Virus record (IMG/VR): IMGVR_UViG_3300042312_000252
Span: 1 to 27,883 of that record
Strand: one strand, 5' to 3'
DNA length: 27,883 nt
Source of the DNA: a virus
Shown here: positions 1-27,883 of the stretch, piece by piece
Layout of the letters: every line of letters begins with the position of its first letter
Numbering within the stretch: the first letter of the stretch is position 1
Notes under the pieces: model-generated
Told to the model about the DNA's origin: nothing
What the model saw: only the letters and a program-made list of their open reading frames with translations
Databases searched by the model: none
Position numbers and translations under genes: made by a program

Positions 1-67
1 GCACGTATTCCCGCTGGTCTTCGTCGCGGGCGTCCCACCACTGTTCGATTCGTTCGCGGATCTTCAT
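1..67 (-). CDS. start of an unidentified small gene, cut by the window edge
   Basis: An ATG at 67 opens a frame of 22 codons (MKIRERIEQWWDARDEDQRE...) that leaves the window. The stop codon of the upstream holin-like gene overlaps this ATG (ATGA), as in most of the cassette, and an AGGTGAGG Shine-Dalgarno sequence precedes it. The visible part is highly charged and amphipathic. The function is not recognised. It may be a last small lysis-cassette protein. Confidence 0.6.
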   Translation of the reverse strand, partial: MKIRERIEQWWDARDEDQREYV

Positions 68-303
68 ACCTCACCTCTCCCGGCTGATTTGTCCGCGCTG
101 CCTTGGCTTGAACCGTACCAAAACGTCATGACCTGCCCGAAGCCCGCAGACACCGCTCCGAACAGCACTAGCAGAACCTCTTTGCGATCTTGGTCAAGCT
201 TAATGTCGGTCGCCATGAAAACCCATATCAGGGCGAACAGGCCGGCGATCACGATGCAGGACAGCACCGTTCTGAATACCAGCGTGACAGTCGCTCGCGT
301 CAT
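64..303 (-). CDS. holin-like small membrane protein
   Basis: The 79-residue protein has two predicted membrane segments, at about residues 8-30 and 42-63, and a short polar tail (FWYGSSQGSADKS). A hydrophobic protein ending in a W/Y-G-S-S-x-G-S-x-x-K motif is typical of small phage holins, which form inner-membrane lesions and set the time of lysis. It lies four genes downstream of the HTH gene's membrane-protein neighbours and close to the endolysin. Its ATG overlaps the stop of the upstream short ORF (ATGA), which suggests translational coupling. The holin assignment rests on topology, tail motif and context; another small lysis membrane protein is possible. Confidence 0.7.
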   Translation of the reverse strand: MTRATVTLVFRTVLSCIVIAGLFALIWVFMATDIKLDQDRKEVLLVLFGAVSAGFGQVMTFWYGSSQGSADKSAGRGEV

Positions 304-398
304 TCACCACGCCACCGGCGCCGGGCGCGCACGCAGCCGAGCGCGATCCACAGCAGGGCCACCAACAGCAGCCCGACTTCCGGGCTCACCGGAACCAC
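300..398 (-). CDS. possible very small single-span membrane protein
   Basis: A GTG at 398 (another GTG lies at 401) opens a 32-codon frame. It encodes a short N-terminus, one hydrophobic segment (VGLLLVALLWIALGCV) and an Arg-rich C-terminus (RARRRWRGE). Its stop overlaps the ATG of the holin-like gene and its start overlaps the 3' end of the upstream gene, so it fits the compact cassette exactly. There is no convincing Shine-Dalgarno sequence, and the ORF is short enough to occur by chance. The topology would suit a holin regulator or a spanin component, but no family is recognised. Confidence 0.4.
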   Translation of the reverse strand: MVPVSPEVGLLLVALLWIALGCVRARRRWRGE

Positions 399-625
399 CA
401 CGCCCACAGTCTGCGCAGTCCGCCAGCCGGTTTCACGCGGTCCTCGGGATTGGCGCGGCCTCGCTCGATCATGCGCTGAACGTCCTCTGCCGTCGCCAGC
501 GCGAAGTGCGTCATGCCGGCTTCGTCCACGACGTGCAGCGGGTAGTAGACCTGATCCGCTGCCGGGTGCCGTCTGCGATTGCCGACGATTTCCATGCGGC
601 ACAGGACGCTCACGATGCGGGTCAT
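386..625 (-). CDS. small hypothetical lysis-cassette protein
   Basis: The 79-residue protein is read from the ATG at 625, whose sequence overlaps the endolysin stop (TGATG). A GGAGG seven bases upstream supports this start over the TTG at 628. The protein looks soluble, with a central segment (YYPLHVVDEAGMTHFALATAEDVQRMIERG) that suggests a small alpha/beta fold, and a tryptophan-rich C-terminus (RRLWAWWFR). The function is unknown. Its position between endolysin and holin-like genes suggests co-expression with lysis functions but does not prove a role. Confidence 0.65.
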   Translation of the reverse strand: MTRIVSVLCRMEIVGNRRRHPAADQVYYPLHVVDEAGMTHFALATAEDVQRMIERGRANPEDRVKPAGGLRRLWAWWFR

Positions 626-1116
626 CAAGGGCCTCCGATGCTTGCTCTCAGCACGTCCGAGACGCGCAGGGTCCAGCCTCGCCCAAAGTCTCCGAAGGTT
701 TTCAGACCTGCCAGGAAATCCAGCCGGGCCGACCCGTAGCGAATCAGGGCATGCGTTGGGTTTGAGGCGGCGACAGCTTCCATTGTGAGCGGTCCGATTT
801 GCCCGTCAACAGCGACGCCTACAGCTGCTTGCAGCCACCGCGACGCCCGGCCCACGCCAGAATTCACTGCGCTGTCAAAGTGCATGAGCCGCAGCGCAGG
901 CGGCAGCGCGTCACAGCCTGCAACCCGCCAATACTGGTCTTGGTAGATCGTCTGCACCAGCGACATGGGGATGTCGCGCATGCTGCCCTGATAGCCGCTC
1001 GCGCGCGCGACGCGCACGGTAATCCCGTAGTTGGTCTCCCCGCCAGGGTCTGACGGGTGATTCACATAGCCGCCCTCGTGGCGCAGGACGTGCTTCAGGG
1101 CTTCCCGGAAGTTCAC
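625..1116 (-). CDS. endolysin, GH108-type muramidase
   Basis: This 163-residue enzyme should cut the glycan backbone of peptidoglycan at the end of infection. Its N-terminus carries the glycosyl hydrolase 108 signature HEGGY..HPSDPGGETNYGIT, with the probable catalytic Glu at residue 14. The C-terminal part (VDGQIGPLTMEAV) matches the peptidoglycan-binding domain usually paired with this family. The length is normal. No signal peptide or membrane anchor is visible, so release through a holin is expected. Translation starts at a GTG at 1116 that overlaps the stop of the 58-codon gene upstream (GTGA), which implies coupling. Confidence 0.92.
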   Translation of the reverse strand: MNFREALKHVLRHEGGYVNHPSDPGGETNYGITVRVARASGYQGSMRDIPMSLVQTIYQDQYWRVAGCDALPPALRLMHFDSAVNSGVGRASRWLQAAVGVAVDGQIGPLTMEAVAASNPTHALIRYGSARLDFLAGLKTFGDFGRGWTLRVSDVLRASIGGP

Positions 1117-1289
1117 AGCTTGTCGTCTCGGCAGTCGCGAACAGCGGGCTCGCCAGCCTCCAGCGCGTCGAGCGCGGCGCGGACGGCGGCGGCGACCTGT
1201 TGGGCAAGGTCTTCGTTCGGCGAGCGGTTCGCCTGACGCGGGCGCACGGGCGGGACGCTGATAATGATGATGATTGCGGCAGTGCTCAT
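1113..1289 (-). CDS. 58-residue small protein upstream of the endolysin
   Basis: An ATG at 1289 overlaps the stop of the gene before it (ATGA), and the frame's TGA overlaps the endolysin GTG. Both ends therefore fit the coupled chain precisely, which is the main evidence that it is real. The N-terminus is hydrophobic (STAAIIIIISVPPV, with a run of five isoleucines). The rest is a charged, Ala-rich helix ending DCRDDKL. The short hydrophobic start could be a membrane anchor, possibly a spanin-type or holin-accessory peptide. No family is recognised. Confidence 0.6.
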   Translation of the reverse strand: MSTAAIIIIISVPPVRPRQANRSPNEDLAQQVAAAVRAALDALEAGEPAVRDCRDDKL

Positions 1290-1510
1290 TGCTCGCTGTC
1301 CTTCGGTTTGAGGTGCGGGGCTTGCATGTAGATCACACTGAGATGCGCCTGCAGAACGTCCATTTTCTCACGCAGCGCGCGAGTTTCCGACTTCGCGTCC
1401 CAGGCCGATGCGCAGGCCAGTATCGCCGCCAGCGCACAGACGAACAGCACGGGGCCACCGCCGGCGAACGAAACGTTTACTGACTGCGTGCCGAGGATGT
1501 CGCGGATCAT
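1286..1510 (-). CDS. single-span membrane protein with C-terminal coiled coil
   Basis: Read from the ATG at 1510 the protein has 74 residues: a short amphipathic start (MIRDILGTQSVNVSFAGGG), a membrane segment at about residues 21-37, then a helical charged stretch (AKSETRALREKMDVLQAHL) likely to coil. The frame is also open to an ATG at 1588, which would give 100 residues, but that would overlap the upstream gene by 64 bases. Neither start has a strong Shine-Dalgarno sequence. The topology and position fit an inner-membrane lysis accessory such as an antiholin, holin or inner spanin. The choice among these is inference. Confidence 0.6.
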   Translation of the reverse strand: MIRDILGTQSVNVSFAGGGPVLFVCALAAILACASAWDAKSETRALREKMDVLQAHLSVIYMQAPHLKPKDSEQ

Positions 1511-1524
1511 TTTTCGCGTGTCCG

Positions 1525-1824
1525 TCAGTGTTTCCGCTTCAGGTCTGCCGGGGTGATCTTGTTCCCGTTCGATAGCTGGATTAGACATAGCGTGACCATT
1601 TGGAAGTCTGATTCCAGTTTATCATTCATGGCTCGAAGCTCTTCGGAAAGCGCCGTGATCGCGGCGGTTACGGTCCCATTTGTTCCCGACTTCTCCAGCG
1701 CTTCGACCCGAGGCCGAAGGCTAGCGTGCGCCTCGCGCAAGTCGGACAGGTGACGGTGCAACCATCCGCTGTACCCAAGCAGCGCAACCACCAGAACCCA
1801 CGGCAAACCAGCGCTCGGATCCAT
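1525..1824 (-). CDS. membrane-anchored coiled-coil protein, spanin-like topology
   Basis: The 99-residue protein has an N-terminal membrane segment (residues 7-20, GLPWVLVVALLGYSGW), then about 60 residues of heptad-like helix (LSDLREAHASLRPRVEALEKS and ALSEELRAMNDKLESDF). This N-in, periplasmic coiled-coil layout resembles inner-membrane spanins (Rz), although it is shorter than lambda Rz. No lipoprotein partner (Rz1-type lipobox) was found inside or next to it. The ATG at 1824 is chosen because GGGAG precedes it and the HTH gene stops three bases earlier. The frame runs on upstream, but there it only shadows the HTH gene. Confidence 0.65.
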   Translation of the reverse strand: MDPSAGLPWVLVVALLGYSGWLHRHLSDLREAHASLRPRVEALEKSGTNGTVTAAITALSEELRAMNDKLESDFQMVTLCLIQLSNGNKITPADLKRKH

Positions 1825-1826
1825 CG

Positions 1827-2069
1827 TCAGCTCCCGTTGATCAGTGTCCGTTCGGTCACTTCCGCGCCAGTCTCGGCGGCCAGTGCCAGCAGGCGCCGAT
1901 GATACCGCGATGGGACGTTGCCTGCACCGTTGTCGGACTGCTGCCAGCGCAGGACGGTGGACGGGTGGACCTTGAGGCGGCGGGCGATGCCACGGATCGA
2001 GAGGCCCGCGCGCGCGAACGCTGCGATGGTCTCGACGGCGGGTGTCTTGGGTGCTGGTTTCGTGGTCAT
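1827..2069 (-). CDS. small helix-turn-helix DNA-binding regulator
   Basis: The 80-residue protein carries a clear helix-turn-helix at about residues 22-44 (GLSIRGIARRLKVHPSTVLRW), preceded by a helix and followed by a short tail. There is no dimerisation or protease domain, so it is Cro-sized rather than CI-sized. It is the first gene of the leftward unit and faces the exonuclease gene across a promoter/operator region, the usual place for a phage switch regulator. Its -10 box ends only six bases before the ATG, so the mRNA should be leaderless or nearly so, like lambda cI from PRM. It is the obvious candidate to bind GTTGC-N7-GCAAC, but that link is inference. Confidence 0.8.
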   Translation of the reverse strand: MTTKPAPKTPAVETIAAFARAGLSIRGIARRLKVHPSTVLRWQQSDNGAGNVPSRYHRRLLALAAETGAEVTERTLINGS

Positions 2070-2075
2070 GGTCTG

Positions 2076-2104
2076 AGCATAACGGCCGGCGCGGCACGTT
2101 GCAA
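2076..2104 (-). promoter_or_regulatory. leftward promoter for the HTH gene and lysis cassette
   Basis: On the minus strand, TTGCAA (2104-2099) and TATGCT (2081-2076) are separated by 17 bases. Only six bases lie between the -10 box and the ATG at 2069, so the predicted start point falls on or next to the start codon. Confidence 0.6.
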
Positions 2105-2114
2105 GCCGGGCAAC
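2098..2114. promoter_or_regulatory. operator-like inverted repeat GTTGC-N7-GCAAC, copy 1
   Basis: This is a perfect 5-base inverted repeat with a 7-base spacer. It contains the -35 box of the leftward promoter, so a bound protein would block it. The same motif recurs at 2142, 4530 and 22585, and with one mismatch at 18067. Confidence 0.65.
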
Positions 2115-2141
2115 GCGGCGGGAGAAATGTTGCGCGAGGGT

Positions 2142-2171
2142 GTTGCAATCCTCGCAACGCTGCGTTACAGT
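2142..2171 (+). promoter_or_regulatory. rightward early promoter with operator copy 2
   Basis: The -35 box TTGCAA (2143-2148), a 17-base spacer and the -10 box TACAGT (2166-2171) lie upstream of the exonuclease gene. The inverted repeat GTTGC-N7-GCAAC at 2142-2158 covers the -35 box and half of the spacer. A lone half-site GTTGC lies at 2129-2133. The resulting leader would be about 20 bases long. Confidence 0.7.
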
Positions 2172-2197
2172 GGGACACCACTCAGCGAGAGCCAGCC

Positions 2198-3202
2198 ATG
2201 AACCGCGAATTCATCCTCCCCCGCGACGAACAGCACTGGCACGCACTGCGCGCCCAGGATCTGACCAGCACGGATATTGCCGCACTGCTCGGCCTGTCGC
2301 CCTACGCGACCGCGATCGACGTGTGGCACAACAAGCGCGACGGGGTGGCGGCATCGATTGCCGACAATGAGCGGATGAAGTGGGGGCGGCGGCTGGAATC
2401 CGTCGTGGCCTACGGGATCGGCGAAGATCAGAGCTGGCAGGTCAACCCGTTTGAGGAATACGGCAGGCTGCCCGAGCATCGCGTCGGATCGTCTTTCGAT
2501 TTCGTCGTGCACGATCCTGCAGGCGGCTTCATCCTAGAAATCAAAACCGTAGACGCCCTAGCCTACCGACAAGGCTGGACCGTCGAAGATGACTTCATCG
2601 AAGCCCCCGCACACATCGAGCTGCAGCTACAGCACCAGCTTCTGGTGTCCGGACTGCGCGTCGGTTACATCGGCGCCTTGATCGGCGGAAACCGCGTCGA
2701 GCTGCTGCGGCGCGAGGCTGACGATGCGGTTCATGCGGCGATCCTGCAGCGGGCAGGCCAGTTCTGGCAGTCGATCGAAGCCGGCACGCCGCCGCCCGTC
2801 GTCACTGCCGACGATGCGCGCGCCTACATCCGCCGCCAAGATCATGCGGAGCCGGGCAGGCTGCTGGACGTGCGCGGCGGCCATAGCGTTGGCAGGCTGA
2901 TCGAGCAGTATCAGGACGCCAAGCGTGCTGCCGCCGCTGCTACCGACCTTGCCGATATCCTCAAGGCAGAACTGCTAGCCCGCATCGGCGACGCCGAGCG
3001 CGTCATGTGGGACGGCGGCACGATTTCGTGCGGCTACACCGCCGGCAGTGCCGGCACCACCATCACCGCCGACATGATCGGCACCACCATCACCGCCGAC
3101 ATGATCGGCACCACCATCACCGCCGACATGATCGGCACCACCATCGGGGCGCGCGCTGGCTATAGGCAGTTCCGAGTCAACAGCAAGAGGAAAACCCCGT
3201 GA
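2198..3202 (+). CDS. YqaJ/lambda-type exonuclease
   Basis: The 334-residue protein matches the YqaJ viral recombinase (lambda exonuclease) family. These enzymes resect double-stranded DNA 5' to 3' to give a single strand for an annealing protein. The N-terminus has the family pattern W-x-x-L-R...S-T-D-I-A-A-L-L-G-L-S-P-Y. Candidate active-site residues are Glu67 (RRLES), Asp101 (SSFDF) and Glu114/Lys116 (LEIK), as in PD-(D/E)XK nucleases. The ATG at 2198 follows the early promoter; the frame runs further upstream, but only over the control region. The RecT gene lies two genes downstream. Oddly, the C-terminus contains three tandem copies of GTTITADMI plus a partial fourth. Confidence 0.9.
   Translation: MNREFILPRDEQHWHALRAQDLTSTDIAALLGLSPYATAIDVWHNKRDGVAASIADNERMKWGRRLESVVAYGIGEDQSWQVNPFEEYGRLPEHRVGSSFDFVVHDPAGGFILEIKTVDALAYRQGWTVEDDFIEAPAHIELQLQHQLLVSGLRVGYIGALIGGNRVELLRREADDAVHAAILQRAGQFWQSIEAGTPPPVVTADDARAYIRRQDHAEPGRLLDVRGGHSVGRLIEQYQDAKRAAAAATDLADILKAELLARIGDAERVMWDGGTISCGYTAGSAGTTITADMIGTTITADMIGTTITADMIGTTIGARAGYRQFRVNSKRKTP
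3053..3147 (+). repeat. 27-base tandem repeat, 3 copies plus 14 bases, inside the exonuclease
   Basis: Identical 27-base units start at 3053, 3080 and 3107, followed by the first 12 bases of a fourth (ggcaccaccatc) from 3134. The unit is a multiple of three and encodes GTTITADMI, so copy-number change keeps the frame. The copies are identical even at third codon positions, which points to recent slippage or recombination. Confidence 0.95.
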
Positions 3203-3438
3203 ACGATTCCACCACCCCCAAACCCCGCAAGCCCCGCACCGTCGAGCCCAAGCCCTACGCAGTCGAGCGCGACGGCGAGCTGATCGGCTACGCCATCGCC
3301 AAGACCGCAGCCCTGGCCGCCGCCCTTCTGGCCCCCGCGCCGCTGACGGCTCGCCCGCTGACAGCCGCCGAGGCTGCACAGGTCGACCCGTCCGAGTTCG
3401 TCACCGCCACCACGCCGGAGGTTTCCGCCGATGTCTGA
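3199..3438 (+). CDS. small protein between exonuclease and RecT, unknown
   Basis: A GTG at 3199 overlaps the exonuclease stop (GTGA), and AGAGGAAAA precedes it. The 79-residue product has a basic, Pro-rich start (TTPKPRKPRTVEPKP), then an Ala/Leu-rich helix (AKTAALAAALLAP). Its 3' end overlaps the RecT start by eight bases. It is clearly part of the recombination operon, but no family is recognised. A small regulator or stabiliser of the pair is possible but not shown by the sequence. Confidence 0.65.
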   Translation: MNDSTTPKPRKPRTVEPKPYAVERDGELIGYAIAKTAALAAALLAPAPLTARPLTAAEAAQVDPSEFVTATTPEVSADV

Positions 3439-4300
3439 GCTGACCACTACCACGCAGAGCCCCGTCGAACAGGTTTGCCGCACGATCGCCAAGCCCGAGT
3501 TCCGCGAGCGTCTGTCCCAGGCCCTGCCGCCCGGCGTCGACGTTGACCGCTTTCAGCGCGTTGTGCTGACGGCGATCCAACAGAACCCGCAGATTGCCAG
3601 CGGGGACCGCGCGGCGCTGTACAACGCAGCCATTCGCGCTGCTGCCGATGGCCTGCTGCCGGACGGCCGCGAAGGCGCCTTCGTCATCATGAAGGGCGCC
3701 CCGCAGTGGATGCCGATGGTCGCCGGCATCATCAAGCGCCTTGCCACGGCCGGAATCACGATTGACGCGCAGATTGTCCATGAGGCCGACCACTTCGAGC
3801 AGACGCTGGGCGATGACGCCAGCATTGTCCACCGCGCTCCGAAGCTCGGCACGCCGCGCGGCGAACCGCTGGGCGCCTACGCAATTGCCAAGCTTCCGAA
3901 CGGCATGGTCATGCGCGAGGTCATGGACCGCGACCAAATCGAACAGGTGCGCAAGGCTAGCCGATCGGCGAACGCTGGCCCCTGGCAACAGTGGTGGACA
4001 GAAATGGCGCGAAAGACCGTCATTCGACGGCTGGCGAAGCGCCTGCCGATCCTTGACGCCAGCGTGGCCGAGTCCCTGCAGCGCGATGACGACTTGGCGG
4101 ACTACGCGGCTGGCAACGCGACGCCGCAGCACACGCAACCGGCAGCCGAGGTCGTGGCCGCGCCCGTCAAGCGCCGACCGGCAGTCCTCGCCGCCGTGGT
4201 ATCGACCGTGGCCCAGGCTGACCCGGAGCCGCCGCCGTTCGATGCTGATACGGGCGAGGTTCTGCCGCCTGCTGTCGCTCCGGGCGAGGATGATTTCTGA
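3431..4300 (+). CDS. recT: RecT-family single-strand annealing protein
   Basis: The 289-residue protein has the RecT family hallmarks: an N-terminal helical region, N-P-Q-I...G-D-R-A-A-L-Y-N-A-A-I-R-A-A-A-D-G-L-L-P-D-G-R-E-G-A, then W-M-P-M-V-A-G-I-I-K-R and a central beta core. It binds the strand exposed by the exonuclease and anneals it to homologous DNA, for recombination or genome circularisation. The length is typical. The C-terminus is Pro/Ala-rich and ends in an acidic DDF, reminiscent of SSB-type tails that recruit host proteins. Its ATG lies inside the end of the previous gene and its stop overlaps the next start (TGATG). Confidence 0.92.
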   Translation: MSELTTTTQSPVEQVCRTIAKPEFRERLSQALPPGVDVDRFQRVVLTAIQQNPQIASGDRAALYNAAIRAAADGLLPDGREGAFVIMKGAPQWMPMVAGIIKRLATAGITIDAQIVHEADHFEQTLGDDASIVHRAPKLGTPRGEPLGAYAIAKLPNGMVMREVMDRDQIEQVRKASRSANAGPWQQWWTEMARKTVIRRLAKRLPILDASVAESLQRDDDLADYAAGNATPQHTQPAAEVVAAPVKRRPAVLAAVVSTVAQADPEPPPFDADTGEVLPPAVAPGEDDF

Positions 4301-4608
4301 TGGCCCGCATCTACGCGTCACAGATTTCCGAGCTGGTCGCGGATCTGCAGGCCCTGCAGTCTATGTCCCCGGCAGACGTGACGGCCGAGACGCTGACGCC
4401 GGAGGAAATCGCGATTGTCTTCGAGTCGCGCCGGAAGCGGTTGCTGCTGCGGCTCGAAAATCGCGGGCTAACCATCGCGGCCGATCCTGAGACGCGCGTC
4501 ACAGAATCGGAAGGTCAGGCGGAATGGGTGTTGCAAACGCTGCAACAAGCGCGTATAGTTCAACCCATGCACCGGCGCGGTGCCGGACGGGGAGAGCGAG
4601 ATGATTAA
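4300..4608 (+). CDS. small helical protein downstream of RecT, unknown
   Basis: The ATG at 4300 overlaps the RecT stop. The 102-residue product is predicted to be mostly helical, with charged stretches (TPEEIAIVFESRRKRLLLRLENRGL). The 3' end carries an embedded promoter and operator at 4530-4559, and its last eight bases overlap the next start. Its final 13 codons, from the in-frame ATG at 4567, lie just after the predicted transcription start, so they may be read separately as a short leader peptide. No family is recognised. Confidence 0.7.
   Translation: MARIYASQISELVADLQALQSMSPADVTAETLTPEEIAIVFESRRKRLLLRLENRGLTIAADPETRVTESEGQAEWVLQTLQQARIVQPMHRRGAGRGERDD
4530..4559 (+). promoter_or_regulatory. 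internal early promoter with operator copy 3
   Basis: The -35 box TTGCAA (4531-4536), 17 bases and the -10 box TATAGT (4554-4559) make the best sigma70 match in the window. The perfect inverted repeat GTTGC-N7-GCAAC (4530-4546) overlaps it exactly as at 2142. Transcription should start near 4566 and feed the gene at 4601 and the hairpin-rich region after it. Confidence 0.75.
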
Positions 4609-4780
4609 GACCACGAAGTTTTCCGCGAGCGGCTGGACCTTGATCGTCCGCTTGACCAAAGGTACCAACAGCCACAGCAAGAACGTGCTGGCAATGTGCA
4701 AGACCATCGAAGACGTTCAGCGCTGCGCCTCGATGGGCGACTTCCAGATCTGCAAGGCCGAGCCGACCGCGTCGGCGTGA
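4601..4780 (+). CDS. 59-residue protein behind its own promoter, unknown
   Basis: The ATG at 4601 is preceded by GGGGAG at the right distance and lies about 35 bases after the predicted transcription start. The frame is also open from an ATG at 4580, but that has no comparable ribosome site. The product (MIKTTKFSASGWTLIVRL...) looks like a small beta-rich soluble protein with a helical part (CKTIEDVQRCASMG). Having its own promoter and operator suggests an early or regulatory product. No family is recognised. Confidence 0.65.
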   Translation: MIKTTKFSASGWTLIVRLTKGTNSHSKNVLAMCKTIEDVQRCASMGDFQICKAEPTASA

Positions 4781-4785
4781 CACCA

Positions 4786-5095
4786 CCCCAGCCGGCGGGG
4801 ATGCGCCGGCCCGAACCTGACGGTCACACAGGTGACGCCGGGAAATAGACCGGAGCGGCGAACGGCGACACGCATGAAAGGATGCCGTGACAGCAGGAAA
4901 GACAGCCGGCAGCCCGCCGCCGTGAAAGGCGGGATGTTTTCGGTCTGGGCACTTAGCGGCGTTGAATGCAGCAGCCCAAGGGCACCGCAGAGACTGGCAC
5001 TTCAGAGAATGGCGGCAGCCGGTAAAAGCCCGGCCCAAGTGCCCAGACCCAAGACAGCGACACACACGCCCTACGGGGCGCCTACTCACGATGGA
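4786..5095 (+). ncRNA. hairpin-rich non-coding stretch, candidate structured RNA
   Basis: No convincing gene lies between 4781 and 5102. Hairpins seen are: 4791-4797 with 4804-4810 (7 pairs, loop GGGATG); 4823-4827 with 4832-4836; 4869-4875 with 4882-4889 (7 pairs, one bulged C); 4913-4918 with 4928-4933, followed by ATGTTTT; a perfect 13-base pairing GGTCTGGGCACTT (4942-4954) with 5037-5049 enclosing 82 bases; an inner 5018-5022 with 5030-5034; and 5067-5071 with 5076-5080 closed by a TACG loop. The region lies downstream of the promoter at 4531 and ends just before the ribosome site of the next gene. It could be a stable small RNA, a leader that controls downstream genes, or both. No known RNA family was recognised. 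Confidence 0.5.
4913..4940 (+). terminator. possible rightward terminator or attenuator
   Basis: A CCCGCC/GGCGGG stem with a nine-base loop is followed by ATGTTTT. The T-run is short, so partial termination is more likely than complete. It would end the short transcript from the promoter at 4531 just before the long 13-base stem. Confidence 0.4.
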
Positions 5096-5102
5096 GGGCG
5101 GT

Positions 5103-5294
5103 ATGGCAACGAGAGCGGAAGTCGAGGCGGCAGCTTTGGCAATCATGAATGCCGAGGGCTGGGCATATTCGGGCGCTTGCATCATGAGCGACGAAAACCC
5201 GAGGTCGAAGCGGTGGGTTGCCCTGGCGCGTCTCGCCATCAATGCGGCCGCAGCGGTGAAGCGGAAGAAGCGGAAGAGCGCCGCCGCGCCCTAG
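5103..5294 (+). CDS. 63-residue hypothetical protein
   Basis: The ATG at 5103 is chosen because GGAGGGCGG lies directly upstream; longer readings run through the hairpin region. The product starts with a helix (TRAEVEAAALAIMNAEGWAY), has a short middle rich in polar residues and ends in a strongly basic tail (VKRKKRKSAAAP). The tail would suit nucleic-acid binding, but this is only a composition argument. It resembles many small early-region phage proteins without an assigned family. Confidence 0.65.
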   Translation: MATRAEVEAAALAIMNAEGWAYSGACIMSDENPRSKRWVALARLAINAAAAVKRKKRKSAAAP

Positions 5295-5351
5295 CCCGGC
5301 GCGGCACTCTCCGGCCTGAGCCTTGGCGACAGGGTTCAGGCCAGAGGGTGA

Positions 5352-5480
5352 ATGCGCAGGCTGATGCGCTATGGAATGCGGCGAAGGCCAAGCCGCCCAA
5401 ACTGCGACGTGCGGTGTGTCGCTATGACGCCGGAGATCAGCACCGGCCACCCTCGCCAATCAACAGGGAGACACGCATGA
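5352..5480 (+). CDS. possible 42-residue basic peptide
   Basis: An ATG at 5352 follows AGAGGG, and the frame ends in a TGA overlapping the ATG of the next gene (ATGA). The product is very Arg-rich (MRRLMRYGMRRRPSRP). Such compositions also arise from wrong frames in GC-rich DNA, so the ribosome site and coupling are the only real support. Confidence 0.35.
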   Translation: MRRLMRYGMRRRPSRPNCDVRCVAMTPEISTGHPRQSTGRHA

Positions 5481-5770
5481 CCACGACAAACGACCGCGGC
5501 CCGGCCCACCCGATGGTGATGAAGGCGGCGCGCGGGCTGTGCAGAGAAGTCGCACGGCAGATGGAAGAGTCAGACAGCGAGCTGTGGGCCAACGAGCGCG
5601 AAAATCTGATTCTTGCAGCCCAAGCCGCCCTCACCGAATGCGGGGCGCTGGACAGTTTGGAGGCGTTGGAAAGTGCTCGCGGCTATGTCGCCCAAGTGGT
5701 CTCTGTGGACGGAGAGGAAGTGTCCGAGATAGACAACATCATCGCCAAGGTCTACGGGAGCGCGCCATGA
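5477..5770 (+). CDS. 97-residue helical hypothetical protein
   Basis: The ATG at 5477 follows GGGAG. Upstream of it the open frame looks non-coding. The product is predicted to be mostly alpha-helical, with acidic patches (QMEESDSELWANERENLILAAQ) and an acidic C-terminal part (VDGEEVSEIDNIIAKVYG). Its TGA overlaps the next ATG, so the two are probably coupled. No family or function is recognised. Confidence 0.7.
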   Translation: MTTTNDRGPAHPMVMKAARGLCREVARQMEESDSELWANERENLILAAQAALTECGALDSLEALESARGYVAQVVSVDGEEVSEIDNIIAKVYGSAP

Positions 5771-6423
5771 CTGACACCAACGCGGGGCCGGTGTTGCCGG
5801 AGCGGCCGTCAATCCGAGGATTTGGTAGCTGGGATTTCGATTATTTACAAAACAAATTCGACGCCTACGGCCGCCAGTGCTGGAACGCCTGCGACGAGCA
5901 GGTGGCGGGTCCGCTGCGGGAGGCTCTGAGCGAGTGCGCGACAGCAGTCGGCGCCGGGGTCTCTCCGGATTGCAGCGTCGATTTCCTGCGCGAAGTTCCT
6001 CGAGAGGTCGAGCTTGTCGTGGCGAAGCTGCGGGAGCGGGTCGCGGAGCTGGAAAATCAGCTCGGAATTACCCGCATGTGCGTCGTGTGTGGGAAGTCCA
6101 AGCCGGCTAGCGAGCCTCGCGAAGCCCCCGGCTGTCCGCCAGTAGACCCTGAATATGGGCACCTGTGTGGTTTTGACATGACGCCCCAAGAGGCGTGGCT
6201 GCACTGGCGCCAAATAGCCCACGATCAGCGAAACGAACTCGACCGCCTTCGCGCCGAGTGCGAGGCGCTGTCCGACAGCCTGCGCGAGTGCGCCGACGAT
6301 CTTGAGTCCGAAGTCAAAGCTCGCGCATCTGGCGACCTACCGCGCAGGATCGAGCGCGACCTTGATCCCGTGCGCAGGGCTCGCGAACTACTGGCCGCAA
6401 GCGCGGCGAGGGGAGAAGGGTGA
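5767..6423 (+). CDS. 218-residue coiled-coil protein with a CxxC pair, unknown
   Basis: The ATG at 5767 overlaps the upstream stop. The protein has a helical N-terminal half with a likely coiled coil (VELVVAKLRERVAELENQLG), then a Cys pair (MCVVCGKSK) and a second coiled coil (ELDRLRAECEALSDSLREC). The lone CxxC with nearby Cys and His residues could bind a metal, but a full set of ligands is not clear. Similar modular proteins are common in phage early regions without an assigned role. Its stop overlaps the start of the nuclease-like gene. Confidence 0.7.
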   Translation: MTDTNAGPVLPERPSIRGFGSWDFDYLQNKFDAYGRQCWNACDEQVAGPLREALSECATAVGAGVSPDCSVDFLREVPREVELVVAKLRERVAELENQLGITRMCVVCGKSKPASEPREAPGCPPVDPEYGHLCGFDMTPQEAWLHWRQIAHDQRNELDRLRAECEALSDSLRECADDLESEVKARASGDLPRRIERDLDPVRRARELLAASAARGEG

Positions 6424-6902
6424 TGCACGCGGAGCTGTGCATGCACGCCGAGCGCTGGCTCCGCAAGTCTGGCTGCGGCGTGACAGCCATCGACTTGGCA
6501 ACCGTCGCCGGAGAACAGCCCGACGCAATCGGCTGGCGCTACGGGCTCACCGCGCTGTGCGAGGTCAAGGTCAGCCGAGGCGATTTTCTGGCCGATCGGA
6601 AGAAACCGTGGCGCGCGCGGCCCGAGCTTGGGATGGGCGATTGGCGGTTCTATGTCGCGCCGAGCGGCATTCTTCGGGCTGAGGACATGCCCGAAGGCTG
6701 GGGGCTGCTGGAGTTTGACGGGAAGCGGCTACAGCGCAGTCACAACGTCCCGCACGGGAACATGTGGGGCGCCCCGCCATTCGCCGGACATAAGCGTCAC
6801 GAAGCGCTGATGGAGTGCAGCCTGATCCGCCGCCTTCAGCGTCCCGAGTCAGACCGCCGAAAGGCAACGAAAGCCGCATGCGCGGCGAGGGAGGGGAAGT
6901 GA
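6423..6902 (+). CDS. PD-(D/E)XK-like nuclease-fold protein
   Basis: The 159-residue protein is read from the ATG at 6423 (TGATG overlap), although a GTG at 6420 is also in frame. A PD-(D/E)XK-like pattern is visible: Pro33-Asp34 followed by Glu47-Val-Lys49 (QPDAIGW...LCEVKVSRGDF), as in restriction-endonuclease-fold and MmcB/VRR-type repair proteins. Conserved-looking pieces follow (DWRFYVAPSGIL, PEGWGLLEF). The likely role is nicking or processing DNA, alongside the exonuclease and RecT. Substrate specificity cannot be read from the sequence, and a catalytically dead relative is possible. Confidence 0.65.
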   Translation: MHAELCMHAERWLRKSGCGVTAIDLATVAGEQPDAIGWRYGLTALCEVKVSRGDFLADRKKPWRARPELGMGDWRFYVAPSGILRAEDMPEGWGLLEFDGKRLQRSHNVPHGNMWGAPPFAGHKRHEALMECSLIRRLQRPESDRRKATKAACAAREGK

Positions 6903-7156
6903 GCACCGCTGATCAATGCCGCGCGATGGGCTTGTCCGTGGGCGACACGATTCTAGGCCGCGAGGAATACGCACACGGATGGAACGAAGCCCGGCTCACA
7001 CTGCTTTGGCTTGGCGACGAGGTTGCTGTTTTCATGGCCACCGGCCGTAGCAGTGCCCGCGTCGAATGGTCTGATCCCGAAGAGTCCGCAGACTGGACGC
7101 TTGAGTTTCGCGACTGGAAAAAGGTGCCCCGCACCGACGCGGGCGGGGAGGGGTAG
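6899..7156 (+). CDS. 85-residue hypothetical phage protein
   Basis: The GTG at 6899 overlaps the previous stop and follows a strong AGGGAGGGG ribosome site, so it is preferred over the longer reading. The product (STADQCRAMGLSVGDTILGRE...) is rich in Trp and acidic residues and reads like a small beta-sheet protein. Several pieces (VGDTILGREEY, LLWLGDEVAVF, SADWTLEFRDWK) look conserved in style, and I believe similar small proteins occur in other phages, but I cannot name the family or function. Confidence 0.7.
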   Translation: MSTADQCRAMGLSVGDTILGREEYAHGWNEARLTLLWLGDEVAVFMATGRSSARVEWSDPEESADWTLEFRDWKKVPRTDAGGEG

Positions 7157-7158
7157 AC

Positions 7159-7422
7159 ATGCGCCGCCCCAAAGACCACGCACACAAACCGCCGCGCGCC
7201 GACTCAGCCGAGACATTTGATGCCGCCTACCGCGCCGCCCTGTTCAGGGTAGAACTCGACGCCCTGCTTTCCAAGCACGGCATGCGCCTGGTGCTGGCCC
7301 ACGAAGGCAAATGGGCACACCTGCAGGGCCAGTGGCCCGACGTTGCCGGCTGCGCGGTGTCGTTTATGCGCGTGACGCGCGGAGGCCGCGTCCGGTATCT
7401 CACGGAGGCTGAGGACCACTGA
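7159..7422 (+). CDS. 87-residue hypothetical protein, last gene of the early block
   Basis: The ATG at 7159 lies two bases after the previous stop. The protein has a basic start (MRRPKDHAHKPPRADS), then a helix (FDAAYRAALFRVELDALLSKHG) and a short beta-like segment (MRLVLAHEGKWAHLQGQW). The stop is only two bases from the terminator stem that serves the opposite strand, which marks the end of the rightward block. The function is unknown. Confidence 0.7.
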   Translation: MRRPKDHAHKPPRADSAETFDAAYRAALFRVELDALLSKHGMRLVLAHEGKWAHLQGQWPDVAGCAVSFMRVTRGGRVRYLTEAEDH

Positions 7423-7424
7423 CG

Positions 7425-7453
7425 AAAAACCCCGCACCGTTGCCAGTGCGGGG
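7425..7453 (-). terminator. leftward terminator ending the late block
   Basis: The perfect 8-pair stem CCCCGCAC (7430-7437) with GTGCGGGG (7446-7453) has an 8-base loop and is followed on the minus strand by TTTTT (7429-7425). This is the clearest intrinsic terminator in the window. On the plus strand it lacks a T-run. Confidence 0.85.
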
Positions 7454-7535
7454 TCGCCCTTCGCCAACCCACGGAGTGTGCCGGGTGTCCAGTCCGGCAG
7501 CTCGAATCTACGCCTCGCCCACAGGAAACGCAACA

Positions 7536-7883
7536 GTGAATCCCATTGTCGTTGCAGTCTGCACGATTGGCCTACAGTCCGGCGACTTCCGCTGCCACGA
7601 CACGCAGTTCGAGAGCCAGCACGTGATCGATTGCCAGGACGCAGGCAGGCCGGCGCAGCTGTCAACGGCAGAGCGCGGCGCCGGGTTCATGCGTATCGGG
7701 AACGTCGATTCGTCCGGCGCCTTCGATCGGTTTTCCGAAAACTACGCATGGCACTACACCGGCGGCGGCTGGTACGTTCTGAGCTGGCCTGTGACCCAAG
7801 TTCTGCTTGTCGTCGACGAGGACCGCATTTCTGCCGGGTCGTTTGAAGGCGGCTGCGCGTCGTTCAGCCCGGCCGCTCCGTGA
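7536..7883 (+). CDS. 115-residue hypothetical protein facing the late block
   Basis: Read from the GTG at 7536, which follows AGGAAA. The frame shows strong G/C preference at third positions and a believable protein-like composition (ENYAWHYTGGGWYVLSWPVTQVLLVVDED), whereas no minus-strand frame here looks coding. Its last 20 bases overlap the 3' end of the convergent tail gene. It has four cysteines and no membrane segment. With no clear promoter and lying past the late genes, it may be an accessory (moron-type) gene. The function is unknown and the exact start is uncertain. Confidence 0.5.
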   Translation: MNPIVVAVCTIGLQSGDFRCHDTQFESQHVIDCQDAGRPAQLSTAERGAGFMRIGNVDSSGAFDRFSENYAWHYTGGGWYVLSWPVTQVLLVVDEDRISAGSFEGGCASFSPAAP

Positions 7884-8697
7884 ATTTCAGCGGCAGCTGA
7901 AACAGGTTCGACCCGCTAACGATCGATATGGCGCCCATTTCGGTGCAGGCACCGAAGAGCGCAGACCGCGCGACGGACTCTTGATCAACCGGCGCCGTTC
8001 TGCCTCGACCGACGCCACGGGTCATGGGCACCACCAGCACCGGCCGCCGCCCTGACAAGCTGGCCTGCAGCTCTTGCAGGCTGTCGCCGCCAGCGATGGC
8101 GCTGCCATATGCCACCGGCGCGACGGTGACGCTTGCGAGCCGGCGCGACGGCCTCACCACGGGGAAATCCTGCCCGGTGATCGTTTCATTCGGGCGCGTC
8201 AGATTTTCCCGCTGCTCCTGCCAGTCTCGGGTGATGCAAAACTCGAACGCCTCGGCCGCGACAATCTGCCCAATGTCCACCGTCGTCCCGTCGACCGGCC
8301 CGTATGAAACCCGGATCGCGTCGACCTCGACAGTATTCGTCGATAGGTACACGCCGGTCAGGGTGCCATCGGGCAGACGGTACAGGGACGCCTCACCGCC
8401 CGGCACAAGGTCAACGCTGAACGTGTCACCGCCAGCCGGGCGCCCGGTCATGGCAAAGCCAGGGCTTCCCGACGTTGTAGCGCTGCGGGCGATCACAGCA
8501 AACAGCCTTGGCGTGTACGGCGTCGCAAAGTCCATCTGAATCTGCGGCGCGCCCTCGGGTGCTGTCCCAAAGAGCCGGGTCTTGAGGCGCGGGTTCCCCT
8601 GCACCAATCGCGCCGGGTCGTTCGCGAACTCCCAGCCGCCCGCCGTTGGATCGAAGAGCGACCATGTGATAGCGGGCATCGGCTTGGAAATTAGCAT
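7864..8697 (-). CDS. minor tail or tail-tip protein
   Basis: This 277-residue protein is the last gene of the late unit before its terminator. The N-terminus (PMPAITWSLFDPTAGGWEFANDP) and overall beta-rich character resemble phage tail-tip or fibre-attachment proteins. The central part (GVYLSTNTVEVDAIRVSYG) looks like a jelly-roll or carbohydrate-binding-like sheet, but no domain is certain. It starts ten bases after the large tail protein upstream, so the two are probably co-translated parts of the distal tail. The assignment rests mainly on context. Confidence 0.6.
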   Translation of the reverse strand: MLISKPMPAITWSLFDPTAGGWEFANDPARLVQGNPRLKTRLFGTAPEGAPQIQMDFATPYTPRLFAVIARSATTSGSPGFAMTGRPAGGDTFSVDLVPGGEASLYRLPDGTLTGVYLSTNTVEVDAIRVSYGPVDGTTVDIGQIVAAEAFEFCITRDWQEQRENLTRPNETITGQDFPVVRPSRRLASVTVAPVAYGSAIAGGDSLQELQASLSGRRPVLVVPMTRGVGRGRTAPVDQESVARSALFGACTEMGAISIVSGSNLFQLPLKFTERPG

Positions 8698-8706
8698 GGC
8701 TTTCCT

Positions 8707-11169
8707 TCAGCCCCAGAGCCGGAGCGTTGCGGTGCGGTTTACGCGGTCTTCGGTAATCGCGGTGATCAGAACATTCTTGCCAGCCTGCAGGCCATAGCGC
8801 GGGTATTCCAGTTCCCAAACCTGCCCCAGCTGATACGCGCCGATCGCCTCAATCGCCACTGAGCACTGGTAGAACCGGCGCACCGTCGAGTATAGCGACG
8901 CCACGCGGTCGATTTCCGCCTGAAGGTCTGCCGGCGAGTCAAGCAGCGTCTCGACCGGATCGGTAGCCCCGCGCGCGTGCGCGTACTCGCTTGGGAACGG
9001 GACGCCAGTCGTTCGCACGGCGCGGAACCTGCGCGACAGCTCGCGGCGCACGGCAAACGGCACGTCCACGAAATCAGTGACGAAATCGGTCGGGTCCAAG
9101 ACCAGCCAGTTCCTGCGCCCAGCCATCTGCGCAGTGAGCCCCGGCGCGTTGTCGGGCGTTACCGTCAGGTCCGACAGCATCATGTCTGGCGTTATCGTGC
9201 CCACCGCAGATTGCGTCGCAGGGTCAAGCAGCCGCGAAAACCGAATCACGCCCGCTCCGTCCTGCCAATAGCATGCCGTGTACCCCGTCAACGCAGCCTG
9301 CAGCGCCTGCCCGACGCTCACGGGATCGAGCGTCCAGAACCCAAGGCCGACATACCCGGTAGCAGTGTCGATCGCCTCTGCGTCGCTCTCAGACCACTGC
9401 TCAGCCGTGAGCCCGCCACGGGTCTGCAGCACTTCGCGGGCGAACTGCGCCAGGGTCGCCGGCTGCAGGGTGTCCGACGTGGTATCGGCAGCCTCGAACA
9501 CCTCGAACCGCGACACCACCGCCGCGTTCGTGATTGTCACCACGCCGCGTAGTGCCAGGGAAATCGCGCCGGTGTTCGCCGCCGTGAACGATCCTGTGTA
9601 GGTGCCCGCAGCCGTGGCCGAGAAATACGGGTTGTCCAGCACGCGGCCGTTCGGGCCGACCGACGTTCCCTCGCCAATGCTGACGCGCACAGGGACGCCG
9701 GTCTGACTGATACCCTCGGACATGCTGTCGATAACCAGAACGAAGCCGTAGGACCGCCCGGCAGTCAGCACAGCGGATTCCGTCAGGTACGCAGTCACGA
9801 TGCCATTCTGCGTGATCGCGGCATTCGCGAAGGTCCACACCGTTGTTCCAGTCACGCCAGACTGCGTGTCCCAATCCGCGCGCGCAGTCGGGACAATGTT
9901 CGTGATGCTGTCGCCGCCGATCGATGAAACGTCCGCTGTGAGTTTCCCCTGCGGGTTCTCGACCAGCTCGATTTGCTGCTGGCCCGGCCGGATGTTCCAA
10001 TCGACGCCGATCGCCAGCGGGTCGCCCTTGTCTCGCAGCGTGCCGAAGCCCTGCAGCGCGGTGTCCCCAAGCTGGTACAGCGGCAGCGCGCCAGATGACC
10101 CGGTGTCGTCGCTGACCTGCACGGGCTCGATACTGCGTGCGACGCCGATCACGATGGGCACCGGTCGGTTCGCGATGTCCTCGGGCAGATTCGGCAGGAA
10201 CAGCCGATTCTGAATAGGCTGATCAAGCACGGCGGTTCGGTCGCGCAGGGTCAGCCGCTTGCGCCCGTCGTCCAGTGCGTCGACGCGCTCAAGCACGAAC
10301 GTGCCGACCAGCGTTGCCGCCGCGAATGCCGTAGCCGCGTCCGGCACCTCGTGAATCGTCACAGGCAAGTCGCGGATGTTCGCGCCTATCAGGCCGTCGA
10401 ACTCGCCGTCAGGGTCCAGAATGATGAACTGCGCCGCCGTGCCGCGCGACTGCGTGCCGCCCCAGGGCCAGAAATTCAGAGCGCGCACGATCGTGACAGC
10501 GCTGCCGGCGACGTTGCCGCGATACTCAGCATTCGGGATGTCGTCAGTCGGCGCGCTGAAGTACGACTGCGAGTCAGCGAACCTCAGCGTATCGATCGTC
10601 ACCGGCACCGTATACCAGCCGTCAGAGTCGGCAAGCGGGTATTCAAAGGCCCGCTGGCCCGCGTTGAGGAACACGCGCCCGTCCGCCTCGGAGTCGCTGC
10701 CGATGCTGGCGGCCGGGAAGAACGTCTCCCCCAACAGTGAGGACGTGAACGGCTCCGTGTGCACAGGCGTGCCGTCGACGTAGAACGTCACTGCGCCATC
10801 TGCAAAGTCGGCCTGTACGCTGACGATGGCGCCAGACAGAACTGGCGTCACCGTCGCGGCCACAGCTCCCGCCGTCAGGATCTCGCCAGAGGCAAGGTCA
10901 AGGCCGATGCCGAACGCGTCAGCGCCCAGGTAATCCGACAGGTCCGCGTCTGCCGTCGCAATGCCCACGATCGCCGTCAGACCGTCAGCCGGCGCCCAAG
11001 ACATGAACTCGACCGACCACAGCCCCACCGACTGCCCGACGCTCGCGCGCGCCGTCCTCGCGTTGCTCAGGCCCGTATCTGCAGGCAGCAGCACTTCGCC
11101 GCCCTGCGTGATGTCAAGATCAGGGCCGGCAGTGGCTGCGGTAAATAGGGCGTGGGTGCGGGTTGTCAT
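8707..11169 (-). CDS. large tail-tip / minor tail protein with SPRY- or LamG-like domain
   Basis: The 820-residue protein is read from the ATG at 11169, which overlaps the upstream stop (ATGA). Upstream extension only shadows that gene. Residues about 35-160 resemble a concanavalin-like (SPRY/LamG) sandwich (GLWSVEFMSW, AFGIGLDLASGEI, VTFYVDGTPV). Later sections are beta-rich (WPWGGTQSRGTAAQFIILDPDG, TFVLERVDALDDGRKRLTLRD), typical of tail hub and tip proteins. The C-terminal part (YQCSVAIEAIGAYQLGQVWEL..LQAGKNVLITAITEDRVNRTATLRLWG) looks like a conserved tail module. It is probably a structural part of the tail tip. Confidence 0.7.
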   Translation of the reverse strand: MTTRTHALFTAATAGPDLDITQGGEVLLPADTGLSNARTARASVGQSVGLWSVEFMSWAPADGLTAIVGIATADADLSDYLGADAFGIGLDLASGEILTAGAVAATVTPVLSGAIVSVQADFADGAVTFYVDGTPVHTEPFTSSLLGETFFPAASIGSDSEADGRVFLNAGQRAFEYPLADSDGWYTVPVTIDTLRFADSQSYFSAPTDDIPNAEYRGNVAGSAVTIVRALNFWPWGGTQSRGTAAQFIILDPDGEFDGLIGANIRDLPVTIHEVPDAATAFAAATLVGTFVLERVDALDDGRKRLTLRDRTAVLDQPIQNRLFLPNLPEDIANRPVPIVIGVARSIEPVQVSDDTGSSGALPLYQLGDTALQGFGTLRDKGDPLAIGVDWNIRPGQQQIELVENPQGKLTADVSSIGGDSITNIVPTARADWDTQSGVTGTTVWTFANAAITQNGIVTAYLTESAVLTAGRSYGFVLVIDSMSEGISQTGVPVRVSIGEGTSVGPNGRVLDNPYFSATAAGTYTGSFTAANTGAISLALRGVVTITNAAVVSRFEVFEAADTTSDTLQPATLAQFAREVLQTRGGLTAEQWSESDAEAIDTATGYVGLGFWTLDPVSVGQALQAALTGYTACYWQDGAGVIRFSRLLDPATQSAVGTITPDMMLSDLTVTPDNAPGLTAQMAGRRNWLVLDPTDFVTDFVDVPFAVRRELSRRFRAVRTTGVPFPSEYAHARGATDPVETLLDSPADLQAEIDRVASLYSTVRRFYQCSVAIEAIGAYQLGQVWELEYPRYGLQAGKNVLITAITEDRVNRTATLRLWG

Positions 11170-12122
11170 GGGCCGATGTACCGGACGCCGCCGAGGGCTG
11201 CGCCATTGCTTGCAAATTCCGCGACCTGAGTCCAAGGCCCTGAAACCGCCGTTGCCCTGAATATCTTGGCGACATTGAAGGAGGCATTGAACAGATGGAT
11301 TAGCCACGCCCCGCCGCCAAAAGACACTTGCCCGACCCCGTCTCCGCTGACGCCGACCACGCCACCAGATGACCAGTTAAGACCGCTGTCGGTTGAATAG
11401 AACAGATTTCTACTTGCGTCCATCATCAGCACATCCCCTGCGGGCGATGCTGCTATGGATCGAATTGAAGTAGAAGCTCCGTCATTGAAATTTACGCTTG
11501 TCCAAGACCCACTCAAACCAGTTTCTGAGATTCGGACAAAGGCGCGAGACGAGTTGGACGCAGTAATCACACGGCTCGCGGTCACCGCCCAATACTGGCT
11601 TGTCCCAAAAGACACTCCAATACCCGGCAAAGACCACGTATCACCATCATCTGTGCTGCGCGCATAGAGGGACTGCGTTGTGCCGACAAGGGCCGCGCCG
11701 TTAAATGCAACTGCCTCCTCGAACGTCCGCCCCGAGGATTCAAGCGTCCATGACTCGCCGTCCAGCGAACGATAGATTCCGTTTGTTGTGCCGCCGGATG
11801 CGATCCAGTACGAGCCGCTTTTTGTAAGACCTCTGACATTGGTAATCGAAAGGCCCGAAGGTGTGCCCCAAGTCAAGCCGCCGTCGAGTGAGTAGCGGAC
11901 ATTAGGAGTCCCGGTCAAAGCGGTCGCGAGAATAAGCCCGTCTGCTGCCGCAATCCCGTTGATATTCACAGACAACCCCGTCGCATATGTGGGGGCTGTA
12001 GACCAATTCACCCCATCAGGGCTGACCATAACAAGCCGGTCAGTCGCCATGCCAATCTGGCCGGCGATCCAAGGGGAGCTGACCGCTGATTCCAAGCGCT
12101 TAGCAGGCATTCCGAGGATCAT
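11166..12122 (-). CDS. Asp-box (BNR) beta-propeller tail protein, likely receptor binding
   Basis: The 318-residue protein contains five Asp-box-like motifs S-x-D-x-G-x-x-W: about residues 34-40 (SPDGVNW), 78-85 (SLDGGLTW), 119-125 (SLDGESW), 156-163 (STDDGDTW) and 243-250 (STDSGLNW). This spacing fits a sialidase-like beta-propeller. No catalytic Arg triad or Asp/Tyr pair was traced, so it is more likely a binding module than an enzyme. It lies among fibre genes. The DNA is clearly less GC-rich than its neighbours, which suggests recent acquisition. A start at the second Met (MPAKRL) is also possible. Confidence 0.75.
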   Translation of the reverse strand: MILGMPAKRLESAVSSPWIAGQIGMATDRLVMVSPDGVNWSTAPTYATGLSVNINGIAAADGLILATALTGTPNVRYSLDGGLTWGTPSGLSITNVRGLTKSGSYWIASGGTTNGIYRSLDGESWTLESSGRTFEEAVAFNGAALVGTTQSLYARSTDDGDTWSLPGIGVSFGTSQYWAVTASRVITASNSSRAFVRISETGLSGSWTSVNFNDGASTSIRSIAASPAGDVLMMDASRNLFYSTDSGLNWSSGGVVGVSGDGVGQVSFGGGAWLIHLFNASFNVAKIFRATAVSGPWTQVAEFASNGAALGGVRYIGP

Positions 12123-12124
12123 GG

Positions 12125-12583
12125 TCAGGCCGCCGTCGTCTGGCCGAACACGTCGAACTCGTCAGCCGCGACGCGTTTGACGGTGACTGTCATGCCGGGC
12201 TCTAAAACAAGCGTTCCCCCTGCGGGCGGGTTTAGGGTAGTGCTGCTGTCTTCCTGCAGCGTCACGTCGCCGGACGCCGCTGCGTTTCGGATATGGTATT
12301 CGCCAGGATCATCGCCGACCGCGACTCCGAATGTGCAGGTTTTTGCGCCGGTCGCAGTGAATCGAATGTAGCCGCCGCGATCCGTCAGGGCGATTGCTCG
12401 CGAAGATCCGGCTTCGGTAATCACGGCGGCCGGAACGTCTGCGTCATTCAGCAAGGCGCGAATGTAAGCCAGCAGCGCAGCGGGGTCGCTGCGTTTTGTC
12501 GCGCCAGCCTGCACCACCGGCAGCGGCTCAGTGCCAGCCAGTGCGGCAGCCGCGTCAAGATCCGAAATTTTGGTGTCAGCCAT
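12125..12583 (-). CDS. tail fibre / tip N-terminal-type protein
   Basis: The 152-residue protein begins MADTKISDLDAAAALAGTEPLPVVQAGATKR, a start commonly seen in phage tail fibre and appendage proteins. The middle is Ala-rich and helical, and the end is beta-like (GTLVLEPGMTVTVKRVAADEFDVFGQ). It probably attaches or carries the propeller protein encoded two bases downstream. Trimeric fibre proteins often split into such small adapters. The specific role is inferred from context. Confidence 0.7.
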   Translation of the reverse strand: MADTKISDLDAAAALAGTEPLPVVQAGATKRSDPAALLAYIRALLNDADVPAAVITEAGSSRAIALTDRGGYIRFTATGAKTCTFGVAVGDDPGEYHIRNAAASGDVTLQEDSSTTLNPPAGGTLVLEPGMTVTVKRVAADEFDVFGQTTAA

Positions 12584-12592
12584 CGCAGCGCC

Positions 12593-12967
12593 TCACAGGA
12601 TGATTTTGTCGCCGCTTTCCAGCAGCAGGAAGTCGTCGTCTTCAAGCAGCAAAAACGACGGCGGCACAACGTTTGCCACGATCGTCAGCCCCAGCGCGCG
12701 CTGAACCAGCGTCTGCAGGCCGTCGCGCGCCTGAATCGTCACCGTGCCGGAGAACGCAACCGTTGGCGTCCCGGCGATCGTCAAGGTCCCGTCGCCGTTG
12801 TCCGTCGCCGTCAGCCCTGCCGGCAGCGTAGAGACTACGGCGATAGTGTACGGCTCCAAGCCGCCGCGCACAGTGACTGATGCGGAATATGCCGAGTCGA
12901 CCACGCCGGACGGCAACAGCCCGACGATTTCGAGCCCAGGATTGATGGTGAATAGCAGAATCGTCAC
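12593..12967 (-). CDS. putative Ig-like domain tail protein
   Basis: The 124-residue protein has an Ig-like (He_PIG-type) repeat: SVTVRGGLEPYTIAVVSTLPAGL..NGDGTLTIAGTPT..FSGTVTIQARDG. It ends in a short acidic/hydrophobic repeat (LLLEDDDFLLLESGDKIIL), a tail seen on other phage fibre adapters. The ATG at 12967 overlaps the tape-measure stop. Ig-like domains on virions help weak binding to surface carbohydrates. Here it is probably an auxiliary tail-tip component. Confidence 0.75.
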   Translation of the reverse strand: MTILLFTINPGLEIVGLLPSGVVDSAYSASVTVRGGLEPYTIAVVSTLPAGLTATDNGDGTLTIAGTPTVAFSGTVTIQARDGLQTLVQRALGLTIVANVVPPSFLLLEDDDFLLLESGDKIIL

Positions 12968-15900
12968 AGCGCAAGCACCGGCCTGAATACGCCAGTTCCA
13001 GTGCTGCCGCCACCCGGGCCCGTGCCGATGCGCGTGCTGCGCGGGGCGACGCTGGTATCAACCAAGTCTCGGTTTGCCACCGTCTCAGCCTGCGACTCAG
13101 CCGCGCCGGCCGTGCGCCCGGTGTTCGCCGCGATCTGCGCCAGCTGCTCACCCTGCAGGCGAACCAGTTCGTTCAGCGTCTCAAGCTCAGCCTGCAGGGG
13201 CTGCACAGCGTCCGAGAACCGCTCGGGGATCTCAAGCACCGCCTCACGTTCTTCGGCTGCCTCGTCGGCCTGCCGCTGCAGCATCATCGTCAGCGTCTCG
13301 CTGTCTACGCCGAGGCGTTCCGCAAGGTCCGTCAGACTGATTCCGAGCGAGGCCGCGACCTCTTCAAACGTCAGCGTCTGAACGTCTGCCAGCTCTGCAA
13401 TCTGCTCGACCAGTGTCAGGGCGTTGGCGCGCGCCTCTTCGGCCGCCTGATCTGCCAGCAGTTCATCCCGGCGGGCGATCAACGCCAGCAGCTCGGGCGA
13501 CACTGGAGCCGGGCCGCCACCGCCACCGACAGGGCCGCCGCCGCCGCCGATCGGCGCAGTCGCTTGGATCGCTAGCACTTGATCGAACAGCGTCCGATAG
13601 TCAGCGCCCGACGCGTACAGGCGGCGGCCGATCTGCAGAACCTGATCAGCCGACACGGTGCCGGCGCGCAGGCCCTCCAGAGCGATCTGCAGTTTCTGCT
13701 GATCCCGCAGCGGGGACAGGTCGCCAATGAGCAGGTCAATCGTATTTTTGGCCCGCTGCGCGGCTTCGTCGAACGCATCCGACACGCCGCCCAAGGCGTC
13801 GCCAAGCTGCCCGCCCGTGTCTTGCAGCGCGGCAATCTGCGCGTCAAGTTGCGACATTTCCGTCAGGCCAAGGCCCGCCGCGTTTTCGAGCGCGGATTCC
13901 ATCGTCAGGCGGATTGCCTCGGCACGGCGCCGGGCGGCTATCAGCTCGATTCGCGACAGCTCCTGCACCGCAGCGCCCGACATGCCGGCAGCGCGCGCCA
14001 GCTCGTTTGCCGTGCGGATGTTGTTCCGGTACTCGCGCTCGATGTCGACGAGGGAGTTGTTCAGCTCTGAACCGACGCTGCCCAGGAACTGCTGCGCGAT
14101 GCGTTCGGCGAAGTCGTAATACTCGCGGTTCGCCTCCAGCAGTTCCTGCAGATGGTCGCGGCGGTCCTCCAGTTCGGTGCCGGCGCCGTCCTCGATCATC
14201 CGGTAATACTGGTCAGCCGTGCCCGCCAGCCGCAGCAGCGTTGCGATCTGTTCGCGCCCGGCTTCGGTCGTGGCGTCAAGCGACTGCATGAGCGCCCACA
14301 TGCCATCACGGGTCGCAGGCAGAACCAGCCCGGCCTGCTCAAGCGCGCTGGTCAGGTCTTCTTGCAGCAGCTGGAATCGGTACGCCTCGGGGGCGAACGC
14401 GTCCATGAACGACTGCATGCCTTCGATAAAGGCATCCAAGCCGCCCACCATTTCAATCAACGCTTCGCTGACCTGCGCGAACCGCTCCGGGTCCAGCTCG
14501 TCAAGGGAGAAACCGAGCCGGCGCAGCCCCTCCTGCGTCACCTGCACGCCGGTGGCGACACGGACCAGCGTTTCGCCCAGGCCCTCGCCGACGCGCTGGA
14601 ACTGTTCGATGAACGGCACCACGTCGCCCGCGATGTTGTCGAAAATCGACGAGAACACCGCCAGCAGTTCGGCCTGCTGTTCCTCGGCCGACAGGTCTTT
14701 CAGGCTGATTCGCGTTACCTCCAAGGTAAACGCATCAAGCCGCGCCTGTACGTCGGCCGGAAGCAGGCCCAGCGCCTCGGCGCCGCGCCGCACCGTCTCG
14801 ACGATGCTGTCAATGATCAGCTGGAACTGCGACTCGACGGCATCGTCAACCGGCGCCATTTCCTCACGCGTGCGCCGGCTGCCGAAGCGCCAGCGGCGGT
14901 ATTGCTGTTCCTGGTACGCCTGCACGCCGACATTGCCCAGCGAGCCGCCGCCGATAGCAAGGCCCTGATCCGTGATTTGCGAGGAACCGCCAAGGATGCC
15001 CAGCGGATCGAGCGGGGCGAACGACAGCGCGCCGCCTAGGAAGTTGTCGCGGAAACTGAAGCTGCCCCCGATCTCCGTGAACCCTGCCTGCCCAGCCCCA
15101 CGCGCAAGCATGCCGCCCGCGCGATCGAGCCCGCCCTGAAGTGCCTGAAGCGCCTGAAGCATGCCGCGATTTAGCCCGACGAGCTGCGACGTGGCGTCGG
15201 CGGTGATGTCCAAGGCGTTCTGAATCGACGCGGACTGCGCCTCGGCATCGCCCAAGACTGTGCCGCGACCCTGTGTCGCCTGCCTATCGGCTGCGGTGTC
15301 GGTGAATCCGTTCGACCCGCCGAAGTTGCCGCCGATGTTGCCGACGAGCGTGGCCACAGCAGCGGCCATTGCGGCCATGCGAGCGAACGCGGTGTAGGGG
15401 TCGCCGTTGCCCTGGTTCAGCACGGCGGAAATCGCCTGCGCGACCGACAGCGCGTCGATTGCGACCTGCATCGCGGCGAACGCCTTGGACCCGCTCTGCG
15501 TCATGCTCTGGATCGAGCGCAGGCCCTCTTGCGTCGACGTGATCATGGCGACGCTCATGGAGTGCTGAACTTTGTTCAGCGCGGCCTGCAGCTCTTCGGC
15601 TGCGATCTTGCCTTTGCCGGCGAGCGCTTCCTTCAACGCCTGCCCCAGCAGCTCGGCGTCTTCGGCCATCCGCTTCAGCGGGCTATCGTTCAGGTAGTCC
15701 ACAAGATCGCGCAGGTAGCGCTCTGCCGCTTCCTCGGCGCTCTCGATGCCCTTCGTGTGCTCCTCCCACAGCGCCTTGGCATTTTCGCGCGCCTGCTCAA
15801 GCATGGCCGCCTGCTCAGGGCTGATAGGCCCGGCCTGCTCCATGTCGGCCTGCAGGCGTGCGACGTACTCCAGTTCGTCCTGGTAACGCTGCATCGCCTG

Positions 15901-17271
15901 AACGACAGGCCCGCCAAGGTCTGCGGCCTGTTGACGCAAAAGACGATTAAGATCCGACGCGCCTTTAATCGAACGCTGCTGCTGAGTCGCGGCCGCGCGC
16001 GTGGCGTCGTCGATCGCTTTCTGCGCGTCTCGGGTTGCTTTCGCCCTGTCACGCTGCGCCGATGCCGCCCCTCGGGCTGAGTCAGCCTCTGCGGCCTGCT
16101 CTTCGCGCATGCGGCGCAGGGCTTCCAACAGCGCGTTCGTCGCCGTGGAATTCTCACCCGTCGCGGCGGTGCCTTCGGTCTGCGCGCCAGCGCGGTTCTG
16201 CTCTGCGATGGCGTTTTCTTCGGCGGCTTGCGTCGCAAGCCTAAGGTTTTCTTCCAGCCGTTCAAGTTCGGCCAAGTTTTCATCAAGAGACCCAACAAAC
16301 AGACGGGCTAAAGGACCTCCGTTCATAGCCGTATCGACTTGGCGACGCTGGAACTCTATTTCATCTTGCTGCCTAGCCAGGTCGCCAAAATTGGCACCAC
16401 CTACCCGTGACGCGGCTTCCTCTGCGACAAACCTAGTGACGTTTCCGATCTCTGCAACCAGCTCTGCCACCTTGATCGTGGCATTCGCCGCGCCTTCAAT
16501 GATGGCCCCGAAGCCGTCGCGGAACGCATCGGACTGCAGCACCGCAGCCATTTCCGTCAGTTTGGGAAGCAGGCCAATGCCGATTTGCGTCGCAGCGCCC
16601 TGCATGCCCGCCGTCACGCGGTCTATCGCGTCATTGAACTCACCGGCCTGTTCGGCTGCCGTCTGGTCGAACGTCAGGCCCAAGGCTTCGGCCTCGCGCT
16701 GCAGCTCTGCAATCCCCTCGCTGCCACGCGACAGCAGCGGAATCAGCTGCGCGCCGCTGCGGCCGAACAGGTCAAGCGCCAGTTTCGATTTTTCCGCGCC
16801 GTTCGGCAGCTGCGCGAACACGTCCGCAATGTCAAGAAGCAGGCCCTCGGCGTCGCGCAGGCTGCCGTCTGCGTTCGTGGTGGATACGCCGATAGCTTTG
16901 AATGATTGCGCTAAAACCTTGTTTCCTGACGTTGCGTCGCCAGCGTTTTTGATAAGCCTGAGCAAGCCGCCCTGCAGCTGCTCAAGCGACGCATCCGACA
17001 GCTTGGCGGCCCACTCCAGGCCCGACAGAGCCTCGGTCGCAATGCCGATCCGGCTGGCCGCCTCGCCGATCTGGTCCATGCGGTTGATGGCGTTACGCAG
17101 CGCCACAGCCGCCGCCGTTGCCCCGGCAGCCAACGCCGCGCCAATCGCAGCGCCGGCTTTCTTCGCGGCGTCTTCGATGTTCCCCATGCGGTCCCGGACG
17201 GTCTGTTCCGCCCGCTTGAACTCGCTGTTGAACTGCGCGGTATTGGCTGCAAGGTCAACGGTGATTTTCAT
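12964..17271 (-). CDS. tape measure protein
   Basis: This is the largest gene in the window: 1435 residues, mostly helical, Ala/Gln/Glu/Arg-rich with long coiled coils. Tape measure proteins set tail length, and about 0.15 nm per residue would give roughly a 215 nm tail. The N-terminus (MKITVDLAANTAQFNSEFKRAEQTV) is typical. A hydrophobic stretch around residues 620-660 (AFARMAAMAAAVATLVGNIGG) could insert in the host membrane during DNA entry. A Gly-rich linker (GGGGGPVGGGGG) lies near residue 1250. It follows the tail chaperones with an ATGA overlap, the standard order. A less GC-rich patch lies around 16240-16460. Confidence 0.93.
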   Translation of the reverse strand: MKITVDLAANTAQFNSEFKRAEQTVRDRMGNIEDAAKKAGAAIGAALAAGATAAAVALRNAINRMDQIGEAASRIGIATEALSGLEWAAKLSDASLEQLQGGLLRLIKNAGDATSGNKVLAQSFKAIGVSTTNADGSLRDAEGLLLDIADVFAQLPNGAEKSKLALDLFGRSGAQLIPLLSRGSEGIAELQREAEALGLTFDQTAAEQAGEFNDAIDRVTAGMQGAATQIGIGLLPKLTEMAAVLQSDAFRDGFGAIIEGAANATIKVAELVAEIGNVTRFVAEEAASRVGGANFGDLARQQDEIEFQRRQVDTAMNGGPLARLFVGSLDENLAELERLEENLRLATQAAEENAIAEQNRAGAQTEGTAATGENSTATNALLEALRRMREEQAAEADSARGAASAQRDRAKATRDAQKAIDDATRAAATQQQRSIKGASDLNRLLRQQAADLGGPVVQAMQRYQDELEYVARLQADMEQAGPISPEQAAMLEQARENAKALWEEHTKGIESAEEAAERYLRDLVDYLNDSPLKRMAEDAELLGQALKEALAGKGKIAAEELQAALNKVQHSMSVAMITSTQEGLRSIQSMTQSGSKAFAAMQVAIDALSVAQAISAVLNQGNGDPYTAFARMAAMAAAVATLVGNIGGNFGGSNGFTDTAADRQATQGRGTVLGDAEAQSASIQNALDITADATSQLVGLNRGMLQALQALQGGLDRAGGMLARGAGQAGFTEIGGSFSFRDNFLGGALSFAPLDPLGILGGSSQITDQGLAIGGGSLGNVGVQAYQEQQYRRWRFGSRRTREEMAPVDDAVESQFQLIIDSIVETVRRGAEALGLLPADVQARLDAFTLEVTRISLKDLSAEEQQAELLAVFSSIFDNIAGDVVPFIEQFQRVGEGLGETLVRVATGVQVTQEGLRRLGFSLDELDPERFAQVSEALIEMVGGLDAFIEGMQSFMDAFAPEAYRFQLLQEDLTSALEQAGLVLPATRDGMWALMQSLDATTEAGREQIATLLRLAGTADQYYRMIEDGAGTELEDRRDHLQELLEANREYYDFAERIAQQFLGSVGSELNNSLVDIEREYRNNIRTANELARAAGMSGAAVQELSRIELIAARRRAEAIRLTMESALENAAGLGLTEMSQLDAQIAALQDTGGQLGDALGGVSDAFDEAAQRAKNTIDLLIGDLSPLRDQQKLQIALEGLRAGTVSADQVLQIGRRLYASGADYRTLFDQVLAIQATAPIGGGGGPVGGGGGPAPVSPELLALIARRDELLADQAAEEARANALTLVEQIAELADVQTLTFEEVAASLGISLTDLAERLGVDSETLTMMLQRQADEAAEEREAVLEIPERFSDAVQPLQAELETLNELVRLQGEQLAQIAANTGRTAGAAESQAETVANRDLVDTSVAPRSTRIGTGPGGGSTGTGVFRPVLAL

Positions 17272-17953
17272 TGCAGCTTGAGTCCCAAGGCGGCCATGGT
17301 TTTCAGCTCGTCCGGAGTGTACCGGCTGGCGTCGATTCTACGCTCCCACACGTCCCGAAACAGCATGAAATCCGACACTTTCGGGCGCGGCTTGCCCTTC
17401 GGCGTCTTGCTGCCAGCCCATAGCGCCGTTTGCTGCGCGGCTGCGACTTCGCACCGGTCCTCCGCTGGCGGCTCGCGTGCCAGGAATGTCTGCATCAGGT
17501 CAACCGACCATTGCGGCCACTGCATGACCTCGTGCAGCGGCGCCCGGAGCTGCGCGGCCATGCGGCACAGCGCGCGCAGCGAGGGACGGTCGGTTAGGAG
17601 TTTCCCAGCTTCTCCGGGTCGGCCGGGCTGTTGACTTCCTTCGCGACCTGAAACAGCTGGTCAACCAGACGCGCCGGCAGCTTGCCGACTTCGCCGTCAG
17701 CAAACACGCGCTTGCCGTCCTCGTCGCAGATGGCGAAGCGCACCATCATGTGCTTGGCACGCTCGGACAGCTGCAGGTCGATCTCGACCGATGCGCCGCC
17801 CGCGCCGCCCGTGACTTTCTGGCCGATCAAGAGTTGCTGCTGTTCGCCGGCCGTGATCTGGCGCACGAACACGCGCACGTCCTCGCCGTCGACCGTGACG
17901 GTTCGCGCTGCGGGAGTGTTGGTGTTTGCCAGGACTTCGGAGAGTGATTTCAT
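17268..17953 (-). CDS. tail assembly chaperone, frameshifted GT product
   Basis: A -1 slip on GGGAAAC at 17606-17600 would join the first 118 residues of the G-type chaperone to a second frame ending at 17268, about 228 residues in total. The second frame is open across the junction (LLTDRPSLRALCRMAAQLRAPLHEV...) and reads like the T part of such chaperones. G and GT normally bind the tape measure and guide tail-tube assembly in a fixed ratio, and the tape measure is the next gene. An independent start at the ATG at 17561 (97 residues) is possible but lacks a good ribosome site. Confidence 0.8.
17594..17953 (-). CDS. tail assembly chaperone, G-type
   Basis: The 119-residue protein (MKSLSEVLANTNTPAARTVTVDGEDVRVFVRQITAGEQQQLL...) sits between tail tube and tape measure, the conserved place of the lambda G-type chaperone, and carries the slippery site at its 3' end. 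It is an alpha/beta soluble protein that is not expected in the mature virion. GAGG lies just before its ATG. The specific chaperone family cannot be named from sequence alone, but position, size and frameshift together are strong. Confidence 0.85.
   Translation of the reverse strand: MKSLSEVLANTNTPAARTVTVDGEDVRVFVRQITAGEQQQLLIGQKVTGGAGGASVEIDLQLSERAKHMMVRFAICDEDGKRVFADGEVGKLPARLVDQLFQVAKEVNSPADPEKLGNS
17600..17606 (-). other. -1 ribosomal frameshift slippery site GGGAAAC
   Basis: In the G frame the sequence reads CTG GGA AAC TCC TAA, so G-GGA-AAC fits the X-XXY-YYZ pattern exactly, and the zero-frame stop follows one codon later. Lambda's G/T site, GGGAAAG, differs only in the last base. 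The -1 frame stays open to 17268. Confidence 0.88.
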
Positions 17954-18066
17954 TTCGTGAACCTCAAGAGCGGCCGGCAGACAGGGCGCGCGACACGGCT
18001 AACGCCGCGCGTTGGTCCCTGCTGCCAGCCATAGCCGTTGGTGAGCCGTTCTGTGCGTCAAAGGGT

Positions 18067-18096
18067 GTTGCGTCATGGACAACAGCGTGCTAGGCT
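18067..18096 (+). promoter_or_regulatory. plus-strand promoter-like site with imperfect operator, inside the late block
   Basis: In the 164-base gap between the chaperone and tail-tube genes, TTGCGT (18068-18073), 17 bases and TAGGCT (18091-18096) form a weak promoter pointing against the late genes. GTTGC-N7-ACAAC (18067-18083) differs from the motif in one base. Transcripts would be antisense to the tail-tube gene. No gene is otherwise seen in 17954-18117, only short hairpins. Confidence 0.4.
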
Positions 18097-18117
18097 GTGC
18101 CCATGTTCAGAACCGCA

Positions 18118-18627
18118 TCAGTCCTGCGTCGGGCTCGGCAGCGTCCAAACGGCCGGGCCGGAACGCTGAATTGTCAGCGTGCCGCGCACGATTTCGTTCG
18201 TGGCGATGTCGAAAGTCACGTCGGCGACGTAGCCCAGGAACTCGGCAGTGGTCGCGCCGGGCGAGATCAATCGCGAGTCGCTGTCTACCGCACTCGGGGA
18301 GCCCGTCTGATCCGACAAAACGATCATCCAGCTGATCAGCGTGCCGGACTCGCGCAGGTCAAGCAGCGCCTGATGCGAGAACGAGCCCGGAATGAAGTTG
18401 AACGGCGCCGACAGCTCGGTCGGATCGAGCATGCCGCCCTGTTTCTCCATTTCGATGGAGTCAAGGCAAGTCGTGTCGATCTGGCCGCGAGCGCCGCCAA
18501 GGCCGTTGATGCCAGTCGGGCAGGCCAGCTTGTAGATGACGACGCCATCCGGATCGGACGAAGACGCTGCATCGGGCGACGCGAAGAACAGGCGCGTGCC
18601 CTGGGTTTTCACTACACCTTGAGTCAT
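18118..18627 (-). CDS. major tail tube protein
   Basis: The 169-residue protein (MTQGVVKTQGTRLFFASPD...) is the right size and place for a siphophage tail tube subunit, lying between the tail-terminator-like protein and the chaperones. It has the tube-like pieces GQIDTTCLDS, NFIPGSFSHQALLDLRESG and FLGYVADVTFDIATNEIVRGTLTIQRSG. Rings of this protein would stack around the tape measure. AGAGG precedes the ATG at 18627. A short Ser run (ASSSD) lies near residue 21. It stands apart from its neighbours by 57 and 164 bases, which fits a highly expressed gene. Confidence 0.88.
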   Translation of the reverse strand: MTQGVVKTQGTRLFFASPDAASSSDPDGVVIYKLACPTGINGLGGARGQIDTTCLDSIEMEKQGGMLDPTELSAPFNFIPGSFSHQALLDLRESGTLISWMIVLSDQTGSPSAVDSDSRLISPGATTAEFLGYVADVTFDIATNEIVRGTLTIQRSGPAVWTLPSPTQD

Positions 18628-18684
18628 AACACATACCTCTCGCTTGTGCGGCCGAAACCGCGTGAATCCGGCACGCGCCGGAAA

Positions 18685-19101
18685 TTAGGGGCCGGAACTC
18701 GAACTGCTGCCGTCAGGCGCAGCGCGGTCAAGCCAATAGTCAAACTGCAGCATGATGCGGTAACGCTGCGTCTCGAAGTCGCGCCCGTTGGGTCCGAACC
18801 CGGTCATGTGGGCAAACGGCTCCAATGCCGCGCGCACGGCTACAGCAAGATCCTCGATCTGCGCCGCGCCAGTGCCGGTATTGTCGGACCAGCAGTCGAT
18901 TTGCACAACACATGCATCGATCTTGGGCAGCTCGGACAGCGTGTTCTGAGGCGTGCCGCTGATGACAGACCATGTGATGTATGGCGCCTGCGTCGCCTGC
19001 GGTGCCGCGCCGTGCCGGTAGATCCGCGCCGGATTGGTGCCGACCAGGGCCGTCACGTTGGTGGCAGCGCGCAGGATCTGGAAAATCGGAGGCAGCATCA
19101 T
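18685..19101 (-). CDS. DUF3168-like tail terminator / tail component
   Basis: The 138-residue protein starts at the ATG at 19101 (ATGATG), overlapping the stop of the gp10-like gene. The sequence PPIFQILRAATNVTALVGTNPARIYRHG..APQATQAPYITWSVISG..P..L..L..ID..VVQIDCWSD matches the DUF3168 pattern of small tail components that cap the tail tube at the head side. The C-terminus ends in a Ser run (DGSSSSSGP), one of several in this region. The assignment by family pattern and gene order is good, the exact role less certain. Confidence 0.82.
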   Translation of the reverse strand: MMLPPIFQILRAATNVTALVGTNPARIYRHGAAPQATQAPYITWSVISGTPQNTLSELPKIDACVVQIDCWSDNTGTGAAQIEDLAVAVRAALEPFAHMTGFGPNGRDFETQRYRIMLQFDYWLDRAAPDGSSSSSGP

Positions 19102-19625
19102 TGCCCGACACTCCGGTATCGGTCGATCAGCTGTTGAACGCGTTTCTCGAACTCGGCGCGGAACGTCTCGGCGGCGGCTGCCTTCGTGTTCTCGAACGCC
19201 GGGCGCATGAACGGCATAGGGGCGCGTTTCTCCGTGCCGAACTCCAGCATCATGGCGATGTCGTTCGCGCGGTTGTATTTCGTGCCCGCGCGCTCGATCG
19301 GGTAGCGGATTTTGTGGTCGACATACACCCGGACCAGCTCGGCATGCTGCGAGCGCCAAAACCGGCGATTCGGGCGGCGAACCTTGATGGCACGGCGCAG
19401 CGTACCCGTAGACAGGTCGCGCCCGTTGACGTTGGGAATCGCGACGATGGCGTCGACGTTGGCGCGCGTGGCCCGCAGGATCACGTTTGCGCCCTGCCTG
19501 AGAGCGGCCTGCAGCGGGTTCGCGTTCTTGACCTTGATGCCGGTCGCGCTGATCTGCTGGCGCAGCGTATCCAGCGCCTCTAGGGTTTCGCGCAGGCCGG
19601 TGACGGTGACGGTTTCAACTGCCAT
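19098..19625 (-). CDS. HK97 gp10-like tail completion protein
   Basis: The 175-residue protein has the gp10 family pattern: GLRETLEALDTLR near the start, a basic middle with ALRQGANVILRATRANVDAI and GTLRRAIKVRR, then YNRANDIAMMLEFGTEKRAPMPFMRPAFE, where the E-F-G-T...P-x-P-F-x-R-P-A motif is diagnostic. It is thought to act at the neck or tail end during joining. It overlaps the upstream connector by 11 bases and the downstream gene by ATGA. The length is slightly above average. Confidence 0.9.
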   Translation of the reverse strand: MAVETVTVTGLRETLEALDTLRQQISATGIKVKNANPLQAALRQGANVILRATRANVDAIVAIPNVNGRDLSTGTLRRAIKVRRPNRRFWRSQHAELVRVYVDHKIRYPIERAGTKYNRANDIAMMLEFGTEKRAPMPFMRPAFENTKAAAAETFRAEFEKRVQQLIDRYRSVGQ

Positions 19626-19989
19626 CGGTCACCCCCTCCCTGCAGCGCAGGCGGTACTCCCTGCGGTCGGTGGCGTCGGCCTCAATCGACAGGATGTCGA
19701 ACGGCTGGCCCTGCCACAGGATACGCATGGTCGGCAGCAGGCCGGGAAACCAACGCATTTGAATCCTTGCCGTCGTCTCTGCCTGCTTCGCGTTGGCTGC
19801 GTCAAACTCGCGCCCAGGCCCGCGCAGCACTTCGGCCGGCACAGCGGACAGCGGAACGCCGCTGCTGCTGGAGCCGCCGCCGATCTCCACCGTCGCCCAG
19901 GTGTAGGAAATATCGCCCGTCTCCGAGTCCTGCGACGCGACCTGTTCTTGGACCTCGACGCGATGGCGGTAGCGCTGCGCCTGCATCAC
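19615..19989 (-). CDS. head-tail adaptor / stopper, SPP1 gp16-like
   Basis: The 124-residue protein starts with the family pattern RYRHRVEVQEQVASQDSETGDISYTWATV and continues with PAEVLRGPGREFDAANAKQAETTARIQMRWFPGLLPTMRILWQGQPFDILSIEAD, matching head-closure proteins that stop DNA leaking after packaging. The start is the ATG at 19989, which overlaps the upstream stop. An inserted loop GGGSSSSG is unusual for the family and resembles Ser runs in neighbouring genes. Confidence 0.9.
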   Translation of the reverse strand: MMQAQRYRHRVEVQEQVASQDSETGDISYTWATVEIGGGSSSSGVPLSAVPAEVLRGPGREFDAANAKQAETTARIQMRWFPGLLPTMRILWQGQPFDILSIEADATDRREYRLRCREGVTDGS

Positions 19990-20339
19990 ACGCCAAGCTC
20001 CGTGCGGTACGGCATCAGCAGCGTTTCAGCAGCGGCGCGCATGCGCGGGATGTCGTCAGGCTTGGTGCCTTCGTACTTGGACTGAACCAAGTAATACACC
20101 GCGATCCGCACAGACGGCGCAATCGGGTCTTCACTGCTCGGCACGTCCTCGGGAATCTCGCTGCTGCTGGAATCGTACAGCGGCGGGTAATCGAGCGGCA
20201 GCGTCGCAAGCTGCGTGCGGTTCAAGAACCGCTTGGCTTCGTCCTCAGCCGCGTCAATCAACGTCTGCAGCAGCACGTCATCATCCGTGTGGATGATGCG
20301 CAGGAACGCCCGGATTTCGTCGACGGTCACGGCTGACAC
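19986..20339 (-). CDS. gp6-like head-tail connector
   Basis: The 117-residue protein matches the gp6 family: VTVDEIRAFLRIIHTDDDVLLQTLIDAAEDEAKRFLNR, then a helical end (APSVRIAVYYLVQSKYEGTKPDDIPRMRAAAETLLMPYR). It forms the ring between portal and stopper. A loop DSSSSEIPEDVPSSED is Ser-rich and acidic. Its start lies 13 bases inside the end of the glycosyltransferase gene, so the modification cassette is tightly joined to the connectors. Confidence 0.9.
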   Translation of the reverse strand: MSAVTVDEIRAFLRIIHTDDDVLLQTLIDAAEDEAKRFLNRTQLATLPLDYPPLYDSSSSEIPEDVPSSEDPIAPSVRIAVYYLVQSKYEGTKPDDIPRMRAAAETLLMPYRTELGV

Positions 20340-21031
20340 TGCGCGGCCTCCTGCAGGTACAGGTCGGCATCATTGCCGATCCACTCGCGCAGTATACGCC
20401 CGTCGGGGTCATACGTACCGGCGAAGTCGGCCGAATGGCCCATGCCGATTCCGCCCCGGCCCGGCAAGCCCTTGATGCCGCAGACGCGGCTGCCTGCGAA
20501 CAGGTATCGGCTGCGGTGTTTGCGCCACAGCTCTAGGTCGATGAATTTCTGATTCCGCTCGCAGGACCAGCGAAACGTGTCGATCGCAGCGCCTCGCATG
20601 GCCGTGCTGCACAGGCTGGCGTGTTGCGTGTTGGTCAGCTGGCGAGCGCGACGCTGCGGGATGTTGTAGTACCGCGCCCGCCACTCGCCGACCAGCTCGG
20701 CATTCCCCAGAGCGGTATCAGCGATCCGCAGCCAGCTCGGCGCATACCAGTCATCGTCTTCGATGATGACCAGCCGCGCGTCAGCGTCGACTTCGCGCAG
20801 GCCCGCCAGCAGGTTCCGCGCCTGCGTGTTCTGCCCGGGCTGCCACTCCGGTAGCGGGCGGATAACCTCAAGCCACCAGCCCTCACGCTGGAACGTCACC
20901 GGCTGCGCCTCCGGGCCATCGTCAACAATGATCCAGTGCACCGGGCCGGCGTAGTCCTGCCGCAGCATCAAGCGTTCGCAGATTGCCCAGGCTTCGGGGC
21001 GGGCGCCGGTGGCGGTTAGGAGCGTCAGCAT
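20327..21031 (-). CDS. glycosyltransferase family 2-like protein
   Basis: The 234-residue protein has a GT-A glycosyltransferase layout: an N-terminal Rossmann-like strand (LTLLTATGARPEAW), DDG at residues 37-39 and the metal-binding motif EDDDW at 91-95 (VIIEDDDWYAPSWL). It is shorter than most GT2 enzymes and has no membrane segment. It should move a sugar from a nucleotide-sugar donor to an acceptor. Its place within the late operon, between capsid and connectors and beside a methyltransferase, suggests that it modifies virion proteins or a surface glycan. The target is not visible in the sequence. Confidence 0.8.
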   Translation of the reverse strand: MLTLLTATGARPEAWAICERLMLRQDYAGPVHWIIVDDGPEAQPVTFQREGWWLEVIRPLPEWQPGQNTQARNLLAGLREVDADARLVIIEDDDWYAPSWLRIADTALGNAELVGEWRARYYNIPQRRARQLTNTQHASLCSTAMRGAAIDTFRWSCERNQKFIDLELWRKHRSRYLFAGSRVCGIKGLPGRGGIGMGHSADFAGTYDPDGRILREWIGNDADLYLQEAAQCQP

Positions 21032-21594
21032 GGCCGCCGCCCCACCGCAAACACATGCACCGGAATCGCCCGACGCGCCAGCGGCCCGCCGCCGTGGTCG
21101 TCAAGCGCCACATGGATCTCGCCAGCGTTCGCCGTCTCGACGTCAACGAACCCGGCATCCTCAAGCAGCAGCCGCAAACCGGACTGCGTGTAGCGGTAGA
21201 AGTCGTCCGGGAACCCATGAATCGGGAACGCCGTCAGCGTCGTGACCACGATCCAGCCGCCCGGCGCGGTGACGCGGTACAGCTCCGGCAGCGCGAGCCA
21301 GGGGCGGGCGACGTGTTCCAGAACCTCGGAGCACAGGATTCCAGAAAACCGGCCTTCCCACTCGGGCGCAAGCGCATGAATGTCCGCGACTTTATCGACC
21401 CCGTGTCCAGATTGCATGTCGATGCCGGTCCACTTCCCGCGCGCGAGGTCGCGGTTCACGATCCACCACGCGCCGGGGTTCGTCATGCGGCTGCCGACCT
21501 CCAGCACGTCGGTGCCCAGCTTGTCGGCGTGCTGTTCGATCCAGGCGCGGACGCGGCCTCGGACGCTGGTTGCGGGCATTTTACGGGCGTTCAT
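21025..21594 (-). CDS. class I SAM-dependent methyltransferase
   Basis: The 189-residue protein shows the methyltransferase fold motifs: motif I DVLEVGSR at residues 29-36, an acidic residue at the end of strand 2 (TGIDMQS, Asp59), and SEVLEH at 89-94. A later strand (GGWIVVTTLTAFP) also fits. This type often methylates small molecules or sugars. No DNA methylase motif (DPPY or PCQ) is present. It overlaps the glycosyltransferase by seven bases and its ATG overlaps the upstream stop, so the two enzymes are probably made together and may act on the same substrate. Confidence 0.87.
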   Translation of the reverse strand: MNARKMPATSVRGRVRAWIEQHADKLGTDVLEVGSRMTNPGAWWIVNRDLARGKWTGIDMQSGHGVDKVADIHALAPEWEGRFSGILCSEVLEHVARPWLALPELYRVTAPGGWIVVTTLTAFPIHGFPDDFYRYTQSGLRLLLEDAGFVDVETANAGEIHVALDDHGGGPLARRAIPVHVFAVGRRPC

Positions 21595-21785
21595 GACTTG
21601 GAACTCAGCACGAGCTGCAGCGCTTCTTCTCGCGTAAATCCTTCCGCCAAGTATGCGTCGAACTTGAGACGGATCAACCTTGCGAGGATCTTGAAGCTCT
21701 CCCTAGTAGCTTCGCTCTCGCAGTTTTCCCGCATCGCCTGAACCATATCTTCAGGGGTTGAATTGTTGGCCGTTGTCTTGCGCAA
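21591..21785 (-). CDS. 64-residue helical protein of the modification cassette
   Basis: A TTG at 21785 follows GGAGAG with good spacing and gives 64 residues. An ATG at 21746 (51 residues) is the alternative but has a weaker ribosome site. The product is helical and charged (MVQAMRENCESEATRESFKILARLIRLKFDAYLAEGF). The DNA is noticeably less GC-rich than its surroundings. It overlaps the upstream gene by 35 bases and the methyltransferase by an ATGA. No family is recognised. Confidence 0.6.
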   Translation of the reverse strand: MRKTTANNSTPEDMVQAMRENCESEATRESFKILARLIRLKFDAYLAEGFTREEALQLVLSSKS

Positions 21786-22371
21786 GTTCGCTCTCCAGTT
21801 CGCCGCGCGGAAACGCCGTCAATGCGGTGTCGCGCGTGCAGTTGATGACTTCCACTCCGGCCACAGCGCGCGCCAGCTTGGCGAACTGTGCCGGCCACTT
21901 CGGCATGCTCCCGGCGTTGCCCAGGCCGCGCGGGTGATTCCCGTGCCAATGCACTTTGCCGCCCGGCCCGTTCTTGCAGTCATAGCCCAGCAGCATGATC
22001 CGCGCAGCGCCAGCGAAGGCGGCCAAGCTGACAGCCCCTGCGCCGCTGTTCCCGTAGGGCTCCCAGCCCCTGCCCATCGTACCGAGGCTGCGCACGCCGT
22101 GGCGCTTGACGTGCTGCGAGCTGCTGCACAGGTCGCCGCGAAACACGTCCCGGACTTCCTTGATGTGCAGCGCCCACCAAGGTTCATCCATCGCGAACAG
22201 GGCGTCGGCCCACGGGGCGAGGCGAAACGACGTGTTGACCGCTATGGCGCGGCGTTCTTCGGGGGACGGCCCCGACGCTTTCCACTCACGGACTCGCTCG
22301 CAGTCGTCTGCAGTGAGGCTTGGGCCGCTGGCGATGCAGACGACGGTAGCGCCTCGCCATCGGCCGTGCCA
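21751..22371 (-). CDS. MptE/DUF115-like protein, start unclear
   Basis: The frame contains VVCIASGPSLTADDCERVREW, then NTSFRLAPWADALFAMDEPWW, GNSGAGAVSLAAFAGAARIMLLGYDCKNG and EVINCTRDTALTAFPRGELE. This resembles the MptE/DUF115-like family, which has a Rossmann-type fold related to some sialyltransferase-like proteins, and is seen in phages near sugar-modifying genes. The frame has no ATG, GTG or TTG between a GTG at 22620 and the conserved region, so 22371 is only an approximate limit. The first 130 bases lie in another frame over the upstream gene. Possible explanations are a non-standard start, a -1 slip from the upstream gene, or a sequence error. The function is probably sugar- or nucleotide-related; the substrate is unknown. 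Confidence 0.65.
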   Translation of the reverse strand, partial: WHGRWRGATVVCIASGPSLTADDCERVREWKASGPSPEERRAIAVNTSFRLAPWADALFAMDEPWWALHIKEVRDVFRGDLCSSSQHVKRHGVRSLGTMGRGWEPYGNSGAGAVSLAAFAGAARIMLLGYDCKNGPGGKVHWHGNHPRGLGNAGSMPKWPAQFAKLARAVAGVEVINCTRDTALTAFPRGELESELAQDNGQQFNP

Positions 22372-22562
22372 GGGACTTCGGGAGTCACCGGATGCTGGCG
22401 GACCACCTTTGTACCGTAGGACGACGCGACGGGCGCGGCCGGGTTCACAAGGCCCATGCGGATCAATCGGCGCGCTTCCTCTTCGTCGACTTCCAGCACC
22501 TCGCCGGCTTTCAGCAAGCCAAGGCGCCCGTGCGGAAATGCTTTGATTGGGGTGATGTGCAT
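22242..22562 (-). CDS. small capsid-downstream protein with RGRPPK tail
   Basis: The 106-residue protein starts at the ATG at 22562 after AGGGAG. The N-terminus (MHITPIKAFPHGRLGLLKAGEVLEVDEEEARRLIRMGLV) looks like a compact beta/helix domain of a type common in small proteins coded near the capsid. The rest is low-complexity, ending in KRRGRPPKNAAP, an AT-hook-like basic motif. A small domain plus flexible basic tail suits a capsid-associated protein, but no family is assigned. The 3' part is read in two frames, because the MptE-like gene overlaps it. Confidence 0.7.
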   Translation of the reverse strand: MHITPIKAFPHGRLGLLKAGEVLEVDEEEARRLIRMGLVNPAAPVASSYGTKVVRQHPVTPEVPGTADGEALPSSASPAAQASLQTTASESVSGKRRGRPPKNAAP

Positions 22563-22584
22563 CTGAACTCCCTAGCCGTGGGGT

Positions 22585-22614
22585 GTTGCGTTCTTTGCAA
22601 CGTCCTGCTATGGT
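22585..22614 (+). promoter_or_regulatory. plus-strand promoter with perfect operator, pointing at the capsid gene
   Basis: GTTGC-N7-GCAAC (22585-22601) is a perfect copy of the operator. It overlaps TTGCGT (22586-22591), a 17-base spacer and TATGGT (22609-22614) on the plus strand. Transcription would start near 22620, run through the hairpin at 22653 and then antisense to the capsid gene. No convincing plus-strand gene follows. A matching minus-strand promoter for the 22562 gene was not clear. Confidence 0.55.
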
Positions 22615-22652
22615 TGCCACATGACCACACGGCAGCCATCACAGACGCAGCA

Positions 22653-22678
22653 GGGGGCAGGGCCGAAGCCCCGCCCCC
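22653..22678 (-). terminator. strong hairpin downstream of the capsid gene
   Basis: An 11-pair G/C-rich stem (22653-22663 with 22668-22678) has one mismatch that becomes a G-U pair on the minus strand, where the loop reads C(TTCG)G, a very stable tetraloop. It lies eight bases after the capsid stop. Neither side has a good T-run, so it may only attenuate or protect the capsid message. It would also shorten the opposing transcript from 22620. Confidence 0.5.
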
Positions 22679-22686
22679 TTGGTTCA

Positions 22687-23847
22687 TCAGGTCGTGGTGA
22701 ACTCGCCGCCGAGCATCGCGGCCGGGACGGTGACGCCCAAGCCCAGACGGACCTCGCCGAGGACGGTGACAAGGTTCGACGTGAAGTCGTTGTCCTCGTA
22801 ACCCATTTCGATCACGGTGCCCGAGCGGTTCCACACGCCGGTGGCTACGGCAGTCTGGCCGACCAGGAACGTGCCAGCAGCGATGCGCGGGGTGATGACG
22901 ACGCGGATGCCGAACGGGTTCAGGCCCGAAATCGTACCCGGCGCACCGTACAAGTACATCCCGTTCGAGCCGTTCTCACGCTCGATTTCCTGCGCGCCCC
23001 AATCGGCCGGGTTGACGTACACGGTGTCGGCGATGTAGCCGATGGCCCAAAGCTGGTACTTGGCCCGGTTGATCGCCTGAATCAGGTTGTCGCCCGAGGT
23101 CGGCGTGTAGACCGTGTAGTTGCCCGAATCCAGCAGGCCCGACAGGTTCGGCGACGTGCCGTTGCCGTTCATCAGCTGGTTGTCGACGGCGGAATCAACG
23201 CCGAAACGCAGGCGCGTCTCGATGTAGGACACGACAGCCGGCGAGTCGGCCAGCAGCTGCTTCGACACCTTCAACCAGTGCGCGACGGTCTCGATGACCA
23301 CATTGTACTTGTTGAACGTGATGGCCGACTGCGCCTTCTCCTGACCTTCGGTCTGGCCGCGCGCGTTGTTGGTGAACGACGCCTCACGCATCAGCGTGAC
23401 GGTATCGGTGCCCGTCGAAAACTGCGGCAGCGAGCGGTAGACGTTCAGCGGAAGGAACGCGCCAGGGACGACGCCGGGGATCTGGTCGAGCCACGTGGTC
23501 GTGGTGTTGTCGGCGAGAATCGTGTTCTTCAGTTCCACACGCGCACGGCTCGAACGGCCGCCGTCCTTGAACGCCTTGAACTCTTCCGACTTCACGAACT
23601 CTTCGACAGCCGAAACCGGCTTGCCCTTCGTGTCGATCGGCGCGGTCGACTTCTGCGCGATGTCGATAATCGCGGCGTTCATCTTGGCAAGCTCGCCCTT
23701 GAACTCCTCGGACAGCTTCTGAACGGCCGCCTTGGCTTCGTTCGACGCGGTGCCGGCGTCCTTGACCTGACCCTCGTACTTCTCGACAGCGGCCTCGACC
23801 GCCTTCATGTGCGCGTCAAGCGCGCCCTTCAACTCTACGGATTCCAT
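22687..23847 (-). CDS. HK97-family major capsid protein
   Basis: The 386-residue protein has the two-part layout of HK97 capsids: an N-terminal coiled coil of about 70-90 residues (delta domain, ELKGALDAHMKAVEAAVEKYEGQVKD...) that acts as internal scaffold and is removed by the protease, then the mature HK97 fold (GVVPGAFLPLNVYRSLPQF, VSKQLLADSPAVVSYIETRLRFGVDSAVDNQLMNG, NPADWGAQEIERE, GGEFTTT). The protease gene lies directly upstream. The calculated order and length are typical. Confidence 0.93.
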   Translation of the reverse strand: MESVELKGALDAHMKAVEAAVEKYEGQVKDAGTASNEAKAAVQKLSEEFKGELAKMNAAIIDIAQKSTAPIDTKGKPVSAVEEFVKSEEFKAFKDGGRSSRARVELKNTILADNTTTTWLDQIPGVVPGAFLPLNVYRSLPQFSTGTDTVTLMREASFTNNARGQTEGQEKAQSAITFNKYNVVIETVAHWLKVSKQLLADSPAVVSYIETRLRFGVDSAVDNQLMNGNGTSPNLSGLLDSGNYTVYTPTSGDNLIQAINRAKYQLWAIGYIADTVYVNPADWGAQEIERENGSNGMYLYGAPGTISGLNPFGIRVVITPRIAAGTFLVGQTAVATGVWNRSGTVIEMGYEDNDFTSNLVTVLGEVRLGLGVTVPAAMLGGEFTTT

Positions 23848-23850
23848 GTG

Positions 23851-24513
23851 TCACCTCATTTTAAGTGCGTGAGCGTGCAGCATCAGCGATGCCGCGAGGG
23901 TTGCAACGCTGGTTTGCGATTCGGCCGCACGCTCACCGTGTGCCAGGGACTTGACGCGCGATACCAGCGCGCACGCGTCAGCCCGAGAGAACCCTGCAGC
24001 ATCACGCAGCATGGCCTCGATGTCTTTCAGGGAGTCGCACGATTCAAGCGCGGATTTTACGTCGGAAACGCGCGCGCCCAAGTCGGCGGGGTCTTCCACG
24101 ACGCTGATTTCCACAAGATCGATGCGTTTCAGGCGCCGAATCTTGCCGTCTTTCTCCGAACCTCCCGAGGGAATCCGGTAGCCGATCGAAAGGCCATTGA
24201 TGGCGCCAGCTTTCAGCAGCGCGTGCGCATCGCGGCCGACGCTGTGCCCAAGCACAATCTGGCCTTTGACGCGCAAGCCCTTGTCGTCCTCTTCGGCCTT
24301 GAGCCACTTTCCAATGACCGGGCCAAAGTGATTCCACCGCATCTGGATTGGCCGCGCCCGGTTTTCCAGGGTCATCGCGTAGGCGCCCGGCAGGATCGTG
24401 TCGCCGTAGGCGTCGACCCCGTTGAAAACGGACGCGTAGCCATCGAACATGCCGGACTCGTCGTCCAACATTTTCACCTCACAGGCTGTCAGGTCGAACA
24501 GCTTACGTTCCAT
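23851..24513 (-). CDS. HK97-type prohead protease
   Basis: The 220-residue protein belongs to the U35-type serine protease family that cleaves the capsid delta domain and itself during maturation. Visible features: GYASVFNGVDAYGDTILPGAY near residues 25-45, the catalytic His62 (MRWNH) and Ser109 (NGLSIGYR), with LVEISVVEDPAD following. It starts 11 bases inside the end of the portal gene. The C-terminal part is less conserved and may be trimmed in the particle. Confidence 0.92.
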   Translation of the reverse strand: MERKLFDLTACEVKMLDDESGMFDGYASVFNGVDAYGDTILPGAYAMTLENRARPIQMRWNHFGPVIGKWLKAEEDDKGLRVKGQIVLGHSVGRDAHALLKAGAINGLSIGYRIPSGGSEKDGKIRRLKRIDLVEISVVEDPADLGARVSDVKSALESCDSLKDIEAMLRDAAGFSRADACALVSRVKSLAHGERAAESQTSVATLAASLMLHAHALKMR

Positions 24514-25750
24514 TGTGCGGCTCCTGCGGCTGCGTCTCCGGCACGGGCGCCGGTTGCGTTTGCTGCCCCGTCATTGTAATGGGAACCGTCGCGCCCTGCA
24601 TATACAGCACGTCACCGCCCTCCATCGGTGGCAAGCCTTCCCAGGCGCGGCACTCGTTGGGGGTCGTGATGGCACCTTGAATGCCGACCCGGTAGCCGTC
24701 AAACCGCGATTTCTGGTCTGACCGCAGCAGGCCCTCAAAGTCGAACTCGAACTCGATTTCCGACCGCTCCGACACCGGCAGCAGGGTCACGATCATGGAC
24801 AGCTCCAGCTTCTCCAGGATCGGCCGCAGCGTCAGCTTGTAGAACCCGCGCACGATTTCGGAGATACCGGAGCCCCACACAGTAGACCCGCCGGTGTCAT
24901 TGATCATCACGGACGGCACGCCGTACCAGCGGGCCAAGTCTTCGACGTTGAACTTCCGAGACGATAGCAGTTCGATGTCCTGCGGGCTCATTGCCACCGG
25001 CTCAAACTTCGCGCCGGCCTCCAAAACGAAGAGACGTTCGCCGCCCTCTACCAGCCCGTTGAAATTCTGGCGCACCATCGCGCGATGCTCCGGCGTAAGC
25101 AGGCGGTCAATCATCAGAACGCCCGATCGCTTTCCGCCGTTGGCGTAGGTCTTTGCCGTGGCCTTCTCGGCGCCGACCGCAATGCCCAGGCTGCGCCGCT
25201 GATAGTCCATCGCGGACAGGCCGATGACGCCGTTGCCCATGCCCTTGATGTGCCATATCCGCTCTGGCGCGATCACGTCAACGCCAGTGTCTTGCGTGTA
25301 GGTGTAGACGACAGACCCATCAAGCAGCAAGGTCACTTCCATCTGCGCCGACATGAGTGGCAGCAGGCTGGTAATCATCCCGCCGCGCCGGTCGATCAAG
25401 ACGTAAGCGTTGCCGTGCAGAACCAGATTCAGAATCACGGACTCGAAAAACTCGATCCGGTTCTGGTAGCGGTTCACCCGCCCTGCGAACAGCAGCGAAA
25501 GCGGATGCTCAGGCGCCGGCACGCGCTGGCCGCCGCGCTTCCGGTACGCGTTAAGGGGCAGAGACGCGACCGTCTCCGACAGCAGCTTGACGCAGGCCCA
25601 AACCACGGACAGCTGCATAGCAGAGTCGAACGTGACTGGCTTTTCCGTCGCGTCGTCAGCCTCACGGCCAGACGGCCCGCCGTACTGCAGGCCCGCGCGG
25701 CGCAGCAATCCACCAGCCAGCCACCGGGCGAACGCCCGCCAATACGACAT
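24503..25750 (-). CDS. HK97-family portal protein
   Basis: The 415-residue protein forms the dodecameric ring through which DNA enters and leaves. Family features: SAMQLSVVWACVKLLSETVASLPLNAYRK near residues 44-72, GNAYVLIDRRGG, APERIWHIKGM, and VEDLARWYGVPSVMINDTGGSTVWGSGISEIVRGFYKLTLRPILEKLE. The C-terminus is a flexible Gln/Pro-rich tail (TQPAPVPETQPQEP). It begins two bases after the large terminase stop, which fits packaging-unit co-translation. Confidence 0.93.
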   Translation of the reverse strand: MSYWRAFARWLAGGLLRRAGLQYGGPSGREADDATEKPVTFDSAMQLSVVWACVKLLSETVASLPLNAYRKRGGQRVPAPEHPLSLLFAGRVNRYQNRIEFFESVILNLVLHGNAYVLIDRRGGMITSLLPLMSAQMEVTLLLDGSVVYTYTQDTGVDVIAPERIWHIKGMGNGVIGLSAMDYQRRSLGIAVGAEKATAKTYANGGKRSGVLMIDRLLTPEHRAMVRQNFNGLVEGGERLFVLEAGAKFEPVAMSPQDIELLSSRKFNVEDLARWYGVPSVMINDTGGSTVWGSGISEIVRGFYKLTLRPILEKLELSMIVTLLPVSERSEIEFEFDFEGLLRSDQKSRFDGYRVGIQGAITTPNECRAWEGLPPMEGGDVLYMQGATVPITMTGQQTQPAPVPETQPQEPHNGT

Positions 25751-25752
25751 GC

Positions 25753-27429
25753 CTAAGCCCTCACAGGGTTGGAGAGGAACCCGTCAAGATCCCCCGCATC
25801 ATTCTGCAGCATCGCCCGACCCATCGCCATAATCAGCGCCACCGGCCCGTCGATCTTCTCGGCGGGGGTCTCCTTGCGCGGGTAGATGTGCTCCTTCGCG
25901 TCCATCCGCGCGACCACGTTACCCATCATCCAGGTCATAGCCGAGTTGCCGTCATGCCATAGTCTACGCGAAACCGTCAAGGCTTCCACCTCCTTCATCG
26001 GCTCCGACAGGTTCTTGACGCTCTGCGCCATTTCGACCACCGGCAGCCCGGCTTTGTCCAAGCGCGTCATCAGGTAAGCGGCTTGCGCCGGGTCGAACGC
26101 AATGTCGCGAATCTCGGCGACGGCGGCCAGTTTGCCAAGCTCTTCTTCGATGAACGCATAGTCCGTCATATCGCCGGGCGTCGGAACCATCGCGCCATCG
26201 GTGCAGAAATTCAGGTACTTCGAATTTTCCTGCAGCGTCGACTCAGGCACATAGAACCTCGGCACCACGAAGTATTCCCCGCCGCGCTCGAACAGCGCCA
26301 CGACGGCTGCAACGTCCAGTTTCGACGCAAGGTCGACGCCGACCCAGCAGGGGCAGCCGGTGAACTCCTCCAGGTCGAACGCGCGTTTCTGGCGCTGCCA
26401 AGCGAGCATGTTCATCCACGCAGTCCGCGCGCCGACCCACTGGTTTAGGTGCTTCGTTCTGAACGCGTTCTGCTTCGATGCCGACCGCCGCGCCTGATCA
26501 AGCTGAGCTATCAGGAACTCGGGGAACACGGAAACGCCGTAGTTCGGATTGGCCTTCACCAGCGAGCGCGGATCGTCCCAAGCGTCCTCTTCGTCAATGC
26601 CAGCGATGTACCCGAAGACGCGATCGTCCCGAACCTGCCCCTCCAGAATCCTGATCACGTCTCGGCGCTTTTCATAGCACGGGCCGCCCAAGTTCGAGCC
26701 AGCCGTCGTGATGATGCACAGCAGCGGCTGCTCACGCGCGCCCATGCCGGTTTGCATGGCGTCGACCATGTGGTCGGTGTCGTGTTCGTGATACTCGTCG
26801 ATCAGGGCGGCGTGCGGTGACGAGCCGTCGCCGGGCTTGCCCACCATCGCCTCGAACTTCGACATATCCTCCAGAACGTACATCGTGCCGGGGTTCTTCG
26901 GGTTGCCCGCCTGCTCGATCCCGAAGCGGTCCCGCAGCCCGTCGAGTTTCTGCACCATCTGCCACGCCGGCCGGAACACTTCGTGCGCCTGTTTCTCAGT
27001 CGTGGCGCCCGAGTAAACCTCGGCGCCCGCCTCGCCGTCCGCTGCGAACAGGTACAGGCCGCGCGCCGCGAGACGCAGGGACTTGCCGTTCTTTCGGGGG
27101 ACCTCTTCGTAAGCCTCGCGGAATCGGCGTAGCCCAGTCTCCGCGTGCACCCACCCGAACAGGTTCGCTTCGATGAACAGCTGCCACGGCTGATACACCA
27201 GCCGCTCGCGCTTCGCGGCCCATCGGCCCTTCGTGTGAGGCATCGCCTGCTGAAACTTGCACGCCCGATCAGCACGCGTGGCGTCGAACACATACGGCCA
27301 TTCCTCGCCCGGCTCACGCGCCAAGTCCGCCAAGAACCGGCGGCACGCCAAGACGACAAGCCGCCCCGCAGGAACCTGCCCGGCCGCCACGTCCTCGGCG
27401 TACTGAATGGCGGCCTGCGTCGGGGTCAA
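25753..27429 (-). CDS. terminase large subunit, packaging ATPase and nuclease
   Basis: The 558-residue protein pumps DNA into procapsids and cuts it. The ATPase part has Walker A RKNGKS at residues 112-117 and Walker B ALIDEYHEHD with Asp211-Glu212. The nuclease part shows GVDLASKLDVAAV with Asp366 and DIAFDPAQAAYL with Asp446. The start is a TTG at 27429 with GAGGAG upstream, inside the end of the small subunit gene region. The length is usual for HK97-type large terminases. Confidence 0.93.
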   Translation of the reverse strand: MTPTQAAIQYAEDVAAGQVPAGRLVVLACRRFLADLAREPGEEWPYVFDATRADRACKFQQAMPHTKGRWAAKRERLVYQPWQLFIEANLFGWVHAETGLRRFREAYEEVPRKNGKSLRLAARGLYLFAADGEAGAEVYSGATTEKQAHEVFRPAWQMVQKLDGLRDRFGIEQAGNPKNPGTMYVLEDMSKFEAMVGKPGDGSSPHAALIDEYHEHDTDHMVDAMQTGMGAREQPLLCIITTAGSNLGGPCYEKRRDVIRILEGQVRDDRVFGYIAGIDEEDAWDDPRSLVKANPNYGVSVFPEFLIAQLDQARRSASKQNAFRTKHLNQWVGARTAWMNMLAWQRQKRAFDLEEFTGCPCWVGVDLASKLDVAAVVALFERGGEYFVVPRFYVPESTLQENSKYLNFCTDGAMVPTPGDMTDYAFIEEELGKLAAVAEIRDIAFDPAQAAYLMTRLDKAGLPVVEMAQSVKNLSEPMKEVEALTVSRRLWHDGNSAMTWMMGNVVARMDAKEHIYPRKETPAEKIDGPVALIMAMGRAMLQNDAGDLDGFLSNPVRA

Positions 27430-27432
27430 CGG

Positions 27433-27813
27433 TTAGAACTCCTCGAACTCGTTTTTCTTTTCAGCCTTCGGCGTGCCGAGTTTCTGGCGGTCGGCCGGCG
27501 ACATGCCCAGGCGCGCAAGCGACCCGATCAGATGGCCAATCTTCGCAGCAGCAAACGCGCGCGGGTCTTCGCGATACTCCGCGATCAGGTTCGCCGTCAC
27601 CTCGATCAGCAAACGCTCGCCGCCAGTCAGCACGCCCTTCGGCGCGTAGGTCGACAGCTCGAACCATGCGGCTTGCGCGGCGGGGCTCAGGTGCTGCGGC
27701 GCTTGGCCTAGCTCGAACTCGGATTTTACCGGCTCCATTGTGTAGCGCTGGGGGTCATGACGGGTCGCCCCCTTCAGTTCGGCGACCTCGCGCGGCTGTG
27801 CGTGGCGTGCCAT
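27433..27813 (-). CDS. terminase small subunit, P27-like
   Basis: The 126-residue protein recognises phage DNA and hands it to the large subunit. The pattern LKGATRHDPQRY...LSPAAQAAWFELSTYAPKGVLTGGERLLIEVTANLIAEYRED matches the P27 small terminase family, which is mainly helical. It ends acidic (AEKKNEFEEF). The ATG at 27813 follows CAGGAG and is the first gene seen in the late block, right behind the palindromic promoter region. Confidence 0.88.
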   Translation of the reverse strand: MARHAQPREVAELKGATRHDPQRYTMEPVKSEFELGQAPQHLSPAAQAAWFELSTYAPKGVLTGGERLLIEVTANLIAEYREDPRAFAAAKIGHLIGSLARLGMSPADRQKLGTPKAEKKNEFEEF

Positions 27814-27830
27814 GCGTCAAACTCCTGACG

Positions 27831-27860
27831 GTAATACTAAACTGTACGGTTTAGTTTGAA
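27831..27860 (-). promoter_or_regulatory. late promoter candidate with 20-base palindrome
   Basis: On the minus strand TTCAAA (27860-27855), 18 bases and TATTAC (27836-27831) lie upstream of the small terminase. Between them ACTAAAC and GTTTAGT (27836-27855) form an inverted repeat, with only one mismatched pair in its centre (TGTACG). The patch is very AT-rich for this genome. The palindrome differs from GTTGC-N7-GCAAC, so a different regulator is likely. Confidence 0.5.
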
Positions 27861-27883
27861 TTTTGCGGACGTGCGAAAAGAGG

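Follow-up and report, generated by a model that had tools for sequence, protein, structure and literature searches.

Early-type promoter–operator units opposing the late genes behind the capsid and tail tube genes of an uncultured siphophage: a possible antisense brake

Gene organization of the window

The window analyzed here, meaning the whole stretch of DNA under study, is a 27,883-base record (IMGVR_UViG_3300042312_000252) of an uncultured phage, which is an HK97-type siphophage. The terminase, portal, protease, capsid, connector, tube, chaperone, and tape measure genes are encoded on the minus strand, and recE-like and recT-like genes on the plus strand. A gene for a helix-turn-helix (HTH) protein at positions 1827–2069 is divergent from the gene encoding a RecE-like YqaJ exonuclease (2198–3202, plus strand), within which four 27-bp tandem repeats (3037–3144) encode a repeated TITADMIGT peptide. 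On the minus strand, a strong terminator-like hairpin followed by TTTTT (7424–7450; z −4.83) likely marks the end of the late operon. Scans of the window for Rfam families and tRNA genes gave no match.

Two late genes are central to this analysis: the tail tube protein gene (18118–18627, minus strand; phrog_158) and the major capsid protein gene (22687–23847, minus strand; phrog_10). The sequence-only reading had placed two plus-strand promoters just behind them, in what it called the only large gaps of the late block. All of the flanking virion genes, including these two, are indeed on the minus strand and the promoters do lie behind them, directed against the late genes; there is, however, a further large gap of approximately 156 bp (21595–21750), which carries no such site.

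Architecture of the promoter–operator units

Four plus-strand copies of a single unit, GGGTGTTGC-N8-CAAC-N7-TA...T, are present in the window, and each contains −35 and −10 hexamers 17 bp apart, the former being TTGCAA or TTGCGT and the latter TACAGT, TATAGT, TAGGCT, or TATGGT. Unit U1 (2138–2171; TTGCAA-17-TACAGT) is located upstream of the recE-like gene, which is the first early gene downstream of it. Unit U2 (4526–4559; TTGCAA-17-TATAGT), the best-scoring promoter of the window, falls within the 3′ part of an open reading frame (ORF) at 4300–4608; the ATG found 7 nucleotides past its −10 hexamer is followed by only 13 open codons ahead of the next gene, at 4604. The remaining two units are in the late block, namely U3 (18063–18096), in which TTGCGT-N17-TAGGCT occupies 18068–18096, and U4 (22581–22614), in which TTGCGT-N17-TATGGT occupies 22586–22614, exactly where the sequence-only reading had located its promoters. 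Both carry an extended −10 element (TGC), and their predicted transcription starts, at about 18103 and 22621, are 15 nucleotides from the stop codon of the tube gene and 66 nucleotides from that of the capsid gene, respectively. The tube gene would thus be the target of the predicted antisense transcription from U3, and the capsid gene possibly that from U4.

The proposed linkage of both late promoters to an operator was also borne out, as each is situated within an operator-like palindrome, GTTGC-N7-(G/A)CAAC. The perfect palindrome GTTGC-N7-GCAAC begins at 2098, 2142, 4530, and 22585 (22585–22601 in U4); at 18067, in U3, one position of one half-site is changed, which leaves a half-mutated operator (GTTGC/ACAAC). 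Thus, five operator sites occur in 27.9 kb, two of them in the late block, and 4/5 form part of the longer unit. U3 and U4 contain every element that defines the early-promoter class of U1 and U2 (GGGTGTTGC-N8-CAAC, with −35 and −10 hexamers at 17 bp), and both place a promoter-like sequence beside a structural gene on the opposite strand.

Promoter likeness compared with chance

The pattern GGGTGTTGC-N8-CAAC has no copies in the record beyond these four and none in a reversed control; when a −10 hexamer was also required, the same four plus-strand units were recovered, with no minus-strand match. None of 2,000 simulated late blocks contained the full unit. When 55,686 positions were ranked by a simple sigma-70 score, without regard to the operator, U2 (4531) came first, U1 (2143) eighth, the promoter of the HTH gene ninth, U4 (22586) 11th, and U3 (18068) 82nd; U3, whose −35 and −10 hexamers each match at 3/6 positions, is clearly the weaker of the late units. 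Because the operator itself supplies TTG, a comparison restricted to the 152 TTGC positions of the late block is a fairer test, and here, at the fixed 17-bp offset, the −10 hexamer of U4 ranked first and that of U3 third, both with the extended TGC. The simulation and the ranking among TTGC positions led to the rejection of coincidental promoters and confirm what the sequence-only reading had observed, such that the identification of U3 and U4 as promoters is well supported. A promoter facing in the same direction as the late genes at the two late operators was rejected, since its scores are near zero.

Distribution among relatives and surroundings of the late units

The capsid relatives comprised six IMG/VR contigs (L005–L010) with capsid proteins 61–82% identical to that of the window; the capsid query had no relative among the genome contigs. 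The unit at 22581 is absent from all six. In the two closest contigs, L005 and L006, the order on the late strand after the capsid stop codon is hairpin, T-run, ribosome-binding site, and connector ATG. The window shares the hairpin (22652–22679, approximately 28 nucleotides), which is strong, lies behind the capsid stop codon, and separates the capsid gene from the U4 start; exactly between this hairpin and the ribosome-binding site, it contains about 73 extra bases (22573–22645) with U4, which occupy the place of the T-run. This hairpin might terminate a U4 antisense RNA ahead of the capsid gene. U3 is apparently missing from the closest tube relative (L011, 89% identical), although the evidence is weaker, consisting of a single short alignment: the contig stops 33 bases past the tube gene, and these bases align across the gap, with most of the sequence surrounding U3 (18045–18116) missing. 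Neither late unit is present in L009, which spans both gaps.

Wider searches gave a similar picture. No operator set was found in whole-record searches of ten further records, no such unit is present in the late gaps of the remaining loci, and no equivalent operator set was recognized among the dispersed palindromes of two relatives (G001 and G002). Scans of IMG/VR and the genome collection with the unit pattern yielded chance matches or nothing, and thus no other copy; two candidate carriers with a similar architecture (L189 and L177) were rejected because the adjacent genes are unrelated, and a third hit (L233) is a T4-like baseplate gene.

The absence of both late units from the relatives checked suggests that U3 and U4 are lineage-specific additions of roughly 55–75 bp each. 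The sequence-only reading had named loss of the sites in close relatives beforehand as refuting its proposal, and conservation is indeed lacking (0/6 at the capsid site and apparently 0/1 at the tube site). A function conserved across the relatives is therefore rejected, and, since the units are missing from relatives with the same gene order, the timing of late gene expression does not generally depend on them.

The stretch around U3 is bounded by an imperfect inverted repeat, GCCGTTCTG/CAGAACCGC, and that around U4 contains an inner inverted repeat, GCCGTGGGGT/ACCACACGGC. These repeats pair at 9/10 or 8/9 positions, a result expected by chance at 7% of random late positions and at about 0.5% for both units together; as boundaries of the late units, they are suggestive only. 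The same gaps hold other sequences elsewhere. In L011 (1250–1338), an array of four 22-bp tandem repeats of GGCCCCGTTAGTTACATGCGGG (97% matches) fills the gap behind the capsid hairpin; this gap, which is occupied by U4 in the window, seems to collect insertions. In L009 (9515–9625), a long hairpin with a stem of approximately 18 bp fills the tube–chaperone gap, where U3 is located in the window.

The HTH protein as a candidate regulator

The minus-strand gene at 1827–2069 encodes an 80-amino acid protein that matches Pfam HTH_38 (31.3 bits; cut-off 27) as well as HTH_23, and weakly phrog_664. Two of the five operators (2098 and 2142) are positioned between this gene and recE, directly upstream of the HTH gene, and for this reason its product is the natural candidate for the operator-binding regulator. 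The promoter and operator of the HTH gene itself span 2076–2114 on the minus strand, with a −35 hexamer TTGCAA (2104–2099), a 17-bp spacer, and a −10 hexamer TATGCT; the operator palindrome at 2098–2114 overlaps this promoter, and the ATG follows 6 nucleotides past the −10 hexamer, a leaderless geometry. The two operators occupy the usual place for autoregulation, and binding of the HTH protein to them is predicted from their position and palindromic form.

Searches for relatives of the HTH gene returned only eight short-segment matches in viral contigs (23–27 residues, 54–61% identity), none of them in phages. Small ORFs and a GH108 endolysin gene follow it on the same strand (625–2069, minus strand), an arrangement in which the regulator may be the first gene of a lysis operon instead of belonging to a lysogeny module of the classical type. 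Among the ORFs scanned, none was identified as an integrase or CI.

Possible roles of the late units

The best explanation overall, to which a probability of roughly 0.4 is assigned, is that U3 and U4 are additional repressor-controlled early promoters acting as an antisense brake on the late genes. In its most likely form, they would be working promoters of the early class, under control of the HTH regulator, that produce antisense RNA against the capsid and tube genes. This lineage would have gained U3 and U4 as early-promoter copies on the opposite strand, in the gaps behind the tube and capsid genes, and all four units of the class would share one regulator, for which the HTH protein is the candidate. 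While this regulator was absent or scarce, U1–U4 would fire together; U1 and U2 would drive the early genes, and U3 and U4 would direct RNA polymerase and antisense RNA toward the 3′ ends of the tube and capsid genes, thereby lowering their expression. Once the regulator had accumulated, or in a lysogen, all four operators would be occupied, and the early genes and the antisense units would be shut off together.

In favor of such a brake are the identical architecture of the four units, which is not expected by chance in the late block; the promoter scores, exact 17-bp spacing, and extended −10 of the two late copies, with no promoter in the opposite orientation; the two operators between the HTH gene and recE; the predicted starts 15 and 66 nucleotides from the tube and capsid stop codons; and the precedent of LUZ100. 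Against it are the absence of the units from relatives, the weakness of U3, whose operator is half-mutated, and the hairpin ahead of the capsid gene, which may terminate the U4 RNA. What stands of the antisense brake put forward in the sequence-only reading is that early-class, promoter-like, operator-linked sequences oppose the late genes beyond chance expectation; what does not stand is conservation within the group, and the absence from relatives weakens a general brake on late genes while leaving a lineage-specific one unrefuted. An elaborated version, in which the phage duplicated its own early promoter behind the capsid and tube genes such that one HTH regulator both shuts off the early operon and lifts the antisense brake, is unlikely; in it, the units would constitute a recently gained promoter–operator cassette, possibly bounded by inverted repeats. 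If the units do fire, early shut-off and late release would be coupled through a single operator family, with no dedicated late activator, and their absence from close relatives would illustrate how quickly such wiring can be gained through an insertion of tens of base pairs.

The alternative that fares best, although fairly unlikely, is that U3 and U4 are inert or near-neutral insertions, for example early-promoter copies left as the remnant of a moron, which have settled in tolerated gaps and exert no effect on the late genes. Their absence from relatives, the unrelated DNA found in the corresponding gaps elsewhere (the L011 array and the L009 hairpin), and the weak promoter and degraded operator of U3 are all consistent with this explanation; however, neutrality accounts poorly for two copies that are both antisense, both behind major structural genes, and both equipped with a −35, exact spacing, a −10, and an operator.

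It is improbable that the late sites serve as stoperator-like roadblocks, at which the regulator bound at 18067 and 22585 halts polymerase reading through on the late strand in the repressed state. Because the operator overlaps the −35, the promoter elements would simply come along with it, and operators scattered among late intergenic gaps, all in one orientation across the genome, resemble stoperators of the L5 type (PMC6550527); all four promoter units, moreover, share one strand. Nevertheless, a genome with stoperators has 20 to 30 of them, most of which are not associated with promoters, whereas only two sites are present in this late block, both retaining a −10 with an extended TG at the correct distance, and the operator is palindromic, with the sites facing against late transcription.

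Still less probable is a role in the structure of the late mRNA, in which the insertions would act as 3′ hairpins on the capsid and tube messages, with a stabilizing or attenuating effect, and promoter likeness would be secondary. On the late strand, the stretch around U3 forms a good fold (−29.6 kcal/mol, z −2.85), the same gaps in relatives hold strong hairpins, and inverted repeats flank both units, but the U4 unit by itself shows no unusual stability (z −0.3), and such a role does not account for the sequence, spacing, and orientation shared with U1 and U2.

Finally, an ATG lies exactly 6 nucleotides past each late −10, as at the promoter of the HTH gene, and these are two of only 4 among 220 plus-strand ATGs in the late block that open at least 344 codons, yet the expression of leaderless antisense proteins of 344 and 652 codons overlapping the tube and capsid genes is highly improbable, and the two ORFs were rejected as genes, since neither has a Pfam match and the frames, which are codon-aligned with the sense genes, are equally stop-free across the capsid gene in the promoterless relatives L005–L008 (open runs of 403, 391, and 508 codons in L005, L007, and L008, respectively). 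In a codon-aligned antisense frame, stops arise only from the rare sense codons TTA, CTA, and TCA, and the open frames are best explained as incidental to codon use.

Comparison with known systems

Phage antisense promoters that lower expression of the gene on the opposite strand, as proposed for U3 and U4, include P22 sar and lambda aQ; unlike the late units, neither is a copy of the early promoter, and both target regulators rather than capsid or tail genes. Closer in position is an antisense RNA detected by RNA sequencing directly downstream of the major capsid gene of the Pseudomonas phage LUZ100, and the same antisense regulation of structural proteins has been hypothesized for LIT1 and LUZ7 (PMC10134795). 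In these phages, as in the window, the antisense element lies in the structural region on the capsid side and is proposed to regulate structural proteins. LUZ100, however, is T7-like, its antisense RNA was seen directly, and the parts of that report drawn on here mention no repressor operator, whereas the window belongs to an HK97-type phage in which the promoters are predicted and tied to an early operator. The Salmonella prophage BTP1 produces STnc6030, a 786-nucleotide antisense RNA against the tailspike region that is expressed in the lysogen and mediates superinfection exclusion (PMC7067206). Like the predicted RNAs of U3 and U4, it is antisense to late structural genes, but it is made in the lysogen, whereas bound regulator would keep U3 and U4 silent.

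With respect to the operators, the stoperators of L5 and Bxb1 (cluster A mycobacteriophages) are 20 to 30 asymmetric, mostly promoterless sites (PMC6550527, PMC9283540) that, like the sites of the window, are dispersed outside the switch region in a uniform orientation. They are oriented with transcription, whereas the two late sites described here are palindromic, form full promoters, and are directed against transcription; in number, association with promoters, and orientation, the sites of the window thus differ from stoperators. The SPBRE elements of SPbeta, bound by MrpR, likewise represent a repeated operator dispersed in promoter regions (PMC10516654) and served by one repressor, for which there is only a candidate in the window; SPBRE promoters drive annotated genes, whereas U3 and U4 drive none.

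Antisense transcription in phage structural regions and dispersed regulator sites such as stoperators and SPBRE are thus already known. A limited search of the open-access literature found no description of a phage's own operator-controlled early promoter copied in antisense orientation behind the capsid and tube genes, and this arrangement is apparently new as a variation on known kinds. If the units fire, the unexplained antisense transcription that RNA sequencing has revealed on the capsid side in Pseudomonas phages would gain an example under regulatory control.

Genes between the head and tail regions

Between the head and tail genes, a block comprising sialyltransferase-like, methyltransferase, and glycosyltransferase-like genes (20327–22335) is kept in several relatives. 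The end of the connector ORF (22242–22562) overlaps the start of the sialyltransferase-like gene (phrog_4603) at 22242–22345, and the DNA of this overlap is conserved across L005–L009 and 88–93% identical to an unannotated stretch in Pseudomonas phages, an unusual degree of DNA-level conservation that is expected for dual coding.

Follow-up and report, generated by a model that had tools for sequence, protein, structure and literature searches.

A predicted programmed -1 ribosomal frameshift joins a capsid-adjacent small protein to a Maf-like glycosyltransferase in phage D3 and many related phages

Background

Phage tail assembly chaperones of the lambda G/GT type are encoded by overlapping ORFs of which the second lacks a start codon, and -1 slippage yields a major short product and a minor long one. 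In T7 (10A/10B), Lactobacillus phage A2 and Listeria phage PSA, a frameshift gives a minor extended head protein, and frameshifting in phage genes is already a known kind of event. The Z_ZZN frameshifting of bacterial insertion sequences takes place at tetramer sites whose efficiency depends on downstream RNA structure, according to the sections of Sharma et al. 2014 (PMC4066793) that deal with these sites.

The locus described here lies in a virus record of 27.9 kb (hereafter the window, meaning the whole stretch of 27,883 nucleotides that was analysed), in which the minus-strand head-to-tail gene order is that of an HK97-type siphophage. It resembles lambda G/GT in having two overlapping ORFs of the structural region, a start-less second ORF, a predicted -1 join, and a short and a long product, but its genes encode a capsid-adjacent small protein and a putative glycosyltransferase (GT), and across the family the site is mostly a C_CCY tetramer with a hairpin instead of a strict heptamer. 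Unlike T7, A2 and PSA, where the capsid protein itself is extended, it is a small protein behind the capsid gene that gains an enzyme. The tetramer and its fourth-base preference are shared with the insertion sequences, as far as they are treated in those sections of PMC4066793, but those elements yield transposases, whereas the phage C_CCY is joined to a GT. A search of open-licence literature found no report of this frameshift, and within the same literature neither the gene pair, nor a phage C_CCY tetramer, nor an enzyme-adding frameshift on a capsid-adjacent protein was found.

From comparative sequence evidence we consider it highly probable (about 0.92) that programmed -1 ribosomal frameshifting joins the small ORF to the GT; this figure covers the frameshift, the capsid step discussed below lying outside it.

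Results and Discussion

Gene layout of the window

The features concerned are listed below in the order in which they are read.

22687-23847, minus strand: major capsid protein gene, directly upstream of the small ORF (Phage_capsid PF05065, E 2.2e-27)
22242-22562, minus strand: small ORF, 106 aa, ATG start, tail RGRPPKNAAP; the unshifted product
22371-22562, minus strand: the 64 codons common to both products
22368-22374, minus strand: predicted slip site C_CCU_GGC, at the conserved CCC place in the GT frame of relatives
22355-22365, minus strand: 5' arm of the predicted hairpin (GGCCGATGGCG), also coding for the G-R-W linker
22323-22333, minus strand: 3' arm of the predicted hairpin (CGCCAGCGGCC), also coding for A-S-G-P of the catalytic motif
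21751-22371, minus strand: GT domain, 206 aa plus stop, in the -1 frame and without its own start codon
21025-21594, minus strand: methyltransferase, downstream (PF13489, E 3.4e-8)
20327-21031, minus strand: GT2-like protein, downstream (PF00535, E 0.0043, below its cut-off)

The small protein has a predicted folded N-terminal domain (residues 1-41), a disordered linker and a basic RGRPPK tail. A shift at C_CCU (22374-22371) would join 64 of its residues to the 206 of the GT frame, giving a predicted fusion of 270 aa; the GT-frame stop codon is 21751-21753, and the serine codon of the SGPSLT motif has its first base at 22329. A first-pass annotation of this DNA had described a 106-residue protein with a basic tail, overlapped for about 130 bases by a second frame lying -1 to it, and both points are borne out, the overlap being 130 nt when counted from the predicted slip site at 22371 to where the small ORF ends. 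Its statement that the second frame holds no ATG, GTG or TTG between 22617 and the motif is also correct: the sole such codon before SGPSLT is a GTG at 22620, upstream of the small-ORF ATG. The methyltransferase and GT2-like genes (20327-21594) likely belong to the same modification cassette as the GT.

Two further observations concern other parts of the window. A tail assembly chaperone pair is encoded on the minus strand by ORFs 17594-17953 and 17268-17561 (Phage_TAC_13, E 3e-6, just below its cut-off), and an in-frame G_GGA_AAC at 17606-17600 (minus), just 5' of the stop of the first of them, looks from its sequence like the usual frameshift of the G/GT type and would add another -1 site to the window. 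A 386-aa ORF at 2042-3202 (plus) carries near-identical tandem copies of GTTITADMI in its C-terminal part.

Distribution of the layout among relatives

Of 50,697 phage records searched at the protein level, 68 gave a match, and scans of IMG/VR and GTDB genomes gave 157 distinct loci carrying the motif. Among these 157, 132 have an ORF that the GT overlaps in the -1 frame, including two (L096 and L178) in which the overlapping ORF is another gene and not the small ORF. Clustering at at least 90% identity over 180 nt left 101 non-redundant relatives, from which loci with identical sequence around the motif, two in which the pattern found no motif (L229, L235) and one with too little flank had been left out before counting. 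Among the 101, 65 combine a GT in the -1 frame of a small ORF with an open frame free of ATG, GTG and TTG; 12 more (class B, counted outside the 65 and including the window and a D3-like representative) do have one of these codons in the open frame, mostly far upstream; and 24 have no -1 partner and a GT start of their own. Recurrence in so many distinct sequences places the layout far beyond chance, and since the relatives are not independent, nominal chances overstate its significance.

The layout is common to phages D3 and Psp6, and the 24 GTDB bacterial loci that carry it belong to Lysobacter, Halomonas, Achromobacter, Bordetella, Alcanivorax, Delftia and others. A single-base sequence error had been one of the options first considered. 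We regard a sequencing error or decayed gene in this one contig as ruled out for practical purposes, since the same frame relation is present in about 130 distinct loci, D3, Psp6 and the bacterial loci among them, and both frames are kept open.

In eight D3-like records (D3, phPA-G, D14O, U7, D14C, 5399, FBPa47 and phi1) and in Psp6, the GT frame opens upstream of any annotated start. The annotated GT CDS begins after the motif in eight of these nine records, so that the annotated protein lacks its N-terminal part, and is missing in phi1; a joined CDS for the GT is annotated in none of the nine. The public records of D3 orf7 (L002), L003-L007 and L246-L248 annotate the GT from after the catalytic motif or omit it (KT887557).

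Several relatives depart from the common arrangement. In L069 (small ORF 2302-2556, GT from 2498) and L068 (2284-2544) the GT overlaps in the +1 frame, with its own ATG in the former and a GTG in the latter. In L245 (1580-2095 and upstream), behind a capsid-like gene, the small ORF ends before the motif region with little or no overlap, possibly an ancestral or decayed state. The GT frame extends to about 370-500 aa in L158 (2504-4003), L084 (2504-3985), L079 and L136, as if an extra downstream domain were fused; a Pfam search of two such extended frames gave no match. A search of IMG/VR with the small-ORF protein returned 49 pattern matches, none of them confirmed as a relative.

A conserved slip site in the overlap

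A CCC codon stands in the GT frame 36 to 51 nt before the motif in 58 of the 65 start-less relatives, with 55 of the counted codons at exactly -39 or -45, and such a codon reads C_CCN in frame 0. Further downstream in the GT frame CCC is rare (158 of 14605 codons, 1.1%), even among proline codons (116 of 520, against 258 CCG). The shortest open GT-frame stretch is 39 nt, and stops reach up to the CCC codon and no further; in L149, L084 and L161 a -1-frame stop lies immediately 5' of the CCC at -39.

At the 67 sites the base that follows CCC is U 43 times, C 15 times, A 6 times and G 3 times, with L010, whose site is CCCUUUC at -51, entered at a second CCC (-39). An A in the fourth position occurs mostly within C_CCA_AAG, the form of the D3 group, and AAG follows the C_CCN site in five cases, all of this form. 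The E. coli slippage data given for such tetramers by Sharma et al. 2014 (PMC4066793) rank C_CCU equal to C_CCC and above C_CCA and C_CCG, with C_CCA_AAG as the best heptamer, and the ranking of the fourth base across the relatives fits these data. A point against is that the window has a tetramer, and that for C_CCY in E. coli the same study gives low frameshifting even with a strong pseudoknot, the six tetramers yielding 0.26 to 5.6%.

In nine of ten loci examined that lack the usual CCC site, a strict heptamer stands in frame (for instance T_TTT_TTG in Psp6, A_AAG_GGC in L093 and A_AAA_AAG in L231); the tenth, L140, has neither a strict heptamer nor C_CCY, only an A_AAG further upstream. 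Strict heptamers over the 75 loci of the -1 layout number 41 in frame, against 6 and 4 in the other phases (L096 and L178 are placed with the 26 own-start loci in this count, as in those of leucine codons and frame openness below). A conserved slippery sequence is therefore found in frame 0 within the overlap, the window itself having the tetramer only. The first-pass annotation had noted that no classic slippery heptamer precedes the motif. It was right in that the window has no perfect in-frame X_XXY_YYZ, but it missed the C_CCU at 22374-22371, and the remark made the case for frameshifting look weaker than it is, the predicted site being a tetramer with a hairpin.

An upstream Shine-Dalgarno-like stimulator, an optional element of such sites, showed no enrichment over shuffles. 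T_ACA_AAG near 22410 was considered as the slip site of the window and dropped, its counterpart in L010 not being slippery and the conserved place being the CCC. Transcriptional slippage was set aside on the grounds that the run comprises only three C.

A predicted hairpin built from the catalytic motif

When 50-nt segments are folded from a point 4 nt past the first C of CCC, their energies average -21.8 kcal/mol; control segments taken at least 30 nt downstream or within the small ORF average -10.8 to -17.6 kcal/mol. Segments starting at +7 have a mean z of -2.39 relative to dinucleotide shuffles, with 56 of 67 below -1, and the predicted stem recurs at a constant place relative to the motif. 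The 24 own-start relatives give z of -0.04 to -0.58 and no common stem.

The stem was taken from single-sequence folds and then tested as a fixed helix, RNAalifold on the -39 group not having itself picked it. As a fixed helix of 11 pairs it has 87.2% (39 sequences) and 89.1% (20 sequences) of its cells paired, and in both groups its covariation score exceeds that of all 500 shuffles, GC to CG swaps included. The third base of the motif glycine codon, for instance, pairs with a linker base as GC, GU, CG or AU. Related sequences can beat shuffles without any structure, as the tool itself warns, but slid versions of the helix are all worse on both pairing and covariation, and these controls together with the own-start group make an artefact of kinship unlikely here. 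For the window, z is a modest -1.4, and the stem formed by 22365-22355 and 22333-22323 contains one A-G mismatch. A stimulatory structure is thus predicted just downstream of the site, and the hairpin predicted to drive slippage is built from codons of the enzyme's own catalytic motif.

Selection on both frames

None of the 75 loci with the -1 layout spells the motif leucine as CTG, which 12 of the 26 own-start loci do. Elsewhere in both groups no leucine codon is used more often than CTG (453 of 988 in the -1 layout); in the motif, CTG followed by A would put a TGA into frame 0. Reading on in frame 0 meets no stop between +1 and +70 in 72 of the 75 loci with the -1 layout, which is true of 4 of the 26 own-start loci. 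Lys and Arg make up on average 31% of the last 14 residues of the unshifted product; own-start loci read in that frame give 17%. As frame 0 is kept open, the unshifted small-ORF product appears to be under selection too.

A separate start for the glycosyltransferase

The third option first raised was a non-AUG start, in which the GT would be a separate protein initiated at an unusual codon inside the small ORF and aided by translational coupling. A free GT domain is possible, since relatives such as PAJU2, L064, L121, L159 and L069 have the GT with its own start; judged from their predicted genes, own-start relatives show that the enzyme can also exist unfused. The D3 group has a GTG or TTG 63 nt before the motif, and the D3-like phages alone would not exclude initiation. 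Between slip site and motif the window has a single near-cognate start, an ATC 6 nt before the serine codon of the motif that is also found in many relatives, and 6 of the 67 sites are followed by a near-cognate codon before the motif.

Against this, no near-cognate codon occurs at 61 of the 67 over the stretch that begins at the slip site and stops 9 nt short of the motif; at 27 the whole open stretch up to that point is free of one. Position -6 frequently carries CTC or CTT, and a start there would lose most of the first strand of the predicted GT fold. A GT-frame stop touches the slip site in three loci, and a separate start leaves the recurrent CCC, the in-frame heptamers and the hairpin unexplained. 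We therefore judge a separate start to be very improbable. The option of an unrecognised frameshift fusing the two proteins is, by comparison, strongly supported by the conserved site, the hairpin and the two open frames, and in this phage and many relatives including D3 the GT appears to be made only through a -1 slip near the end of the small ORF.

Predicted proteins

The GT frame matches phrog_4603 (E 3.7e-52) among PHROGs. For the domain counted from the slip site, the AlphaFold2 (AF2) model has a pLDDT of 92.7, with its first strand at residues 9-13 after the slip. The solved structure closest to this predicted fold is the Maf flagellin glycosyltransferase 5mu5 (Z 16.2, 181 residues, 3.2 A), followed by Cst-I (Z 12.7), CstII (12.0) and the archaeal M. 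jannaschii HPPK (Z 11.8), and over most of the domain the model has a Maf/GT42/MptE-like fold. In sequence the match is weak: the window GT does not reach the Pfam MptE-like cut-off (PF01973; 12.6 bits vs 34.6, E 0.12), and the best E among 11 members is 2.3e-6. Compared with Maf flagellin glycosyltransferases, GT42 sialyltransferases and MptE-like proteins, the predicted fold is alike, and the enzyme here is predicted as a fusion. Maf enzymes O-glycosylate serine and threonine of flagellin with nonulosonic acids, as described in the relevant portion of PMC11339370.

The small protein is modelled with a pLDDT of about 93 for residues 1-40 and is folded over residues 1-41 or so only. It falls below the cut-off of DUF7210 (PF23843; 24.8 bits vs 27, E 1.6e-5), which matches 5 of 44 relatives at E 0.01, and its PHROGs matches (phrog_2322 and phrog_2616) are weak. 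The folded part has similar-scoring fold relatives in ribosomal L9 N-domains, GINS and lambda gpFI (C-terminal domain), with Z of about 4.6 to 5.4; the gpFI domain (2lsm) superposes with Z 4.6 and an rmsd of 1.3 over 42 residues, a weak likeness no better than those to L9 and GINS. For the structure alignments, diverse sequences were chosen by hand (44 rows of the GT, 39 of the small protein), and a profile search of solved structures gave weak matches only.

Possible role of the N-terminal domain

The proposed course of events is as follows. Most ribosomes would translate the small ORF fully and release the 106-aa protein. In a minority, with tRNA-Pro on the CCU of C_CCU (22374-22371) and the ribosome slowed by the hairpin just downstream, this tRNA would re-pair from CCU (22373-22371) to CCC (22374-22372), one base back, and translation would continue in the GT frame. 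The rare 270-aa product would then consist of the folded N-terminal domain of the small protein and a Maf/GT42-like glycosyltransferase. The frame transition, slip site, hairpin and selection on both frames are supported by the comparisons above; slippage at a useful rate we infer.

What the N-terminal part contributes is a separate matter. The frameshift may be real and this part a mere leader that sets the dose of GT, with no role in targeting, a reading that we take seriously and place somewhat short of even odds. Own-start relatives, many of which sit after a head-completion gene, lack the N-terminal domain, the linker between the domains varies in length, and the likeness to capsid-binding gpFI is weak. 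But across loci of the -1 arrangement the N-terminal domains remain related to one another, and that of the window is predicted to be folded; the small gene stands directly behind the capsid gene in the window and in all nine relatives tested (13 had an upstream ORF listed); and pure dose control could have been served by any weak start.

The position behind the capsid gene and the weak gpFI fold match lead us to suggest, tentatively, that the N-terminal domain sits on the capsid and that the rare fusion carries the glycosyltransferase there. In lambda, the FI gene follows the capsid gene E, and the domain order in gpFI is reversed relative to the small protein. Both are small head-region proteins, and the folded part of the small protein weakly resembles the C-terminal domain of gpFI (Z 4.6), but no sequence match to gpFI was seen, and the fold match is shared with L9 and GINS. 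According to PMC4856287, lambda gpFI is bound to the prohead gpE lattice and is proposed to act by non-specific DNA binding. If the N-terminal domain binds the capsid, the fusion would bring a low dose of GT to the capsid or other virion proteins. The full picture, which we hold as possible but doubtful, would be of a common form with a basic, AT-hook-like tail acting as a gpFI-like packaging helper, and a rare form with a Maf-like GT in the tail's place, so that a capped number of enzymes is delivered through a C_CCY frameshift to glycosylate the assembling capsid in widespread phages.

Conclusions

The frameshift would be a conserved one in phages beside that of the tail chaperones, spread over phages and prophages from many Proteobacteria, the model phage D3 included. 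A tetramer slip site escapes heptamer-based searches, and the signal has been overlooked in databases. It would become a testable question in phage D3 whether heads are glycosylated by an enzyme that is anchored to the capsid and supplied in an amount governed by ribosome slippage.
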